DNA from: Bacilli bacterium
Lineage (GTDB): Bacteria; Bacillota_I; Bacilli_A; RFN20; CAG-826
Assembly (NCBI GenBank): GCA_024408075.1
Contig: JAKSVK010000006.1
Location: 1-62,580 of the forward strand
Length of the DNA: 62,580 bases
Direction of reading: 5' to 3'
Both the position numbers and the translations under genes were made by a program. Positions within the stretch are counted from its first letter, which is position 1; every line of letters begins with the position of its first letter. Below are positions 1 through 62,580 of this stretch, piece by piece. The notes under the pieces were generated by a model that saw only the letters and a program-made list of their open reading frames with translations, was not told where the DNA came from and made no database searches.

Positions 1-550
1 TATAGGTTAATCCAACCCATTCACCATTACCGGCTCCGCCACCCCATACCCAAGCAAAAAGTACACATTCATCATCAAATACCCAGCTTGGTAAACTGGT
101 GACAGTGTAAGTTAATTCTGTAATGACTTCTGGATCTGGTCCATCAAATATCGCATAGACCACTGATTCATCTTTACTAGGAACTTTAGTTAAATATTCA
201 GGATAAACGTTATCTGTATAACTTACCCATCCTCTAAATTTAGCTCCATTGACTTTAGAAAAGACGTTTCCAGCTAAAGGAAGATCACCATTAGGTTCGC
301 TTTCCCAAACAATGACGTTTTCATAAAATTTTTCTTCATAATCTTTGCCGTATACATTTTGTCCGTTAACAGTTAAATATCCGTATTTAGACATCATTAA
401 GAAAGTTTTATGAGTAGCAAGCTCATTTGTTCTCACCATTGGTAAATCATTATATGAAGTAAATTCATAACTAGGTGAAACTGTCTTACTAGTAGCATTA
501 CATCCCACTAAGGAAATAAATGGAAGAATCAATAAATATTTCTTTTTCAT
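1..550 (-). CDS. Partial surface lipoprotein with InlB-type repeat, C-terminus outside window
   Basis: The frame opens at an ATG (548-550) behind a good AGGAGA Shine-Dalgarno and stays open to the window edge (183 codons). It begins with a lipoprotein signal, lipobox LVGC with Cys17, so the product should be membrane-anchored and exported. Residues of roughly 50-125 (KFRGWVSYTD, then YLTKVPSKDESVVYAIFDG) resemble the Listeria-Bacteroides (InlB B-type) repeat. A tryptophan-rich stretch follows (PSWVFDDECVLFAWVWGGG). It starts 11 bases after the amylase stop, so it is probably co-transcribed with it and may act in glucan binding at the cell surface, but that is inference. The full length and C-terminal domains cannot be seen. 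Confidence 0.8.
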   Translation of the reverse strand, partial: MKKKYLLILPFISLVGCNATSKTVSPSYEFTSYNDLPMVRTNELATHKTFLMMSKYGYLTVNGQNVYGKDYEEKFYENVIVWESEPNGDLPLAGNVFSKVNGAKFRGWVSYTDNVYPEYLTKVPSKDESVVYAIFDGPDPEVITELTYTVTSLPSWVFDDECVLFAWVWGGGAGNGEWVGLTY

Positions 551-560
551 AATCTTTCTC

Positions 561-3500
561 CTATCCCTTAATAACGACGAAGCCATAAGCAGGAATACTG
601 TCCATACTTGCTCCCGCACTTCCACCAAGAATTCCAGATCCTTTTTGTTCACCTGGAACACTTACTGCAAAGGCTGAGTTATTAACTAAAACTCTTACTG
701 TATGAGAAGAATCTTGGATTTCAAAAGCAGCAGTATTATTAGCTCCACCAATTGATCCACCCCAGTTGATATATCCATAAGTTGGGTATTCAGCTAAATT
801 TTTGATACGACATAATTCTTTAAATAAGTTATAGAAGCTTCCAGAATCAGCTATTTGTTCTGGAGCTGATTTAACAGTTTGGTTATATAAATCCCATCTA
901 AGTTCAATTCCACTTACAACAATATATAAAGGAACTTGATCTTGTCCTTGAACATTGCCCCATTTCATTGGTTGACGATACCATCTATCAACGTTATTTC
1001 CATGGTCATCCACAAGTCTTCCACTAGAATCGATAACCTTGTCTTGAGTATTACCGCTCATTCCAAGTTCATCTCCGTAGTATATCCAGCTAACGCCAGG
1101 AGTGAGCATTGTGACAGTAGCAAAATAGCGAGCACGTTTTCTTGCTGCTTCAGCATTAGAGCCACTCTTTCCATCTGGAATAATTTCCTCGCTTTGACTT
1201 GTAGCACTTCCTGCAGCGTGATTTAACATACGAGCAAGGTCGTGGTTAGAAGTAAAAGCACCATTAATTTGGTTAGGTCTTTCAGCATGGTTATAGTTAA
1301 GTGTGGCTTGAATATCACTTCCAATTCCAGCTTCGCTTACTTCGTTAAGATGGAAATAAGTTGAGAAGTCAAATTGAGAATCCATTGATTGATAGAAAGG
1401 AGCAATACGCTTATTCCATCCATCAAAGTTTTCGCCAACGAAATATGCATTTGGATAAGCAGATTTAACTGTTCCACAGAATTGTTTCCAGAAAATAACA
1501 TTTAAATCGCAGTCATAAGAATAGTCATTTTTAAGATCAACATATTCTTGCATTTGTTCATCCCAAACATGTCTTCTCCAAGTTGCGTCATATGTAATTG
1601 TGTCATTTTTATAAGTTGCTGCAGTAGTTGGATCAAGTTCACTTAATAAGTAAATATGTTTAATAGCATCAAGTCTAAATCCATCAAGTCCAAAGCTTAA
1701 CCAATATTTACAAACATCAGCCATATAATCTCTAGTAGCTTGGCAAGAATAGTTAAGTTCAGCCATTCCACTACCGAATTTACCATAATAGTAGTAATTA
1801 CTTTCACCGTATTGATACCAGTCAGTTGCTTCTTCAACAGGGACGTTTTCATAAACCGCTTCAGTATTTGGCTCTAAATCCTTTCCACCATTTCCATCCC
1901 ACTGTCTGACCATATCTCCTTTAAATTTCCAGAGGTACATGTCACGATAATGAATTTCTTTTCCGTTAATTACTTCCACTTCTGCTCTTTGAGATTTTTG
2001 GAAGATTACATTACTTAAGGAAGTATGGTTAATAACTAAGTCCATTAATACCTTCATTCCTTTTTTATGCGCTTTATACATCAATTCTTGATAATCTTCT
2101 AGCGTTCCAAAATCTTCACCAATCTTATAGTAATCAGTGACATCATATCCGTGATAGCTAGAACATTCTTGAATTGGAGTAAGCCAAAGAACTTTGACTC
2201 CTAAATCATCTAAATAATCAAGTTTATTAATAATACCTCTAATATCACCAGTTCCATCTCCGTTGCTATCAGCGAAAGAAGAAACAAAGATTTGATATCC
2301 TGTGCCTGGTTCATCAGCTAAGAATGATTCGCTAGTAGGTACACCTTTTTTGAAATCATCAGCCTTGAGATTTTGAATATCGTTTTGGCTTCTATATTGT
2401 CCAGTTGTATCCTTAATGGTTGGGTTAGGTTTTACACTTCCTCCAGTTGAGGTAGTAAAATCAAGCACTGAACCAGAAACACAATAAACATGTAAATATG
2501 AATCTCTTCCGTTTGGGAATAGTTGATCAAGTTTTTTAATATAAGCTTCAGTTCCGCCATCGCTCTTCCAGTGGCTTCCTCCACCCATTAATGTTTGGTT
2601 AACAATTAAGAAACCAATTCTGCCTTTATCTAAGTTATCCCAATCATCAATAATAGGAGAAGGTGTTTTATCTCTTCCTTCAATAATATTTGGGTTAGTT
2701 AAATCAATATCACAAATTTGTCCGTGTGCATCAGTATATGTTCCTACACCAGTTTTTCCAACATCACTAAAGCTCATCCAAGAAGTACTCATTGGTGTTA
2801 TGCTAGCAGGGCACTGGGTGGCTCCCCATAAACTGCCTTCAAGATGTTTAGGTTTAAATTGCCACATCCAAACTGCCCAAGGAGAATAATCTCCATCATT
2901 TCTTAAATAGTGTAAATATAAGTGACCTGGTTTACTCCAAGCAGCAATTTCTTCTTCATAGTCGCTTCCGCCACTTTCTTTAGTAACAACAACATTACAA
3001 GTAGCAGTATCACTTTCTTCGTTTAAAGTAGCTATAACACTAATAACAGCATTACCAACACCACAGGCAGTAACAAGTCCGTTAGAATCAACAGTTGCTA
3101 CTGATTGATTGTTACTTTCCCATACTAATGTTGCACCAATTTTATTTGTTTGTGCATTTAGTTGAGAAGTTTGACCTTCTTTTAAATTTAAAGAGGAATT
3201 ATTTAAAGTTACTTCTAGAGGATCAGTCACGCTTGATTTACTTGCAGTTAGATAGCAATATCCGGTTTTTCCTCCGACAGTTGCGCTAATTGTTGTAGTG
3301 CCTTCACCATAAACTGTAACATTTGCAGTTAAACCGTTTCCTTCAACTGATGCAACGGCTGAGTTACTTGATTGATAAGTTACTTTTCGATCACTAGCGT
3401 TTGATGGATTAATAGTTGTTGTAATAGTAAATGTTTGTGGTTCATCTCCCATTAATCGTACCGTCTTTTCACTAGGAGAAAGAGAAACCGAACTAACAGG

Positions 3501-3890
3501 TACATTACCAGAACCTGATTTTGTTACATTAACATAGCAAAGAGAAAATTTATTGCCTGCTTTAACAGCAACAGTTGCACTACCTATATCAAGCGCTCTA
3601 ACACGAGCTTTGAATTGGTCATCTTCATTAGGTGTAACAGAAATGACTGTTTGTGAGCCCCCAATGCTCCAAGTTAATTCTGGAGTCAAATCTTCTTCGT
3701 CCCATTTTACAATAGCGCTAATATCTGTAGTGTCACCGACCTTCATATTAAGTTGTGAAGGATTGACTACAACTTGAGTGACTTTGCAAGGATCTTCAGC
3801 ATTGCTGATTGGAACAAATTCCTTGCCTTCACACGCGCATAAAGAAAAAGCGACTAAAGATAACAATAAAAATTTTATCTTACTTTTCAT
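561..3890 (-). CDS. Surface-anchored GH13 alpha-amylase/neopullulanase with BIG2 and CBM41-like domains
   Basis: 1109-residue lipoprotein (signal ending LCAC, Cys20). Three bacterial Ig-like (BIG2) domains lie at about 37-122, 132-217 and 226-303. A CBM41/PUD-like glucan-binding module follows at about 320-480 (LHYLRNDGDYSPWAVW is typical). The GH13 barrel lies at about 520-1000: region I DLVINH (617-622), nucleophile Asp741 in GFRLDAIKH, acid/base Glu820 in YFVGEN, and Asp884 in SNHD, so it looks active. It should cut alpha-1,4 glucan (starch, glycogen) outside the cell and feed oligosaccharides to the ABC transporter encoded just upstream. It has its own promoter at 3920-3948. Substrate preference between amylase, neopullulanase and cyclodextrinase cannot be read from motifs alone. 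Confidence 0.93.
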   Translation of the reverse strand: MKSKIKFLLLSLVAFSLCACEGKEFVPISNAEDPCKVTQVVVNPSQLNMKVGDTTDISAIVKWDEEDLTPELTWSIGGSQTVISVTPNEDDQFKARVRALDIGSATVAVKAGNKFSLCYVNVTKSGSGNVPVSSVSLSPSEKTVRLMGDEPQTFTITTTINPSNASDRKVTYQSSNSAVASVEGNGLTANVTVYGEGTTTISATVGGKTGYCYLTASKSSVTDPLEVTLNNSSLNLKEGQTSQLNAQTNKIGATLVWESNNQSVATVDSNGLVTACGVGNAVISVIATLNEESDTATCNVVVTKESGGSDYEEEIAAWSKPGHLYLHYLRNDGDYSPWAVWMWQFKPKHLEGSLWGATQCPASITPMSTSWMSFSDVGKTGVGTYTDAHGQICDIDLTNPNIIEGRDKTPSPIIDDWDNLDKGRIGFLIVNQTLMGGGSHWKSDGGTEAYIKKLDQLFPNGRDSYLHVYCVSGSVLDFTTSTGGSVKPNPTIKDTTGQYRSQNDIQNLKADDFKKGVPTSESFLADEPGTGYQIFVSSFADSNGDGTGDIRGIINKLDYLDDLGVKVLWLTPIQECSSYHGYDVTDYYKIGEDFGTLEDYQELMYKAHKKGMKVLMDLVINHTSLSNVIFQKSQRAEVEVINGKEIHYRDMYLWKFKGDMVRQWDGNGGKDLEPNTEAVYENVPVEEATDWYQYGESNYYYYGKFGSGMAELNYSCQATRDYMADVCKYWLSFGLDGFRLDAIKHIYLLSELDPTTAATYKNDTITYDATWRRHVWDEQMQEYVDLKNDYSYDCDLNVIFWKQFCGTVKSAYPNAYFVGENFDGWNKRIAPFYQSMDSQFDFSTYFHLNEVSEAGIGSDIQATLNYNHAERPNQINGAFTSNHDLARMLNHAAGSATSQSEEIIPDGKSGSNAEAARKRARYFATVTMLTPGVSWIYYGDELGMSGNTQDKVIDSSGRLVDDHGNNVDRWYRQPMKWGNVQGQDQVPLYIVVSGIELRWDLYNQTVKSAPEQIADSGSFYNLFKELCRIKNLAEYPTYGYINWGGSIGGANNTAAFEIQDSSHTVRVLVNNSAFAVSVPGEQKGSGILGGSAGASMDSIPAYGFVVIKG

Positions 3891-3909
3891 ACGATGTTTT
3901 CCTCTTTGT

Positions 3910-3926
3910 TTATACTTAAAGTATAA
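3910..3926. promoter_or_regulatory. Palindrome overlapping the amylase -10 box, candidate operator
   Basis: Perfect inverted repeat with 8-base arms, TTATACTT / AAGTATAA, around a single centre base. It covers the -10 element of the amylase promoter, a typical position for a repressor operator. A related palindrome sits at 25183-25203. The binding protein is unknown. Confidence 0.4.
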
Positions 3927-3948
3927 GGAGCAAAAGCAATATTTACAA
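3920..3948 (-). promoter_or_regulatory. SigA-type promoter of the amylase gene
   Basis: On the minus strand -35 TTGTAA (3943-3948) and -10 TATACT (3920-3925) are separated by exactly 17 bases. Transcription would start about 22 bases before the amylase ATG, leaving room for the GAGGA ribosome site. Confidence 0.65.
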
Positions 3949-3961
3949 TAAATATATTTAT

Positions 3962-4624
3962 TTATTCGCTAAAATTTTTAACAACAATATCTTGAGTAAT
4001 GCTGTTTATTCCATTACGCATATATACGTGGTTTGAATCTAACATTCCAAGTCTATTGACTTTTAAAAGCTGATATTGTTCTGAATTATTTTTACTATCT
4101 ACTGTGCGGTATTCCATGATGTATAAGTCATCTTTTATTGTGACTAGATCTTGTAATTTCGCACATGTATCAATCACATAATCTCCGTAATACATTCCTC
4201 TAGAATGATATGTATCTTCCACTATTTCTTTATAGAAAAATTTGGTCACTAATAGCTCATATTTTTCCATTGAAGAAGGAGAAATTTCTCCATTTAATTC
4301 ATAATAAAATTCCCCATCTTTTTTATAGCATTTTTCTTCATTTTGACTAACTAATTCCTCTTCTTCGTAGAGGAAATTTTCTTTTATATAAGACAAATTT
4401 TCTTCATCTGTAGAGTCAAAATATACTCGTTCTAGCTCTCTTGTATATACCCCGTTTATATTAGATTCTTTTGAGTCATTATATTCTGCGCGTCTATACG
4501 TTAAAAAGCTCTCTTGTAAGGAAAAAGAAGAGACGAACTCTTCTATGTCTTTTCTAATTTGTGTTTGTTTACATCCTACTAAAAGAGGAAGTGTTAATAA
4601 AAGTAGAACAAATTTCCTTTTCAT
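3962..4624 (-). CDS. Lipoprotein of unknown function (220 aa)
   Basis: Short lipoprotein signal with lipobox LVGC (Cys18), then a mature region of about 200 residues rich in Glu, Tyr and Lys, with no other membrane segment. I do not recognise a family. Its ATG overlaps the stop of the preceding lipoprotein gene by one base (TAATG), so the two are translationally coupled, and it is the last gene of the transporter transcript. The position between the ABC ATPase and the amylase suggests a cell-surface role in glucan handling (inference). The two lipoproteins here share size class and anchor but show no obvious sequence repeat of each other. Confidence 0.85.
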   Translation of the reverse strand: MKRKFVLLLLTLPLLVGCKQTQIRKDIEEFVSSFSLQESFLTYRRAEYNDSKESNINGVYTRELERVYFDSTDEENLSYIKENFLYEEEELVSQNEEKCYKKDGEFYYELNGEISPSSMEKYELLVTKFFYKEIVEDTYHSRGMYYGDYVIDTCAKLQDLVTIKDDLYIMEYRTVDSKNNSEQYQLLKVNRLGMLDSNHVYMRNGINSITQDIVVKNFSE

Positions 4625-5412
4625 TATGAAAATTTGTAGAAATAATTTGCTTTCATTGCTACTTGAGTAGCAATTGAAGCATCAAAATCATAATCAATAG
4701 TTTCAAGTGATTCGCTAATTAGCCATCCATCTTTGTCATAGACAAATTCAATATTAAATTTTCCATCAACGAAGTTTTGATAACATGGAAGAGGGGCATA
4801 ATCAAAGTCCCAAACATCTGGTCCAAACATCTCTGGATGAGCAACTGGATCAGGATATGCAGGATAATTATCAAATCTTATTTTAGAGTGAACTTTATTG
4901 CCTCCAATAGCAAATCCACCATTATCAAGAACTTTGTAATATGAGAAAGAACTTGATGGGTTATTTGGTATTCCATCATCCATCCATGAAGTAATAATAT
5001 GGGTTAAATTATAGAATGCACACGAACTATTTACTGTGCCATTATCAAGAAGAGCATAGAAGTTAGTATTATCTATCTTTAAAGGTGCTCTTAACCAATA
5101 AGAACGAGATGCCATCTGATAAATAATGGTATCTTCTTCATCTAAGTCTTCGATAGATTCAACATAAAATCCTGGATAATATCTTGAATATGGAACGAAT
5201 GTCTCACCTTTAGGTTGCTTATCAAAAGTAGCATCTACGGTGATATATTCATTATTAAAATCTAAGCTTCCTACTACCCTATAATAAGGAGAAGAAGAGG
5301 ATTTAGAGATATTTAAAATATGATCATAAAGGACGTTAAAAGAAACACCTTTGTCTCCACAAGAGACAAGTGCTAATGGTACTAAAAGTAATAAGAGTCC
5401 TCTTTTTTTCAT
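4624..5412 (-). CDS. Lipoprotein of unknown function (262 aa)
   Basis: The start chosen is the ATG at 5410-5412 because it puts the lipoprotein signal (MKKRGLLLLL, lipobox LVSC, Cys18) at the N-terminus. The longer frame from 5463 would hide this signal behind 17 charged residues and overlap the ABC ATPase gene. The ATG lies one base after the ATPase stop, suggesting coupling. The mature part is rich in Tyr, Asp, Asn and Ser, with no recognised domain. Its location inside the glucan transporter operon suggests a surface accessory protein, but no function is assigned. Confidence 0.85.
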   Translation of the reverse strand: MKKRGLLLLLVPLALVSCGDKGVSFNVLYDHILNISKSSSSPYYRVVGSLDFNNEYITVDATFDKQPKGETFVPYSRYYPGFYVESIEDLDEEDTIIYQMASRSYWLRAPLKIDNTNFYALLDNGTVNSSCAFYNLTHIITSWMDDGIPNNPSSSFSYYKVLDNGGFAIGGNKVHSKIRFDNYPAYPDPVAHPEMFGPDVWDFDYAPLPCYQNFVDGKFNIEFVYDKDGWLISESLETIDYDFDASIATQVAMKANYFYKFS

Positions 5413-5413
5413 A

Positions 5414-7963
5414 TTAATATAACCTAATATTGAGTTCCTTTTCGTAGATTTCGCTTTCTTCAAGCTTAAATTTAAGTTTTAAGGTTTCACCAATTTTCAT
5501 TTCTCTAGTCTTATCAATATAGATAACTGTCTTTTGGCCAAATACTTCACCTACTGCTTTATAAAGTTTAACGTCACCATAGTTAACAAATGATGTGACT
5601 TTAAAGTCTACTCCATCAGGACTTTCAACGTATCCAGCGTGTGACATTGCCACTCTAAAGACTTTAGTAAAGACTTTATTTCCAAGTCCTTGAATAATCT
5701 TTTCAGTGATGAAATCAGGGATAATTTGATATGTTTCGTTGTATTTAAAGAAGAATAAGAGTTTAGCATGCAAGATATCGTCATTATATTTCTTTTCGAT
5801 ATCTTTTGCTTTTTGAGCATATTCTTTTTCAACAAAAGAAACTGGGTTAGCAGTTTTTGCTAAAAGTAAGTTATTTTGTTTAATCTTATCTTTAATAAAT
5901 GATTTAGTTTGTGAATGTTTTGCATTAACTGCATTTAAGTCAGTTTCTTTATCAAATTCTAAAGAATTGACTTTTCTTTCCATATCACTAGATTTCATTA
6001 AAGGTAGGTTTTCTTTAAATATTGAGAAAGATACTCTTCTTGCTCTACGAGATTCTGGATCTTTATTTTTCTCCATACACTGTTTATAGTCGGCGTATTC
6101 TTTCTCTTTCATCTCCTTATACTGTTGATTGACTTTAGCAATTTCAACTTTTCTAAGTTCAGCATGCTTTTTCTTAAGCATTGCTTTATTTTCATGATAT
6201 TCTTTAGTTTCTTTAGAAAGTTCTATTTTAAGTTCAGCATTTTCTTTATTAAGCTTTGCACTTAAATCAGCTACTTCGCCTTTATTACCGCTTTGTTTTT
6301 CTTTTGCTTTAGCAATTTCATCGGCTTTTTCTTTTTCGAAGTCTTCTCTAACTTTCTTATATTTTTCTTCAACTGCTGCAACACGTTCATCTTGGAGTTT
6401 CATAAGTTCATTATTTTGTGTTGCATCATAAGCTGTATGTAAATTAACAAATGTTGCTTCAACATCATCTCTAAATGGAAGAGGTGAAGCAATAACATTT
6501 TCTTTATCATCTTTAAATGTAGCTTGTGAATAATCGATTGATAAGTTTAGTTCATCACCTTTTTTCACTTGTTCGTCGACAAAAATATACATTTTCTTAT
6601 CATTAGCAGTAACTAATGCAATATTTTGTCCTCTTTGAACTTCAGTAGAAAGAACTTTAACTTTAATTTTTCCTTCCCCTACTTTAATTGCATTAAGTGG
6701 AATTGAAATAGTTCCATCTTTAACGTAATCAACATTAATTGCTTCTGGTTTAGGCTCTAATCCGAATAAATCCATCTTTTCGTTTTCCACATTAATTGAT
6801 AAGACGTTATGATCTGGAACTAAAGGAATAATAGTCATTTCAGTTTCAGCATCAAATAGATGGATATTTTCTACTTTAATCTTAGCTTTAATCACATCTC
6901 CTGGAACATGTCCAAGTTTTGAAGAAGCTTTAATAATAACTGAAGTCTTAGATTCATTTCCAAGTCCTTCAACTTCTTTTAAATCACCATAAATTAAGGT
7001 TTCGTTACCAAGTTCTTCAAAGTGAGAAATAACAACATCTACGACATTATCTCCGCTTACATCTTCTTCTGCGCTAATTTGTTCGCATCTGAAGCCTAAG
7101 ATAATGTCTTTATCTCCTTTAAGGAAACGTTTTTCACATTTAAGTACTTGATCAGGAGAAAGAACAAGTGGTTTTTGTTCACAGTCTTTCCAAGAAACAA
7201 GAACTTTATCTTTTTCTTCTTTTAAAGTCACATTAAAGAAATTCATTTGAGGAGTTCCAATAAATCCTGCAACGAATTTATTTACTGGGTGATCATATAA
7301 CGCTTGTGGAGAATCAATTTGTTGGACTCTTCCAAGTTTCATAACAACAACACGAGTACCAAGCGTCATAGCTTCGACTTGGTCGTGAGTAACATAAATA
7401 AATGTAGTTTTCAGTTGTTGATGGAGTTTTGAGATTTCGCTTCTCATTTGGCTTCTAAGTTTAGCATCAAGGTTACTTAAAGGTTCATCAAGAAGCATAA
7501 CTTTAGGATTTCTTAAAATTGCTCTTCCTAAAGAAACACGTTGTCTTTGTCCACCAGACATAGCTTTTGGCTTACGGTCAAGGTATTCAGTTAAACCAAG
7601 GACATTAGCAGCCCACATAACTTTTTTATGAATTTCTGTTCTTGGAACTTTTCTTAAAGTTAATCCAAAAGCCATATTTTCATAAACTGTCATATGAGGA
7701 TAAAGTGCATAGTTTTGGAAAACCATGGCGATATCTCTTTCTTTTGGAGGCATATCATTAACTAATGAATCACCAATATAAAGTTCACCAGAAGAAATAT
7801 CTTCTAGACCTGCAATCATTCTTAATGTAGTAGATTTACCACATCCAGATGGACCGACGAAAACGATAAATTCGCCATCTTTAATATCAATGTTAAAGTC
7901 ACTAACTGCTTTATGCCCGTTAGGATAAACCTTATAGATGTGTTCTAATTTAAGTGAAGCCAT
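5414..7963 (-). CDS. msmK: MsmK/MalK-type sugar ABC transporter ATPase with a large C-terminal extension
   Basis: 849 residues, against about 365-380 for the family. Residues 1-376 are a complete MsmK/UgpC ATPase: Walker A GPSGCGKST (37-45), Q-loop Gln83, signature SGGQ (136-139), Walker B VMLLDE (155-160), switch His193, and a TOBE domain ending in the usual HLFDAET. The further 470 residues contain a second beta-rich TOBE-like region (about 405-500), a highly charged predicted coiled coil (about 515-735), and a third beta-rich region (about 745-849, NYGDVKLYKAVGEVFGQKTV). The frame is uninterrupted. It has a good GGAGG site and sits next to the two permease genes, so it should energise their uptake of malto-oligosaccharides; MsmK-type ATPases often serve several importers. 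The role of the extension is unknown. Confidence 0.93.
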   Translation of the reverse strand: MASLKLEHIYKVYPNGHKAVSDFNIDIKDGEFIVFVGPSGCGKSTTLRMIAGLEDISSGELYIGDSLVNDMPPKERDIAMVFQNYALYPHMTVYENMAFGLTLRKVPRTEIHKKVMWAANVLGLTEYLDRKPKAMSGGQRQRVSLGRAILRNPKVMLLDEPLSNLDAKLRSQMRSEISKLHQQLKTTFIYVTHDQVEAMTLGTRVVVMKLGRVQQIDSPQALYDHPVNKFVAGFIGTPQMNFFNVTLKEEKDKVLVSWKDCEQKPLVLSPDQVLKCEKRFLKGDKDIILGFRCEQISAEEDVSGDNVVDVVISHFEELGNETLIYGDLKEVEGLGNESKTSVIIKASSKLGHVPGDVIKAKIKVENIHLFDAETEMTIIPLVPDHNVLSINVENEKMDLFGLEPKPEAINVDYVKDGTISIPLNAIKVGEGKIKVKVLSTEVQRGQNIALVTANDKKMYIFVDEQVKKGDELNLSIDYSQATFKDDKENVIASPLPFRDDVEATFVNLHTAYDATQNNELMKLQDERVAAVEEKYKKVREDFEKEKADEIAKAKEKQSGNKGEVADLSAKLNKENAELKIELSKETKEYHENKAMLKKKHAELRKVEIAKVNQQYKEMKEKEYADYKQCMEKNKDPESRRARRVSFSIFKENLPLMKSSDMERKVNSLEFDKETDLNAVNAKHSQTKSFIKDKIKQNNLLLAKTANPVSFVEKEYAQKAKDIEKKYNDDILHAKLLFFFKYNETYQIIPDFITEKIIQGLGNKVFTKVFRVAMSHAGYVESPDGVDFKVTSFVNYGDVKLYKAVGEVFGQKTVIYIDKTREMKIGETLKLKFKLEESEIYEKELNIRLY

Positions 7964-7975
7964 AGCTTTTCCTCC

Positions 7976-8842
7976 TTAACCCTTAACTGCGCCACCGGCA
8001 ATACCTTCAACGTAATAACGTTGTAGCCAGAAGAATAAGGCAGTAATAGGAATAGAAACCATTACCGCACCGGCGCAGAATAAGCCATATTCAAGATTAC
8101 CAGCTTTCGTGGTAAGTAATTGAAGACCAACAGCAACTGTCCAACCTGAAGCTGGAATACTTCCTGCAGTAACGATGTATCGCCCAAACATGAAGTCGCC
8201 CCAAGGGCCAGTAAAACTAACTAAGATTGTATAAATAATAATAGGTTTAGAAAGTGGAAGAATAACTTTCCAGAAAACTGTGTTTTTAGTTCCTCCATCA
8301 ATTAAAACAGCTTCATCAAGAGATTTACTTACAGTATCGAAGAATCCTTTTGCGATATAGTAACTCATCGCACTTGATGCAACATAAACAAGAATTAACG
8401 AGAATATTGAGGTATTTAATCCTAATAATTCCAAAATATAGAATATAACTAACATTCCAAGGAATCCTGGGAACATACCAAGAATTAACATTAATTTCAT
8501 TAAGCCTTGTCTACCATTAAATTTAAGTCTAGATAAAGCATATGCAGTCATTAAGACAAATACGGTTTGAAGTAATGAAGTAAATACTGCAATGATAAAT
8601 GTGTTTAGCCACCATTTTAAGAATGGATAAGCATCATTTGTAAACAAATTAATATAATTATCAAAAGTCCAGTTTCCAGCTCCTGGGAAGAAGTTTTTAC
8701 TAACTGGAACTTTAAATAATGATTGGAAAATTAAATAAACGAACGGGAATAACCAAATAACTGATACAACTATTAAAATAGCATAGATAATTCCACGTTG
8801 AGTTTTTTCAATTGCACGTCTTGATCCAGGTCTATTTGCCAT
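7976..8842 (-). CDS. malG: Sugar ABC transporter permease, MalG family
   Basis: 288 residues with about six membrane segments, the EAA loop (EAVLIDGGTKNTVFWKVILP, about 177-196) that docks on the ATPase, and the family ending GIAGGAVKG. The start at 8842 is preferred: it lies one base after the malF stop and gives the normal MalG length. An in-frame ATG at 8887 would run 44 bases into malF. It pairs with the larger permease encoded upstream to form the membrane channel for malto-oligosaccharide import. The exact sugar is inferred from the neighbouring amylase. Confidence 0.92.
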   Translation of the reverse strand: MANRPGSRRAIEKTQRGIIYAILIVVSVIWLFPFVYLIFQSLFKVPVSKNFFPGAGNWTFDNYINLFTNDAYPFLKWWLNTFIIAVFTSLLQTVFVLMTAYALSRLKFNGRQGLMKLMLILGMFPGFLGMLVIFYILELLGLNTSIFSLILVYVASSAMSYYIAKGFFDTVSKSLDEAVLIDGGTKNTVFWKVILPLSKPIIIYTILVSFTGPWGDFMFGRYIVTAGSIPASGWTVAVGLQLLTTKAGNLEYGLFCAGAVMVSIPITALFFWLQRYYVEGIAGGAVKG

Positions 8843-8843
8843 A

Positions 8844-10361
8844 TTATTGGAAATCCCCCTCACTCTTAACAGAACTTGATTTACCATAGAATATCAATGA
8901 GAAGACAGCAATAACGATAAAGACTAACAAGCCAAGAACACACGCCATTGCGTAGTTTTTCGTTCCGCTTTCCATAGACATCTTATAAATCCAAGTAATA
9001 AGTAGGTCGGTTTCACCAACATTACCAAAGCTTGCTGGTAAGTTAGCAAAGTATGGACGACCATTTGAGAACAAGTAAATAATATTAAAATTATTAATAT
9101 TGCCAACGAATTGGCTAATTAAGTAAGGCATTGTAATAAATAACATGTAAGGAAGAGTAATGCTACGATACATCTTAAATGTAGATGCTCCATCAATCTT
9201 AGCGGATTCATATAAGTCTTCTGGAATGTTCATTAAAATACCAGAACAAATAAGCATTGTGTAAGGAACACCGACCCACATGTTAACGATAATAATCAAA
9301 ACTTTTGAGAAGACGACATTATCAAATGGAGATCCAAGTTTTGGTACCCATCCCCAATCGACAAATAATCTAGTTAAGAAACCTGAATTAGATAACATCT
9401 TCGAAATTAACAGTAACGAAACAAACTGAGGAACTGCGATAGTAACAATTAAAATTGTTCTCCAAAGTTTCTTAAGTTTAATTCCTTTTCTATTAATCAT
9501 TAAAGCAACCACCATTCCAAGGAAGTAATTAGTGAATGTAGCAATAAGTGCCCAAAGAAGAGTCCAAGCAAGAATCTTAAGGAACACTGTACCCATTCCA
9601 TTAGCTCCTGAGAATGAAGTGAAAAGTGAAGTATAGTTATCAAAACCAACCCAGTCATAAAGTTCTGAGTGAGCTTGGCTATAGTTTGTAAATCCAGTAA
9701 TAATCATAAAGACAACTGGAATAACGGTAAATGCCACTAAACCAACTAATGGTACTGCAAGAAGTACAGTGTGGTATTTATTATCCATTAAGTCTTTAAA
9801 GAATTGTGAGTTTTTACTAAGTCTTCCAATTGCAATATTATCTTGTAGTGATTTTGCATCTCTTATAGAGAAGTACCAAAGAACAACAAGAATAACAATC
9901 AAAAGAATTGTAACTAATGAATAAAGAAGAATATTAAATGAGTCATCTCCAAGTCCAATAGCTAAAGAAGAACCTTCAGCAGGATCGAGAACATAACTTG
10001 ATGAACGTGCAAATGTTCCTAAAGAACCTAGTTTTGATAAAGTAGGAGCACCTAGTTTTATCATAAACCAGATAAATACTACTTCGTAGAGGAGATATAA
10101 GATACCTCTAAAGAACTCTTTATGGAATATTTGTGAGCAACCCATAATGAGGAAGTTTGCTCTTGTAAACCATGTTCCGTTTTTTGCAGCATAATACAAA
10201 ACAACAAATGGTCCTGAAAGTTTTTTTCCTAATTTAAATAGCAAATAAGGAATGTTCTTAAAGAAACGAGCAATACCAAGGCCAATTCCAGCAAAGAAAT
10301 TGCCAATAGTTATGAGCGCTCTTTGAGGCTTAGTTAAGGACAAATATTGTATTGTGGTCAT
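8844..10361 (-). CDS. malF: Sugar ABC transporter permease, MalF family, with long N-terminal region
   Basis: 505 residues. The C-terminal 300 are a normal MalF-type permease with an EAA loop (EDLYESAKIDGASTFKMYRS, about 381-400). The N-terminal 195 residues add at least two hydrophobic segments (about 84-104 and 143-165), comparable in scale to the extra N-terminal part of MalF in other bacteria. AAGGAT lies seven bases before the ATG. The gene follows the binding-protein gene by 19 bases and is followed by malG, the standard MalE-F-G order. Together with MalG it forms the translocation pore. Confidence 0.92.
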   Translation of the reverse strand: MTTIQYLSLTKPQRALITIGNFFAGIGLGIARFFKNIPYLLFKLGKKLSGPFVVLYYAAKNGTWFTRANFLIMGCSQIFHKEFFRGILYLLYEVVFIWFMIKLGAPTLSKLGSLGTFARSSSYVLDPAEGSSLAIGLGDDSFNILLYSLVTILLIVILVVLWYFSIRDAKSLQDNIAIGRLSKNSQFFKDLMDNKYHTVLLAVPLVGLVAFTVIPVVFMIITGFTNYSQAHSELYDWVGFDNYTSLFTSFSGANGMGTVFLKILAWTLLWALIATFTNYFLGMVVALMINRKGIKLKKLWRTILIVTIAVPQFVSLLLISKMLSNSGFLTRLFVDWGWVPKLGSPFDNVVFSKVLIIIVNMWVGVPYTMLICSGILMNIPEDLYESAKIDGASTFKMYRSITLPYMLFITMPYLISQFVGNINNFNIIYLFSNGRPYFANLPASFGNVGETDLLITWIYKMSMESGTKNYAMACVLGLLVFIVIAVFSLIFYGKSSSVKSEGDFQ

Positions 10362-10380
10362 TTAAAATCCTTATTAATAA

Positions 10381-12165
10381 TTATCTAGTAAGTTTTAAGT
10401 CTAATTGTTGTAAGACGTAGAGATATTGTTGTTCAGTAGGCATTAAACCTAAGTTCTTAATATCTTCACTAGCACTTGTTAAAGAATCCCAAAGTGAAGG
10501 ATCAACAGCAGTTAGTGGAATAACACCATTGCTCTTAACTTGTTCTTGTAAAGCAGCGATATGTGGTTCTTTTGCAGCTTCTTCTTGAAGTGAGAGTAAT
10601 GTTGGTTGATTATAGAATTTTGCCAAACGTTCTCTTTGAGCGTATTCGCTAACTAAGAATTGAACAACTTTAGTTGCAACCTTATCTCTTTCAGCAGTAT
10701 TTGCTCTTTGAGGGTTAATACCATAGAACTTATATCCAAGGTAACATCCACAACGAGTAGTTCTTGTTTCATCAGTGAATGGAAGAGGTGCACAAGCATA
10801 GTTAGCTCCAAGAGCTGACTTGAATGTAGCAACTTTAGATGAATCAGCGATTGTTGCAAGAACATCTCTAGATGCACCTGGAGTTTCTTCACCAAGGTTC
10901 AATGATGGATAACTATAAATCTTAGTTAATAATTCAGCACCTTTTAATCCTGCTGGGTTAGTAGCAAATTCTGAAGTAGAAGTGAATCTTCCATCAGATT
11001 TTGGATTACATGTATATAAAGATTTACCACCCGCAAAGCTCATGAGTGCGCCTGCTGCGTAGAAGGAGTTAGCAATGTTATAGTTAACTTCTGTGCCAGT
11101 AGCTTGAGCTTTTGCGAATAATTTATCAAGTGTATCAATTTCAGAAGGATCACTGACTAAGCTCTTATCGTAGAACATAACATATCCGTTATCTGCAACG
11201 AATGGATAGCCAACTGGAGCATTAACTCCTTTTAAGTATGCATAATTATATGCATCTTCACCCATTTTTTCTCTGATTAATTGGCTTTCACTCTTTCCAA
11301 GTTTCTTTAAAGCACCACGAGAATAGAGGTCAAGAGTTTGGTCAGAAGCATATGGATAAATATCTGGTCCATCTGCTGGTTTTGTCATATATCCAGAAGC
11401 ATCACTTTCTTCCCAAAGGGTAAGTTCCCAAGTAATGGTACTATGTGTTCTTCTGTTGAATTCATTTAATAATTCCCTCATAAATGGTTGGACATCAACA
11501 GGTGCGCCAACTTTATAAGTTCCTGTGAAACGAAGATCTTCGAATTCTTCTTCGCCACCACCGCCACCGGCATCTTCAACGGTAACAGTACAAATATCTG
11601 ATAATCCATTAGAACCATTTGCTGTAATTGTGGTAGAACCAACAGAAACACCGGTAACTTTACCATCAACTGTAACAGTTGCAATTGAATCATTTGTGGA
11701 AGTATAAGTAATAGAAGTATCTTCAGGGAAAACGATAGCTTGTAATTGGAATGAATCATTCACTTTAATTGTCTTGGATGATGGAGAGAGCACCAATGTA
11801 GGTGTGTCGATAACTGTTTGACTATCTATAACTTCAACGGTACAAACTTGTTCACTACCATAAACAACACAGTGAACATTACACTTACCAGGACCAACAG
11901 CAATAACGTAGCCATTTTCTGCAAGAGCTACGCTAGTATTATCTGAAATCCAAATAGGTTTCAACCCAGAACTATTTGCTGCACTTTTTGGACTGACAAA
12001 ACAAGTTAATTCTTTTGTATCGCCAATTTCCATTTTTAAATAACTTGCACTTAAACGAACATTAACAGTTGAGAATTCGTTACTACCGCAAGAGGATAAA
12101 CCGACAGACGCAAAAGAAAGCAATCCAACAATTGCAAACAAAGACAAACGTGAAAATTTTCTCAT
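10381..12165 (-). CDS. Maltodextrin-type ABC solute-binding lipoprotein with two N-terminal BIG2 domains
   Basis: 594 residues. Lipoprotein signal with lipobox LSSC (Cys26); BIG2 Ig-like domains at about 33-113 and 123-197; a Gly/Glu-rich linker at about 198-209; then a family 1 extracellular solute-binding domain to the end (FVADNGYVMFYDKSLV and LKGAELLTKIYSY are typical). The Ig-like stalk is unusual for a binding protein, and similar domains occur in the amylase at 561-3890, suggesting both project from the same surface. It should capture malto-oligosaccharides and deliver them to the two permeases. First gene of the operon, with a strong promoter at 12219-12247 and an AGGGA ribosome site. 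Confidence 0.9.
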   Translation of the reverse strand: MRKFSRLSLFAIVGLLSFASVGLSSCGSNEFSTVNVRLSASYLKMEIGDTKELTCFVSPKSAANSSGLKPIWISDNTSVALAENGYVIAVGPGKCNVHCVVYGSEQVCTVEVIDSQTVIDTPTLVLSPSSKTIKVNDSFQLQAIVFPEDTSITYTSTNDSIATVTVDGKVTGVSVGSTTITANGSNGLSDICTVTVEDAGGGGGEEEFEDLRFTGTYKVGAPVDVQPFMRELLNEFNRRTHSTITWELTLWEESDASGYMTKPADGPDIYPYASDQTLDLYSRGALKKLGKSESQLIREKMGEDAYNYAYLKGVNAPVGYPFVADNGYVMFYDKSLVSDPSEIDTLDKLFAKAQATGTEVNYNIANSFYAAGALMSFAGGKSLYTCNPKSDGRFTSTSEFATNPAGLKGAELLTKIYSYPSLNLGEETPGASRDVLATIADSSKVATFKSALGANYACAPLPFTDETRTTRCGCYLGYKFYGINPQRANTAERDKVATKVVQFLVSEYAQRERLAKFYNQPTLLSLQEEAAKEPHIAALQEQVKSNGVIPLTAVDPSLWDSLTSASEDIKNLGLMPTEQQYLYVLQQLDLKLTR

Positions 12166-12184
12166 TATTTTTCCCTGCTTTTCA

Positions 12185-12196
12185 ACACAAATGTGT
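12185..12196. promoter_or_regulatory. Short inverted repeat in the 5' leader of the glucan transporter operon
   Basis: ACACA-AA-TGTGT lies between the -10 box and the ribosome site of the binding-protein gene, where a sugar-responsive repressor could bind. The arms are only 5 bases, so this is a weak call. Confidence 0.25.
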
Positions 12197-12218
12197 CGAT
12201 TACTATGTAATTGCCTTT

Positions 12219-12247
12219 ATTATATGACTTTTAATTTTACAAAACAA
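12219..12247 (-). promoter_or_regulatory. SigA-type promoter of the glucan transporter operon
   Basis: Minus-strand -35 TTGTTT (12242-12247), 17-base spacer, consensus -10 TATAAT (12219-12224). The predicted transcript begins about 45 bases before the binding-protein ATG. Confidence 0.75.
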
Positions 12248-12272
12248 TATATCATTTATGTTTTTTTTAATT

Positions 12273-12278
12273 TATTAT
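12273..12278 (+). promoter_or_regulatory. -10 element placed for a leaderless transcript
   Basis: TATTAT ends six bases before the ATG at 12285. Transcription would therefore begin at or next to the start codon. The -35 region is weak (TATCAT at 17-base spacing). Confidence 0.4.
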
Positions 12279-12284
12279 AGAGGC

Positions 12285-12758
12285 ATGAACTTTATTGAAA
12301 AACGAAATGTATTATTCAGAATCTTAGCAGCAATTGCAAATCTTGTTGCTTTAGCAACAATGGTTGGTGCTTTTACTTATGTTGTTACTAGAAAACCTGA
12401 TGATAAAACTTTATCAATTATTGGTTTATTACTTGCTTGTGCATTTGTTGTCATGGAAATAGTTCTTTTAATTAAAGGAAAGAAAAATGAACCAGCTTTG
12501 AAAAATATTGCGTTTAATGAAAATGACACAATAAATAAATTCCCTGTGATTATAGTTTCTATTGGAACAGGATTTTCTTTAGCTTTGCTAATTTTATCAA
12601 TTGTTATTTTCTTCCAAAACAGTTCTCCAACAACAAAATCAAATATGGCGGTTATTTTCTCAATTGCCGTCTATTTGTTAGTAAACTGTTTAGTCTATTA
12701 TCTTTTCTTGATAATGTTTAAAAAACGTCCTCTAAAATTAGAAGACTTAATTAAATAA
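12285..12758 (+). CDS. Small four-segment membrane protein, unknown function
   Basis: 157 residues with four hydrophobic segments (about 10-32, 45-62, 86-108, 120-145) and a lysine-rich C-terminus. No family recognised. The ATG at 12285 is chosen because the protein then begins with a short polar stretch before the first membrane segment; the upstream ATG at 12258 would lie before the -10 element. There is no properly spaced Shine-Dalgarno, and the -10 box sits six bases before the ATG, suggesting a leaderless message. The stop abuts, without a gap, the stop of the convergent phosphatase gene. Confidence 0.75.
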   Translation: MNFIEKRNVLFRILAAIANLVALATMVGAFTYVVTRKPDDKTLSIIGLLLACAFVVMEIVLLIKGKKNEPALKNIAFNENDTINKFPVIIVSIGTGFSLALLILSIVIFFQNSSPTTKSNMAVIFSIAVYLLVNCLVYYLFLIMFKKRPLKLEDLIK

Positions 12759-13529
12759 TTAATCCAAATATTTTTCTCTTAGATGTTTTATATCAACACC
12801 TAATTCTTTTTCCAAATAGTTTAATATAGAACCAAAGTTCTTTTCAATTGAGTTAATTGCTTGGTCAAGATACTCATTTCTAGCAGTAAAGACGTGATCC
12901 ATTGCGATTTCATATTCACGGTTATAGAATTTTTTATCTTTGACCATATTTTTTAATTGGACGATTTTAGCTTCCATGGCAACATTTGAGTACAAATAAT
13001 CTTCTCTTGCCGATATTGGATCTATACCGAGTGCAATTTCTAATAAATATGCTGCCAAACCTGCTCTATCTTTTCCTTGAGAACAATGAAAATAAATAAC
13101 CTTGTTATTTTGCATTAATAAATTAAAGAAATTTCTGTATGCAACTTTGCCGATATCGGAAATAACTGAATCACTGTACAAATTCATCATATGTTGTGCA
13201 GCTTGACTAGTATCATTTAAGAAAAATAGCAAGTTTGAGTCTTCATGTTGGATATTCTTGTCGTCTTCCTTCATCTTCATTGTAGGAAAATTATGGAACT
13301 CAACATTTTCAAATTTGTAATCAGGTTTATGCTCGAATTCTTCTTTTCCTCTAAAATCAACAATATCTGTGATTCCTAAAGATTTAATTTTTTCAATATC
13401 AGAAGAAGAAACATGAGCTAAAGAACCGCCTCTAAAAATAAGTCCGGTTTTAACCTTCTTTCCATTAGAACTTACCATTCCCCCAATGTCTCTTGCGTTC
13501 TTCTGATATGTAAATTCAACAACTCTCAT
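12759..13529 (-). CDS. Tyrosine/serine protein phosphatase-like protein
   Basis: 256 residues with the signature HCSQGKDRAG (Cys-x5-Arg phosphatase loop) and an N-terminal NARDIGG motif, both typical of the bacterial Y_phosphatase3/IphP family. It should dephosphorylate phosphotyrosine or related phospho-substrates in the cytoplasm; the substrate is unknown. The ATG at 13529 is preferred because the DIGG motif then lies at the usual distance from the N-terminus. An in-frame TTG at 13580 would add 17 lysine/tyrosine-rich residues. No Shine-Dalgarno precedes 13529 and a TATAAA lies just upstream, so it may be leaderless. Convergent with the preceding gene, no gap and no terminator. Confidence 0.85.
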   Translation of the reverse strand: MRVVEFTYQKNARDIGGMVSSNGKKVKTGLIFRGGSLAHVSSSDIEKIKSLGITDIVDFRGKEEFEHKPDYKFENVEFHNFPTMKMKEDDKNIQHEDSNLLFFLNDTSQAAQHMMNLYSDSVISDIGKVAYRNFFNLLMQNNKVIYFHCSQGKDRAGLAAYLLEIALGIDPISAREDYLYSNVAMEAKIVQLKNMVKDKKFYNREYEIAMDHVFTARNEYLDQAINSIEKNFGSILNYLEKELGVDIKHLREKYLD

Positions 13530-13574
13530 CAATTTAATTTTATAGAATTTGTAATATTTTGTGTATCCTTTTTG

Positions 13575-13603
13575 TTTCAATTATATTGAACATATGAGAT
13601 AAT
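13575..13603 (+). promoter_or_regulatory. Probable ackA promoter with overlapping palindrome
   Basis: -35 TTTCAA (13575-13580), 17-base spacer, -10 GATAAT (13598-13603). The palindrome TTCAAT-TAT-ATTGAA (13576-13590) covers the -35 region and could be an operator. Confidence 0.45.
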
Positions 13604-13629
13604 ACTAACGATACATTGGGGGTAATGTT

Positions 13630-14823
13630 ATGTCAAAAGTAATGACAGTTAATTCAGGAAGTAGTTCACTTAAATTCAAGCTATTTGAAATGCCTGAAGA
13701 AAAAGTAATTTGTTCTGGAAATTGTGAGCAAATCGGCCTTGATAAAGGAATTTTTACTATTAAATACAATGGAGAAAAAGAAGTATCAAATCCTGTATTT
13801 AAGAATCATGCTGAAGCAGCAAAAAAAGTCATTGATACACTTGTAGAAAAAGGAATTATCAAAGATTTTGGAGAAATTAAAGCTGCTGGCCACCGTATTG
13901 TTCAAGGCGGTAAATATTTCTCAAAAAGCGCAATATTTGATGAAGATGCAGAGAAAAAGATTGAATCATTAATCCCACTTGCTCCTCTTCATAATGCTGC
14001 ACACTTAACTTGTTATAAAGCTTTTAAAGAAGTTCTTCCAAATTGTCCAAATGTTGCTGTTTTTGATACAGCTTATCACCAAACAATGGAACCTCAAGAT
14101 TATGTCTTCCCAATACCTTATGAATTAAGTGAAAAATATGATATTAGAAGATATGGCGCACATGGTACTAGCCATAAATATTTAGCTCTTGAAGGTGAAA
14201 AATATCTTAAAGATACTAAAGGAAAACGTATTATTTCTTGTCATATCGGTTCTGGAGCATCCATCACTGCTATTAGAGACGGTAAATGTGTAGCTACATC
14301 AATGGGTCTTACTCCTTTAGGAGGAATCATGATGGGCACACGTACTGGTGATATGGATCCAAGTGTATTTAATTATGTATGTAAAGTTACTGGAAAATCT
14401 GCTGAAGAAGTTTATCAAATGTTTAATAAACAAAGTGGATTTAAAGGAATGTCTACTGTTGGACCAGATTCAAGAGATGTTCTTAAAGCCGTTGATGAAG
14501 GTAACAAACATGCAATCCTAACTAATGATTTATTTGTTCGTAGAATCGCTGATTATATTGGTCAATATTTTGTCAGATTAGGTGGAGCAGACTTAATTAT
14601 CTTCTCTGCAGGAATTGGTGAAAATGAACCACGTACAAGAAAAGAAGTTGTTGATCAAATTAAAGACGCTCTTGGAGTTGAAATTGATGAAGAATTAAAT
14701 AAAACAATCCACGGAAAAGAAGCTTTGATCTCAACTAAAAACAGCAAAATTAAAGTCGCAGTTATCCCAACAGATGAGGAATTAATGATTGCTCGAGACA
14801 CATACGAATTAGCAATAAAATAA
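13630..14823 (+). CDS. ackA: Acetate kinase
   Basis: 397 residues, normal length, starting MTVNSGSSSLKFKLF after a three-residue lead, with the family motifs HRIVQGG, VFDTAYHQTM, GAHGTSHKY, MGLTPLGGIMMGTRTGDMDP and FSAGIGENEP. It converts acetyl phosphate and ADP to acetate and ATP, the final substrate-level phosphorylation of acetate fermentation. A GGGGG ribosome site lies 9 bases before the ATG. It is followed 13 bases later by nrnA, the same neighbourhood as in B. subtilis. No phosphotransacetylase gene is in the window. Confidence 0.97.
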   Translation: MSKVMTVNSGSSSLKFKLFEMPEEKVICSGNCEQIGLDKGIFTIKYNGEKEVSNPVFKNHAEAAKKVIDTLVEKGIIKDFGEIKAAGHRIVQGGKYFSKSAIFDEDAEKKIESLIPLAPLHNAAHLTCYKAFKEVLPNCPNVAVFDTAYHQTMEPQDYVFPIPYELSEKYDIRRYGAHGTSHKYLALEGEKYLKDTKGKRIISCHIGSGASITAIRDGKCVATSMGLTPLGGIMMGTRTGDMDPSVFNYVCKVTGKSAEEVYQMFNKQSGFKGMSTVGPDSRDVLKAVDEGNKHAILTNDLFVRRIADYIGQYFVRLGGADLIIFSAGIGENEPRTRKEVVDQIKDALGVEIDEELNKTIHGKEALISTKNSKIKVAVIPTDEELMIARDTYELAIK

Positions 14824-14836
14824 GGAGTTAATATTG

Positions 14837-15832
14837 ATGAAATTAGAAAAGTCAATTATTGAAGAAGGACAAAAATTCGCTTCAAAAAACAAACATTTTT
14901 TAAAATTAATTGAAAAATACGATCGAATTTGTGTCTTCAGACATATCATGCCAGACTATGATGCTTTAGGCACTCAACTTGGTTTAGCAACTTGGTTAAA
15001 AGATAATTTTCCAAATAAAGAAATTAAAGTCGTTGGTGATAATCACGTCACCTTTACTCCAAGACTATTTCCAGAAATGGATAAATTATCAGATTCTTGG
15101 TTTAACAAACCATTTTTAGCAATTATTGTCGATGTTGCAAACCTTCCTAGAATTGCTGATCCTAGATTTGAAAAGGCCGAAGCTATTATCACAATTGACC
15201 ATCATCCACACACTGATGATTTTGCCTTGTTTGATATCACAGATACTTCATGTGCAGCAGCTAGTGAATTAGTTGTTTCACTTCTTTTAAATCACAAAAA
15301 ATATAAAATTAGTGCCAAATCTGCAGAGTATTTCTATATTGCACTAGTTGGAGATTCAGGAAGATTCCAATATTCTTCAACCAGTCCTTTAACTTTTGCA
15401 GTAGCTTCAAATTTAATTTCAACAGGAATCAAGATTTCAAATATCTATGAGAAAATGTATCTCAAACAAATAGATGATTTAGCTGTAACTGCTTATATTT
15501 TGAATCATTACAACATTTCTCCTAAGGGTGTTGCTTATTATGTCCTTGATGAGAAAATCCAAAAAGAACTCAAAATCACCACAGAACGTGGTAAAGAAAA
15601 TGTTAACCTATTTTCGAATATTGAAGGAATTAACATTTGGTGTTCAATTACTGAGGACACAGATCCAAAAGATCCTTGTTGGAGAATATCAATTAGAAGT
15701 AGAAACTATACAGTAAATGGAGTTGCTACTGAATTTGGTGGAGGCGGACACGCACAAGCAAGCGGAGCAAAAATTAAAACCCTTGATGAACTACCAAAAT
15801 TTATTGAAGCACTCGATAATTTAATCAAATAA
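14837..15832 (+). CDS. nrnA: DHH/DHHA1 oligoribonuclease and pAp phosphatase (NrnA type)
   Basis: 331 residues. N-terminal DHH domain with HIMPDYDALG and IDHHPH metal motifs, and a C-terminal DHHA1 domain with GGGGHAQASG. The family degrades 2-5 nt RNA and dephosphorylates pAp. The ATG at 14837 follows AAGGAG at 9 bases; a TTG directly before it is also possible. The Shine-Dalgarno overlaps the ackA stop, so the two genes form an operon closed by the terminator at 15851-15880. Confidence 0.93.
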   Translation: MKLEKSIIEEGQKFASKNKHFLKLIEKYDRICVFRHIMPDYDALGTQLGLATWLKDNFPNKEIKVVGDNHVTFTPRLFPEMDKLSDSWFNKPFLAIIVDVANLPRIADPRFEKAEAIITIDHHPHTDDFALFDITDTSCAAASELVVSLLLNHKKYKISAKSAEYFYIALVGDSGRFQYSSTSPLTFAVASNLISTGIKISNIYEKMYLKQIDDLAVTAYILNHYNISPKGVAYYVLDEKIQKELKITTERGKENVNLFSNIEGINIWCSITEDTDPKDPCWRISIRSRNYTVNGVATEFGGGGHAQASGAKIKTLDELPKFIEALDNLIK

Positions 15833-15850
15833 CTGATATTTAAAATAACT

Positions 15851-15880
15851 AAGACGAATGTAGAACAATTCGTCTTTTTT
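15851..15880 (+). terminator. Intrinsic terminator after ackA-nrnA
   Basis: Perfect 9-base-pair stem AAGACGAAT / ATTCGTCTT with an 8-base loop, followed by a T run. Confidence 0.85.
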
Positions 15881-15904
15881 ATTTAGTTTTTAATAGATTA
15901 GTAA

Positions 15905-15910
15905 TATACT
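15905..15910 (+). promoter_or_regulatory. -10 element of dnaE, placed for a leaderless transcript
   Basis: TATACT ends 7 bases before the ATG at 15918 (4 bases before the ATG at 15915). There is no Shine-Dalgarno in between. The -35 region (TTTAGT) is weak. Confidence 0.4.
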
Positions 15911-15917
15911 AATAATG

Positions 15918-18900
15918 ATGAAATTTGCACCACTAAATATCGTTTCTGGCTATTCGTTCTTAAGAAGCGCTCTTACTATTGAAAAAATTACTGGAGCAGT
16001 CAAAAAGAATGATTATTTTGGTGCTGGACTCGCAGACTTTGGAGTTTTATATGGTGCTCCAAGTTTTTCTAAAGCTTTAAAATCTATAAATCGTCCACTG
16101 CTGATTGGGTTAACTATCGAATTAGACGATCAATATGTTGTTTATGCAAATAGCGAAATTGGTTATAGAAACATTATCGCTATTTCAAAAGAAATAAGCT
16201 TAGAAAAATTGAATATAGATTTCCTCTTAAATCACTTAAGCGGAACCATTCTTGTTTTAGAAACAAACTACGGCAAGTTCAAATCAGACTTTGATAAAGA
16301 GTTTAATCAAGATTATTTAACATCATTAGCAAAATTATCTAGTAAATGTGATGATTTTTACTTAGGACTCGAAGTAACAACAAAATCAGAATTCAAAGTT
16401 GCTCAAAATATCCGTGAATTTGCAAAAGAACGCGGTTATAAAACAATTGCTTTCCCAAAAATTAAGTATCAAGCAAAAGAAGATGCGATGGTTTTACTTA
16501 TGTTAGAGGCAATTGATAAAGAAGAAAAGATTGAGATTGATAATGTCGAAGGACCAAATTTCTTCAATACAAATGAATACTATTCAAAAATTTATACAAA
16601 ATCAGAAATAGAAAACACTAACTTAGTTTTAACTAATTCAAAATTTGATTTTGATATAAAAAGAGGCGAAATGCTTCATTATCCAGTCGAAAACTCAGAA
16701 GAAACCTTAAAATTTTTAGTTTTCGAAGGACTTAAAAAGAATTCTTTAGAAGATGAAGAACACATAAAAAGAGCAAATTATGAACTAGATGTCATTTGTT
16801 CAATGGGATACGCTGACTATTTCCTCATTGTTGCAGACTATGTTAATTACGCTAAAACCCATAAAATTTTAGTTGGTCCAGGAAGAGGAAGTGCTGCCGG
16901 AAGTTTAGTTTCTTATGCTTTAGGTATTACCGAAGTGGATCCACTCGAATATAACTTAGTCTTCGAAAGATTCTTGAATAAAGCTCGTAAAACCATGCCT
17001 GATATTGACGTTGACTTTATGGATACATCTAGAGATGAAATGGTTGATTACATGAGAGAGAAATATGGCGAAGAAAGAGTTGCTAATATTGTTGCTTTCC
17101 AAACCATTCAAGCAAAACAAGCTTTAAGAGATGTTGGAAGAATTCTTTCAATTCCAACGCATCATATTGATATGCTTTCTAAATCAATCACAGATAAAGT
17201 TAACTTAAAAGAAGCATATAAAAAGATTCCTGCTTTTAGAAAATTGGTTGATTCAGACAAATATTTTTTAAATATCGTATCAAATGCTAACAAAATTTTA
17301 GACTTGCCTAGACAAGCAGGAACACATGCTGCTGGAATCATTGTTAATAACTCAGCAATTGATTCAGTACTTCCTGTTACTGTTAATATAAATGGAAACA
17401 TTCAATCACAATTTGAAAAAGATTACCTTGAAGAACAAGGCTTCCTTAAAATGGATTTCTTAGCTTTAAGAAACTTAACCACTATTGATATTTGTAGCAA
17501 ATTAATAAAACAAAATCATAATGTTGATTTAGATTTTTATCATATTCCTTATAAAGATGAAAATGCTTTAGGACTTATAAATAAAGGATATACAGCAGGT
17601 TTGTTCCAACTCGAAAGTTTAGGAATGAAAAATGCTATTAAAATACTTGGAATAAATGAATTCATTAATCTTGTCGAATTAATTTCATTACACCGTCCTG
17701 GTCCTCAAGATCATATTAAAGATTACGCTTTGCGTAAATCAGGAAAAATTAAAGTTCATTACCTCGACGATAAGGTAAAAGATATACTTGGATCTACCTA
17801 TGGAATATTGGTATATCAAGAGCAAATCAACCAATTAGCAGTTGCTATGGCAGGATTTACTCCAGAAAAAGCAGACTTATTTAGAAGAGCTGTTTCAAAA
17901 AAGAAGAAAGAGGAAATTCTTGCTGCTAAAGAAGACTTTATCAAAGGTTCGCTTAAAAATGGTTATTCGTTAAAAGACACCACCACAATTTTTGAAGATA
18001 TTATTAAATTTGCTAATTATGGTTTTAATAAAAGTCACGCTGTAGTTTACGCCATAACTGGTTCAAGAATGGCATATTTAAAATACTACTATCCTCTTGA
18101 ATTCTACACCGCTTTACTCATGACTTCTTCTGGTGCTGGTGATTCTAAATTTAGTGAATACATGAGCGAACTTAATAAGAGAAATTTAAAAATTCTTCCA
18201 CCAGATATTAATTCATCAAAATCATACTTCATTGTCAAAGACAATTCACTATTATTCCCTCTATCATTTATTAAAGGAATTAGTGTGATGACATCTAATA
18301 TAATCATTGATGAAAGAAATCAAAATGGACCATATTTAGACTTCTTTGATTTTGTCAAAAGAGCATATGCAATTAAGCTAGGAGAAGCAACAGTTTTAAA
18401 ACTTATTAATGCTGGTTGCTTTGACTCAATGATTTCTTCTAGAGCAACACTTAGAGCAACATTAAAATATGCAATGCAATATGCTGAACTTGCTTATGGA
18501 GAAGATGGACAAATTGTTTTAGATGCTACCTTCGATACAAATAAACAATATTTCCAAACTGAAGATGATCCTCTTGAAAATCTCGCGTTTGAAAATGAAG
18601 TACTTGGAATTATGCTTTCAGATAATCCACTTAAATACCATAAAGAAAAACTGGATTCTCTTGGAGTAATTAATATTGAAGAAGCAAAAGAAAGATGGGG
18701 AAATTGTTCAATTGCTGGAATTATTACCAACATTAAAACGATTAAAACAAAGAAAGATAAAACCCCAATGGCATTTATTAAAATTGCTGATGAAGTTAGT
18801 GAAATAGAAGTCACTATTTTCCCAGAATTATTTGCAAATAATATAAATAATATTGTTAAAAACAATATAATCATAATTAAAGGAAGATATGATAGCAGTA

Positions 18901-18950
18901 ATGATAGAGAAAGCTTTACTGCTAATGAAATATCATTGTTGGAGGAATAG
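15918..18950 (+). CDS. dnaE: DNA polymerase III alpha subunit, DnaE type
   Basis: About 1010 residues, a little shorter than the usual ~1110 of Firmicute DnaE. The N-terminal PHP domain is degenerate: the metal-binding HxH of active PHP domains is replaced (NIVSGYSFL) and the second site reads LADFGVLYGA. The polymerase core has GPGRGSAAGSLVSYALGI and the catalytic aspartates in MPDIDVDFMD. A C-terminal OB fold follows (SIAGIITNIKTIK). It synthesises DNA, probably extending primers on the lagging strand alongside PolC (PolC not in window). Two adjacent ATGs (15915, 15918) are possible. No ribosome site precedes them and a -10 box lies immediately upstream, so the message may be leaderless. 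polA follows two bases after the stop. Confidence 0.95.
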   Translation: MKFAPLNIVSGYSFLRSALTIEKITGAVKKNDYFGAGLADFGVLYGAPSFSKALKSINRPLLIGLTIELDDQYVVYANSEIGYRNIIAISKEISLEKLNIDFLLNHLSGTILVLETNYGKFKSDFDKEFNQDYLTSLAKLSSKCDDFYLGLEVTTKSEFKVAQNIREFAKERGYKTIAFPKIKYQAKEDAMVLLMLEAIDKEEKIEIDNVEGPNFFNTNEYYSKIYTKSEIENTNLVLTNSKFDFDIKRGEMLHYPVENSEETLKFLVFEGLKKNSLEDEEHIKRANYELDVICSMGYADYFLIVADYVNYAKTHKILVGPGRGSAAGSLVSYALGITEVDPLEYNLVFERFLNKARKTMPDIDVDFMDTSRDEMVDYMREKYGEERVANIVAFQTIQAKQALRDVGRILSIPTHHIDMLSKSITDKVNLKEAYKKIPAFRKLVDSDKYFLNIVSNANKILDLPRQAGTHAAGIIVNNSAIDSVLPVTVNINGNIQSQFEKDYLEEQGFLKMDFLALRNLTTIDICSKLIKQNHNVDLDFYHIPYKDENALGLINKGYTAGLFQLESLGMKNAIKILGINEFINLVELISLHRPGPQDHIKDYALRKSGKIKVHYLDDKVKDILGSTYGILVYQEQINQLAVAMAGFTPEKADLFRRAVSKKKKEEILAAKEDFIKGSLKNGYSLKDTTTIFEDIIKFANYGFNKSHAVVYAITGSRMAYLKYYYPLEFYTALLMTSSGAGDSKFSEYMSELNKRNLKILPPDINSSKSYFIVKDNSLLFPLSFIKGISVMTSNIIIDERNQNGPYLDFFDFVKRAYAIKLGEATVLKLINAGCFDSMISSRATLRATLKYAMQYAELAYGEDGQIVLDATFDTNKQYFQTEDDPLENLAFENEVLGIMLSDNPLKYHKEKLDSLGVINIEEAKERWGNCSIAGIITNIKTIKTKKDKTPMAFIKIADEVSEIEVTIFPELFANNINNIVKNNIIIIKGRYDSSNDRESFTANEISLLEE

Positions 18951-18952
18951 CT

Positions 18953-21550
18953 ATGCCAAAACTTACGATTATTGATGGTAACTCATTACTCTTTAGAGCT
19001 TATTTTGCCACCGCTTATCCAGGCGTGGAAATTATGAGAAATCAAAAAGGTGAACCAACCAATGCTATTTTTGCTTTCTCTAACATGATTAATAAAATTG
19101 TTTCTTCTTTGAAAGAAGGAGAATCACTTTTTGTTGCTTTTGATGCTGGAAAAAAGAATTTTAGACACGACAAACTTGAAACATACAAAGCAAATCGTAA
19201 ACCTGCTCCAGAAGATTTAGTAAAACAATTCCCAATGGCTAGAGAATTTCTTAAAGCATTTGGAATTTTTCAATTTGAAGAAGTTGGCTATGAAGGTGAT
19301 GATATCGCTGGAACTTTAGCTAAAAAAGCTGCTTCACAAGGATATAACGTCACAATTTATACAAGTGATAGAGATTTCCTCCAATTAGTTGATGAAAATA
19401 TTACAGTTAATTTAATTAAAAAGGGATTAAGTGATATTGCAGAAATGACTCCACAGTTAGTAGAAGAAACTTATCACATTAAACCAATCCAAATTATTGA
19501 TTATAAAGGATTAAGAGGAGACTCTAGTGATAACTTACCAGGAATTCCAGGAATAGGAGATGTCACTGCTGTTAAATTAATAAATAAATATGGCAGTTTT
19601 GATGAAATTATTGCTCATGTTGATGAAATTCCAGGAAAAGTTGGAGAAGAAATTAAAAATAATATTGAACTAGGAACTATTTCTAGAGATTTAGCAATTA
19701 TTGATATAAACACTCCAATAAATTTCCAATTAAGTGAAGTTGAATATAAAGGCTATTCATTTAAAGAAATCAGTGAATTCTGTCAAAGATATGGATTAAA
19801 ACAATTCATGAATAAAATTCCTGAAAAATGGAAAAAGAGCGATTCAAATCAATGCAATTTAGAAGTAGAAGTTGTATCGAATTTAAATAATATAGATTTA
19901 GGAAACGAAATAGGGATTGAAGTTGATTTATATGATAGAAATGATTACTTTAGAAGCGAAGTTTTTGGTATTGCTTTAAGTAACAAAAATAAGATTGTTT
20001 ACCTTAACATTGCCGATGCAAAAAAAGATCAAAAATTACTTTCAATTTTGGCTGATGAAAAAGTAGCAAAATATGCTTATGATTTTAAAGCAATCAAAGC
20101 TGCTCTTCACAAAGAGAATATTGAAGTAAATGGTCTAAAATTTGATATCTTAATTGCATCTTATTTACTTGATTCAACAATTAAAAACAATCCTCAAGCA
20201 GTCATGAATTTGTATGGTATAGACCTTAAAAGTTCTGATGAAGAAATTAGCTTATTATCAACAAATAATCCGGAAATTGCTGGGAAAATCGCATATTTTT
20301 CATTATTTACAAGTGATAAAATTTTAGCTGAATTAGAGAAGGTTAATGCTTTAAAACTTTTCAACGAACTCGAAATTCCACTTACTTCAACTTTAGCAGA
20401 TATGGAAATAGAAGGTTTCCCATTATCAAAAGATGACCTTACTAATTTCGGACAAGAATATAAAGAAAAATTAAAAAATCTAACCGACGAAATTTGTGCT
20501 TTGGCTGGCACTAAATTTAACATCTCTTCACCTAAACAAGTTGGCGATATTTTATTCAATAAATTAGGTTTGCCAGATTACGAAAAAGGCTCAACAAGTG
20601 TTGATGTTTTAAATAGCTTGCTTGGACAACATCCAATTATCGAAAAACTTTTAGATTATCGAAAATATTTTAAGCTCGTAACTACATATATTGATGGATT
20701 TATTCAACACATCTATCCTGATGGAAAAATACACACATCATTTAATCAAGCCGTGACTCAAACAGGAAGATTATCTTCATCTAATCCAAATTTACAAAAT
20801 ATTTCCATTAGAGATGAGGAAAGTAAAAACATTAGAAAATCTTTCTATTATGATGATGAAAATATTGAAATCCTTTCATTTGACTACTCACAAATAGAAT
20901 TAAGAATATTAGCTCATCTCTCTAATTGCCAAAAATTGATTGATGTATTCAAAAGTAATGAAGACATTCATGCAAGTACTGCTAAAAACGTATTTAAAGT
21001 TGATAAACCTAGCGATCTTCAAAGAAGAAAAGCGAAAGTTGTTAATTTTGGTATAGTGTATGGCATTTCTGATTGGGGTTTAGCAGAAGAGCTTGGGATA
21101 CCAGTTAAAGAAGCTAAAGAAATGATTGAAAATTTCTATCAAGCTTACCCTGAAGTTGCACTATTCTTTAAACAAATTGTTGATAATGGAATAAAAGATG
21201 GATTTGTTTCTACAATGTTAGGTAGAAGAAGATATTTAACTGGTTTCCATGATTCAAATTATCAAGTTAGAGAATTTGCAAAAAGAGCTGCAATGAACGC
21301 TCCAATTCAAGGAAGTGCTGCAGATTTAATTAAATTAGCGATGATAAGAATTGCTAAAGCAATAAAAGAAAATAATTACAAAAGTAAAATGGTTTTACAA
21401 ATTCATGACGAATTAATTTTTAAAGTATATAAAGATGAAAAAGAACAAATTAAAAATTTAGTTATGAATGAAATGAAACACGCAATGGAATTAAATGTCC
21501 CATTAGAAGTTGACGGAGGATTTGGCCGTACTTGGTACGACGCAAAATAG
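18953..21550 (+). CDS. polA: DNA polymerase I
   Basis: 865 residues. N-terminal 5' nuclease domain (LTIIDGNSLLFRAYFAT, EGDDIAGTLA, GLRGDSSDNLPGIPGIG), a middle 3'-5' exonuclease-like region lacking the usual DxE and so probably inactive as in Bacillus, and a C-terminal polymerase with motif A DYSQIELRILAH (Asp644), motif B RRKAKVVNFGIVYG and motif C IHDE (818-820). It fills gaps and removes RNA primers during replication and repair. GGAGGA lies inside the end of dnaE, so translation is coupled. The mutM-coaE fusion follows with a two-base gap. Confidence 0.97.
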   Translation: MPKLTIIDGNSLLFRAYFATAYPGVEIMRNQKGEPTNAIFAFSNMINKIVSSLKEGESLFVAFDAGKKNFRHDKLETYKANRKPAPEDLVKQFPMAREFLKAFGIFQFEEVGYEGDDIAGTLAKKAASQGYNVTIYTSDRDFLQLVDENITVNLIKKGLSDIAEMTPQLVEETYHIKPIQIIDYKGLRGDSSDNLPGIPGIGDVTAVKLINKYGSFDEIIAHVDEIPGKVGEEIKNNIELGTISRDLAIIDINTPINFQLSEVEYKGYSFKEISEFCQRYGLKQFMNKIPEKWKKSDSNQCNLEVEVVSNLNNIDLGNEIGIEVDLYDRNDYFRSEVFGIALSNKNKIVYLNIADAKKDQKLLSILADEKVAKYAYDFKAIKAALHKENIEVNGLKFDILIASYLLDSTIKNNPQAVMNLYGIDLKSSDEEISLLSTNNPEIAGKIAYFSLFTSDKILAELEKVNALKLFNELEIPLTSTLADMEIEGFPLSKDDLTNFGQEYKEKLKNLTDEICALAGTKFNISSPKQVGDILFNKLGLPDYEKGSTSVDVLNSLLGQHPIIEKLLDYRKYFKLVTTYIDGFIQHIYPDGKIHTSFNQAVTQTGRLSSSNPNLQNISIRDEESKNIRKSFYYDDENIEILSFDYSQIELRILAHLSNCQKLIDVFKSNEDIHASTAKNVFKVDKPSDLQRRKAKVVNFGIVYGISDWGLAEELGIPVKEAKEMIENFYQAYPEVALFFKQIVDNGIKDGFVSTMLGRRRYLTGFHDSNYQVREFAKRAAMNAPIQGSAADLIKLAMIRIAKAIKENNYKSKMVLQIHDELIFKVYKDEKEQIKNLVMNEMKHAMELNVPLEVDGGFGRTWYDAK

Positions 21551-21552
21551 TT

Positions 21553-22962
21553 ATGCCAGAATTACCTGAAGTTGAAACTGTTACTAAAATACTTAAACCA
21601 ATTGTTATTGGAAGAACAATTAATAAAATTGATGTTTTAAGAAAACAAACAATTATTGGTGATGCTGCTACTTTCGTTAAACAGTTAACAGGAGAAAAGT
21701 TTGTTGACATCACAAGAATTGGTAAATATATCATCTTTCATTTAACTAACGATAAAGTGATTATTTCCCATCTCAGAATGGAAGGAAAATTCTATAAATA
21801 TAATGAAAATGAAGAGAATTCATACTATTCAAGAGTAGTCTTCCATTTTGATAACAACGAAAAACTTTGTTATGACGATTCAAGATGCTTTGGTATCTTA
21901 ATTTATTCAAACGAAAAAGATTATAGAAATGAAAAAGAAATAGCTAAACTTGGACCAGAACCATTTGATGTTAAAGATGTAAAAAGAATGGTTTCAATAT
22001 GCAAAAATAAATCAATTCCTATTAAAGCTGCACTACTTGATCAATCAATTATGTGTGGAATTGGTAATATTTATGCCGATGAAATCCTTTTTGCTTGTGG
22101 CATTCATCCATTAACAAGCGCAAAAGAAATTGATGAACTTGGATGGAAAAATATTGTTAAAGCAGCACAAGTTATTTTAAATAAAGCAATCGAACTAGGT
22201 GGATCAACCATTAAAAGTTATCACCCAGGAAAAGATATTGATGGGAAGTTCCAAAATAATATTCAAGTTTATGGAAAAAGCGGAGAAGATTGCCCTATTT
22301 GTGGATCCACTTTAAGATTTATAAAAATAGGTGGACGAGGCACTACTTTCTGTCCTAAATGTCAGCTCAAAATGGGAGCTCCACTTAATGTCGCAATTAC
22401 AGGCAAAATTGCTTCAGGAAAATCACTTGCTTTGAACGAGTTTAAAAAAGCAAATTTTGCTGTACTTCAAGCCGATGAACTTGTTGCAAAACTTTATGAA
22501 AGAGAAGACGTTAGTAACATCATTGAAAAATCATTAAAAATTAAATTCAAAAATGGTTTAGTTGATAAGAAACAATTAGGTCAACATCTGCTCTTAAATC
22601 CACAAGATAAAAGAAAACTTGAAAGGATCGTTCACCCACTAGTTAGAAAACAAATTGAGTTATTCTTAAAAACAAACAAATCACCTATTCGTGTTGTGGA
22701 AATTCCACTATTATTTGAAAGCGGACTTGATGAACTTTTTGATACCATAATTGTTTTAAATATTAACGAAAATCAACAAAAAAACCTGCTTTTTGCTAGG
22801 GAAAAAGAAAAAGCCTTACTTTTAAGTGAGATCAATAAATCTAATAAAATTGATCAAAATAAAGGCAAGGCAACTTATCTAATTGATAACAATTCCACTA
22901 AGGAAAATTTTATATCAGAGATTAAAAATATTATTCGTAAATTGAAACAGAGCCTAAATTAA
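21553..22962 (+). CDS. mutM-coaE: Fusion protein: formamidopyrimidine-DNA glycosylase (MutM) + dephospho-CoA kinase (CoaE)
   Basis: 469 residues in one uninterrupted frame. Residues 1-273 are a full Fpg/MutM: N-terminal catalytic PELPEVET (Pro2, Glu3), hairpin lysine in HLRMEGKF, and a C-terminal four-cysteine zinc finger (CPICG ... FCPKCQ). Residues 274-469 are a full-length CoaE: P-loop GKIASGKS, ADELVAKLYE, HPLVRKQ and EIPLLFESGLDE. MutM excises 8-oxoguanine and formamidopyrimidines; CoaE performs the last step of coenzyme A synthesis. In B. subtilis these are neighbouring separate genes after polA. An in-frame ATG at 22372 marks the joint but has no ribosome site, so separate CoaE translation is not evident. 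The start at 21553 is fixed by the need for Pro2. The end overlaps the convergent dnaI by 32 bases. Confidence 0.93.
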   Translation: MPELPEVETVTKILKPIVIGRTINKIDVLRKQTIIGDAATFVKQLTGEKFVDITRIGKYIIFHLTNDKVIISHLRMEGKFYKYNENEENSYYSRVVFHFDNNEKLCYDDSRCFGILIYSNEKDYRNEKEIAKLGPEPFDVKDVKRMVSICKNKSIPIKAALLDQSIMCGIGNIYADEILFACGIHPLTSAKEIDELGWKNIVKAAQVILNKAIELGGSTIKSYHPGKDIDGKFQNNIQVYGKSGEDCPICGSTLRFIKIGGRGTTFCPKCQLKMGAPLNVAITGKIASGKSLALNEFKKANFAVLQADELVAKLYEREDVSNIIEKSLKIKFKNGLVDKKQLGQHLLLNPQDKRKLERIVHPLVRKQIELFLKTNKSPIRVVEIPLLFESGLDELFDTIIVLNINENQQKNLLFAREKEKALLLSEINKSNKIDQNKGKATYLIDNNSTKENFISEIKNIIRKLKQSLN

Positions 22963-23815
22963 TTTCATTACCAAAAGTCTTTTTCATAATACGTTTAATT
23001 TGTTCTACTTTTGGTTTGCTCGCTTGGTTAGTTTGATACATTAAACAGATATCATCTATTGAGAAATCTGATGTGATTATTGTAAACAAATGAGCCTTAC
23101 TTCTAGCATTGATAATTGGGAACAAAATTGTCTCTCTAACATAGTCACTTTTATATTCATTTCCAAGGTCATCAAGTACTAAAACCGGGACCTTTAAATA
23201 TTTATCAATTAAAGAAGTAAATGCTTCATCTTTTTTGCTTCCTAATTCTTTAAATTTTGAAGGTACATCAATAAAAGCAATTGGACCTTTTTCATCTCGA
23301 GCAATTTCTAGCGCAATATTTGCTGCAAGATAGCTTCTTCCAGTACCTGCTTCTCCAACAATGTAAAGAGATTCTCCTTCATTATTTTTAAAGAAGTTTT
23401 GATATTTTTTAATTGCTTCCGCTCTTGGTGCAGAATTATCAATCTTTTTAAGTGTTCCACTCATCCATTCTTCAGGAAAATCGCGAATCAAAAATTGTTT
23501 TTTAAATTTGACTAATTCTAAATATTTTTTACATGGAACAACTTGTCTTTCAACTACACCGTCGACATAAACGATTTTAGTGCAGAGTCTTGGAGTGTCT
23601 TTATCGCATTTATCTACTCCTGGACAATGACGACAAAAATTCAAATCTGAAACAAAGTCATTAATTTTTACTATTTGTTTATCAACGATCTCTTCAGGAA
23701 TATTTAGACTATTTATGTATTTAACTGCTGCAGGGCAAGCTAAATAGTCAGCTTTCATCTTCTTAAGAACTTTATCTTCATCCTTAAAACGGGAGTTCAC
23801 TGTCAGTCTTTCCAT
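22931..23815 (-). CDS. dnaI: Primosomal helicase loader DnaI
   Basis: 294 residues. The N-terminal domain carries a cysteine cluster (CRHCPGVDKC, 61-70, and Cys78) as in the zinc-binding region of DnaI. The C-terminal AAA+ domain has Walker A GEAGTGRS (154-161), where the essential lysine is replaced by Arg160, and Walker B VLVLDDLG. DnaI loads the replicative helicase during initiation and restart. The ATG at 23815 is chosen because AAGGGG lies 9 bases before it; the ATG at 23824 touches the ribosome site. It overlaps the dnaB end by 32 bases, the standard dnaB-dnaI operon. Confidence 0.92.
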   Translation of the reverse strand: MERLTVNSRFKDEDKVLKKMKADYLACPAAVKYINSLNIPEEIVDKQIVKINDFVSDLNFCRHCPGVDKCDKDTPRLCTKIVYVDGVVERQVVPCKKYLELVKFKKQFLIRDFPEEWMSGTLKKIDNSAPRAEAIKKYQNFFKNNEGESLYIVGEAGTGRSYLAANIALEIARDEKGPIAFIDVPSKFKELGSKKDEAFTSLIDKYLKVPVLVLDDLGNEYKSDYVRETILFPIINARSKAHLFTIITSDFSIDDICLMYQTNQASKPKVEQIKRIMKKTFGNEINLGSVSIYE

Positions 23816-25076
23816 TGTCGTCATCCCCTTTCTTTTCTTCAAATAAAGAATTCCATTCTTCTTCATTTATTTTACCATTATTTTTATTTTCGCTCATAGT
23901 TGCTTTAACTTTTTTAGATGTCTTCTTAGTTTTGCTTTCAATTACTGAATTGCAATAATTCATAGCATCAATTGTTGTATTAATGTTTTCACGATTAAAT
24001 GATGCTGCAATTTTTTCAGCATAACCTCTAGATAAAATGTTTTTGTTCATTGATAAAACAAAATCAATCAAAACATTAATAACACCATTATTTAAGCAAT
24101 AATCTTTACTTAGCATATCAATTATTTTTAAATCACTCGTTGCAGGTCTGGTTCCATTTTGAAGAAGACTTAAAACATCTTTTGGTGATGTCTTTTCAAA
24201 CAAATTGATCTTATTTGCAAGCAAAGTATCACTTTTAACAGTAGAAGATTTGCCTTTTTTATGATGAGAAACAAGTGAATAATTAGTTTCTTTCATAAAT
24301 TGATCACTTAAAAGCTTAAGATCAATTCTGCTGCCTTTATCTTTTTCTCCATCAAAACAATTAATAACAAAATATGCAGCAGTTTCTTCACTTGTTCCAT
24401 ATAAAGTAGCAAGTCTTTCAACTTCTTTAATCTCTTTTTTAGTTATTTGATTTTGAGTTATGGTTGAAATTTTACTAAGTTCTAAAAAGAACTGATCATA
24501 ATTAAATGCTGTTTTAATCGCACGTTTATTTCTTCCTACACTATTATTTGAGCTACTTGTTGCAGCTTTTAAAAATGATGGTTCGTTTATATCAAATTGG
24601 AATGCATCATTAAATGAGGAGGAAATATCTTCTCCATCAACTTGATTTGAACTATATTCATAAACTTTTTTAAATTTTTCAGCATCTTCTTCTCCAAGAG
24701 CTTTGATTAGCATTCCAAAAAGTAATGCATCACCAAAGAAGTCTTTCGGAGTTGAAGGAGCATATATAGAATAATGATATATATTAGTGTTATTTACTTT
24801 TTCGAGTTTAGTTTTAAGAAGTCCAACTCCTTCAAGAAACTTTCTTGCCTCAACAAAACTTCCTGCTGGCATTTTCATTCTTGATAAAAGTTGTTCGTGA
24901 GTTGAAAAAGCTAATACATTTTGATTTCTAGACTCACTCCAGAGAGTAAAATACACCGCTAAAGATGTATAACCAATGATTGGTTGGTACAAATTTGTTA
25001 GTGTATCTCTATCATAATCTGCAAGAAGAGAATGGGCTCTAACATCAAACATATCGTTATAAGATAAGACAACCAT
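23784..25076 (-). CDS. dnaB: Replication initiation/membrane attachment protein DnaB (DnaB/DnaD family)
   Basis: 430 residues, close to the Bacillus protein (~470). The N-terminal winged-helix region (TLTNLYQPIIGYTSLAVYFT) and the central DnaB/DnaD-type helical domains (KKEIKEVERLATLYGTSEE) match the Firmicute co-loader family, which is not the DnaB helicase of E. coli. It works with DnaD and DnaI to place helicase at oriC. GGAGGGAAT precedes the ATG. A promoter lies at 25098-25126 with a DnaA box just upstream of its -35, suggesting control by DnaA. Confidence 0.92.
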   Translation of the reverse strand: MVVLSYNDMFDVRAHSLLADYDRDTLTNLYQPIIGYTSLAVYFTLWSESRNQNVLAFSTHEQLLSRMKMPAGSFVEARKFLEGVGLLKTKLEKVNNTNIYHYSIYAPSTPKDFFGDALLFGMLIKALGEEDAEKFKKVYEYSSNQVDGEDISSSFNDAFQFDINEPSFLKAATSSSNNSVGRNKRAIKTAFNYDQFFLELSKISTITQNQITKKEIKEVERLATLYGTSEETAAYFVINCFDGEKDKGSRIDLKLLSDQFMKETNYSLVSHHKKGKSSTVKSDTLLANKINLFEKTSPKDVLSLLQNGTRPATSDLKIIDMLSKDYCLNNGVINVLIDFVLSMNKNILSRGYAEKIAASFNRENINTTIDAMNYCNSVIESKTKKTSKKVKATMSENKNNGKINEEEWNSLFEEKKGDDDNGKTDSELPF

Positions 25077-25097
25077 ATTCCCTCCTTTTGTTGCTCC

Positions 25098-25126
25098 ATT
25101 ATTCCAAAGATTTTATCTATTTTCAA
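25098..25126 (-). promoter_or_regulatory. Promoter of dnaB-dnaI
   Basis: Minus-strand -35 TTGAAA (25121-25126), 17-base spacer, -10 AATAAT (25098-25103), about 20 bases before the ATG. Confidence 0.6.
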
Positions 25127-25159
25127 TATGAAAAATTAAGAAAAATTTATAGTGGAAAG

Positions 25160-25257
25160 TTATCCACATAATACAACAGAACGATTTATACTTAGTATAA
25201 ATCATTCATTATTGATATTTTATAGGTTAAATTATCCACATTAAAAATTGTGGAAAA
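25160..25257. promoter_or_regulatory. Cluster of three DnaA boxes between dnaB and pfkA
   Basis: Two perfect TTATCCACA boxes on the plus strand (25160-25168 and 25232-25240) and one TTTTCCACA box on the minus strand (25249-25257, written TGTGGAAAA on plus). The last two face each other 8 bases apart. This suits DnaA control of dnaB-dnaI and/or pfkA. dnaA and dnaN are not adjacent, so oriC is not claimed. Confidence 0.6.
25183..25203. promoter_or_regulatory. Perfect 21-bp palindrome in the dnaB-pfkA intergenic region
   Basis: Arms of ten bases, GATTTATACT / AGTATAAATC, around one centre base. It shares the TATACT/AGTATA core with the palindrome over the amylase -10 box (3910-3926). It is likely an operator for an unidentified regulator. 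Confidence 0.45.
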
Positions 25258-25305
25258 CTTATTTTTCATGTTTTATGCAAATTTATTTATTTATAAATAC
25301 ATAAA

Positions 25306-25314
25306 TGCTATTAT
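25306..25314 (+). promoter_or_regulatory. Extended -10 element of pfkA
   Basis: TGC followed by TATTAT (25309-25314). The transcript would start near 25321, just ahead of the AAAGG site and the ATG at 25334. No good -35 is visible, as is common with an extended -10. Confidence 0.4.
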
Positions 25315-25333
25315 AGATAGCAAAGGTGATATT

Positions 25334-26293
25334 ATGGTAAGAAAAGTTGCAGTATTAACTAGTGGCGGCGATGCTCCAGGCATGAACGCTGCCGTTAGAG
25401 CAGTCATTAGGGCTGGTTTATATAACGGCATTGAAATGTACGTTGTTTATGATGGATTTAAAGGCCTATATGAAGGAGACATCCACCAAGTAAATAAAGA
25501 CTTTACACAAGACATTATTAATAGAGGCGGAACAATTCTTCGTAGTTCAAGATTCCCTGAATTCAAAAATCCTGAAATTGTGGAAAAAGCAAAGCAAAGA
25601 TTATCAGACTTTGATATTGATGCATTAGTTGGTATCGGGGGAGATGGAACATTTAGAGGATTAAATGACTTAAGCAAAGTTGGTGTTAAAGTCGTCGGAA
25701 TTCCTGCTTCAATTGATAACGATGTTTCTTCAACTGACTTTACAATTGGTTTCATGACGGCATTAAACACTATTTGTGATTGTGTTGATAAAATCAAAGA
25801 TACTTCAACTTCACATCAAAAATGTAGTGTCATCGAAGTTATGGGACGTCATTGTGGAGACCTTGCAGTTTATTCATCTATTGCTGAAGCAGCAGAATTA
25901 ACTGTTACAGAAGATCACCCATATGATGAAGCACATATTATGAAGAAATTAAGAAGATTAAAATCTCAACAAAAAGGTCACGCTATTGTTGTAGTTAGTG
26001 AAAATCTTCTTGATGTCAGAGAACTTGCTAAGAAAATCCAAGCTGAGACAGGTTTTGATACCAACGTTGAAATTCTTGGACACCTTCAAAGAGGCGGCGC
26101 ACCATGCGCATATGATAGAATTCTTGCTTCCACTATGGGAAGTGAATCAATTCATGCAATTTTAAATGATAATACTGGAGTTGTTACTTGCTTAAGACAA
26201 TCTAAAATCACTACCATGAAAATCGAAGAAGCCTTAGCACTTCCAAGAGATACTCACGAAGCATCATTAGCATTGATTAATGAATTACAGTAG
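25334..26293 (+). CDS. pfkA: ATP-dependent 6-phosphofructokinase
   Basis: 319 residues, the length of bacterial PfkA. It has the ATP-type motif GIGGDGTFRG, the fructose-6-phosphate site region PASIDND and VMGRHCGDLA. It phosphorylates fructose 6-phosphate in glycolysis. The start at 25334 is chosen because the canonical MVRKVAVLTSGGDAPGMN begins there; the frame is open further upstream but would add 28 non-homologous residues. thrS follows after 56 bases. A second, PPi-type phosphofructokinase is encoded at 61197-62399. Confidence 0.96.
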   Translation: MVRKVAVLTSGGDAPGMNAAVRAVIRAGLYNGIEMYVVYDGFKGLYEGDIHQVNKDFTQDIINRGGTILRSSRFPEFKNPEIVEKAKQRLSDFDIDALVGIGGDGTFRGLNDLSKVGVKVVGIPASIDNDVSSTDFTIGFMTALNTICDCVDKIKDTSTSHQKCSVIEVMGRHCGDLAVYSSIAEAAELTVTEDHPYDEAHIMKKLRRLKSQQKGHAIVVVSENLLDVRELAKKIQAETGFDTNVEILGHLQRGGAPCAYDRILASTMGSESIHAILNDNTGVVTCLRQSKITTMKIEEALALPRDTHEASLALINELQ

Positions 26294-26349
26294 TAATTAT
26301 TAATATAAAAAATTAGCCCACTTTTGTATTGTGGAGGAGAAAACAAAAA

Positions 26350-28110
26350 ATGAAAATTCAACAACACGATGGATCAATTATTGAAATTGAAAAATCATCA
26401 AAAGAAGCGTTTGAAGTCTTAAATCACTCTACTTCTCACCTTCTTGCTGAAGCTATCCAGGAGTTGTACCCTGAGGCTTTGTTCGGATTCGGACCAGCGA
26501 TTGAAGAGGGATTTTATTACGATATTGATTTTCCAAAACCAATAGTCGAAGAAGATTTAGCAAAAATTGAAAAGAAAATGCATGAACTTGCTAGTAAAGA
26601 CGAAAGAATAATTCGTGAAGAACTTAGCAAAGAAGAAGCATTAAAAAGATTTAAATCTAACAAATATAAAGTTGAACTTATTGAAGGTATTAACGAAAAT
26701 ATCACCACTTTTACTCAAGGTAAATTTACTGATTTATGTCGTGGACCTCATTTACTTGCAACCGGTCAAATTAAACATTTTAAATTATTAAATTTAGCTG
26801 GTGCTTATTGGAGAGGCGATAGCAAAAACAAAATGTTAACCAGAATTTATGGTACAAGCTGGTTTAGCGCTGAAGAACTCCAAAATCATTTAAATAACTT
26901 AGAAGAAAGAAAAAAGAGAGATCATAGAATCTTAGGAAGACAACTAGATTTATTCATGCTTTCAGAATATGGTCCAGGATTCCCATTCTGGCTTCCAAAT
27001 GGAATGATTTTACTTAACTGTTTAGAAGAATTTTGGAAAAAACAACATGATAAATATGATTATGTTCAAGTTAAAACTCCAATTATTCTTTCTCGTGAAC
27101 TTTGGGAAACTAGCGGTCACTGGGCACATTATAAAGAAAATATGTATACCACTAAAATTGATGACCGTGATTTTGCTATTAAACCAATGAACTGTCCTGG
27201 AAGTATTCTTGTTTACAAGAATTCTCTCCATTCTTATAAAGATTTACCAATTAGAATGGCTGAACTTGGACTTGTCCATCGTCATGAAGCTAGTGGCGCA
27301 CTTAACGGATTATTCCGTGTTCGTGCTTTCACTCAAGATGATGCTCATATTTTCTGTAGAGAAGATCAATTAGTTGAGGAAATTTCAACCCTTTTACGTT
27401 TCTATGATGAAATGTATTCAATGTTTGGTCTTGATTATCATATCGAATTATCAACTCGTCCAGAAACTGGATATATTGGTGATATTCGCATTTGGAATAA
27501 GAGTGAAGAAATTCTTAAAGATGCATGTTTAAAAAGCGGAAAAGAATTCAAAATCAATCCAGGTGATGGAGCGTTCTATGGACCAAAACTTGACTTTAAA
27601 CTTAAAGATTCAATGGGAAGAATTTGGCAATGTGGAACTATCCAACTTGATATGAATTTACCTGAAAGATTTGAATGTTTCTATATTGACAGCGATGGAG
27701 AAAAGAAACGTCCAATTATGCTCCATAGAGCATGTTTGGGTTCTATTGAAAGATTTACAGGTATCTTAATTGAACATTTTGGAGGTGCTTTCCCAACTTG
27801 GTTAGCTCCTGTTCAAGTTGAACTTCTTCCTGTAAATAATGAATTCCATTTAACTTATACTGATGAACTATATAAATTATTAAAAGAAAATGGAATTAGA
27901 GTAGCAAAAGATGATAGCAATGAAAAACTTGGATATCGTTTAAGAAATACTCAAATCAAGAAAGTTCCTTACACTATTGTTATCGGAGATAACGAAGTGG
28001 CTAATAAGTCTGTCACTTATCGTAAATTCTCTTCAAGAGATCAAGTCACTGTTTCTCAAGAAGAATTTATAAAAATGATTAAGGAAGAAATTAGTCAAAG
28101 AAAAATGTAA
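26350..28110 (+). CDS. thrS: Threonyl-tRNA synthetase lacking the N-terminal TGS domain
   Basis: 586 residues. The usual N1 (TGS) domain of about 60 residues is absent: the protein begins only about 25 residues before the editing-domain motif HSTSHLL. The editing site is otherwise intact (DLCRGPH), as are the catalytic zinc ligands in MNCPGS, the later histidines (DDAHIF, LHRACLGSIERF), and the C-terminal anticodon-binding domain (PTWLAPVQVELLPV). It charges tRNA-Thr. The ATG at 26350 follows GGAGGAGA at good distance; an upstream TTG (26329) would start inside that ribosome site. No T-box leader fits in the 56 bases after pfkA. Confidence 0.95.
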   Translation: MKIQQHDGSIIEIEKSSKEAFEVLNHSTSHLLAEAIQELYPEALFGFGPAIEEGFYYDIDFPKPIVEEDLAKIEKKMHELASKDERIIREELSKEEALKRFKSNKYKVELIEGINENITTFTQGKFTDLCRGPHLLATGQIKHFKLLNLAGAYWRGDSKNKMLTRIYGTSWFSAEELQNHLNNLEERKKRDHRILGRQLDLFMLSEYGPGFPFWLPNGMILLNCLEEFWKKQHDKYDYVQVKTPIILSRELWETSGHWAHYKENMYTTKIDDRDFAIKPMNCPGSILVYKNSLHSYKDLPIRMAELGLVHRHEASGALNGLFRVRAFTQDDAHIFCREDQLVEEISTLLRFYDEMYSMFGLDYHIELSTRPETGYIGDIRIWNKSEEILKDACLKSGKEFKINPGDGAFYGPKLDFKLKDSMGRIWQCGTIQLDMNLPERFECFYIDSDGEKKRPIMLHRACLGSIERFTGILIEHFGGAFPTWLAPVQVELLPVNNEFHLTYTDELYKLLKENGIRVAKDDSNEKLGYRLRNTQIKKVPYTIVIGDNEVANKSVTYRKFSSRDQVTVSQEEFIKMIKEEISQRKM

Positions 28111-28122
28111 AAACGCTTTACA
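28106..28122. promoter_or_regulatory. Inverted repeat overlapping the -35 of the infC promoter
   Basis: TGTAAA-AACGC-TTTACA, perfect six-base arms. It spans the thrS stop and contains the -35 hexamer TTTACA. It could be an operator, or chance in AT-rich DNA. It does not fit the CcpA cre spacing. Confidence 0.25.
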
Positions 28123-28145
28123 TAGTAGTTATACTAATGTAATAT
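28117..28145 (+). promoter_or_regulatory. Promoter of infC-rpmI-rplT
   Basis: -35 TTTACA (28117-28122), 17-base spacer, -10 TAATAT (28140-28145). It gives a leader of about 140 bases before infC. Confidence 0.7.
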
Positions 28146-28151
28146 ATGACT

Positions 28152-28293
28152 GCAAAAATGCGTAGAAAGCAGAGGCACCCGCTTCTCGCCAGATCGATAA
28201 TTATTGATTGGCTAACGCTACAAATCTTGGGGTTAAGATTGTTAACGGGTGCACAATGCTGCATCCGTTTTTTTACAAAAAGGAGTGATATTT
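28152..28293 (+). ncRNA. L20-type autoregulatory leader of infC-rpmI-rplT
   Basis: Structured 5' leader between the promoter and infC. The segment GCACCCG (28175-28181) can pair with CGGGTGC (28246-28252), but the latter also forms the left arm of the terminator hairpin at 28246-28274, so the two folds exclude each other. A local hairpin AATCTT/AAGATT lies between them. Position and logic match the Bacillus leader in which L20 promotes premature termination. An open frame through the leader has no ribosome site and is not called a gene. Confidence 0.75.
28246..28274 (+). terminator. Attenuator terminator inside the L20 leader
   Basis: Stem CGGGTGCA / TGCATCCG (8 pairs including one G-U), 6-base loop, then seven T. 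Its left arm is sequestered by the alternative pairing with 28175-28181. Confidence 0.8.
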
Positions 28294-28839
28294 ATCCAAG
28301 AGCAAAGTTCTGGCAAATTGCCAAATAAAGATCCTAAGGATCTCGTCAACAACTTAGTTAGATTCCCACAAGTCTTAGTTATCGGACCTAATGGAGAACA
28401 ACTAGGAGTTATGTCATCAAGGGATGCACAGTTTAAAGCCTATGATTATAATCTAGACTTATTATGTGTCGCCCCAAACTCTAATCCACCGGTTTGCAAA
28501 ATTCTCGATTACGGCAAATACCGTTATGAGCAACAAAAGAAAGCTAAAGAGAGTAAGAAAAATCAAGCTAGGATTGAAGTTAAAGAAATTCAATTAACAC
28601 CACAAATTGGTATCCATGATATGGAAACTAAAGCACGTGCTGCAACCAAATTCATTGCCGAAGGCAATAAGATTAAGGTTGGCGTAAGATTTAGAGGAAG
28701 ACAGATGACACACATCGAAGTCGGCGAAGAAGCTCTTAATAAATTCATCGCAATGCTTGGCGACATCGTCTGCATCGAAAAACCTGCAGTATTAGACGGC
28801 CGCTGGCTAACAGCTGTATTAGCACCAAAAAGAAAGTAG
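28294..28839 (+). CDS. infC: Translation initiation factor IF-3, probable AUC start
   Basis: 181 residues with IF3 N-domain (RFPQVLVIGPNGEQLGVMSS), linker helix and C-domain (HDMETKARAATKFIAEGNKIKV, GRQMTHIEVG). It prevents premature subunit joining and proofreads initiator tRNA. No ATG, TTG or usable GTG is found at the right place: AGGAG (28281-28285) is followed at 8 bases by ATC (28294) in frame, and ATA lies at 28288. A rare start is characteristic of infC (AUU in E. coli and B. subtilis) and lets IF3 repress itself. An in-frame GTG at 28249 lies within the terminator hairpin and is rejected. Confidence 0.93.
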   Translation: MQEQSSGKLPNKDPKDLVNNLVRFPQVLVIGPNGEQLGVMSSRDAQFKAYDYNLDLLCVAPNSNPPVCKILDYGKYRYEQQKKAKESKKNQARIEVKEIQLTPQIGIHDMETKARAATKFIAEGNKIKVGVRFRGRQMTHIEVGEEALNKFIAMLGDIVCIEKPAVLDGRWLTAVLAPKRK

Positions 28840-28851
28840 GAGGAAATTATT

Positions 28852-29046
28852 ATGCCAAAAATGAAAAGTAAAAGCGCTTTAATGAAAAGAATTAAAGTTA
28901 CTGGCAGTGGTAAAGTCACAAGACACCATGCTTACACATCACATTTAGCCCCACACAAAACAACAAAACAAAAGAGACACTTAATGAAAGGTGCATCTGT
29001 CCATAAGACAGACCTTAAGAGAGTTAAGTATCTTATCGTAAAGTAA
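28852..29046 (+). CDS. rpmI: 50S ribosomal protein L35
   Basis: 64 residues, normal size, beginning [20 protein letters not shown] and highly basic. It is a component of the large ribosomal subunit. AGGAGG site just after infC; part of infC-rpmI-rplT and under the same leader control. Confidence 0.97.
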
Positions 29047-29059
29047 GGAGGAAATAGCA

Positions 29060-29413
29060 ATGAGAGTAAAAGGCGGAACAGTTACACACGCACGTCGTAA
29101 GAAAATGCTCAAAAGAGCAAAAGGCTACTTCGGTGCTAAACACTTACTTTATAAGACTGCAAAAGAACAAGTCATGCACAGCTTACGCTATGCATATATC
29201 TCAAGAAGAGATGTTAAAAGAGACTATCGTAAACTCTGGATCAGACGTATCAATGCTGCTTGCAGAATGAACGAAATTTCTTACAGCAAGTTTATGTTTG
29301 GCTTAAAACAAGCAAACATTCAAGTTAACAGAAAAATGTTATCTGAACTTGCAATTAACGATCCAAAAGCATTCTCTGATTTAGTCAAAGTTGCTAAAAA
29401 GAACGTTAAATAA
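29060..29413 (+). CDS. rplT: 50S ribosomal protein L20
   Basis: 117 residues, normal size ([33 protein letters not shown]). It is an early 23S rRNA-binding assembly protein and the presumed repressor acting on the leader at 28152-28293. AAGGAGG site; 13 bases after rpmI; followed by a strong terminator. Confidence 0.98.
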
Positions 29414-29430
29414 TTATTAATTATTAATTA

Positions 29431-29456
29431 AAAAAATAGGCGCGAGCCTATTTTTT
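29431..29456 (+). terminator. Bidirectional terminator between rplT and thiI
   Basis: Perfect 11-pair stem AAAAAATAGGC / GCCTATTTTTT capped by the tetraloop GCGA. The A and T runs serve both directions. It overlaps the last codons of thiI (stop at 29448). Confidence 0.9.
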
Positions 29457-30620
29457 GTTTTCCCCAATTTGTCTTACTTCAATATTTTTAATCGCCTCAT
29501 TAAGTAGAGGTTCGTAATCAAATTCTTGTTCAAACTTTCTTACCTCGTCAAGTTTAGGTGAAGTTTTTGGAGCTTTCGGAGTAAATATCGTGCAGCAGTC
29601 TTCATAAGGACGGATTGATATATCAAATGTATCAATTTTTTTAGCTATTGAAATAATTTCAAGTTTATCAAGAGCTGCACAAGGCCTAATTACAGGAATA
29701 TTTGTTACTTCATTTATGACGTGCATTGAATCTAAAGTTTGACTTGCAACTTGTCCAACGGATTCTCCGCTAGAAATAACTGGACAATTTCTTCTTAAAG
29801 AAAGTTTACTAGCAAGTCTAAACATCATTCTTCTCATCATAGTGATGCAATAACTTTCAGGAACATGATCATAGATTGCTTCTTGAATTTTAGTAAAAGG
29901 AACAATATTTAATCTAATAGTTGGTTGATATCGATTAAGCTTTATAAGTAAGTCTTCAAGCTTAAAAATTACTCCTTCTTGAGTATATGGAGGAGAGGCA
30001 AAATGAATACATTCAATTTTTACTCCTCTTTTCATAAGTAAATATGCTGCAACTGGTGAATCAATTCCACCACTTAACATATGCATAGATTTACCAGCAA
30101 TTCCTAAAGGATAGCCACCTGCACCATCGAAAGTTTTACAGAATATATAAGTAGCTTCCTCCCTTATATCTATATTTAATAATATATTAGGATTATGAAC
30201 ATCGACTTTTAAGTCAGTGTTTTTTAATATAACTGGAGCAACTTGACGAATAACATCATCGCTAATAATTGGGAATTTTTTATTTCCTCTTTTACATTTA
30301 ACTTTAAAAGTTTTTCCTTCTTCTTGTTTTATTAGTTCTAATGATGAAGATTTAATTACTTCGATATCATTTTCACACTTAAAAACAAGAGAAATTCCTT
30401 GGATACCACTAACATCTTGAAGTCTTTCCACTATTTTTTGATATTCTTCTCCATTAAGACCAACATAAATGTGATCATATTTCTCAATAAATGTAAGATT
30501 TTCAAAATCTTTTAATGCATGTTTAACATTAGAAAAAAGAAGGTGTACAAAAGAACTTTTATTTTTCCCTTTTGTAGATAGTTCGCCAAAGCGGATCATT
30601 AAATGGTCATATTTAATCAT
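29448..30620 (-). CDS. thiI: tRNA 4-thiouridine synthase ThiI
   Basis: 390 residues: N-terminal ferredoxin-like and THUMP domains (MIRFGELSTKGKN), then the PP-loop AANH domain with SGGIDSPVAAYLLMKRG. There is no C-terminal rhodanese domain, as in the Bacillus form. It adenylates uridine 8 of tRNA and transfers sulfur to make 4-thiouridine. Its ATG overlaps the nifS stop as ATGA, so the two genes are coupled; the partner desulfurase supplies the sulfur. Confidence 0.95.
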   Translation of the reverse strand: MIKYDHLMIRFGELSTKGKNKSSFVHLLFSNVKHALKDFENLTFIEKYDHIYVGLNGEEYQKIVERLQDVSGIQGISLVFKCENDIEVIKSSSLELIKQEEGKTFKVKCKRGNKKFPIISDDVIRQVAPVILKNTDLKVDVHNPNILLNIDIREEATYIFCKTFDGAGGYPLGIAGKSMHMLSGGIDSPVAAYLLMKRGVKIECIHFASPPYTQEGVIFKLEDLLIKLNRYQPTIRLNIVPFTKIQEAIYDHVPESYCITMMRRMMFRLASKLSLRRNCPVISSGESVGQVASQTLDSMHVINEVTNIPVIRPCAALDKLEIISIAKKIDTFDISIRPYEDCCTIFTPKAPKTSPKLDEVRKFEQEFDYEPLLNEAIKNIEVRQIGENKK

Positions 30621-31753
30621 CTTATTTCCTCAACTATTTTATCTAAAGTTTTTATAAAAGTTTCAATCTCACTAACTGTATTTAAATATGAGAAAGAAAC
30701 TCTAATTGTGTTATTGAAAACATTTGGATCAGAATTAATGGATTCAACAACATAACTTCCTTTTTCTTTATATGAAGAACAAGCAGAAGTAGATGATACC
30801 ATTATTCCATTTCTTGAAAGAGCTTCAACCACTACTGATCCTTTTTTACTTATTGTAGAAAAGTTAACAATATATGGATTTTTGTTATTACTATTAATGT
30901 GATATTTTTCAGGATGTTTAGACAAATATTCATAAAGTAATGTGGATAATTTTGAGACAGAATCAAAGTGATTTTTTCCTTCTTTAATTGATGTTTTCAA
31001 AGCATAAGTAAGAACAGAAATATTAGCAATATCTAGAGTGCTGCTTCTAAGTCCAAATTCTTGTCCTCCGCCCGAAAACATCGGCAAAACCACAAGATTT
31101 TTCTTAAAAATCAATGCAGCAGAGCCTACAAAGCCATGAATTTTATGTCCAGAAATTGTTAATAAGTCAACTTGATTAAAGTCCATTTTTATTTTGCCAA
31201 TTGCCTGAGCAGCATCGACATGAAAACATATTTTTGGATACTTCTTAAGTTCTTTACCAATTGCGTCAATATCATTGATTGAACCAATCTCATTATTGAC
31301 TGCCATGATTGATACTAAAATCGTATCTTTTCTAATCTGAGAAATAACATCACTAACGGAAATAACTCCTTCAGAATTTGGTTTTAAATAAGTAACTTCA
31401 AAGCCAAATTCTTCCTCTAACTGTTTAAGTGCTTCTTTAACAGACTCATGTTCATAAGAAGTAGAAATAATATGTTTCCCACGATTCTTATATTTAAAAG
31501 CGAAGCCTTTTAAAGCAAGATTATTTGCTTCGGTTGCACTACTAGTAAAAAGAATGTTTTTATTACTTAGACTTAACGCATTTAGAATTTCTTCTCTACA
31601 ACCATCAATGTATCTTAAAGCTTTGACACCTTCAAAATGGATGCTTGATGGATTAGCAAAATATTGTTTTTGAGCATTATTAAATACTTCAAAACATTCT
31701 TCATAAGGAATAGTTTTACTAGCTGAATCTAAATAAATGATTTTATTATCCAT
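30617..31753 (-). CDS. nifS: Cysteine desulfurase (NifS/NifZ type), sulfur donor to ThiI
   Basis: 378 residues, PLP-dependent class V aminotransferase fold. It has the N-terminal YLDSASKT, PLP lysine in SGHKIHGF, and a catalytic cysteine in the flexible loop SSTSACSSYKEKG. It removes sulfur from cysteine as a persulfide. The ATGA overlap with thiI and the conserved order ezrA-nifZ-thiI point to tRNA thiolation rather than Fe-S assembly. The stop is TGA, one of several showing that TGA terminates in this genome. Confidence 0.94.
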   Translation of the reverse strand: MDNKIIYLDSASKTIPYEECFEVFNNAQKQYFANPSSIHFEGVKALRYIDGCREEILNALSLSNKNILFTSSATEANNLALKGFAFKYKNRGKHIISTSYEHESVKEALKQLEEEFGFEVTYLKPNSEGVISVSDVISQIRKDTILVSIMAVNNEIGSINDIDAIGKELKKYPKICFHVDAAQAIGKIKMDFNQVDLLTISGHKIHGFVGSAALIFKKNLVVLPMFSGGGQEFGLRSSTLDIANISVLTYALKTSIKEGKNHFDSVSKLSTLLYEYLSKHPEKYHINSNNKNPYIVNFSTISKKGSVVVEALSRNGIMVSSTSACSSYKEKGSYVVESINSDPNVFNNTIRVSFSYLNTVSEIETFIKTLDKIVEEIR

Positions 31754-31758
31754 TATTT

Positions 31759-33450
31759 CTATGCGTTAGAAGATAATTTTATCTGATTTAATACATTAGC
31801 AAATTCGCCATTATTAAATGCAGTTTCAAGAGTTTTTACTCTTTGATTAACATCTTGTTCAGATCTTGAAGAATTTAACTTAACTAATTCTTTTTCACAA
31901 ATATTAGCATTTCTCATTTTCTCATCAATTTCTTCAAACATTGCATTAGCAATATTCTTTAATTGTTCAATCTTATTAGAAACTTCATCAATATGAATAG
32001 GTTTTAATTGAATTTGTTCATAAATATCATTGAGCACATCATAAACAGCGTTAATTTTTTCTTGGTAAGATTCAGTTAAAGACTTAACACCGATTTGAGA
32101 TAATGCTCTTTCGATTTCTTTTGCTCTATTGAAATAAATGAAAATCATTTGATAAGCATTTTCAGCAATAGTTTTCAATGAATCAATGAAGTCTTTAAAC
32201 TCCATAACACCTTTTTGAACATCTTCATAATTAATTTGAAGTTCATCTAATTGTTTCTTTAGTAAAGAATATGGTTGTTTAATTCCACTATATACAAATC
32301 CTTCAAGGAATCTTTTAGCATTAGTTAAATTACCAACTGAAACAGAAAGTTGATCAATTTTTGTAAGTTCATCATCGCTAATTGCGTAGTATCCTTTGAC
32401 TTGAGGAAGTAATGAACTTAATTTAACAAATAATTTTTCAGTTTCATTCACTTCTGTATACACGCGTTCATAATTTGAATTGAAATATTCTCTACATGAA
32501 AGTTCATCATCAAGCTGTCTTGATAATTCATCAATCTCTGTCATAATGAGTTCAGCATCAGTTCTGACACCAAACGTTTGAAGGTTAATTATTTTCTTGT
32601 TTAAATCATTCAATCTCTTTTTCCAATCATCAATGTGAGTTTTGACATTCAAGTGGTATAGAGGGATGTGTTCTTTTTCAATTTGTTTATTTCGATCATT
32701 GATTGTAGCAATTTTTTCCACCACAACAGTTTTAGTTAATGAGCATAAATTTGGAAGTTCAATTAAAACTCTGCCAAGAGCAGTTAAGACACTATCAAGT
32801 TCAGGTAATCCTTCATTAACTTCTTCGTATTTGGCACTTTCAACATCATCATCGAATTCAGCAAATTTCTTATCAATTTTATCGAAAACTTTTTGGAAAG
32901 TATCTGCTACCATCTCAATTTCATTGGCTTGTGTAAAATAGGTTTGTTTAATGTGTCTATAAGTTTCTTTTGATGAGATGATAGATTTTCTACAAGTTTC
33001 TTCATTTTTTATAATTTCATATAAATCTGAGTCAAAAGAGTTAACGCTAGTTTCATAAACATCTAAAGATTTTTCGGCTTCGTCGATTACTTGTCGAATG
33101 TTTTTGTATTGTTTGGCCTTTACCAATGCATTAAGTTGTTTAATGATTGAATCACAACATTTGTCTTCATTTTCAAAAATAGTTTTAAATCTTTTCGAAA
33201 AAACTTCGTATTTATCTAAGAACAAGAGGTTGGTACGAGAAATTATTTCAAGTCTATGAAAATATTGTGAATCTTGACCAATGAGTTTAGCGTTTAAGAA
33301 AGAGTATTTTTTATGTAATGTTTTGATTTTTTTCCTATATATCGAAGGCAAAATAACAAAAATGTAAATTAAAATCAAACCTGCAATAATAAGCGCAGTA
33401 ATTCCAAGAATTATGCCCAATATTGCTCCTTTACTAATCGCAAACACCAT
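31759..33450 (-). CDS. ezrA: Septation ring formation regulator EzrA
   Basis: 563 residues, typical length. One N-terminal membrane segment (about 9-35, hydrophobic Ile/Leu run) followed by basic IYRKKIKTLHKKY, then long coiled-coil, spectrin-like repeats to the end. This topology, together with the neighbours nifS, thiI and rpsD as in Bacillus, identifies EzrA, a membrane-anchored regulator of FtsZ ring position and of division. Its presence argues for FtsZ-based division. An AGAGGT site precedes the ATG. Confidence 0.9.
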   Translation of the reverse strand: MVFAISKGAILGIILGITALIIAGLILIYIFVILPSIYRKKIKTLHKKYSFLNAKLIGQDSQYFHRLEIISRTNLLFLDKYEVFSKRFKTIFENEDKCCDSIIKQLNALVKAKQYKNIRQVIDEAEKSLDVYETSVNSFDSDLYEIIKNEETCRKSIISSKETYRHIKQTYFTQANEIEMVADTFQKVFDKIDKKFAEFDDDVESAKYEEVNEGLPELDSVLTALGRVLIELPNLCSLTKTVVVEKIATINDRNKQIEKEHIPLYHLNVKTHIDDWKKRLNDLNKKIINLQTFGVRTDAELIMTEIDELSRQLDDELSCREYFNSNYERVYTEVNETEKLFVKLSSLLPQVKGYYAISDDELTKIDQLSVSVGNLTNAKRFLEGFVYSGIKQPYSLLKKQLDELQINYEDVQKGVMEFKDFIDSLKTIAENAYQMIFIYFNRAKEIERALSQIGVKSLTESYQEKINAVYDVLNDIYEQIQLKPIHIDEVSNKIEQLKNIANAMFEEIDEKMRNANICEKELVKLNSSRSEQDVNQRVKTLETAFNNGEFANVLNQIKLSSNA

Positions 33451-33660
33451 AATAGTTACCTCTCTTAATCATTGATTAACCATCATAATTTTACTATATG
33501 AATGATAAATACTGAAATTAAAATTTAGTATTTACATTTTTTCATTCAAATTTTTCAGGAAATAACGATCAAATTTTAAACTTCAAATTTTGTCTAAGTA
33601 GGTTATTTTATGTTTATCATTTTCTAATTTTTCTTTTTATCTTAAAAAATTATTAAATTT
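33451..33660. other. AT-rich intergenic region upstream of ezrA and rpsD
   Basis: Part of a 404-base gene-free stretch (33451-33854). The left side must hold the ezrA promoter; a weak candidate on the minus strand is TATGAT with an upstream TTTATC. The 15-mer AAGTAGGTTATTTTA (33596-33610) recurs at 46241-46255. The right side is the rpsD promoter and leader listed separately. Confidence 0.5.
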
Positions 33661-33663
33661 TTA

Positions 33664-33692
33664 TTGCATCTACTTTCGTATTCCTATATATT
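33664..33692 (+). promoter_or_regulatory. Promoter of rpsD
   Basis: -35 TTGCAT (33664-33669), 17-base spacer, -10 TATATT (33687-33692). The start near 33699 leaves a 155-base leader. Confidence 0.75.
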
Positions 33693-33698
33693 TATTAC

Positions 33699-33854
33699 TG
33701 CATGTAATGCAGCATGTAAATACAACTTGACCGATGTTTGTAACGGCTGTAAAGGAGTAACCAAAGCTCATAGGTGAAACGATAATCAAACATCCGAAGT
33801 TAGGAATTTACACCTATTCATTATTTGCAAAAATAAGAAAGGAAGGAGAAAAAC
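33699..33854 (+). ncRNA. Probable S4-binding autoregulatory leader of rpsD
   Basis: Coaxial long-range pairings close a central domain: GTAAAT (33716-33721) with ATTTAC (33806-33811), ACTT (33725-33728) with AAGT (33797-33800), and GATGTTTG (33733-33740) with CAAACATC (33787-33794). The interior holds GTAAC/GTAACC-type elements. B. subtilis rpsD is known to be repressed by S4 through a structured leader; the position and folding here fit that, though covariation was not tested. Confidence 0.65.
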
Positions 33855-34460
33855 ATGAGATACACTGGATCCGATTGGAAACAAAGTCGTCGTTTAGGTT
33901 TCTCAACTCTTGAAACAAACAAAGAGTTAGCAAAACGTCCTTATGGACCTGGCCAACACGGTGCTTCACGTAAGAAAAAACCATCTGAATATGGTAAACA
34001 ATTAGTTGAAAAACAAAAACTTAGACAAATGTATGGCGTTAATGAACGTCAATTCCGTAGATTATTCATGATTGCTTTAGCAAGTAAAGAAGTTACTGGC
34101 TTTGCATTTATGAAATTATTAGAAGCTCGTCTTGATAATCTTGTCTATCGTATGGGATTTGCTCGTACTCGTAGAGGTGCAAGACAATTAGTTAATCACG
34201 GACATATCGAAGTCAACGGTAAGAAAGTCAATATTCCAAGTTATATCTGTTCACTTAACGATGTTATCACCGTTAAAGAAACCTCAAAAGACTTAAAGGT
34301 TATTAAAGAATCATTAGATTCTATCGCTACAAAAGTCGGTTGGGTTGAAGTTGATGCAGAAAAACTTTCTGGAAAATACATTCGTGAACCTGAAAGAAGT
34401 GAACTTACTTCACAAATTACAGAATCACAAATCGTTGAATACTATAACCGCAAGTTATAA
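33855..34460 (+). CDS. rpsD: 30S ribosomal protein S4
   Basis: 201 residues, normal length. The N-terminal domain is the cysteine-free, zinc-less form (MRYTGSDWKQSRRLGFSTLE), followed by an S4 RNA-binding domain (LEARLDNLVYRMGFARTRRGARQLVNHGHI). It is a primary 16S rRNA-binding protein. A strong AGGAAGGAG site precedes the ATG. Presumed autogenous control through the leader at 33699-33854; a terminator follows at 34479. Confidence 0.98.
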   Translation: MRYTGSDWKQSRRLGFSTLETNKELAKRPYGPGQHGASRKKKPSEYGKQLVEKQKLRQMYGVNERQFRRLFMIALASKEVTGFAFMKLLEARLDNLVYRMGFARTRRGARQLVNHGHIEVNGKKVNIPSYICSLNDVITVKETSKDLKVIKESLDSIATKVGWVEVDAEKLSGKYIREPERSELTSQITESQIVEYYNRKL

Positions 34461-34478
34461 TTCAAAACTAATTTACAT

Positions 34479-34510
34479 AAAAGGCTCATTAATAATGGGC
34501 CTTTTTTCTT
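34479..34510 (+). terminator. Intrinsic terminator after rpsD
   Basis: Stem AAAAGGCTCAT / ATGGGCCTTTT (11 pairs, one G-U), 5-base loop, T-rich tail. Confidence 0.85.
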
Positions 34511-34531
34511 TTATTACGCATGAATACATGC

Positions 34532-34537
34532 TATATT
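34532..34537 (+). promoter_or_regulatory. -10 element of tyrS
   Basis: TATATT preceded by TGC (extended -10). The start near 34544 leaves a very short leader containing AAGGAAG. There is no space for a T-box. Confidence 0.45.
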
Positions 34538-34559
34538 TTAGGCAAGGAAGTTAACAATT

Positions 34560-35750
34560 ATGATGATTTACGAAGAACTCCAAAAACGTAATTTAATTGC
34601 ACAAGTTACGGATGAAAAAGAAATAAGAGAATTAGTAAACGGAGGAAAAGCCAAATTCTATATTGGTTTCGACCCTACTGCTGATTCACTTCATGTCGGT
34701 CACTTTATGGCTTTGTGTTTAATGAAGAGATTACAACTTGCTGGTAATACCCCAGTTATTTTACTTGGCGGAGGAACTGGTTATATTGGTGATCCATCTG
34801 GAAGAAGTGATTTAAGAAAAATGTTAACTCCTGAAACCATTCAACATAACTGTGATTGTTTTTTAAAACAAATCGGTAATTTTATCGATTTGAAGAAAGC
34901 AATTGTTGTTAATAACGCCGACTGGTTATTATCACTAAATTATGTCGATTTCTTAAGAGAAGTAGGCGCTCATTTCTCAGTTAACAATATGCTTAGAGCA
35001 GAATGTTACAAGCAAAGAATGGAAAAAGGTCTTACTTTCTTAGAATTTAACTATATGACAATGCAAGCTTATGACTTCTATTATTTGCATGAACACTATG
35101 GTTGCAACATGCAATTTGGTGGAGATGACCAATGGTCAAATATGCTTGCAGGTACTGAACTCATCAGAAAAAAGACTGGAAATGATGCTTTTGCAATGAC
35201 CATCACTTTATTACTTAATAGTGAAGGCAAAAAAATGGGAAAAACAGCCAATGGAGCTATTTGGTTAGATCCTAGCAAGACTTCTCCATTTGAATTTTTC
35301 CAATATTGGAGAAATATCGAAGATGCTGATGTAATGAAATGTATTAATTTATTAACTTTTATTCCATTAGATAAGATTGATGAAATGTCACACTGGGAAG
35401 ATTCAAGAATTAATGAAAAGAAAGAAATCCTTGCATATGAATTAACAAAATTAGTTCATGGTGAAGAAGAAGCAAATAAAGTACTTGAAGCTGCTAGAAA
35501 TTTATTTAGTGGTTCAGGTAACAATGAAAATATGCCTTCATTTGAATTAACAAGTCATGATCCACTACCACTTGCTGACTTATTAGTTGTAACAAATTTA
35601 TGTTCATCAAAAAGTGAAGCAAGACGTTTAGTTGAACAAGGTGGAGTATCAATTAATGATGAAAAAAAGACCAACCCTGCTGAGTTGATCCAATTAGATA
35701 AAGAAATTATTATCAAAAAAGGAAAGAAGACTTTCCTTAAAGTTAAATAG
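34560..35750 (+). CDS. tyrS: Tyrosyl-tRNA synthetase
   Basis: 396 residues, normal length. Class I signature HVGH in DSLHVGHFM, signature KMGKT in place of KMSKS (as usual for TyrRS), and a C-terminal S4-like RNA-binding domain (LCSSKSEARRLVEQGGVSIN). It charges tRNA-Tyr. AAGGAAG lies 9 bases before the ATG at 34560; the following ATG codon is an alternative. Its stop directly abuts the stop of the convergent pncB, with no terminator between them. Confidence 0.97.
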   Translation: MMIYEELQKRNLIAQVTDEKEIRELVNGGKAKFYIGFDPTADSLHVGHFMALCLMKRLQLAGNTPVILLGGGTGYIGDPSGRSDLRKMLTPETIQHNCDCFLKQIGNFIDLKKAIVVNNADWLLSLNYVDFLREVGAHFSVNNMLRAECYKQRMEKGLTFLEFNYMTMQAYDFYYLHEHYGCNMQFGGDDQWSNMLAGTELIRKKTGNDAFAMTITLLLNSEGKKMGKTANGAIWLDPSKTSPFEFFQYWRNIEDADVMKCINLLTFIPLDKIDEMSHWEDSRINEKKEILAYELTKLVHGEEEANKVLEAARNLFSGSGNNENMPSFELTSHDPLPLADLLVVTNLCSSKSEARRLVEQGGVSINDEKKTNPAELIQLDKEIIIKKGKKTFLKVK

Positions 35751-36848
35751 TTAATAGATTGGATAAGGAACTTTCTTAAGTCTTGAAGATGGATAATTAG
35801 CTCTACCTTCCTTGGCTTCATCCCTACCGTCTAAACTAACTAAATCTCCTGTAAATCCACAGGTCATATTATTAACAAAATAAGTGCCAACACCATATAA
35901 ATCAACTGGCACTTTTTCTTTTGTCCATTCTTTAATTTTTTCAGGAGAGAAAGAAGAAGAAACTATAATCTTAACATAGTTAAATCCTTCTTTATCTAAA
36001 GCATTTCTTAATGCAATAACTAATTCTTTACATACTCCATGAGGATCAAATCCAGATGTATCTTTATCATCAAAATAATGATCAATCAAAGATTTAGAAG
36101 TATCAATTCTTACTCCATTTAAATCTTCTTTTAATTCGCGCGCGAGAACTAATGAATCACGAACAACATTATTGTGATAATCAATTAAAGCAGTTACTTT
36201 CTCACTAGGATATGTTTCATGGTAAATTTTTGCTGCTTTAACAACATCACCGCCACATATTTGAATTAAAGCATGAGGCATAGTGCCCATACCTTTACCA
36301 CCCCACCATGCACCTTGAGCATCTGTAGAGATTTTATTAATTCCTGCTACAAATGTAGCATATCCATCTCCAACTTGAGTTAGATAATCATCTTGTCTAT
36401 CAGCCATTGAGAACACAGGTGTATCTCCGCAAACCTTTAAAACTTCCCTAACATTAGTGGCAACACTAGTTCTTCTAGCTAAAATTCCGTCAATTACAGA
36501 CTCTAAGAATCCAAAATTTTCATATTTGCCAGTTACTTTAAGCACTGGTTCCATATTATTAATAATATCTCCATCATTAAGTGCTTCAATTTTTAGTTCT
36601 TCAGGATGAATAGCAAATGTATGTAAAACAGCAATCGCTTCATCAACTCCACAAAGCATAGAATCGTCTCTTCTTTGAAACCATTGCATTGTTACAATAT
36701 GATTTGGATTATGTTTTTCTACAATATTTCTACTTTTAATAAAATAGTTAGCTGAATAAAAACCATTTCCTAATTCTTTTGGAAAATTAAATGTTTTATT
36801 AGTTAGTCTTGATATTTTTCCTGCTTTTTTAAGTTCGACTTCATTCAT
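35751..36848 (-). CDS. pncB: Nicotinate phosphoribosyltransferase
   Basis: 365 residues, the short bacterial subfamily. Supporting segments are GNGFYSANYFIKSRNIV, ATNVREVLKVCG, GGKGMGTMPHALIQ and the phosphate-binding end region GVGTYFVNNMTCGFTGD. It makes nicotinate mononucleotide from nicotinate and PRPP for NAD salvage. It is the last gene of the long glgC...pncB string and lies 5 bases after the YtpR-like gene. No de novo NAD genes are in the window. Confidence 0.92.
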   Translation of the reverse strand: MNEVELKKAGKISRLTNKTFNFPKELGNGFYSANYFIKSRNIVEKHNPNHIVTMQWFQRRDDSMLCGVDEAIAVLHTFAIHPEELKIEALNDGDIINNMEPVLKVTGKYENFGFLESVIDGILARRTSVATNVREVLKVCGDTPVFSMADRQDDYLTQVGDGYATFVAGINKISTDAQGAWWGGKGMGTMPHALIQICGGDVVKAAKIYHETYPSEKVTALIDYHNNVVRDSLVLARELKEDLNGVRIDTSKSLIDHYFDDKDTSGFDPHGVCKELVIALRNALDKEGFNYVKIIVSSSFSPEKIKEWTKEKVPVDLYGVGTYFVNNMTCGFTGDLVSLDGRDEAKEGRANYPSSRLKKVPYPIY

Positions 36849-36853
36849 AAAAA

Positions 36854-37330
36854 CTATTTCTCCTTGCTTATAAATACATCTATTCCATCTTGTTCATCTT
36901 CAACATCTACTAATTGATTAGGATTTTCACTATCAATATATAAATCATAATATGTACAAAACTGTCCTTCTGAAATTCGATAATCTCTTAAATATGTTCC
37001 TTTTTCAGCATAAACACCTTTAATTTTTCCAATTGTTTTAATATGATATCCAGAATCGGTTTTATATCCAATAGGTTCAAGATTATTTGCTTTTAAAACT
37101 GAATTAATAATATCAATAATGATGTTATTGGCAGCAAAAATGATTCCGTGATGTTTAATTTTTACAAATCGCATTATATTTGGAATATTATAACCTACTA
37201 TTACATCATTGTGATATAAAACTTCTACTTCATTGAACATCATTTTCTTATTTGCTATTTCAAGAGAAAATACAAGACGCAAGGTATCGTTTTCTTCATG
37301 ACAATAATACATTCCATAGTTATTTATCAT
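36854..37330 (-). CDS. YtpR-like protein (DUF4479) with shortened or degenerate tRNA-binding part
   Basis: 158 residues against about 200 for B. subtilis YtpR. The N-terminal half matches the DUF4479 pattern: an initial Tyr-rich strand, VGYNIPNIMRFVKIKHHGIIF, then IIDIINSVLKANNLEPIG. The C-terminal half starts like the YtpR tRNA-binding OB domain (TIGKIKGVYAEKGTYLRDYRISEGQF) but ends in an acidic tail. The neighbours trmB and pepV match the YtpR neighbourhood. A role in tRNA binding is only suggested, since half of the OB domain appears missing. Its ATG overlaps trmB by 11 bases. Confidence 0.65.
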   Translation of the reverse strand: MINNYGMYYCHEENDTLRLVFSLEIANKKMMFNEVEVLYHNDVIVGYNIPNIMRFVKIKHHGIIFAANNIIIDIINSVLKANNLEPIGYKTDSGYHIKTIGKIKGVYAEKGTYLRDYRISEGQFCTYYDLYIDSENPNQLVDVEDEQDGIDVFISKEK

Positions 37331-37931
37331 AAGTAACTTTTACTCTTTTAATTGGAGTCCCTTCCTGTCTAAAAAACTCTTCATATTCAGTTTGCGCATC
37401 ATAAGTATCAGAGCCATCATAATCAAACGTTTTTGATAAAATTTTAAATCCATTAGTTTCAAACATTTCTACAGAGTAAACGAACAAATCGTCATTATCA
37501 GTTTTAAAAATTATTTGACCATTCTTTTTAAGTATTCTTTTGTATTCGTTTAAAAATAATGTGCTTGTTAATCTACGTTTATAGTGACGCTTTTTTGGCC
37601 ATGGATCTGAGAAGTTCAAAAAGATCGTCGAGATACTATTATCCTTAATTAACGGGAACAAATTAGTGATGTCTTTCCAAATAATTTTTGCGTTAGATAA
37701 TTCGCTTTCAAACAATTTTTTCCCAGCAATTCCGGCACATGTTACGTTTTTTTCAACTCCAATAAAAAATTCTTTTGGATTATTATTGGCCATCTTAACT
37801 AAAAACTCGCCCTTGCCACTTCCGATTTCTAAAACAAAATTATCGAGTATAGAAATCTCTTCATTACTCAATCCAATTTCAGGATGTTCTAATAAAAATG
37901 GTTCGGCCCAAGCTTTATATTTAGTTCTCAT
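37320..37931 (-). CDS. trmB: tRNA (guanine-N7-)-methyltransferase
   Basis: 203 residues, normal length. SAM-binding LEIGSGKGEFLVKMA and the family signature FLNFSDPWPKKRHYKRRL. It methylates G46 of tRNA. Its start overlaps the pepV stop as ATGA, and its end overlaps the YtpR-like gene, so translation is coupled through this part of the operon. Confidence 0.96.
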   Translation of the reverse strand: MRTKYKAWAEPFLLEHPEIGLSNEEISILDNFVLEIGSGKGEFLVKMANNNPKEFFIGVEKNVTCAGIAGKKLFESELSNAKIIWKDITNLFPLIKDNSISTIFLNFSDPWPKKRHYKRRLTSTLFLNEYKRILKKNGQIIFKTDNDDLFVYSVEMFETNGFKILSKTFDYDGSDTYDAQTEYEEFFRQEGTPIKRVKVTYDK

Positions 37932-39304
37932 TTTTTAATTGCATTGCCAAGGTCAATAATGGCTCTTGCATAGATTGCCATAGCCTTGAAAAGATCTTCC
38001 TTTTTAACAGATTCGCCAGGTGAATGCATATTACTTTCCCAACCAGGGAATTGCATACCAAAAGCTACTATATTTTTGCACTCTTTTGCATATGTTCCAC
38101 CACCAATTGCAAGTGGCTTAGATTTTAAATCGCCTGTTTCATCTCGATATGATTTTAAAAGAGTTGAAACTAATGTAGAACTCTTATCATAATATAATAA
38201 ATTTGCTTCAGCTATAACTTTTACATTAAATGGATGGTTAACCTTCTTTATCTTTTGTAATAAAGCAGATTTTTTACATGTATTTACGTATCTAAAGTTG
38301 ACTGTTAAGTTAAAAATACCATCGTTATAAGAGACTAATCCAACATTAGATGAATTGTGACCCATATCTTTACTAGTAGCATCACATCCGTATCCTGAAC
38401 CATCTAGTGGTTTATATAATGTAACTAATTTTTCAAGTGATGGATGCTTATAGAATTTTGCTAAAGCTTCAATTGCCATTAAGCCAGCATTTTTACCCAA
38501 TTTAGGTGTAGCACCATGAGCAGCTTTTCCAATAAAAGTAACTGTTGTAATATCATCTGCTGTATGAATAAGAGCTTCACTTCTAGAATAATTAGAAAGA
38601 ATAAAATCAATAAATTGATTATTTATTTCCATCTTAACGTCACATTTTTCAATAACTGAGTTACTAGCGACACCACCAGAAACAGAAATTAGTCCTTTTA
38701 ATTTACATTTTGCTTTAACTTCAAAATTAATAATTCCTTTTTCAGCAAAAATTAATGGGAAATCACTATCTGGGGAAAATCCTAGAGTTGGTTGTTCTTT
38801 TTTGAGGTCATTGAAATAATGTTCAACACCCATTGAACCTCTTTCTTCATTACCGCCAACTAAAAATCTAACTTGATAATCGCCAAGTAAGTTATTATCT
38901 TTTAATGCTTTTAAAGCGTAGTAAGAAGCAAGTAAAGGTCCTTTATCATCGGCGACACCTCTGCCATATAAAACATCTTTAACTTCAGTAACTGCAAAAG
39001 GTTCATTGTCCCATCCTGTACCTGCTGGAACTACGTCAGCGTGAGCAAGAATTGTTATATTCTTTTTACCACTTCCAACAATTGCCTCAACAATCATGTT
39101 ATCGTAATTTTTCACTGCAAATCCGTCATTTTTTGCAAGATTTTCAAAATATTGCAGAGCTTTTGATACACCAACACCGAAAGGATTTTTGGCATTTTTA
39201 GTGGTCTCATCATAAACCGAATTTATACTAACAAATTCACTTAATGATTTAAGTAAATCGTCTTTATATTTTTTTGTTAATGAAACATATTCACTTTTAG
39301 ACAT
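37928..39304 (-). CDS. pepV: M20 family dipeptidase, PepV type
   Basis: About 458 residues. M20 metallopeptidase motifs are ILAHADVVPAG (metal His), YGRGVADDKGPLLAS (metal Asp and catalytic Asp) and GGNEERGSMG (Glu-Glu), with lid domain and C-terminal histidine region. It hydrolyses dipeptides, often those with an N-terminal D-Ala or beta-Ala. AAGGAG is 9 bases before the ATG at 39304, making this start better than the ATG at 39310, which overlaps the coaX stop as ATGA. Confidence 0.9.
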   Translation of the reverse strand: MSKSEYVSLTKKYKDDLLKSLSEFVSINSVYDETTKNAKNPFGVGVSKALQYFENLAKNDGFAVKNYDNMIVEAIVGSGKKNITILAHADVVPAGTGWDNEPFAVTEVKDVLYGRGVADDKGPLLASYYALKALKDNNLLGDYQVRFLVGGNEERGSMGVEHYFNDLKKEQPTLGFSPDSDFPLIFAEKGIINFEVKAKCKLKGLISVSGGVASNSVIEKCDVKMEINNQFIDFILSNYSRSEALIHTADDITTVTFIGKAAHGATPKLGKNAGLMAIEALAKFYKHPSLEKLVTLYKPLDGSGYGCDATSKDMGHNSSNVGLVSYNDGIFNLTVNFRYVNTCKKSALLQKIKKVNHPFNVKVIAEANLLYYDKSSTLVSTLLKSYRDETGDLKSKPLAIGGGTYAKECKNIVAFGMQFPGWESNMHSPGESVKKEDLFKAMAIYARAIIDLGNAIKK

Positions 39305-39306
39305 AA

Positions 39307-40044
39307 TCATTTTCTCCTTTTAGAAATAACTGATAAACCGTTCAATGTAAGATATTCGATTTCTTCATATTCGAAATCTAAATATTGTTTTATAAAATTG
39401 GCGTATCCACCAGTAAGAATCTTTTTACATTTAATTCCTAACTCATTTTCGAATCTTCTAACTAAACCATTAATTGCATCGCCATGAGAATAAATAACTG
39501 ATGCAATAACAACATCATTAGTGTGTTTACATTCTGTTAATTTTTTAGGTTTAGTAAGACTATATCTATCTAATAACGCAGTTGAATTGCTTAAAACAGA
39601 TAAAGATGATTCTAGTCCAGGAATTATTGCGCAATACGAAAATTGGTTGTTCTTATTTAAATAAAGCACTTTGCTTGCTGTGCCTAAATCAATAATTAAA
39701 GTATCTTTATTTTCTAAAGATGCACTAGCAACCAAATCACAAACTAAGTCACTTCCAAGTTCTTCAGGGTTTTCAATATTAATGTTCACTAAGTCTTGCG
39801 AAGAATGATCCACAAAACAAACTTTAATAGACTTTTCGTTAAAATAATCCTTAAGAATTTGTGAAACAGAAGGAACTACCGAAGAAACTAAAACTTCAGA
39901 AATTTTGTTGTCTTTTAAGTAATTCTCTAAGCTAGATGATAAGTCATTTTTGCTAATTTTTTTGCTCAATATAAAAGCAACTTTATTTAAAGACTCATCA
40001 AAAATTTTGGTTAATGTATTGCCAACGTCAATTAATAAATTCAT
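39307..40044 (-). CDS. coaX: Type III pantothenate kinase
   Basis: 245 residues. ASKHA-fold kinase with N-terminal phosphate loop DVGNT (6-10), catalytic-Asp region NPEELGSDLV (the family usually has GADR, so the arginine is a leucine here), and DLGTASKV. It performs the first step of CoA synthesis from pantothenate; the last step is in the MutM-CoaE fusion at 21553-22962. It lies one base after leuS. The altered GADR motif is a mild oddity. Confidence 0.85.
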   Translation of the reverse strand: MNLLIDVGNTLTKIFDESLNKVAFILSKKISKNDLSSSLENYLKDNKISEVLVSSVVPSVSQILKDYFNEKSIKVCFVDHSSQDLVNINIENPEELGSDLVCDLVASASLENKDTLIIDLGTASKVLYLNKNNQFSYCAIIPGLESSLSVLSNSTALLDRYSLTKPKKLTECKHTNDVVIASVIYSHGDAINGLVRRFENELGIKCKKILTGGYANFIKQYLDFEYEEIEYLTLNGLSVISKRRK

Positions 40045-40045
40045 A

Positions 40046-42451
40046 TCAAATCGCCACTATATTTACAATTTTGTTCTTAACTACGATGACTTTTTTAATT
40101 TCTTTTCCTTCTAAATGTTTTTGAACATTTTCAAGTTTCATAGCTAATGCTTTTACTTCTTCATCATCGCTATCTTTCTTAACTTCTAATGTAGCTCTAA
40201 GTTTTCCGTTGACTGAAACAGCAATATTAACTTTATCTAAAACAATTTTGCTCTCATCAAAAGTTGGCCAAGGTTCATACATAATAATGTCCTTATGACC
40301 TAATTTTTCCCAAATTTCTTCGCCTAAGTGAGGAGCAATACAATCAAGCATTTTAATAAATCCTTCTAGGTAAGGAATATAAAGAGTATTTGCTTTATAA
40401 AATTCATTAGTCAAAACCATCAACTGTGAAATTGCTGTATTAAACTGTAAGTTTTCAAAATCATTAGTAACTTTTTTCACAGTAAAGTTATAGATATAAT
40501 CTAAACTTCCATCGTTCTGATCAGTAAATTTCTTAGTAAATTCTTCTTCAAAGAACAAACGATATACTCTATCTAAATATCTTTTTGCACCATCAAGTCC
40601 AGTATCACTCCATGGAAGTGAAGCTTCAAGAGGTCCCATAAACATTTCATATAATCTTAATGAGTCAGCGCCATAGGCATTAACAACATCATCAGGATTA
40701 ATTACATTGCCTCTTGATTTAGACATCTTCTCACCATTAGATCCAAGAATCATGCCTTGATGGAATAATTTTTTAAATGGTTCTTTACAAGAAACAACGC
40801 CTTTATCGTATAAGAATTTATGCCAGAAACGAGCATAAAGAAGATGCAAAACAGCATGCTCAGCACCACCGATATATAAATCTACTGGTAACCAGTGATC
40901 GAGAAGTTTTTTATCTCCAATTGCATTGTCGTTATGTGGATCAATGTAACGAATATAGTACCAACATGATCCAGCCCATTGAGGCATTGTGTTAGTTTCT
41001 CTTGTGGCATAGCTTCCATCATTTAATGTTACTTTTAACCATTTTTTAGCATGCACCAAAGGTGATTCGCCAGTTCCTGAAGGTTTATATTCTTCAAGTT
41101 CAGGTAAAACAAGTGGTAATTCACATTCCTTAACAGGCACTAATGTATTATCGTCTTTAATTAAAATTGGAATAGGTTCACCCCAATAACGTTGTCTTGA
41201 AAATAACCAATCACGTAATTTGTAATTAATTTGTCTAGAACCAGTTCCATCCTTAATTAATTTATTAATAATAACTTCTTTTGCTTCTTTGATATTTAAT
41301 CCATTAGCAATATCACTGTTAATATGTTTACTATCTCCAGTAAATGCTTCTTTTTCAATATCACCTTCTAATACTTGATGAATTGGTAAGTTGTATTTTT
41401 TAGCAAAAGCATAATCTCTATCATCATGAGCTGGGACAGCCATAACTGCACCTGTACCATAACTTGCAAGAACATAATCAGCAATAAAGATTGGAACTTC
41501 TTTTCCATTTATTGGATTAATTGCATATGCTCCAGTAAATACACCAGTTTTATCTTTATTTAATTCAGTTCTATCAAGATCAGACTTAGATTCGATTTCT
41601 TTAATATATTTTTCTACTTCAGGAAGTTGAGCCTTAGTAGTAATCTCTTTAACTAAAGGATGTTCAGGAGCAAGAACACAGTAAGAACAACCATAAAGAG
41701 TATCAACTCTAGTTGTAAAAACTTCAAAAGTACGATCTGCACCTTTTATCTTGAAGATAACTTTTGCGCCTTCACTTTTTCCAATCCAGTTTCTTTGCAT
41801 TTCTAGAGTTGAGTTAGGCCAATCAAGATCTCCTAAACCTTCAATTAATTTATCAGCATAGTTTGTTATTTTAAGTAACCATTGTCTCATTGGTTTTCTA
41901 ATAACAGGGAAACCACCGACTTCGCTCTTTCCATCAATAACTTCTTCGTTAGCTAAAACTGTTCCTAAAGTTGGACAGAAATTAACTGGACGGTAATCAA
42001 TATATGCTAAATCAGAATTGTATAATTGTAAGAAAATCCATTGTGTCCATTTATAATAACTTGGATCACTAGTAGCAATTTCTCTATCCCAGTCATAAGA
42101 AAAACCTAATGACTTAATTTGATGTCTAAAGTTATTAATATTTTGCTCAGTAACAATACTAGGATGAGTATTAGTTTTCATCGCATATTGCTCAGCAGGA
42201 AGTCCGAATGAATCCCATCCAATTGGATGAAGAACATTGAAACCTTGCATTCTTTTCATACGAGCCAAAATATCACTAGCTGTATAACCTTCAGGATGGC
42301 CTACATGTAAGCCTTGTCCACTAGGGTAAGGGAACATATCTAAGATATAGTACTTTGGTTTACTAAAATCATGAATATCACATGCAAAAGCCCGTTTATT
42401 TTCCCAAATTTTTTGCCATTTCTTTTCTATGTTTAAATAATCGTATCCCAT
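40046..42451 (-). CDS. leuS: Leucyl-tRNA synthetase
   Basis: 801 residues, normal bacterial length. HIGH-type motif [16 protein letters not shown]1 editing domain ([20 protein letters not shown] and [18 protein letters not shown]), and KMSKSRGN. It charges tRNA-Leu with editing of noncognate amino acids. It is embedded between glgA and coaX, with 9 bases to glgA, so it shares the glycogen-gene transcript. There is no leader or T-box. Confidence 0.97.
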
Positions 42452-42460
42452 AATTTACTC

Positions 42461-43885
42461 CTAAATATTGATAATTGATTTATACAGCATTTCATATTCT
42501 TGTGCTGATTTTTGCCATGAATGATCAGTCATTAAAGCATTGATAACAAGTCGATTAAATTCCTTTTTCTTTTCATAGAAAATATCAAGCGCATAGTTGA
42601 TAGTTCCATGCATTGCTTCAAGGGAATAAAAATCAAAAGCGATTCCATTAGCTGATGATAAATTTGTTCCGTCAAATCCAATAACAGAATCTTTTAATCC
42701 ACCAACTCTTCTAACAAGTGGAAGAGCGCCATATCTTTGTGCAATCATCTGTCCTAAACCACAAGGTTCAAAAAGTGAAGGCATTAAAAAGAAATCAGAA
42801 CCTGCATAAATTAAATGAGCAAGCTCATCATTATATCCAATATAAACTGCTACTTGTGTAGGGAAACGACTATGAAGTTCGTTCATCATTGCTTCATATC
42901 TTTGCTCTCCACTACCAAGGATAACTACATTTGCTCCACGACTCACGAGTAAAGCAATAGAGCCAAAAATTAAATCCATTCCTTTTTGCCAAGTAACTCT
43001 AGTAACTACTCCAAAAGTTGGAGCATTTTCATTGCTGAGTCCTAACTTTTTACAAAGTAATTTTTTATTCTCAATTTTATTTTTAATACTACTACTATCG
43101 TAATTTGAAGTTATGTATTTATCTGTTTTTGGATTAAATCCATCAACATCAATTCCGTTTAAAATTCCGGTAAAATCAAATTCTCTCATTCTTAAAGGAC
43201 CATCAAGTCCGTTAGAACTTTCATTGTTAAGAAGTTCATTTCTATTGGTTGGTGAAACTGCAACAATTTTATCGCAATAATGAATTGCAGCTCTTAAAGT
43301 AGAAACTCGATCAAATAATTTGACGTTTCCATTATAAAAAATATCTGTTGGTAAATTATATAAATTACCAAGAGCGTCTTTGTCTAAATATCCTAAAAAT
43401 GCTGAGTTATGAATTGTTAAAACAAACTTAGTATTTTTATAAAATTCTAATTTATTTTCTTTAATTAAAGCTGGTAACATTCCAACTTGCCAATCATGAA
43501 TGTGAATAATATCAGGAACAAGCTTAATTGCTTCCATTGCTTTTACTACGGCTTGAGTAAATAAGGCAAATCTTTCACCATCATCATCAAACCCATATAT
43601 TCCTTCACGTTCAAAATAATGCCTATTTTCTATAAAATAGAAATTAATACCATTATTTTTCTCGTAAAACACATTGCATTGTTCATGTCTCCAAGATAAA
43701 TGGACATCAACATTTCCAACTAATTTTGGATCTGAAAGTTTATTTTTTATCGTTGAATATAGAGGTAAAAAAATAGCAACTTCGTTATCTTTAGCTAGTT
43801 GTTTTGAAAGTGAATATGTAACATCACCTAACCCGCCAGTTTTAACATATGGATAAGCTTCACTACAAACGTTTACTATTTTCAT
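42461..43885 (-). CDS. glgA: Glycogen synthase (ADP-glucose)
   Basis: 474 residues. GT5 glucosyltransferase with KTGGLGDV (ADP-glucose binding), IHDWQVGMLP, GVVTRVTWQKGMDL and the C-terminal LFEPCGLGQMIAQRYG. It extends alpha-1,4-glucan from ADP-glucose. ATGA overlap with glgD. The order glgC-glgD-glgA matches Bacilli, but the branching enzyme glgB and phosphorylase glgP are absent here. Confidence 0.96.
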   Translation of the reverse strand: MKIVNVCSEAYPYVKTGGLGDVTYSLSKQLAKDNEVAIFLPLYSTIKNKLSDPKLVGNVDVHLSWRHEQCNVFYEKNNGINFYFIENRHYFEREGIYGFDDDGERFALFTQAVVKAMEAIKLVPDIIHIHDWQVGMLPALIKENKLEFYKNTKFVLTIHNSAFLGYLDKDALGNLYNLPTDIFYNGNVKLFDRVSTLRAAIHYCDKIVAVSPTNRNELLNNESSNGLDGPLRMREFDFTGILNGIDVDGFNPKTDKYITSNYDSSSIKNKIENKKLLCKKLGLSNENAPTFGVVTRVTWQKGMDLIFGSIALLVSRGANVVILGSGEQRYEAMMNELHSRFPTQVAVYIGYNDELAHLIYAGSDFFLMPSLFEPCGLGQMIAQRYGALPLVRRVGGLKDSVIGFDGTNLSSANGIAFDFYSLEAMHGTINYALDIFYEKKKEFNRLVINALMTDHSWQKSAQEYEMLYKSIINI

Positions 43886-45000
43886 TTGATTTTCTCTCCA
43901 AAATTAATCTCAAAAAATTTGTCCTGTTTGCCAGAAATACTCTTGTACTCACCAACAAAACATTTTTTATCAGCAACAACATATTTTAGTTGACTACGAT
44001 GTCCAACTTTACCTCCAGTGAAAATAATAGAATTGGACACAACTGCTCCTTCTTCTATTACAACATCTCTAGAAAGAATGGAATTGGTAACAGTACCATT
44101 AATAATGCTTCCGTTAGCAATAAAACAGTTTCTAACATTAGCATTTTCTCCATATCTTGCTGGTGGAGCATTATGGTTAGTAGAATAAATAGGCCAATCA
44201 TCTAAGAAAAGTTGTGACCTACTATGATAATTTAATAACTCAAAAGAGTAATTAATATAATTCTTTAATGAAGTTATAGGAATGAAGTATCCTTCAAACT
44301 TAATTCCATGAACATTCATTAATTTTTTGTTAATAATTTTTGCAATAATCTCATCAAGCGTTATTGATTTTCTTTGATGATTACTAAGGACAATTAAATC
44401 AATTAATGCTTTCCTTGAAATAATGTATGATTCTAAAGAAAGTTTGACGTTTTTATTCTTAAGATTGTTTTTTTCAGTTCGAATAATTTGATCATTTTGA
44501 CCTAAACTCAAAGAACTTAATCCAGCATATTGCTCTCCATTAGAGTGAATTTCAGAATAAACAACACTTATATCAGCTTTCGATGAAGTATGCTCGACGA
44601 TATATGGTCTATAATCCATGCTGCACACTATGTGAGAAGGAGCAATTACGACATAATCAAAATCAAATTTATCAATCTCAAGGTTTCTTTTTATATTAGC
44701 TAAGTCAGTATTTTTCTTATCTTTACCAACCATTTGTTCATTAATTAATAAGGAAACAAATCCTAATTTTGTGTTATTTAAATAAATAACACCACCTTTA
44801 ATATGACTTCTTATAGCAAGTAAACCATTCTTAACTAAAATAAAGGTTTTATCAATTTGAGAATTAGAAAAATTGCTAAGTGCGAAATCCATAATTCCAT
44901 ATCTTCCAAGGAAAGTAACCGCACCTAAAGGACGTTGGTTTGTTAATGTACCAAGTTCAGGATCTTTATGTAAATTACAAATCGCAATTACCTTTTTCAT
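43882..45000 (-). CDS. glgD: GlgD-type regulatory subunit of ADP-glucose pyrophosphorylase
   Basis: 372 residues, nucleotidyltransferase fold plus left-handed beta-helix, resembling GlgC. The catalytic GGxGTRL loop is lost: the N-terminus reads ICNLHKDPELGTLTNQRPLG, as in Firmicute GlgD proteins. GlgD forms a heteromer with GlgC and raises its activity. It lies two bases from glgC and overlaps glgA. Confidence 0.92.
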   Translation of the reverse strand: MKKVIAICNLHKDPELGTLTNQRPLGAVTFLGRYGIMDFALSNFSNSQIDKTFILVKNGLLAIRSHIKGGVIYLNNTKLGFVSLLINEQMVGKDKKNTDLANIKRNLEIDKFDFDYVVIAPSHIVCSMDYRPYIVEHTSSKADISVVYSEIHSNGEQYAGLSSLSLGQNDQIIRTEKNNLKNKNVKLSLESYIISRKALIDLIVLSNHQRKSITLDEIIAKIINKKLMNVHGIKFEGYFIPITSLKNYINYSFELLNYHSRSQLFLDDWPIYSTNHNAPPARYGENANVRNCFIANGSIINGTVTNSILSRDVVIEEGAVVSNSIIFTGGKVGHRSQLKYVVADKKCFVGEYKSISGKQDKFFEINFGEKIK

Positions 45001-45002
45001 CG

Positions 45003-46124
45003 TTACCTCTTGTTAACAAGAACAATTTCTTTCTTGTGCAAATTTATATGTTCGTTTTCTTCAATAATGCTATTTGGAGCGATGATAGCGTTTTCAATTT
45101 TAGCGCCTTTTTTAATAATGCAGTTTTCCATAATGACAGCTTTTTTACAAGATGCATGATTCTCAATAATTACTCCACTTGAAATAACGCATGAATCAAC
45201 ACTGCCTAAAATTATTGCTCCAGTTGCGGCAATTGAATTTTTAATTGAAGCATTTTTTCCAATATATTGAGGAACATTTAAAACATCTTTAGAATAAATT
45301 CTAAGAAGTGGGTCTCTATCAAATAAATCTAGATTGCTTCTATTTAAACAAACATCCATATTTGCTTCGTGAAGCGAAGTTAATGTACCAACATCTCTCC
45401 AATAACCAGAAAATCTATATGCTTGAAGAATTCTTTTATCTTTAAGCATTGTAGGAATAATATTTTTGCCAAAATCATGATCAGATTTTTCGTTTTTATC
45501 ATCTCTTAACAAGTATTTTTTAAGAGTCTTCCAAGTAAAGACATAGACGCCCATAGAAGCTAGATTACTTTTTGGTTGTTTTGGTTTCTCCTGGAAATCA
45601 ACAATTTGATCATTTTCGTCTACTGCCATAATACCAAAACGAGATGCTTCTTTTGGGTCAACTTCAATAACTGAAATCGTAGCATCTGCTTTTGATTTAA
45701 TATGTAAAGAAATCATATCTTGATATGAAGTTCTATATATATGATCACCAGAAAGAATGACAACATATTCTGCGCCTTCACTATCTAAAAAGTCAATATT
45801 TTGTGTGATGGCATCAGCTGTTCCTTTATACCAATTTGCACCACTTTCAGTTTGTCTTGGAGCAAGAGACGACATTAAAGAATGGACACCATTTAATCCC
45901 CATTTTTCTCCATTACCTATGTATTCATCAAGTTCGGTTGATTCATATTGAGTTAAAACACCAACAGTATTAATGCCTGAGTTAGCACAATTTGAAAGTG
46001 GAAAATCAATAATTCTATATTTTGCCGCAAATGAAACTGCTGGTTTTGCAGTCTTTCTTGTCAAAGATTCAAGACGAGTGCCTTTTCCTCCAGCTAGTAC
46101 CATCGCAACAACTTTTTGTTCCAT
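45003..46124 (-). CDS. glgC: Glucose-1-phosphate adenylyltransferase
   Basis: 373 residues. Catalytic loop AGGKGTRL, KPAVSFAAKYRIIDFPLSNCANSGI, LSGDHIYR, GYWRDVGT, and a C-terminal beta-helix of hexapeptide repeats. It makes ADP-glucose from glucose 1-phosphate and ATP, the committed step of glycogen synthesis. First gene of the string; AGGA lies 10 bases before the ATG. A TATAAA about 30 bases upstream may be its -10, but no convincing -35 is visible. Confidence 0.96.
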   Translation of the reverse strand: MEQKVVAMVLAGGKGTRLESLTRKTAKPAVSFAAKYRIIDFPLSNCANSGINTVGVLTQYESTELDEYIGNGEKWGLNGVHSLMSSLAPRQTESGANWYKGTADAITQNIDFLDSEGAEYVVILSGDHIYRTSYQDMISLHIKSKADATISVIEVDPKEASRFGIMAVDENDQIVDFQEKPKQPKSNLASMGVYVFTWKTLKKYLLRDDKNEKSDHDFGKNIIPTMLKDKRILQAYRFSGYWRDVGTLTSLHEANMDVCLNRSNLDLFDRDPLLRIYSKDVLNVPQYIGKNASIKNSIAATGAIILGSVDSCVISSGVIIENHASCKKAVIMENCIIKKGAKIENAIIAPNSIIEENEHINLHKKEIVLVNKR

Positions 46125-46240
46125 ACTTTGTATTCCTGCTCTATCTTAATCCATTTTATATAACTAATAAACAAATAAATTTATTTATTAAATCACCGAA
46201 ATAATAATTCGCATAATAACATGACGTCTCAAAACTAATA

Positions 46241-46255
46241 AAGTAGGTTATTTTA
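46241..46255. repeat. 15-bp sequence shared with 33596-33610
   Basis: AAGTAGGTTATTTTA occurs in two intergenic regions, each followed within a few bases by TTATCA. It may be a shared regulatory site; chance cannot be excluded. Confidence 0.3.
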
Positions 46256-46289
46256 ATTATTATCACTTTATCAAAATTTCAACTTGTTT

Positions 46290-46295
46290 TATAAT
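46290..46295 (+). promoter_or_regulatory. Consensus -10 placed for a leaderless transcript
   Basis: TATAAT ends 7 bases before the ATG at 46303. A possible -35 is TTATCA (46268-46273, 16-base spacer). No ribosome site. Confidence 0.5.
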
Positions 46296-46302
46296 GATTG
46301 AC

Positions 46303-46767
46303 ATGAAGTTAAAAGTTAAACCTTGGAGAATCATTTGGAGATTCCTAATTGTTCTTGCAGTAATACTTGCAATTGTGTTTTCCTCAACAATTAGTGTCTT
46401 TTATGATTTTGCAAACGGTGAATTTTATCCTTGGAAATCAACACAGACAATCATTGTAGTAGCGATGGTAGTTTTAGCTGTTGTTGCTTTTATTCCAAGC
46501 ATAACTGCATCTTATTATGTGTGTGAAAATTCTTATTTTTTACAAGTAAAATATGGAAGAGAATATCAATTTGATTATAAAAATATTGAGTTTATCGATT
46601 TTGAAAAAAGTGAGAAAAAAGATATGGTTATTTTTTATACCAGATCTTCAAAAATGAGATATCTCCTTGCTGATGAAAATGGAATACTACTTAAAACTCT
46701 TAAAAAGAAGTGCGATAATCTCATGGATAAAGATGAATTTTACCGAGTTCATCCAGAAGAAAGATAA
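46303..46767 (+). CDS. Small membrane protein with a PH-like cytoplasmic domain, unknown function
   Basis: 154 residues: two membrane segments (about 12-34 and 47-70), then a compact basic beta-rich domain (LQVKYGREYQFDYKNIEFIDFE) resembling bacterial PH-like domains of two-TM proteins. No known family member is identified. The ATG at 46303 is favoured over the ATG at 46294, which lies inside the -10 box. Apparently leaderless. It stands alone between glgC and rpmB. Confidence 0.75.
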   Translation: MKLKVKPWRIIWRFLIVLAVILAIVFSSTISVFYDFANGEFYPWKSTQTIIVVAMVVLAVVAFIPSITASYYVCENSYFLQVKYGREYQFDYKNIEFIDFEKSEKKDMVIFYTRSSKMRYLLADENGILLKTLKKKCDNLMDKDEFYRVHPEER

Positions 46768-46775
46768 CTTAGTTA

Positions 46776-46804
46776 TTGAATACTTGTTTATCTTATGTTA
46801 AGAT
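46776..46804 (+). promoter_or_regulatory. Promoter of rpmB
   Basis: -35 TTGAAT (46776-46781), 17-base spacer, -10 TAAGAT (46799-46804). Confidence 0.65.
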
Positions 46805-46831
46805 ACCCAAGAAATTTGAGGAGGATACGTT

Positions 46832-47023
46832 ATGTCAAGAGTATGTCCAGTCACAGGAAAAGGACCAGTCAGTGGTAATAATCGTTCACATTCTTTAAGA
46901 GCAACTCGTAGAAAATGGAACACAAATCTTCAATCTCATACAGTTATCGTTGATGGAAAGCCTACACGTGTTCGTATGTCAAACCGTGCTTACAAAACCC
47001 TCAACAAAGCTAATAAAGATTAA
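46832..47023 (+). CDS. rpmB: 50S ribosomal protein L28
   Basis: 63 residues, normal size, starting [20 protein letters not shown]. Large-subunit protein. GAGGAGG site. Monocistronic with its own promoter and terminator, opposite in direction to the rpe-prkC cluster, the same arrangement as in B. subtilis. Confidence 0.97.
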
Positions 47024-47038
47024 TTAAACTAACTGATT

Positions 47039-47070
47039 AAAAAACAAGATCGTGAAGGTCTTGTTTTTTT
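47039..47070 (+). terminator. Terminator after rpmB, usable in both directions
   Basis: Stem AAAAAACAAGATC / GGTCTTGTTTTTT (13 pairs, one G-U), 5-base loop, T tail. On the other strand the A run provides a T tail for the convergent gene ending at 47069. Confidence 0.85.
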
Positions 47071-47707
47071 ATATCATAGATATAACTATAAACGAAACTT
47101 GAGATAATAAGAATATAAATATCGTTAGCCATTCTGTTCTTGCTAATTGGAAAGTTTTAGGTCTAACACTTATTCCTTTTTCATCTTTTACATAATCTAA
47201 ATCTAATAATCTTGGATTTAACACATAAATCAAACTAACTATCACAATTGCTAAATCTATAATAATAGGGATTAACATTATCAAGTTTTTATCTATTGAA
47301 TAAATTCTAAAGTCATTTACTAAATTAAAAGAACTTAACGCAATAGTCCCAATAACAAATAAAAACGCACAAGTATAATGTTCTTTTAATTTTGATAAAG
47401 GAATAAATAAAATTGCAATAAAACAACAAATAATTAAGGCAGCTAAAATAGCTTGAATCATACGTGAGACTTCAAACCCATTAACAGATGCAGCATTAAT
47501 AATAAAATTAGAAAAATAGCAAGCTCCAGAAGCAAAAGCAAAAACATTAATTAGCATGTTTCTTGGATGTTGAACGGACCATACTTCAAAAGGAAAAACA
47601 TTAGAAAAATTAAGATTTGTATTAGTGAATTTCTTATAAATAAATTTAGATAAGAATATATAAATAACTAAAAATAATATAGAACAAACCGCTAAAGCTA
47701 TTTGCAT
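47069..47707 (-). CDS. Multi-span membrane protein, unknown function
   Basis: 212 residues with about six hydrophobic segments (roughly 3-22, 51-70, 83-105, 113-132, 143-163, 192-211) and few charged loops. No family recognised. It starts 3 bases after the rpe stop and is the last gene of the large minus-strand string. In Bacillus this position between rpe and rpmB holds thiamine-related genes, which this protein does not resemble. Confidence 0.8.
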   Translation of the reverse strand: MQIALAVCSILFLVIYIFLSKFIYKKFTNTNLNFSNVFPFEVWSVQHPRNMLINVFAFASGACYFSNFIINAASVNGFEVSRMIQAILAALIICCFIAILFIPLSKLKEHYTCAFLFVIGTIALSSFNLVNDFRIYSIDKNLIMLIPIIIDLAIVIVSLIYVLNPRLLDLDYVKDEKGISVRPKTFQLARTEWLTIFIFLLSQVSFIVISMI

Positions 47708-47710
47708 GAT

Positions 47711-48370
47711 TTATCTCAAACTATCAATTCTTTCTTTTATATCATCGTGACCAAAGATATAACTTCCAGCCACTAAAACATCGACACCAGCAAGACGGGC
47801 TAATTTGCCTGTCTCTTTGTTAATGCCACCATCAATTTCGATAATAACATTTTTAACTTCGTTGATTTGCATATAATCTTTAAGTTCAACTACCTTATTA
47901 AGCATATCAGGCATAAATGATTGTCCACCAAAACCAGGCTCAACAGACATAACCAAAACAAGATCGAGCGAATATAAAAATGGGAATATTTTAGAAATAG
48001 GTGTATCTGGTTTAACAGAAATGCCTGCTTTTGCACCACATTCATGGATTAAATCGATGACCCGAAACACTTCTTTATCATCACGGCACGCTTCGTAATG
48101 GAAGGTTAAAATTTCAGCACCAGCTTTGATAAATTCAGGTGCATACTTATAAGGATCAGAAATCATGATATGCACATCATTAACCATGTGATGAGAATGA
48201 GCAATATTCTTTAAAACTGGCTGTCCAAAAGAAATATTAGGAACAAAATGGCCATCCATTACATCAAAATGAAGCCATTCCGCACCAGCTTTTTCAACAC
48301 TCTCAATATCAGCAAATAAATGATTAAAATTTGCACTTAAGATTGAAGGAGCAACGATTGTCTTGTTCAT
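47711..48370 (-). CDS. rpe: Ribulose-phosphate 3-epimerase
   Basis: 219 residues, TIM barrel with IVAPSILSANF, HFDVMDGHFVPNISFG, VHIMI, VMSVEPGFGGQSF and IEIDGGI. It interconverts ribulose 5-phosphate and xylulose 5-phosphate in the pentose phosphate pathway. It follows prkC by 30 bases; in Bacillus the GTPase gene rsgA lies between these two, and it is missing here. Confidence 0.97.
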   Translation of the reverse strand: MNKTIVAPSILSANFNHLFADIESVEKAGAEWLHFDVMDGHFVPNISFGQPVLKNIAHSHHMVNDVHIMISDPYKYAPEFIKAGAEILTFHYEACRDDKEVFRVIDLIHECGAKAGISVKPDTPISKIFPFLYSLDLVLVMSVEPGFGGQSFMPDMLNKVVELKDYMQINEVKNVIIEIDGGINKETGKLARLAGVDVLVAGSYIFGHDDIKERIDSLR

Positions 48371-48400
48371 AATAATACCCTCTATATTCTATACCAACTA

Positions 48401-49264
48401 TTATCTATTATGAAATAGCCTTGAGAACATTCCTTTCTGATTATCCTTATTTTTACTTTTGATTTCTAATAAATCATCTAACATCTCATCAACACTTTGG
48501 TAACGTTCTTTCTTGTTCTTACAAGTAGCTTTTCTGATAATCTTATCAAGCTGTTTAGAATGCTTAATATTGCCGATATCGGAAATAGATTGAATTTCTT
48601 CAGTCAAATGAGCTTTCATTTCCTCATGAGAATTACATTTCATAAATGGGGTTTTCCCAGTTACAAATTCAAATAAAATAATACCAAGTGAATAAATATC
48701 AGACTGTTTTGTGTATGTTTTACTTAAAATAACATCTGGGTCTAAATATTGCGCACTACCAAATAAATGAGTTTTTGCAGGTTCTAAACATCTTGTAGCA
48801 ATACCAAAATCCACTACTTTAATGATTCCATCATGAAGTAGCATAAGATTATCAGGTTTTAAATCATTATGAGTTATTTCATGACTATGAATTAATCTAA
48901 CAGTAGAAGCAATTTGAATCATATAATCAATTGCTTCATCACTATCAAACGATCCTCTCTCATCAAGTACTTCTTTCATGGTTTTACCATTCAAAATCTC
49001 ATATGTCATATAAGGTCTAGCATCAATAGAACCAACATTAAATATTTTAAAAACGTGAGCATCATTGAATGCGGATGCTAATCTAACTTCGTTTTTAAAA
49101 GATTCAACATTTTCGAAATTGGTAGTAGCCTCTTTTAATATTTTCATAGCTACTGTTCGACGAGTAAATGTATCATGGCATTCATAAATCTCTGCCATAC
49201 CGCCAACAGCAATCATTTTTGTGACGATATATCTGGAATCTAAAAGCTTATTAAAAGGGAGCAT
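48401..49264 (-). CDS. prkC: Soluble Hanks-type Ser/Thr protein kinase, PrkC homologue without TM or PASTA domains
   Basis: 287 residues, against about 600-650 for PrkC. A complete kinase domain: Gly-rich loop AVGGMAEIY, ATP lysine in VAMK (Lys41), catalytic loop HNDLKPDN (132-139, HND in place of HRD), metal-binding DFG (152-154) and SAQYLDPD. It ends in a short basic tail; there is no membrane segment and there are no PASTA repeats, so it cannot sense muropeptides like normal PrkC. It overlaps prpC by one base (TAATG). It should phosphorylate cytoplasmic proteins, reversed by PrpC. Confidence 0.92.
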   Translation of the reverse strand: MLPFNKLLDSRYIVTKMIAVGGMAEIYECHDTFTRRTVAMKILKEATTNFENVESFKNEVRLASAFNDAHVFKIFNVGSIDARPYMTYEILNGKTMKEVLDERGSFDSDEAIDYMIQIASTVRLIHSHEITHNDLKPDNLMLLHDGIIKVVDFGIATRCLEPAKTHLFGSAQYLDPDVILSKTYTKQSDIYSLGIILFEFVTGKTPFMKCNSHEEMKAHLTEEIQSISDIGNIKHSKQLDKIIRKATCKNKKERYQSVDEMLDDLLEIKSKNKDNQKGMFSRLFHNR

Positions 49265-50016
49265 TAATCATTTCCCTCCCAAATAATAATTGCCATGTTA
49301 TCGCTTCCACCATTTGCATTAGCAAATGATATAAGTTGTTTGCACTTTCTTTCTGGAGTATCTGAACTATTTAAAATCATTTCTAAATCATTTTCTGAAA
49401 CATTATTATAAACGCCATCGGTACATAACATTATTTTTTGTCCAAAATACATAAAGTTTTTAAAGTCAACGCTGCACTCTTTTCTTATGCCAATTGCATT
49501 TGTAATTTTATGTCTTTCAGGATGAGATTTAGCTCCTTCTTCATCAAGTTTTTTACTATGAATTAGATATTCCACATAAGATTGATCAGTTGATAATTGA
49601 GCTAACTGCTGATTTTCAAGTGAATATATACGTGAGTCACCTACTTGAGCAGTAACAAGAAGATCTCCGCTAATAATGCATAAAGACATTGTAGTGCCCA
49701 TTTTTGAATATTCTTTATTCATTCTTGCTCTAGCAAAAATCTCACTATTTATTGTTTTAACAACTTTATAAATCCACTTTTGAATGGCTTTTTCATTTTT
49801 AAATTTCTTATCTAGTTGGTCAAATGAAGACTGTAATCCATTAACTAAAAATCTGGATGCAAAGTCGCCTTTATTTCTACCACCCATTCCATCGCTTACA
49901 CAAAGAAGAACATCCCCAAAAGCATTAACTTTAGCTAAATATGAGTCTTCATTATCGCTTCGGACTAATCCGATATCGCTTATAGCATAAAATGTCCCAG
50001 AATTATATCTCTTCAT
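49264..50016 (-). CDS. prpC: PP2C-family Ser/Thr protein phosphatase
   Basis: 250 residues, normal PrpC length. Metal-binding motifs SDNEDSY, CVSDGMGG, VTAQVGDSR, LCTDGVY and GGSDNMAI are all present, so it should be an active Mn/Mg-dependent phosphatase. It removes phosphates added by the kinase encoded directly downstream. Its start lies 14 bases inside rlmN. Confidence 0.95.
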   Translation of the reverse strand: MKRYNSGTFYAISDIGLVRSDNEDSYLAKVNAFGDVLLCVSDGMGGRNKGDFASRFLVNGLQSSFDQLDKKFKNEKAIQKWIYKVVKTINSEIFARARMNKEYSKMGTTMSLCIISGDLLVTAQVGDSRIYSLENQQLAQLSTDQSYVEYLIHSKKLDEEGAKSHPERHKITNAIGIRKECSVDFKNFMYFGQKIMLCTDGVYNNVSENDLEMILNSSDTPERKCKQLISFANANGGSDNMAIIIWEGND

Positions 50017-51052
50017 TTTCTTTTGCCTTTGCTCTTAATTGTCCACATGCAGCATCAATATCGCTGCCAAATTCTTTTCTTATCGTGGCTTTTACGCCAT
50101 TTTTCATTAATATGTCTAAAAATGCATGGACACGATTTCCAGAACTTCTCTTATAATCAAACTTATTTGTTTCATTATATGGAATTAAATTAACATAACC
50201 ACATGTGCCTTTAATTAGATTAATTAATTCAATTGCACATTCTTTTGTATCGTTAATTCCTTCTAAAAGAAGGTATTCATATGTAACTCTTCTTCCAGCT
50301 TTCTTTTCATATTTTTTAATAGCATCAATAACTTCTTCGAGTGGATGAGCTTTGTTAATTTTCATTAAAGCACTTCTGAGTTTATTATTTGGAGCGTGTA
50401 AAGAGATTGCTAAATTTGTTTGTAAGCCTTCGCTACCATATTGAATAATCTTGTCAGGTAATCCACAAGTGGATACGGTAATATGTCTAGCTCCAATTGC
50501 TAGTCCTTTTTGAGCATTAATAATTCTAATGAAGTCCATGACATTATCATAATTATCAAAAGGCTCTCCAGTTCCCATTACTACAACATGAGTAACTCTT
50601 TCGCCTTTTCCTTCTTCTTTAAGTAAATTATTAACAACTAAAATTTGTCCAACTAATTCATGAGGAAGAAGACTTCTTTGTTTGCCAAGCATTCCACTTG
50701 AGCAGAAAGAACAGCCCATATTGCATCCTACTTGAGAAGAAACACAAACTGCATTTCCATAGTTATAACGCATTAACACAGTTTCAACTTTTGACCCATC
50801 TTCTAACTCAAGAAGGAGTTTAATAGTTCCATCACTTGAAACTTGTTTAACACTGATTTTAGGAATTGAAATTTCAAACTTTTCTTTAAGTACTTCACGG
50901 AAAGAAAGTGAGATGTCAGTCATCTCATCAAAGCTTGTTGCTTTTTTCTCATAAAGCCATGTGTAAAGTTGGATGGCTCTAAAAGGTTTTTGCCCTAATT
51001 CTACCATCAAGCTTTGTAGCTTAGATAACTCCATTCCGTACAAATTTACCAT
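50003..51052 (-). CDS. rlmN: Dual-specificity 23S rRNA/tRNA m2A methyltransferase
   Basis: 349 residues. Radical-SAM cluster motif CNMGCSFCSSG, the family signature GMGEPFDNYDNV (here starting VVMGTGEP), and a C-terminal Cys region GSDIDAACGQL. It methylates A2503 of 23S rRNA and A37 of certain tRNAs. The ATG at 51052 overlaps the stop of the RsmB-like gene as ATGA. Confidence 0.95.
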   Translation of the reverse strand: MVNLYGMELSKLQSLMVELGQKPFRAIQLYTWLYEKKATSFDEMTDISLSFREVLKEKFEISIPKISVKQVSSDGTIKLLLELEDGSKVETVLMRYNYGNAVCVSSQVGCNMGCSFCSSGMLGKQRSLLPHELVGQILVVNNLLKEEGKGERVTHVVVMGTGEPFDNYDNVMDFIRIINAQKGLAIGARHITVSTCGLPDKIIQYGSEGLQTNLAISLHAPNNKLRSALMKINKAHPLEEVIDAIKKYEKKAGRRVTYEYLLLEGINDTKECAIELINLIKGTCGYVNLIPYNETNKFDYKRSSGNRVHAFLDILMKNGVKATIRKEFGSDIDAACGQLRAKAKENEEI

Positions 51053-52302
51053 CAAATCCCCACTTTTTTATTTAAAATTGCATAATATAAGCAACTATCT
51101 AACTCTTCAAAAGGAAAATATTGATGATCATCTTTGAGTTCAAATTCAGGATGATTAGCTAAGAATTCTCCAATCACATTTATCGACTCTTTTTTCGAAA
51201 GAGTAGGTATCATATAAACAAGTTTTCCGCCTTCTTCAATTAAAGAAGCACATTCTTCTAAAGCAAGTTTTTCATTTGCAATCATTTCATCTAATCTTTC
51301 TTGTTTAACTCTTAAGAAGAAATCAGGAGTACTTCTAAGTAAATCTAAACTTGTTGATAAAGGAAGACAGAAGAAAAGAGAAACAGGTGAAGAAATACAA
51401 GTTACTAAACTAGTTTCTTTTGCATTATAAACCGCTACTCCATTTAGATGATTATTCTCAATTGTATGAAGAGTATCAAAATATGTTTGAGTATGTGAAG
51501 TAACTATGTCTAGATTGATATCTTTTCCAAGTCTTGCACATAAATCTAAATATATATTATTAGGAACAGCGCTATAAATAGCGATATTCTTAATTGGTTC
51601 TACCTCAAGATTATCGATTATATATTTAGTGGCAGGTCTAAAGAAGAAAATACTATTATCTTTAAACTCTTCTAATGTTTTTGGGGTTCCTTTACCTCTA
51701 AACATCAACACATTTTCAATTGGTGAAGAAATAAAATCACTGTGTGAAGATAAGAAATCATTCACATTTAGTTTGTGCTCATCAATTCTTACAGTTGGAA
51801 CGGATTGATGATAATTTGCTTTAAGCATCTTATAAACAACACCTTTTCCATATTGTTTTTGCCACATCTTAATAACCCAACTTGGTGTATTGAAACGCAT
51901 CGATAAAAATTCAGGTGAATCTTTATCAAATTCAGTTGGAATTAATTCATTTGAATTAGAAACAAATTCAATTATTTCATCTATCTTATCGTTATCTAAA
52001 TCAGTTTTAGCTAACTGCAAAATTTCTTTATCTAAAAATCGTTTTAAGAATAAGTGATTTGCTAAATAAAATCTTAAATAAACTGTTTTTTCAAATTCAA
52101 TTTCTCCAATAAATCTTTGAAGTAAAGAATCAAAAACCAAATGATGTCGAAGTTCACAACCAACCAAAGAGGTAATATTTGATCTGATGTCTTTTTCAAC
52201 AATGTTGTTAGCCTTAAAAGCATTTCTTAAAGCAAGTGCAAAAGGGACTTCTTTAACAACTACTTTATTTAATATTTCTTTCGAAATTTCAAAAATATTC
52301 AT
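51052..52302 (-). CDS. rsmB: Degenerate RsmB-like rRNA methyltransferase, probable pseudoenzyme
   Basis: 416 residues, normal RsmB length, exactly in the rsmB position before rlmN. The N-terminal third is a NusB-like helical domain. The C-terminal part retains the fold landmarks LRSTPDFFLRVKQERL and LIEEGGKLVYMIPTLSKKES. The key residues are gone: the SAM motif DLCAAPGGKT reads AIYSAVPNNI (241-250); the PCS catalytic motif reads CLPLST (312-317); the second cysteine motif STCS reads YMIPT (363-367). It is thus unlikely to make m5C967. The frame is intact, so it probably keeps a non-catalytic, RNA-binding role (inference). Confidence 0.85.
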   Translation of the reverse strand: MNIFEISKEILNKVVVKEVPFALALRNAFKANNIVEKDIRSNITSLVGCELRHHLVFDSLLQRFIGEIEFEKTVYLRFYLANHLFLKRFLDKEILQLAKTDLDNDKIDEIIEFVSNSNELIPTEFDKDSPEFLSMRFNTPSWVIKMWQKQYGKGVVYKMLKANYHQSVPTVRIDEHKLNVNDFLSSHSDFISSPIENVLMFRGKGTPKTLEEFKDNSIFFFRPATKYIIDNLEVEPIKNIAIYSAVPNNIYLDLCARLGKDINLDIVTSHTQTYFDTLHTIENNHLNGVAVYNAKETSLVTCISSPVSLFFCLPLSTSLDLLRSTPDFFLRVKQERLDEMIANEKLALEECASLIEEGGKLVYMIPTLSKKESINVIGEFLANHPEFELKDDHQYFPFEELDSCLYYAILNKKVGI

Positions 52303-52313
52303 TCAAATCCCCA

Positions 52314-52781
52314 TTATTTTTTATGATTACAGCAATCATGTTCTTCAAAAATATCACCAGTATAGATCTCGTCATCTCCTTCGCCTTCTTGAATATCTTC
52401 GTCATATTCTTGCTCTTGAAGGTCGACTTGATTTTCCTCTGTTAAATAAGATGGGTAGGCCTCATTCTTATATTCAAAAACATCATGTCTACAGTGATAA
52501 GTAAATTCAACTTGGACATGAATAGCAATTTCTTTAATGGTATGAGAAAGCAAATCAAAAACTTGCTTTTGAACTCTTTCCATTTCTTCAGGAGCATCAA
52601 CTTTTATTATTGCCTTCCAGGAAGTTTGCTCTACTCCTTTATGAAAAACCATTGAGTCAGGTGCTATGAAATTAACTTCTTCTTCCTTAGTCTCATAGAC
52701 ATTTGCTAATAATGGAGTTAACTCTTTTGAGATTTCTCCAACAACGAATTGATCAATTCCATACACATAAACGTTAACCAT
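52314..52781 (-). CDS. DUF1904-like small protein with acidic C-terminal tail
   Basis: 155 residues. The first ~110 (VYVYGIDQFVVGEISKELTP, WKAIIKVDAPEEMERVQKQV, VQVEFTYH) resemble the tautomerase-like DUF1904 proteins of Firmicutes, but weakly. A very acidic stretch follows (about 118-145) with a His/Cys-rich end, EEHDCCNHKK, which could bind metal. It lies between gmk and the rsmB-like gene, 3 bases after gmk. No function is known. Confidence 0.6.
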   Translation of the reverse strand: MVNVYVYGIDQFVVGEISKELTPLLANVYETKEEEVNFIAPDSMVFHKGVEQTSWKAIIKVDAPEEMERVQKQVFDLLSHTIKEIAIHVQVEFTYHCRHDVFEYKNEAYPSYLTEENQVDLQEQEYDEDIQEGEGDDEIYTGDIFEEHDCCNHKK

Positions 52782-52784
52782 AAG

Positions 52785-53363
52785 CTACCTCGATTTCCTA
52801 TTTTTCGCTTTTATATAATCCACAATACTTTGACTTGCTTTTTCAACTGTATCATTTAAAACAATATAGTCATAATTCCCGGCCATACTCATTTCTTTTT
52901 TGCCTTTTTCAAGCCTTGCTTGAATTAACTCTTCGCTTTCAGTTTTTCTTCTACGAATACGATTTTCAAGTGCCTTAACATTTGGTGGCATTAAAAAGAA
53001 AGAGATAACACGATCATCTGTAACATTAGACATAACTTTAGCAGCCCCGTTGACTTCAATCTCAAGGAAAACATTTTTCCCTTGGTTTCTTAACGACTCA
53101 ACTTTATCTCTTGGGGTGCCGTATCGATTTCCAACAAATTCTTCCCATTCAAGAAAATTATTTTCATCAATATTTCTTTGGAATTCTTCTTGAGTTACAA
53201 AGTAATAATCTTCTCCATCCACCTCTTTTTCTCTTGGTGCACGCGTTGTCATTGAGATTGAGTAAGTAAAATCTAAGTCAAAATTATTAAAAATATATCT
53301 TCTGACTGTTCCTTTCCCGACTCCTGAAGGTCCTGAGAGAATAATTAACAAACCTTTTTTCAT
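52785..53363 (-). CDS. gmk: Guanylate kinase
   Basis: 192 residues. P-loop SGPSGVGKGTV, SMTTRAPREKEVDGEDYYFV and the lid region NRIRRRKTESEE. It converts GMP to GDP. ATGA overlap with trmL. In Bacillus gmk also lies upstream of the rsmB-rlmN-prpC-prkC cluster; rpoZ, coaBC, priA, def and fmt, normally in between, are missing here. Confidence 0.96.
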   Translation of the reverse strand: MKKGLLIILSGPSGVGKGTVRRYIFNNFDLDFTYSISMTTRAPREKEVDGEDYYFVTQEEFQRNIDENNFLEWEEFVGNRYGTPRDKVESLRNQGKNVFLEIEVNGAAKVMSNVTDDRVISFFLMPPNVKALENRIRRRKTESEELIQARLEKGKKEMSMAGNYDYIVLNDTVEKASQSIVDYIKAKNRKSR

Positions 53364-53890
53364 AATTGGTGTCTCCTTAAGTCTTTTGCCAAGAAATCTT
53401 CACCCTTAAGTGTTTCATGAGTGGCAAGTGAGAGAAAATCTTGCTGTCTGAGCGCTTCATAAAGCACGATTGCAACACAGTTTGATAAATTTAAACTACG
53501 TGCATTAATAACCATTGGAATTCTTAATAAATGGTCAGGGTGTTCACCAAGTATTTCATGAGGAATTCCAGTTGATTCTCTACCAAACATAATGAACAAA
53601 TCATCCACTTTGTTTGATAAATCAAACGATGTATAAACTTTATTTGAATAACGAGTTACATAGTAAATTTCCTGATTAGGATATCTTTTGCAAAATTCTT
53701 CATAACTCGAAAATACATTCATTCTTAATGATTCAATATAATCTAATCCAGCTCGTTTTAAGTCTTTATCGTCAAGAGAAAAAGTGATTGGCCCAATGAT
53801 ATCCAAGGTCACATCAGCAGCAACACAAGTTCTCATAATGTTACCTGTATTGCTTGGTTTTTCAGGACGATATAAAACGATATGGATCAT
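53360..53890 (-). CDS. trmL: tRNA (cytidine(34)-2'-O)-methyltransferase TrmL
   Basis: 176 residues, SPOUT fold. N-terminus IHIVLYRPEKPSNTGNIMRTC and the knot motifs FGRESTGIP and RIPM...ARSLNLSNCVAIVLYEALRQ. It methylates the wobble base of tRNA-Leu species. The ATG at 53890 follows AGAGGT at 4-5 bases and begins the conserved sequence; upstream codons in frame fall inside ppa. Confidence 0.95.
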   Translation of the reverse strand: MIHIVLYRPEKPSNTGNIMRTCVAADVTLDIIGPITFSLDDKDLKRAGLDYIESLRMNVFSSYEEFCKRYPNQEIYYVTRYSNKVYTSFDLSNKVDDLFIMFGRESTGIPHEILGEHPDHLLRIPMVINARSLNLSNCVAIVLYEALRQQDFLSLATHETLKGEDFLAKDLRRHQL

Positions 53891-53891
53891 C

Positions 53892-54452
53892 TTAACCTCT
53901 AGCTTTTCTTTCTGATAAATATTTAGGTTCAATCTCTGTCTTATAAGCAGAAATGCAATCCTTAATTATTTGTTTTGCTACTTTAACGTCTTTTACTTCG
54001 TCAATAGCAGTTGATTTTCCTTCAAGAGTTTTATAAACCGAAAAGAAATGTTTAATTTCATCCATAATATGAGAAGGAATCTCGGTAATATCATTGAATG
54101 GAGAATAAAATGGATCTTTAAGAGGGACTGCAATAATTTTTTCATCAGATAATCCATTATCTTCCATAATCAAAACTCCAATTGGCTTACATTCAACAAA
54201 GCTCATTGGAATAATTGATTCGCTACAAAGAACTAAAACATCAAGTGGATCATAATCTTTTGCATAAGTTCTAGGAATAAAACCATAATTTTGTGGATAG
54301 TGAGTAGAAGTAAATAAAACTCTATCCAAAATTAAATGTCCAGTTTCTTTATCTAATTCGTATTTGTTTTTACTACCTTTAGAAATCTCAATTAAAGCGA
54401 GAAATTTCTCTGGTGTAATTCGTGATGATTTAACATCGTGCCATGAATGCAT
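53892..54452 (-). CDS. ppa: Inorganic pyrophosphatase, soluble family I
   Basis: 186 residues. NYGFIPRTY and the metal-binding signature DYDPLDVLVL, with downstream lysine and tyrosine ligands. It hydrolyses PPi to phosphate, driving biosynthetic reactions. Unusual for Bacilli, which more often carry family II enzymes. It follows atpC by 12 bases, and the same string begins with a PPi-type phosphofructokinase (61197-62399). Confidence 0.94.
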   Translation of the reverse strand: MHSWHDVKSSRITPEKFLALIEISKGSKNKYELDKETGHLILDRVLFTSTHYPQNYGFIPRTYAKDYDPLDVLVLCSESIIPMSFVECKPIGVLIMEDNGLSDEKIIAVPLKDPFYSPFNDITEIPSHIMDEIKHFFSVYKTLEGKSTAIDEVKDVKVAKQIIKDCISAYKTEIEPKYLSERKARG

Positions 54453-54464
54453 GTTTTTTTCCTC

Positions 54465-54868
54465 CTAGTAATTGTTAACTATGTTAATTCTATTAAGTGC
54501 TCTAGCAAGTGCTGCCTTTGCTCTAGTAGAATCATGTTTTTGTTTTTCTTCAATTCTTTTAAGCGCTCTTTCTTTAGCTTTAAGCGCTCTTTCTAAATCA
54601 ATTTCATCTTTATGTTCAATGGAATTTACAAGTAATTTTACATTCGAACCTTTTGTAATAGTTAAAACTCCACCACCAATGGCATAAATCATATTTGCTC
54701 CATCTTTTTTAATTACCAATTTACAAATTTCTAATTGAGTAATAAGCGGGGCGTGATTAGGTAAAATTCCAAGTTGTGCCACAGTTGATTTCACACTTAA
54801 AAATTCAACATCACTTTGAAGATATTTCCCATTTGGAGTAAGAATTTCAACGTGTAAAACTTTTTCCA

Positions 54869-54869
<1 letters not shown>
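54465..54869 (-). CDS. atpC: ATP synthase epsilon subunit
   Basis: 134 residues: beta-sandwich N-terminal domain (LHVEILTPNGKYLQSDVEFL, GILPNHAPLIT) and a two-helix C-terminal domain. Part of the F1 central stalk. Overlaps the atpD stop by one base. Confidence 0.95.
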
Positions 54870-56287
<1,418 letters not shown>

Positions 56288-57130
56288 TTAAACAGATTTA
56301 CTGGCTGAGACAATCTCAATTATTTCTTGGGTAATTGCACCTTGTCTGGTCTTATTAAATTCAATTTTTAATTCATCTAATATGTCTTTTGCGTTATTAG
56401 TTGCGTTTTCCATTGCGTTACTTCTACTTGCTTCTTCACAAACAGATGATTCTAATAACTTTGCATGTATTTGACCTCTTACATATAAAGGGATCAATTC
56501 ATTAATTAATTCTTTTTGGCTAGGCTCCATTATTGGAGGATAGTCTAATGTTTCTTCTTTAGAAGAAATAACAGGGAGTAATTTATAGTCTTTAGGAATA
56601 AATGTTAATGAATTTTTGTATTCGCTATATAAAATATGAACTTCTCCAAAATTGCCTTTTTCAAATTCGTTAATAATAAAATTTGAGATTAATTTGATAC
56701 TTGCAGAATCTTGAGAACCATTATAATTTTCAAATCCTGGTAAAATTTCAAATTTAGCATCATGGTAATGAGCGACACCTTTACTTCCTAAAATAATTGC
56801 AGTATCAGCATCACTTATCACCGTATCTCCAACCTTGAAAATGTTTTGATTGTAACTTCCACATAATCCAAGAGTTGAACTAACAACTATAAATAACTTT
56901 TTCTTGTTGTTTTCATTTATTTTTATAAAAGGTGATTTTACTTTCTCAGAGCATAACAAAATTTGATCAACCACTTCGCTTAAAGAATTTTGATACTCTT
57001 TATTGCCAAGCATCTTATTCTTCCAAGTCTTTAGTTTGATCGTTGAAACCAGTTTCATTGCACTTGTAACTTTATATGCTCCTGAAACTGACTTAATTCT
57101 TGTTTTAATTTTGTTTAAAGCTTGAGACAT
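56288..57130 (-). CDS. atpG: ATP synthase gamma subunit
   Basis: 280 residues. N- and C-terminal helices of the rotor shaft (IKTRIKSVSGAYKVTSAMKLVS and the end FNKTRQGAITQEIIEIVSA). Couples proton- or ion-driven rotation to F1. 8 bases after atpA. Confidence 0.97.
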   Translation of the reverse strand: MSQALNKIKTRIKSVSGAYKVTSAMKLVSTIKLKTWKNKMLGNKEYQNSLSEVVDQILLCSEKVKSPFIKINENNKKKLFIVVSSTLGLCGSYNQNIFKVGDTVISDADTAIILGSKGVAHYHDAKFEILPGFENYNGSQDSASIKLISNFIINEFEKGNFGEVHILYSEYKNSLTFIPKDYKLLPVISSKEETLDYPPIMEPSQKELINELIPLYVRGQIHAKLLESSVCEEASRSNAMENATNNAKDILDELKIEFNKTRQGAITQEIIEIVSASKSV

Positions 57131-57138
57131 AATTACCT

Positions 57139-58656
57139 TTATTCGTAATCTTTCTTATATAGAGATAGGAACTCTTCCACTGCTTTATTAAGTTTTTCTT
57201 CGTTTTGAGCAGTAATTTCCTTTTTCTCTTTAATATCTAATAAAATCTTAGAATGTTTGTTAGTCACAAAATCAAAAATATGTTCTAAGAATTTATTGAC
57301 TAAGTTTATCTTGATTTGATCTAAAATTTTGTTTTTAGCTAGATACAAATAGAAAACTTGTTTTTCAAGTGGATATGGAGAATATTGTTTTTGTTTTAAA
57401 ACCTCTAATAGGGTTTCTCCATGTCTTAAAATTGAAACAGTTGAAGAATCTAAATCTGTTCCAAATTGAGAGAATGATTTCATTTCTTCAAAACTTGCTA
57501 AATCAATTTTTAAGCTTCTCGCCACTTGTTTCATGGCTTTAGTTTGAGCTGCTCCTCCAACACGTGAAACACTAAGTCCGGCATCAATAGCAGGACGTTG
57601 TCCAGCGTTAAATAAATCTGTAACTAAGAAAATTTGTCCATCAGTAATGGAAATAACATTAGTTGGAATATAAGCAGAAATATCTCCAGATTGAGTTTCA
57701 ACAATTGGGAGTGCGGTTATTGATCCTCCGCCATATTTAGGATCAAGTTTGCATGCTCTTTCAAGTAGCCTACTATGTAGATAGAAGACATCTCCTGGGT
57801 AGGCTTCTCTTCCAGGTGATCTCTTTAATAATAATGAAAGTGTACGATAACTAACGGCATGTTTGCTTAAATCATCGTAAACGATGAGAACATCTTTTCC
57901 GTTATGCATCCATTCTTCAGCCATTGCAACCCCAGCATAAGGAGCAATATAAAGAAGTGGAGCTGGTTCACTAGCTGTTGCTGAAACAACTAATGTGTAT
58001 TTAAGCGCATCATAACTTCTTAACTTATCAACAATTTGAGCAACGGTTGAATTTTTCTGTCCAATTGCGACATAAATACAAAGTACATCTTTATCTTTTT
58101 GGTTAATTATGGTGTCAATTGCAATCGCAGTTTTTCCAGTTTGTCTATCACCAATAATCAACTCTCTTTGACCTCGACCAATAGGAGTAATCGCGTCAAT
58201 CATAGTAATTCCAGTTTCTAAAGGTGTATCAACACTTTTTCTTTCTATAACGCCTGGAGCAATAACTTCAATTGGGCGAGTTTTGTTAGTTTTGATTGGG
58301 CCAAGTCCATCAATTGGTTGACCTAAAGCATTCACTACTCTTCCAAGTAAGTTATCTCCAACAGGAACTTCCATAACACGTTTTGTACGTTTAACTTCGT
58401 CCCCTTCTTTAATTAAAGTGTCGTCTCCAAGGAGAACTGCTCCAACGTGATCAACTTCTAAGTTCATGACCATGCCGTATACGTCATTTGGGAACAATAA
58501 AAGTTCTCCAAGCATAGCTTGAGTTAATCCATAAACTAGAGCGATTCCATCTCCAACAGTCACTACTGTTCCAACGTCACTACTATCAATTTTATGATTA
58601 TAGTTTTTAATTTGCTCTTTAATTAAAGCGCTAATTTCTTTGGAATTAATTTTCAT
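57139..58656 (-). CDS. atpA: ATP synthase alpha subunit
   Basis: 505 residues. Walker [31 protein letters not shown] and the family N-terminus. Non-catalytic nucleotide-binding F1 subunit. AGGAGG-type site; 10 bases after atpH. Confidence 0.98.
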
Positions 58657-58666
58657 AATTTGCCTC

Positions 58667-59194
58667 CTATTTAAGCAAGGTAAGTTTCATTTGTTCAACT
58701 TTATGTTTAATTGATCCATCATAAATGTGGTCGTTGATTACCACTTTTACTCCTCCAAGAAGAGTAGGATCAATCACATTTTTCAGCTCAATTTCGCATT
58801 TTTCGACTTGAGCAATTGAAGAAGCAATTTTGCTAATTTCTTCTTCTTTTAAAGGAATACTTGAATAAAGTAGACCTTCTTTAATTTGACGATACTCATT
58901 CACTAGTGAATTAAAGTCTTGGAAGATTTCTTTTAAATAACTTGCACGGTTATTTTCAACAATGATTTTGATGAATGTTTTAATTTCTTCATCTACACCT
59001 GAAAAAGCTTCCTCCACCATTTCTAGCCTATTTTCTTTTTCTAAATATGAAGAAGACAAAATTAAAGGATATTCAGGATTTTCATTTAAAATCTTGATTA
59101 ATTCCTTTATATCTTTTTGAGCTTCTAATAGTTTATTAGAGTCCTTCTTCAAAGAAAATAAAGCAGAAGCATAACGTGAAGTGAGTTCGTTCAT
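58667..59194 (-). CDS. atpH: ATP synthase delta subunit
   Basis: 175 residues, all-helical N-domain then a C-terminal part with [25 protein letters not shown], typical of OSCP/delta. Links the peripheral stalk to the top of F1. Confidence 0.94.
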
Positions 59195-59196
59195 AA

Positions 59197-59769
59197 TTAT
59201 TTTTTAACTTCCTCGATAAATTCATCCACTAAACGAGCATTGTCCTTTTCGGAAACTTCACGACCAAGAATTTCTTTAGACGCATCTAAAGCAACAGAAA
59301 CAATTTCTTTTCTGATATCTTCTTCGGCCTGTTTTTCCATACGGGCAATATCTTTTTTAGCATCTTCTTTCATTTTCACTATTTCCTGATTTGCAGATTC
59401 AATAATTGCTGCTTTTTCAAGAATAGCTTGCTGTTTGGCTTCGCTAACAATATTGGCCGCCTCTTTTTTACTTAAGAGAACAGTTTCTTCACTTTTAATT
59501 TCGTTTTCTTTCCATTTAGCTTTGCTAACTTCACTGTCTTTAATATTGTTTTCAATGTAATCTTGACGTTTGGTAATAATCTTTTTTACTGGTTTATAAG
59601 CAAAAATAATTACTACGATAATAAGGACAATAAGTGCTGCAAGTTGGGTCACAAAAGAAACCCAGTTTGGGATTAACTTACTAGTAAAATCGCTAGTTTT
59701 CATATCGATATTACAACTAGTAAGTAATAAGGCTAAAGGCGAAAGTAAAAGTAGCCTTAGTTTTTTCAT
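59197..59769 (-). CDS. atpF: ATP synthase b subunit made as a lipoprotein
   Basis: 190 residues. It starts with a lipoprotein signal: basic KKLR, hydrophobic core, lipobox LTSC with Cys19. A normal b-type membrane segment (about 37-60) and a long charged dimerisation helix follow. Typical b subunits have only the single membrane segment (~160-175 residues). Lipoprotein-type b subunits are known in mycoplasmas. The mature N-terminus would be lipidated and held outside the membrane. Peripheral-stalk role in F1Fo unchanged. Confidence 0.93.
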   Translation of the reverse strand: MKKLRLLLLSPLALLLTSCNIDMKTSDFTSKLIPNWVSFVTQLAALIVLIIVVIIFAYKPVKKIITKRQDYIENNIKDSEVSKAKWKENEIKSEETVLLSKKEAANIVSEAKQQAILEKAAIIESANQEIVKMKEDAKKDIARMEKQAEEDIRKEIVSVALDASKEILGREVSEKDNARLVDEFIEEVKK

Positions 59770-59780
59770 TAGCGACCTCC

Positions 59781-59999
59781 TTATTTTGCAACGAAAATGA
59801 TTAATATAGCTGTTAATAAAGCATAAATTGCAGTTGTTTCAACAAGAGCACAGGCTAAGATCATGTTTGTTCTTAACTTACTAGCCATTTCTGGATTTCT
59901 GCTCATGCCATCGACTGTACGTGCACAAACCCATGCTTCACCAAAAGCTGATGGCATAACTGCTAAAATAGCAACTGCTGCAGCCATTGCATTTGTCAT
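59781..59999 (-). CDS. atpE: ATP synthase c subunit with altered first helix
   Basis: 72 residues, two-helix hairpin with loop SRNPEMASKLRT and the ion-carrying Glu in helix 2 (ALVETTAIYALL). Helix 1 normally carries a GxGxGxG packing motif; here it is mostly alanine and bulky residues (AAAVAILAVMPSAFGEAW), with a Glu where Na+-type rings have Gln or Glu. The Thr after the essential Glu also fits a Na+ site, but the usual Pro is shifted by one. Ion specificity cannot be settled by eye. Confidence 0.93.
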   Translation of the reverse strand: MTNAMAAAVAILAVMPSAFGEAWVCARTVDGMSRNPEMASKLRTNMILACALVETTAIYALLTAILIIFVAK

Positions 60000-60001
60000 A
60001 C

Positions 60002-60802
60002 TTAATTTCCTCCTTCCCTTGAAAATTCATCTATATCATCCTGAGGACCTTCGTTTGCAACAAATATCATTGTTAAGAAAATGAATACTGTTGTTTGGAT
60101 AAGTCCTGAGAATAAATCAAAATATGCGTGCAAAACTGGGGTAATTAAAGGAGCAATAAAGCTTCCTGCCGCCATCGCTTGCACGTTTCCTCCAACAATA
60201 AAATTAATTACAGAGTTTCCTAAACTATTGAAAGCTCCATACATAATTGTCATTAATGTCCAACCTGCTAAAGCATTACCAAATAAACGCATTGTAAGTG
60301 AAAGTAAAGGTGCCCACATTGAAATAAGGTTAATTGGTAAAAATATTGGTACAGGATCAACGTAACGTTTAAAGTATTTCCATTTATTTGTTTTTGCTGC
60401 ATTAGCGTGAATTAAAACAAAAGAAATTAATCCTAAAGATAAAGGTGTAGCGAGATTAACTGTTGGAGCTGGTAAACCAGTAAGTCCCCAGATAAATGAG
60501 ATGAATAAATAAACAGCAACCGCCATTATGAATCCACCAAATCCACGATATCTTTTTCCCATCAAGCTTTCGACTAAGCCATCAAAGAAATTAATTCCAA
60601 CTTCTGCTAAAAACAGAATACCTTTAGGTTTTTTTAAAGGATCAGCAAATCTAGCTCTAATTGCAATATAAAAAGCAAGAACAACAATAATTCCAATAAT
60701 GATTAATGAAGAAATTGTTTCTCCACTAAGACCAGCACTGGTATCTAAAAATTGTTCTTTAATATTGAATTCATTTGCACCTGTTAGAGTTAGACTATTC
60801 AC
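60002..60802 (-). CDS. atpB: ATP synthase a subunit
   Basis: 266 residues, about 5-6 membrane segments, with the essential arginine in SLTMRLFGNALAGW and the C-terminal segment HAYFDLFSGLIQTTVFIFLTMIFV. Forms the ion channel with the c ring. AGGAGG site. Confidence 0.97.
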   Translation of the reverse strand: MNSLTLTGANEFNIKEQFLDTSAGLSGETISSLIIIGIIVVLAFYIAIRARFADPLKKPKGILFLAEVGINFFDGLVESLMGKRYRGFGGFIMAVAVYLFISFIWGLTGLPAPTVNLATPLSLGLISFVLIHANAAKTNKWKYFKRYVDPVPIFLPINLISMWAPLLSLTMRLFGNALAGWTLMTIMYGAFNSLGNSVINFIVGGNVQAMAAGSFIAPLITPVLHAYFDLFSGLIQTTVFIFLTMIFVANEGPQDDIDEFSREGGN

Positions 60803-60810
60803 TATTCCTC

Positions 60811-61200
60811 CTAATTTTTATCAGTAATATAAACAACAACCATGCTAACAATTGAAACGGTGTACATTCCAATGAAAGCAAATAAGTTAAGATATGGTTT
60901 GTCCCATCTGTAATACATAAAACCAATGATGAGAGAACAAGCAATCAAAACAACGAATTTCAAAATAATGAAAATCATTGTGAAGGTTGAAGAATTATTT
61001 TGTTTATCTTTGTTTTCTCCAAGACCTTGGAATGCATATATCGCGCTCATTAACAAGCCACCAAAAGCGATTCCATTTGGTAAATGCATCATCCCAATTA
61101 TGTAAAAATAGATAGTTGCTAAAAAGCCAATTATCGTAAATAACAATGTTAAAACTGAAACTTTATAGCATTTATCTAGTTTTAAAAACCACTTTTTCAT
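60811..61200 (-). CDS. atpI: AtpI-like membrane protein at the head of the ATP synthase genes
   Basis: 129 residues with four hydrophobic segments and the position of atpI directly before atpB. The family aids c-ring assembly or ion supply. Sequence similarity is weak, so the name rests mainly on topology and place. ATGA overlap with pfp. Confidence 0.65.
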   Translation of the reverse strand: MKKWFLKLDKCYKVSVLTLLFTIIGFLATIYFYIIGMMHLPNGIAFGGLLMSAIYAFQGLGENKDKQNNSSTFTMIFIILKFVVLIACSLIIGFMYYRWDKPYLNLFAFIGMYTVSIVSMVVVYITDKN

Positions 61201-62399
61201 TTAACAAGTACCTTTTTCCATTTGGCCATTGTTGCAATGCCGTTTTTGGTTTTTAATTCACATTCACCTTCAATAAGTGGAGCGACATAATCTCTAAATT
61301 CTTGGCTCATTCTTGTATCGTCAATCATCATTGAAGGCTTAATTACGCTTTCAGCGTTAGCGACTAAAGATAAATCTGCTAATTCGTAGTCAATTTTATA
61401 TGGTTTTTGGCTAACTCTTTTAAAGATAACCATCTTACCAGTCACTCCTTCAAGTGCGGCCTTAACTGCTCTAGTTCCTGTTTCAATTGCTTCTTCTCTA
61501 TCAACTTTTGAAATTGCTAAAGGACAAGCTCTTTGAGTTAATGAAAATTCAACTGCTCTTGTTGGGAGATTTAATCTAGATTCAATAATCTCACAAAGTC
61601 CAGCAGCAGCACCACCGAGTTGAGCATGGCCAAAACCATCAACTCTGGTGTTTTTATTGCTTCTTTCAAATTCAATGCCTTCAGAAATACAAACCATAGC
61701 ATAACCTTTGGTTTCGTAAACTTTTTTAACATCTACTAAGAATTTTTCTAAATCAAATTTATTTTCAGGAATATAAATCAAATGTGGTCTAGTTTCTTCA
61801 GGAAGTAAATCAGCAGCTGCAGTTAACCAACCTGCATTTCTTCCCATAACTTCAACAACGTGGACTTTTCCTACCTTAAAACAGCAAGCATCCATACTAA
61901 GAGCATTAACTGTATTGACAACAAATTTCGCAGCGCTTGGAAAACCAAGTGAGTGATCAGTACATGCTAAATCGTTATCGATTGTTTTTGGAACTCCAAT
62001 GACTCTAATGTCAAGATTAAGTTCTCCACAGAGTTGAGATAATTTATAACAAGTGTCCATTGAATCGTTTCCACCATTGACGAAAACATACTTAATTTCA
62101 TGTTTCTTCATGGTTTCAACAATGTTCATATAAATTGGATCATGAACATCTTTTGGAAGTTTTCTTCTTGTTGTTCCTAATATACTACCTGGTGTTTGAA
62201 GAAGAAGTTCAATTTGCTCATCATCTTCCTTATTAATATCTATTAATTTATCATCGATCATTCCTTCGATTCCATTGAGTGAACCATAGATATGATCAAT
62301 TTCTTTTGAATGCTTTTTAGCTTCTTTAATTGCTCCATAAAGAGAGGTGTTGATAACACTAGTTGGACCTCCCGATTGAATGTAAACCATATTTTTCAT
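61197..62399 (-). CDS. pfp: PPi-type 6-phosphofructokinase
   Basis: 400 residues. It has GGNDSMDT at the phosphoryl-donor site (ATP enzymes have GGDGT) and PKTIDND with the lysine typical of PPi-dependent enzymes, plus VEVMGRNAGW. It probably phosphorylates fructose 6-phosphate with PPi, reversibly. First gene of the string leading into the ATP synthase; own promoter at 62430-62458 and an AAGGAGA site. The donor assignment is from motifs only; Asn in place of the second Asp leaves some doubt. Confidence 0.88.
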   Translation of the reverse strand: MKNMVYIQSGGPTSVINTSLYGAIKEAKKHSKEIDHIYGSLNGIEGMIDDKLIDINKEDDEQIELLLQTPGSILGTTRRKLPKDVHDPIYMNIVETMKKHEIKYVFVNGGNDSMDTCYKLSQLCGELNLDIRVIGVPKTIDNDLACTDHSLGFPSAAKFVVNTVNALSMDACCFKVGKVHVVEVMGRNAGWLTAAADLLPEETRPHLIYIPENKFDLEKFLVDVKKVYETKGYAMVCISEGIEFERSNKNTRVDGFGHAQLGGAAAGLCEIIESRLNLPTRAVEFSLTQRACPLAISKVDREEAIETGTRAVKAALEGVTGKMVIFKRVSQKPYKIDYELADLSLVANAESVIKPSMMIDDTRMSQEFRDYVAPLIEGECELKTKNGIATMAKWKKVLVK

Positions 62400-62429
62400 T
62401 TTGATGTATCTCCTTAAATTTCATTTAAT

Positions 62430-62458
62430 ATTATCTAAAAATTTCCTTTATTTTTCAA
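62430..62458 (-). promoter_or_regulatory. Promoter of the pfp-ATP synthase string
   Basis: Minus-strand -35 TTGAAA (62453-62458), 17-base spacer, -10 GATAAT (62430-62435), about 25 bases before the pfp ATG. Confidence 0.65.
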
Positions 62459-62510
62459 GAAAAATAGGACGAAATCACATAAATATCGATTTTCTTGTTA
62501 AAAACGTGAT

Positions 62511-62516
62511 TATAAT
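62511..62516 (+). promoter_or_regulatory. -10 element of the right-edge gene
   Basis: TATAAT upstream of GGAAGGAGA and the ATG at 62555. No clear -35. Confidence 0.4.
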
Positions 62517-62554
62517 ATAGAATAATCTTGCAATTAGTATTGGAAGGAGAAACT

Positions 62555-62580
62555 ATGTCATTCACAATTACTTTTAATGG
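62555..62580 (+). CDS. N-terminal fragment of an unidentified gene at the window edge
   Basis: ATG 62555 follows GGAAGGAGA at good distance and a -10 box at 62511. Only MSFTITFN is visible, too little to name the product. Divergent from pfp. Confidence 0.5.

Follow-up and report, generated by a model that had tools for sequence, protein, structure and literature searches.

What does it mean that a DNA repair enzyme and an enzyme of coenzyme A (CoA) synthesis are encoded by one gene: is the product a single protein, are both of its parts at work, and does the link between them serve a purpose? The window analysed here, that is, the whole stretch of 62,580 nucleotides taken from a draft genome of 52 contigs (94.5% complete), contains at positions 21553-22962 of the forward strand a single unbroken reading frame, running from ATG to TAA, that encodes a protein of 469 amino acids. 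The first-pass annotation had described this gene as a genuine mutM-coaE fusion with two full-length halves, a description that is borne out by the open frame, by domain matches and by conservation of the gene in the genus. All four Pfam matches to the 469-aa protein exceed the cut-off, namely Fapy_DNA_glyco (PF01149, residues 1-114), H2TH (PF06831, 133-222), zf-FPG_IleRS (PF06827, 244-271) and CoaE (PF01121, 280-449), as do the NCBIfam matches to fpg (280 bits) and dephospho-CoA kinase (92 bits). Membership of the second half in the CoaE family is indicated by PF01121 (87 bits vs a cut-off of 27 bits; 87-90 bits for the domain, located at 22390-22899, +) and by TIGR00152 (92 bits vs a cut-off of 65.6 bits).

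The MutM half is complete and spans residues 1-271, with the N-terminal catalytic domain (21553-21894), the H2TH DNA-binding domain (21949-22218) and, as its last element, the zinc finger (22282-22365), all on the forward strand. It shows the MPELPE start with the Pro2-Glu3 nucleophile and acid, the H2TH domain with Asn and the catalytic Lys, and the four-Cys zinc finger; P2, E3, K58, N172 and R262 as well as the cysteines 247, 250, 267 and 270 are invariant in alignment A1. The joint, 12 residues long (LKMGAPLNVAIT; 22366-22401, +), begins right behind the last zinc ligands (CPKCQ), exactly where it had first been placed, and leads to the P-loop GKIASGKS (22402-22425, +); its final part is the first strand of a complete CoaE-type kinase. 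In this kinase, the P-loop residues G284, G289, K290 and S291 and the Asp general base D308 (22474-22476, +) are all present. In the predicted structure, the MutM half matches 1r2y with a TM-score of 0.93, and for the CoaE half, modelled with a pLDDT of 91, the top 30 PDB hits are all enzymes of the CoaE type. A search of PHROGs yielded only one family, of unknown function, which covers the MutM half.

No second mutM and no other convincing coaE were found anywhere in the contigs of the source genome; a candidate second coaE on contig C24, a match of 22.5 bits below the cut-off, falls in a gene for a putative CBS-domain membrane protein and was rejected as a kinase. With no separate copy of either gene in the genome, the two halves are therefore made one-to-one, as the initial reading had proposed. 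The product would be a single chain in which two enzymes fold independently: MutM/Fpg, a DNA glycosylase for 8-oxoguanine and FaPy that is also an AP lyase, and behind it the dephospho-CoA kinase CoaE. Upstream, polA (18953-21550, +) ends 2 nt ahead of the ATG of the fused gene, and downstream, the last 32 nt of the fused gene are overlapped by a convergent gene for a DnaI-like protein (IstB-type ATPase; 22931-23866, -), which together with a DnaB_2-domain gene forms a block of replication genes at 22931-25076 (-). Elsewhere in the window, the product of the gene at 5414-7963 (-), 849 aa long, has a MalK-type ABC ATPase within residues 1-300 and no Pfam match beyond them; it is possibly a transporter fusion.

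The catalytic motifs had also been called intact, and this holds for MutM, for the CoaE P-loop and for Asp308, but not for the RI..Q motif of the CoaE LID or for the first Asp of the DXD motif. Asp308 corresponds to Asp32 of the Mycobacterium tuberculosis CoaE, the general base (PMC2765170), and this residue is identical in all aligned CoaEs, as is, with the exception of one broken gene, the P-loop Lys. The LID region (22777-22890, +) has diverged. At the sites aligned with Arg140 and Gln144 of M. tuberculosis, which were placed on RI..Q by their spacing of four and not by structure alignment, the window protein has Glu and Ser; docking puts both mycobacterial residues in contact with phosphate (PMC2765170). 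Outside the order, the Gln of RI..Q is found in all 60 separate CoaEs and in 23 of the 24 fused ones; inside the order, it is found in none of 45 fused and two of four separate CoaEs; one further LID Arg is kept in just 19 of the 45. The first Asp of DXD is Q306 in the window and mostly Ser within the order. In place of RI..Q, the order has a conserved LID pattern of its own, LN..N..D.N. This divergence does not appear to result from the fusion, because part of it is seen in the separate CoaEs of two families (f6 and f8; family codes are working labels, not taxon names) and it is absent from most fusions outside the order. The LID and DXD residues are conserved in related CoaEs but may not be essential in this lineage, and the designation 'CoaE-type kinase' is used here.

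The loss of the LID motif makes the kinase activity less than certain, and it is conceivable, if rather unlikely, that in members of this order the CoaE half has ceased to act as an ordinary dephospho-CoA kinase and now accepts a different substrate, is only weakly active or plays a structural part, next to a fully active MutM. The near-complete disappearance of the RI..Q Gln, the change of the first DXD Asp and the patchy retention of the LID Arg all point in this direction, as does the greater divergence of the CoaE halves compared with the MutM halves (mean distance 0.71 vs 0.56). Against this stand the invariant P-loop Lys and general base, the predicted CoaE fold, and the new conserved LID pattern, which suggests compensation. 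Nei-Gojobori dN/dS values between the window and the genus, rough because dS is near saturation, are 0.13-0.28 for MutM and 0.23-0.39 for CoaE with the joint, and point to purifying selection on both halves. MutM and CoaE distances are correlated (r 0.66; none of 2000 permutations as high), as expected from shared history. The genomic context also argues for a working kinase: coaD is retained (177 bits), no other coaE is present in the genome, and the window encodes type III pantothenate kinase (coaX; 39307-40044, -), the first step of the CoA pathway, so that with coaD and coaX in place CoaE has a step to perform. The pathway is nevertheless incomplete as known, its middle being unexplained, since no coaBC above the cut-off was found in 17 genomes of the order, in a search that was positive in 14 of 14 control genomes. 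On balance, we think that the CoaE half is active with a rebuilt LID.

The fused architecture, when searched across genomes, proves to be widespread. An unbroken fused gene is found in 16 of the 18 other genomes of the genus, at 57-63% identity; of the two remaining genomes, one is 72% complete and has no match, and the other has a fragment of 50 residues. Across the class, 296 genomes were sampled and 284 of them have a match; the genes are fused in at least 64 (56 full-length matches without any stop and eight with a stop outside the joint once the frame is read). In the family of the window (f1), all 30 matching genomes have the fused gene, and the fusion is real and fixed in this family. 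Fused genes are also found in six of six genomes of f3, in 11 of f12, in six of f16, in a few of f19, f25, f26, f27 and f28, and among members of f2 and f5. Two families with small genomes and TGA inside frames as in mycoplasmas (f11 and f22) have MutM alone covered among the matches listed. Among the carriers of the fused gene are an isolate, Acholeplasma equifetale ATCC 29724, and, of the metagenome-derived genomes, Candidatus Onthovivens merdipullorum, and the gene is present on two single-contig chromosomes (G272 C1, 1.06 Mb, locus L136; G132 C1, 1.50 Mb, locus L150).

Most of the class keeps mutM and coaE apart. Three relatives, G019 (66% complete), G027 and G039 (loci L190, L191 and L192), carry a MutM that stops at the zinc finger and no CoaE, so the halves are separable and MutM can be retained; in these three genomes, coaD is not above the cut-off. 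At L192, the lone mutM is flanked by polA and a putative DnaB-like gene. Apparent losses of the fusion in four other genomes are read as assembly gaps rather than losses, because full-length dnaE, polA, mutM and coaE are all missing from three of them (G157, G205 and G212) and the contig stops inside polA in the fourth (G020). Another kind of CoaE fusion was encountered at L107 (3813-5099, +), where a CoaE with about 240 unassigned N-terminal residues lies downstream of a separate mutM.

How the two genes came together can be gleaned from their arrangement in relatives. In most sister families with separate genes, the CoaE match starts 6-24 nt past the mutM stop, often in the same frame, a share that is inflated by the way the loci were picked. 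The f8 loci L029 and L031 have two same-frame genes divided by a single TAA. The fused L152 has the longest joint (17 residues, within a range of 8-17 across lineages), in which an ATG with AAGGAG upstream is still present and looks like a fossil of the coaE start. The loss of the stop codon between abutting genes is the simplest reading of this series and the likely route of fusion, and the earlier view that the fusion is a simple derivation from adjacent genes thus gains support. The statement that the genes are neighbours in Bacillus was loose: they are 760-790 nt apart in Bacillaceae-type loci (L081, L090, L094, L103, L109 and L111) and abut in Listeria, Streptococcus and lactobacilli.

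In a tree of 145 MutM halves, f1, f3 and f5 cluster (44 rows, SH-aLRT 99), and all members of this clade are fused except for one broken gene, L058 (3420-4050), which has an intact MutM and a coaE half that is frameshifted and lacks the P-loop; it is regarded as decay or an assembly error, not as a working split. The MutM tree, a quick one whose counts do not tell fusion from splitting, requires 15 changes between the fused and separate states, or 13 if loci with no nearby coaE are omitted, 12 with branches below 80 collapsed and seven with branches below 95 collapsed. Both states occur within single families: in f19, L152 is fused and L175 and L179 are separate; in f28, L148 is fused and L168 separate; and in f27, L156, L158 and L159 are fused and L178 separate. 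The best explanation overall, and one that is probably correct, is a two-enzyme polypeptide that arose by stop loss and in which the link is neutral or almost neutral. Between the abutting genes, the stop codon and the start region would have been lost in an ancestor of the window's family and, separately, in other families; each half would retain its old job under its own selection, and the tie would enforce equal synthesis with no need for a shared substrate or shared regulation. We infer that both activities are alive under such an arrangement.

Such repeated fusion could, however, mean that the link is selected, and the tether might serve a single purpose, for instance by tuning CoA supply with the repair of oxidised guanine, or by cross-regulation. 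CoA is one of the main low-molecular-weight thiols in many Bacillota. The state changes on the tree, numbering at least 7-15, and the fixation of the fused form in the window's family are consistent with such coupling, as is the rise of CoaE in Bacillus subtilis lacking the GO system (PMC10968225), which could also be a polar effect because mutM is upstream of coaE. A further point in favor is that the same gene pair may yield a frameshifted fusion product besides coupled translation (PMC3711429). No pathway or substrate shared by MutM and CoaE is known, and their pathways differ; yet the fused state recurs. Stop loss, however, easily fuses abutting genes with no benefit, the class majority keeps the genes apart, three relatives have MutM with no CoaE, and a joint length varying from 8 to 17 residues between lineages implies no fixed geometry. 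Given the repeated fusion of abutting genes and the MutM-only relatives, a functionless link fits at least as well, and we consider functional coupling to be unlikely. The more specific version, in which 8-oxoG repair is functionally tied to the last step of CoA synthesis and the CoaE half with its rebuilt LID is altered or regulated by MutM in this order, is quite doubtful; if true, it would be an unrecognised connection of DNA oxidation damage to CoA supply.

All of this presupposes a single polypeptide, and at the level of sequence, there is no stop and no usable second start at the joint. That two products are made, whether translation also starts internally at 22372 or the protein is cut at the joint, appears very improbable. 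There is an in-frame ATG at 22372-22374 (+), which had been put forward as a possible internal start, and L152 shows that a start with a ribosome site can be retained. A Shine-Dalgarno-like sequence was looked for upstream of 22372 and is absent; every other genus member lacks an ATG at this position (L011 has GTG), and internal initiation there is accordingly rated unlikely from the sequence. When 69 distinct fusions are compared, the stretch from the zinc finger to the P-loop lacks all three start codons (ATG, GTG and TTG) in 54 and includes an ATG in six. A Shine-Dalgarno-like sequence precedes a start at the joint in L152 alone; the same test detects one ahead of 38 of 65 mutM starts. A stop or frameshift missed at the joint, conceivable in a genome drafted in 52 contigs, is refuted by 16 further genomes from the genus in which the same joint is unbroken and by the fused genes on single-contig chromosomes and in the Acholeplasma isolate.

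The two halves compare closely with known enzymes. The MutM half resembles the MutM/Fpg proteins of Lactococcus lactis (1pji) and Geobacillus (1r2y) in length, in its three domains and in its catalytic and zinc residues, and the window protein differs from these by the second enzyme at its C-terminus. With the CoaEs of Thermus thermophilus (1uf9) and Escherichia coli (1t3h), it shares the P-loop, the Asp general base, the PLLFE motif and the fold; it differs by the N-terminal MutM and, across the order, by the lack of RI..Q and of the first DXD Asp. CoaE is likewise part of a two-part protein in the mycobacterial CoaE-UPF0157 (NF002879; 6n39) and in mammalian CoA synthase (2f6r). Its partner is UPF0157 in mycobacteria and the preceding CoA enzyme in mammalian CoA synthase, whereas here the partner is a DNA glycosylase located N-terminal to CoaE.

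The closest precedent is a cluster named 'DNA glycosylase / Dephospho-CoA kinase' in the 2013 GeneTack frameshift survey (PMC3711429), for which constructs of the gene pair in E. coli led to the statement that frameshifting and translational coupling 'may occur' both. As here, the same two genes are linked in translation in that cluster, but there they overlap in different frames, whereas in the window they form one frame, and the main text of the survey does not mention a permanently fused gene. This cluster apart, no described MutM-CoaE fusion was found in the open-licence literature, and protein databases may list the architecture automatically. This fusion of operon neighbours is unusual both in recurring and in joining enzymes with no common pathway.

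Repeated in many lineages, the stages range from neighbouring genes that are still separate, by way of pairs divided by one stop codon, to fusions that have no second start. This natural gradation makes it possible to ask whether adjacent genes fuse on account of joint work or simply because they lie end to end. It also serves as a caution that a gene fusion need not imply a shared pathway. The order-wide change of a CoaE motif that is kept nearly everywhere else is a second oddity of these bacteria. Should both halves be active, an enzyme that is normally essential would be tied to a repair enzyme that is dispensable in many bacteria, and the loss of mutM would be constrained.
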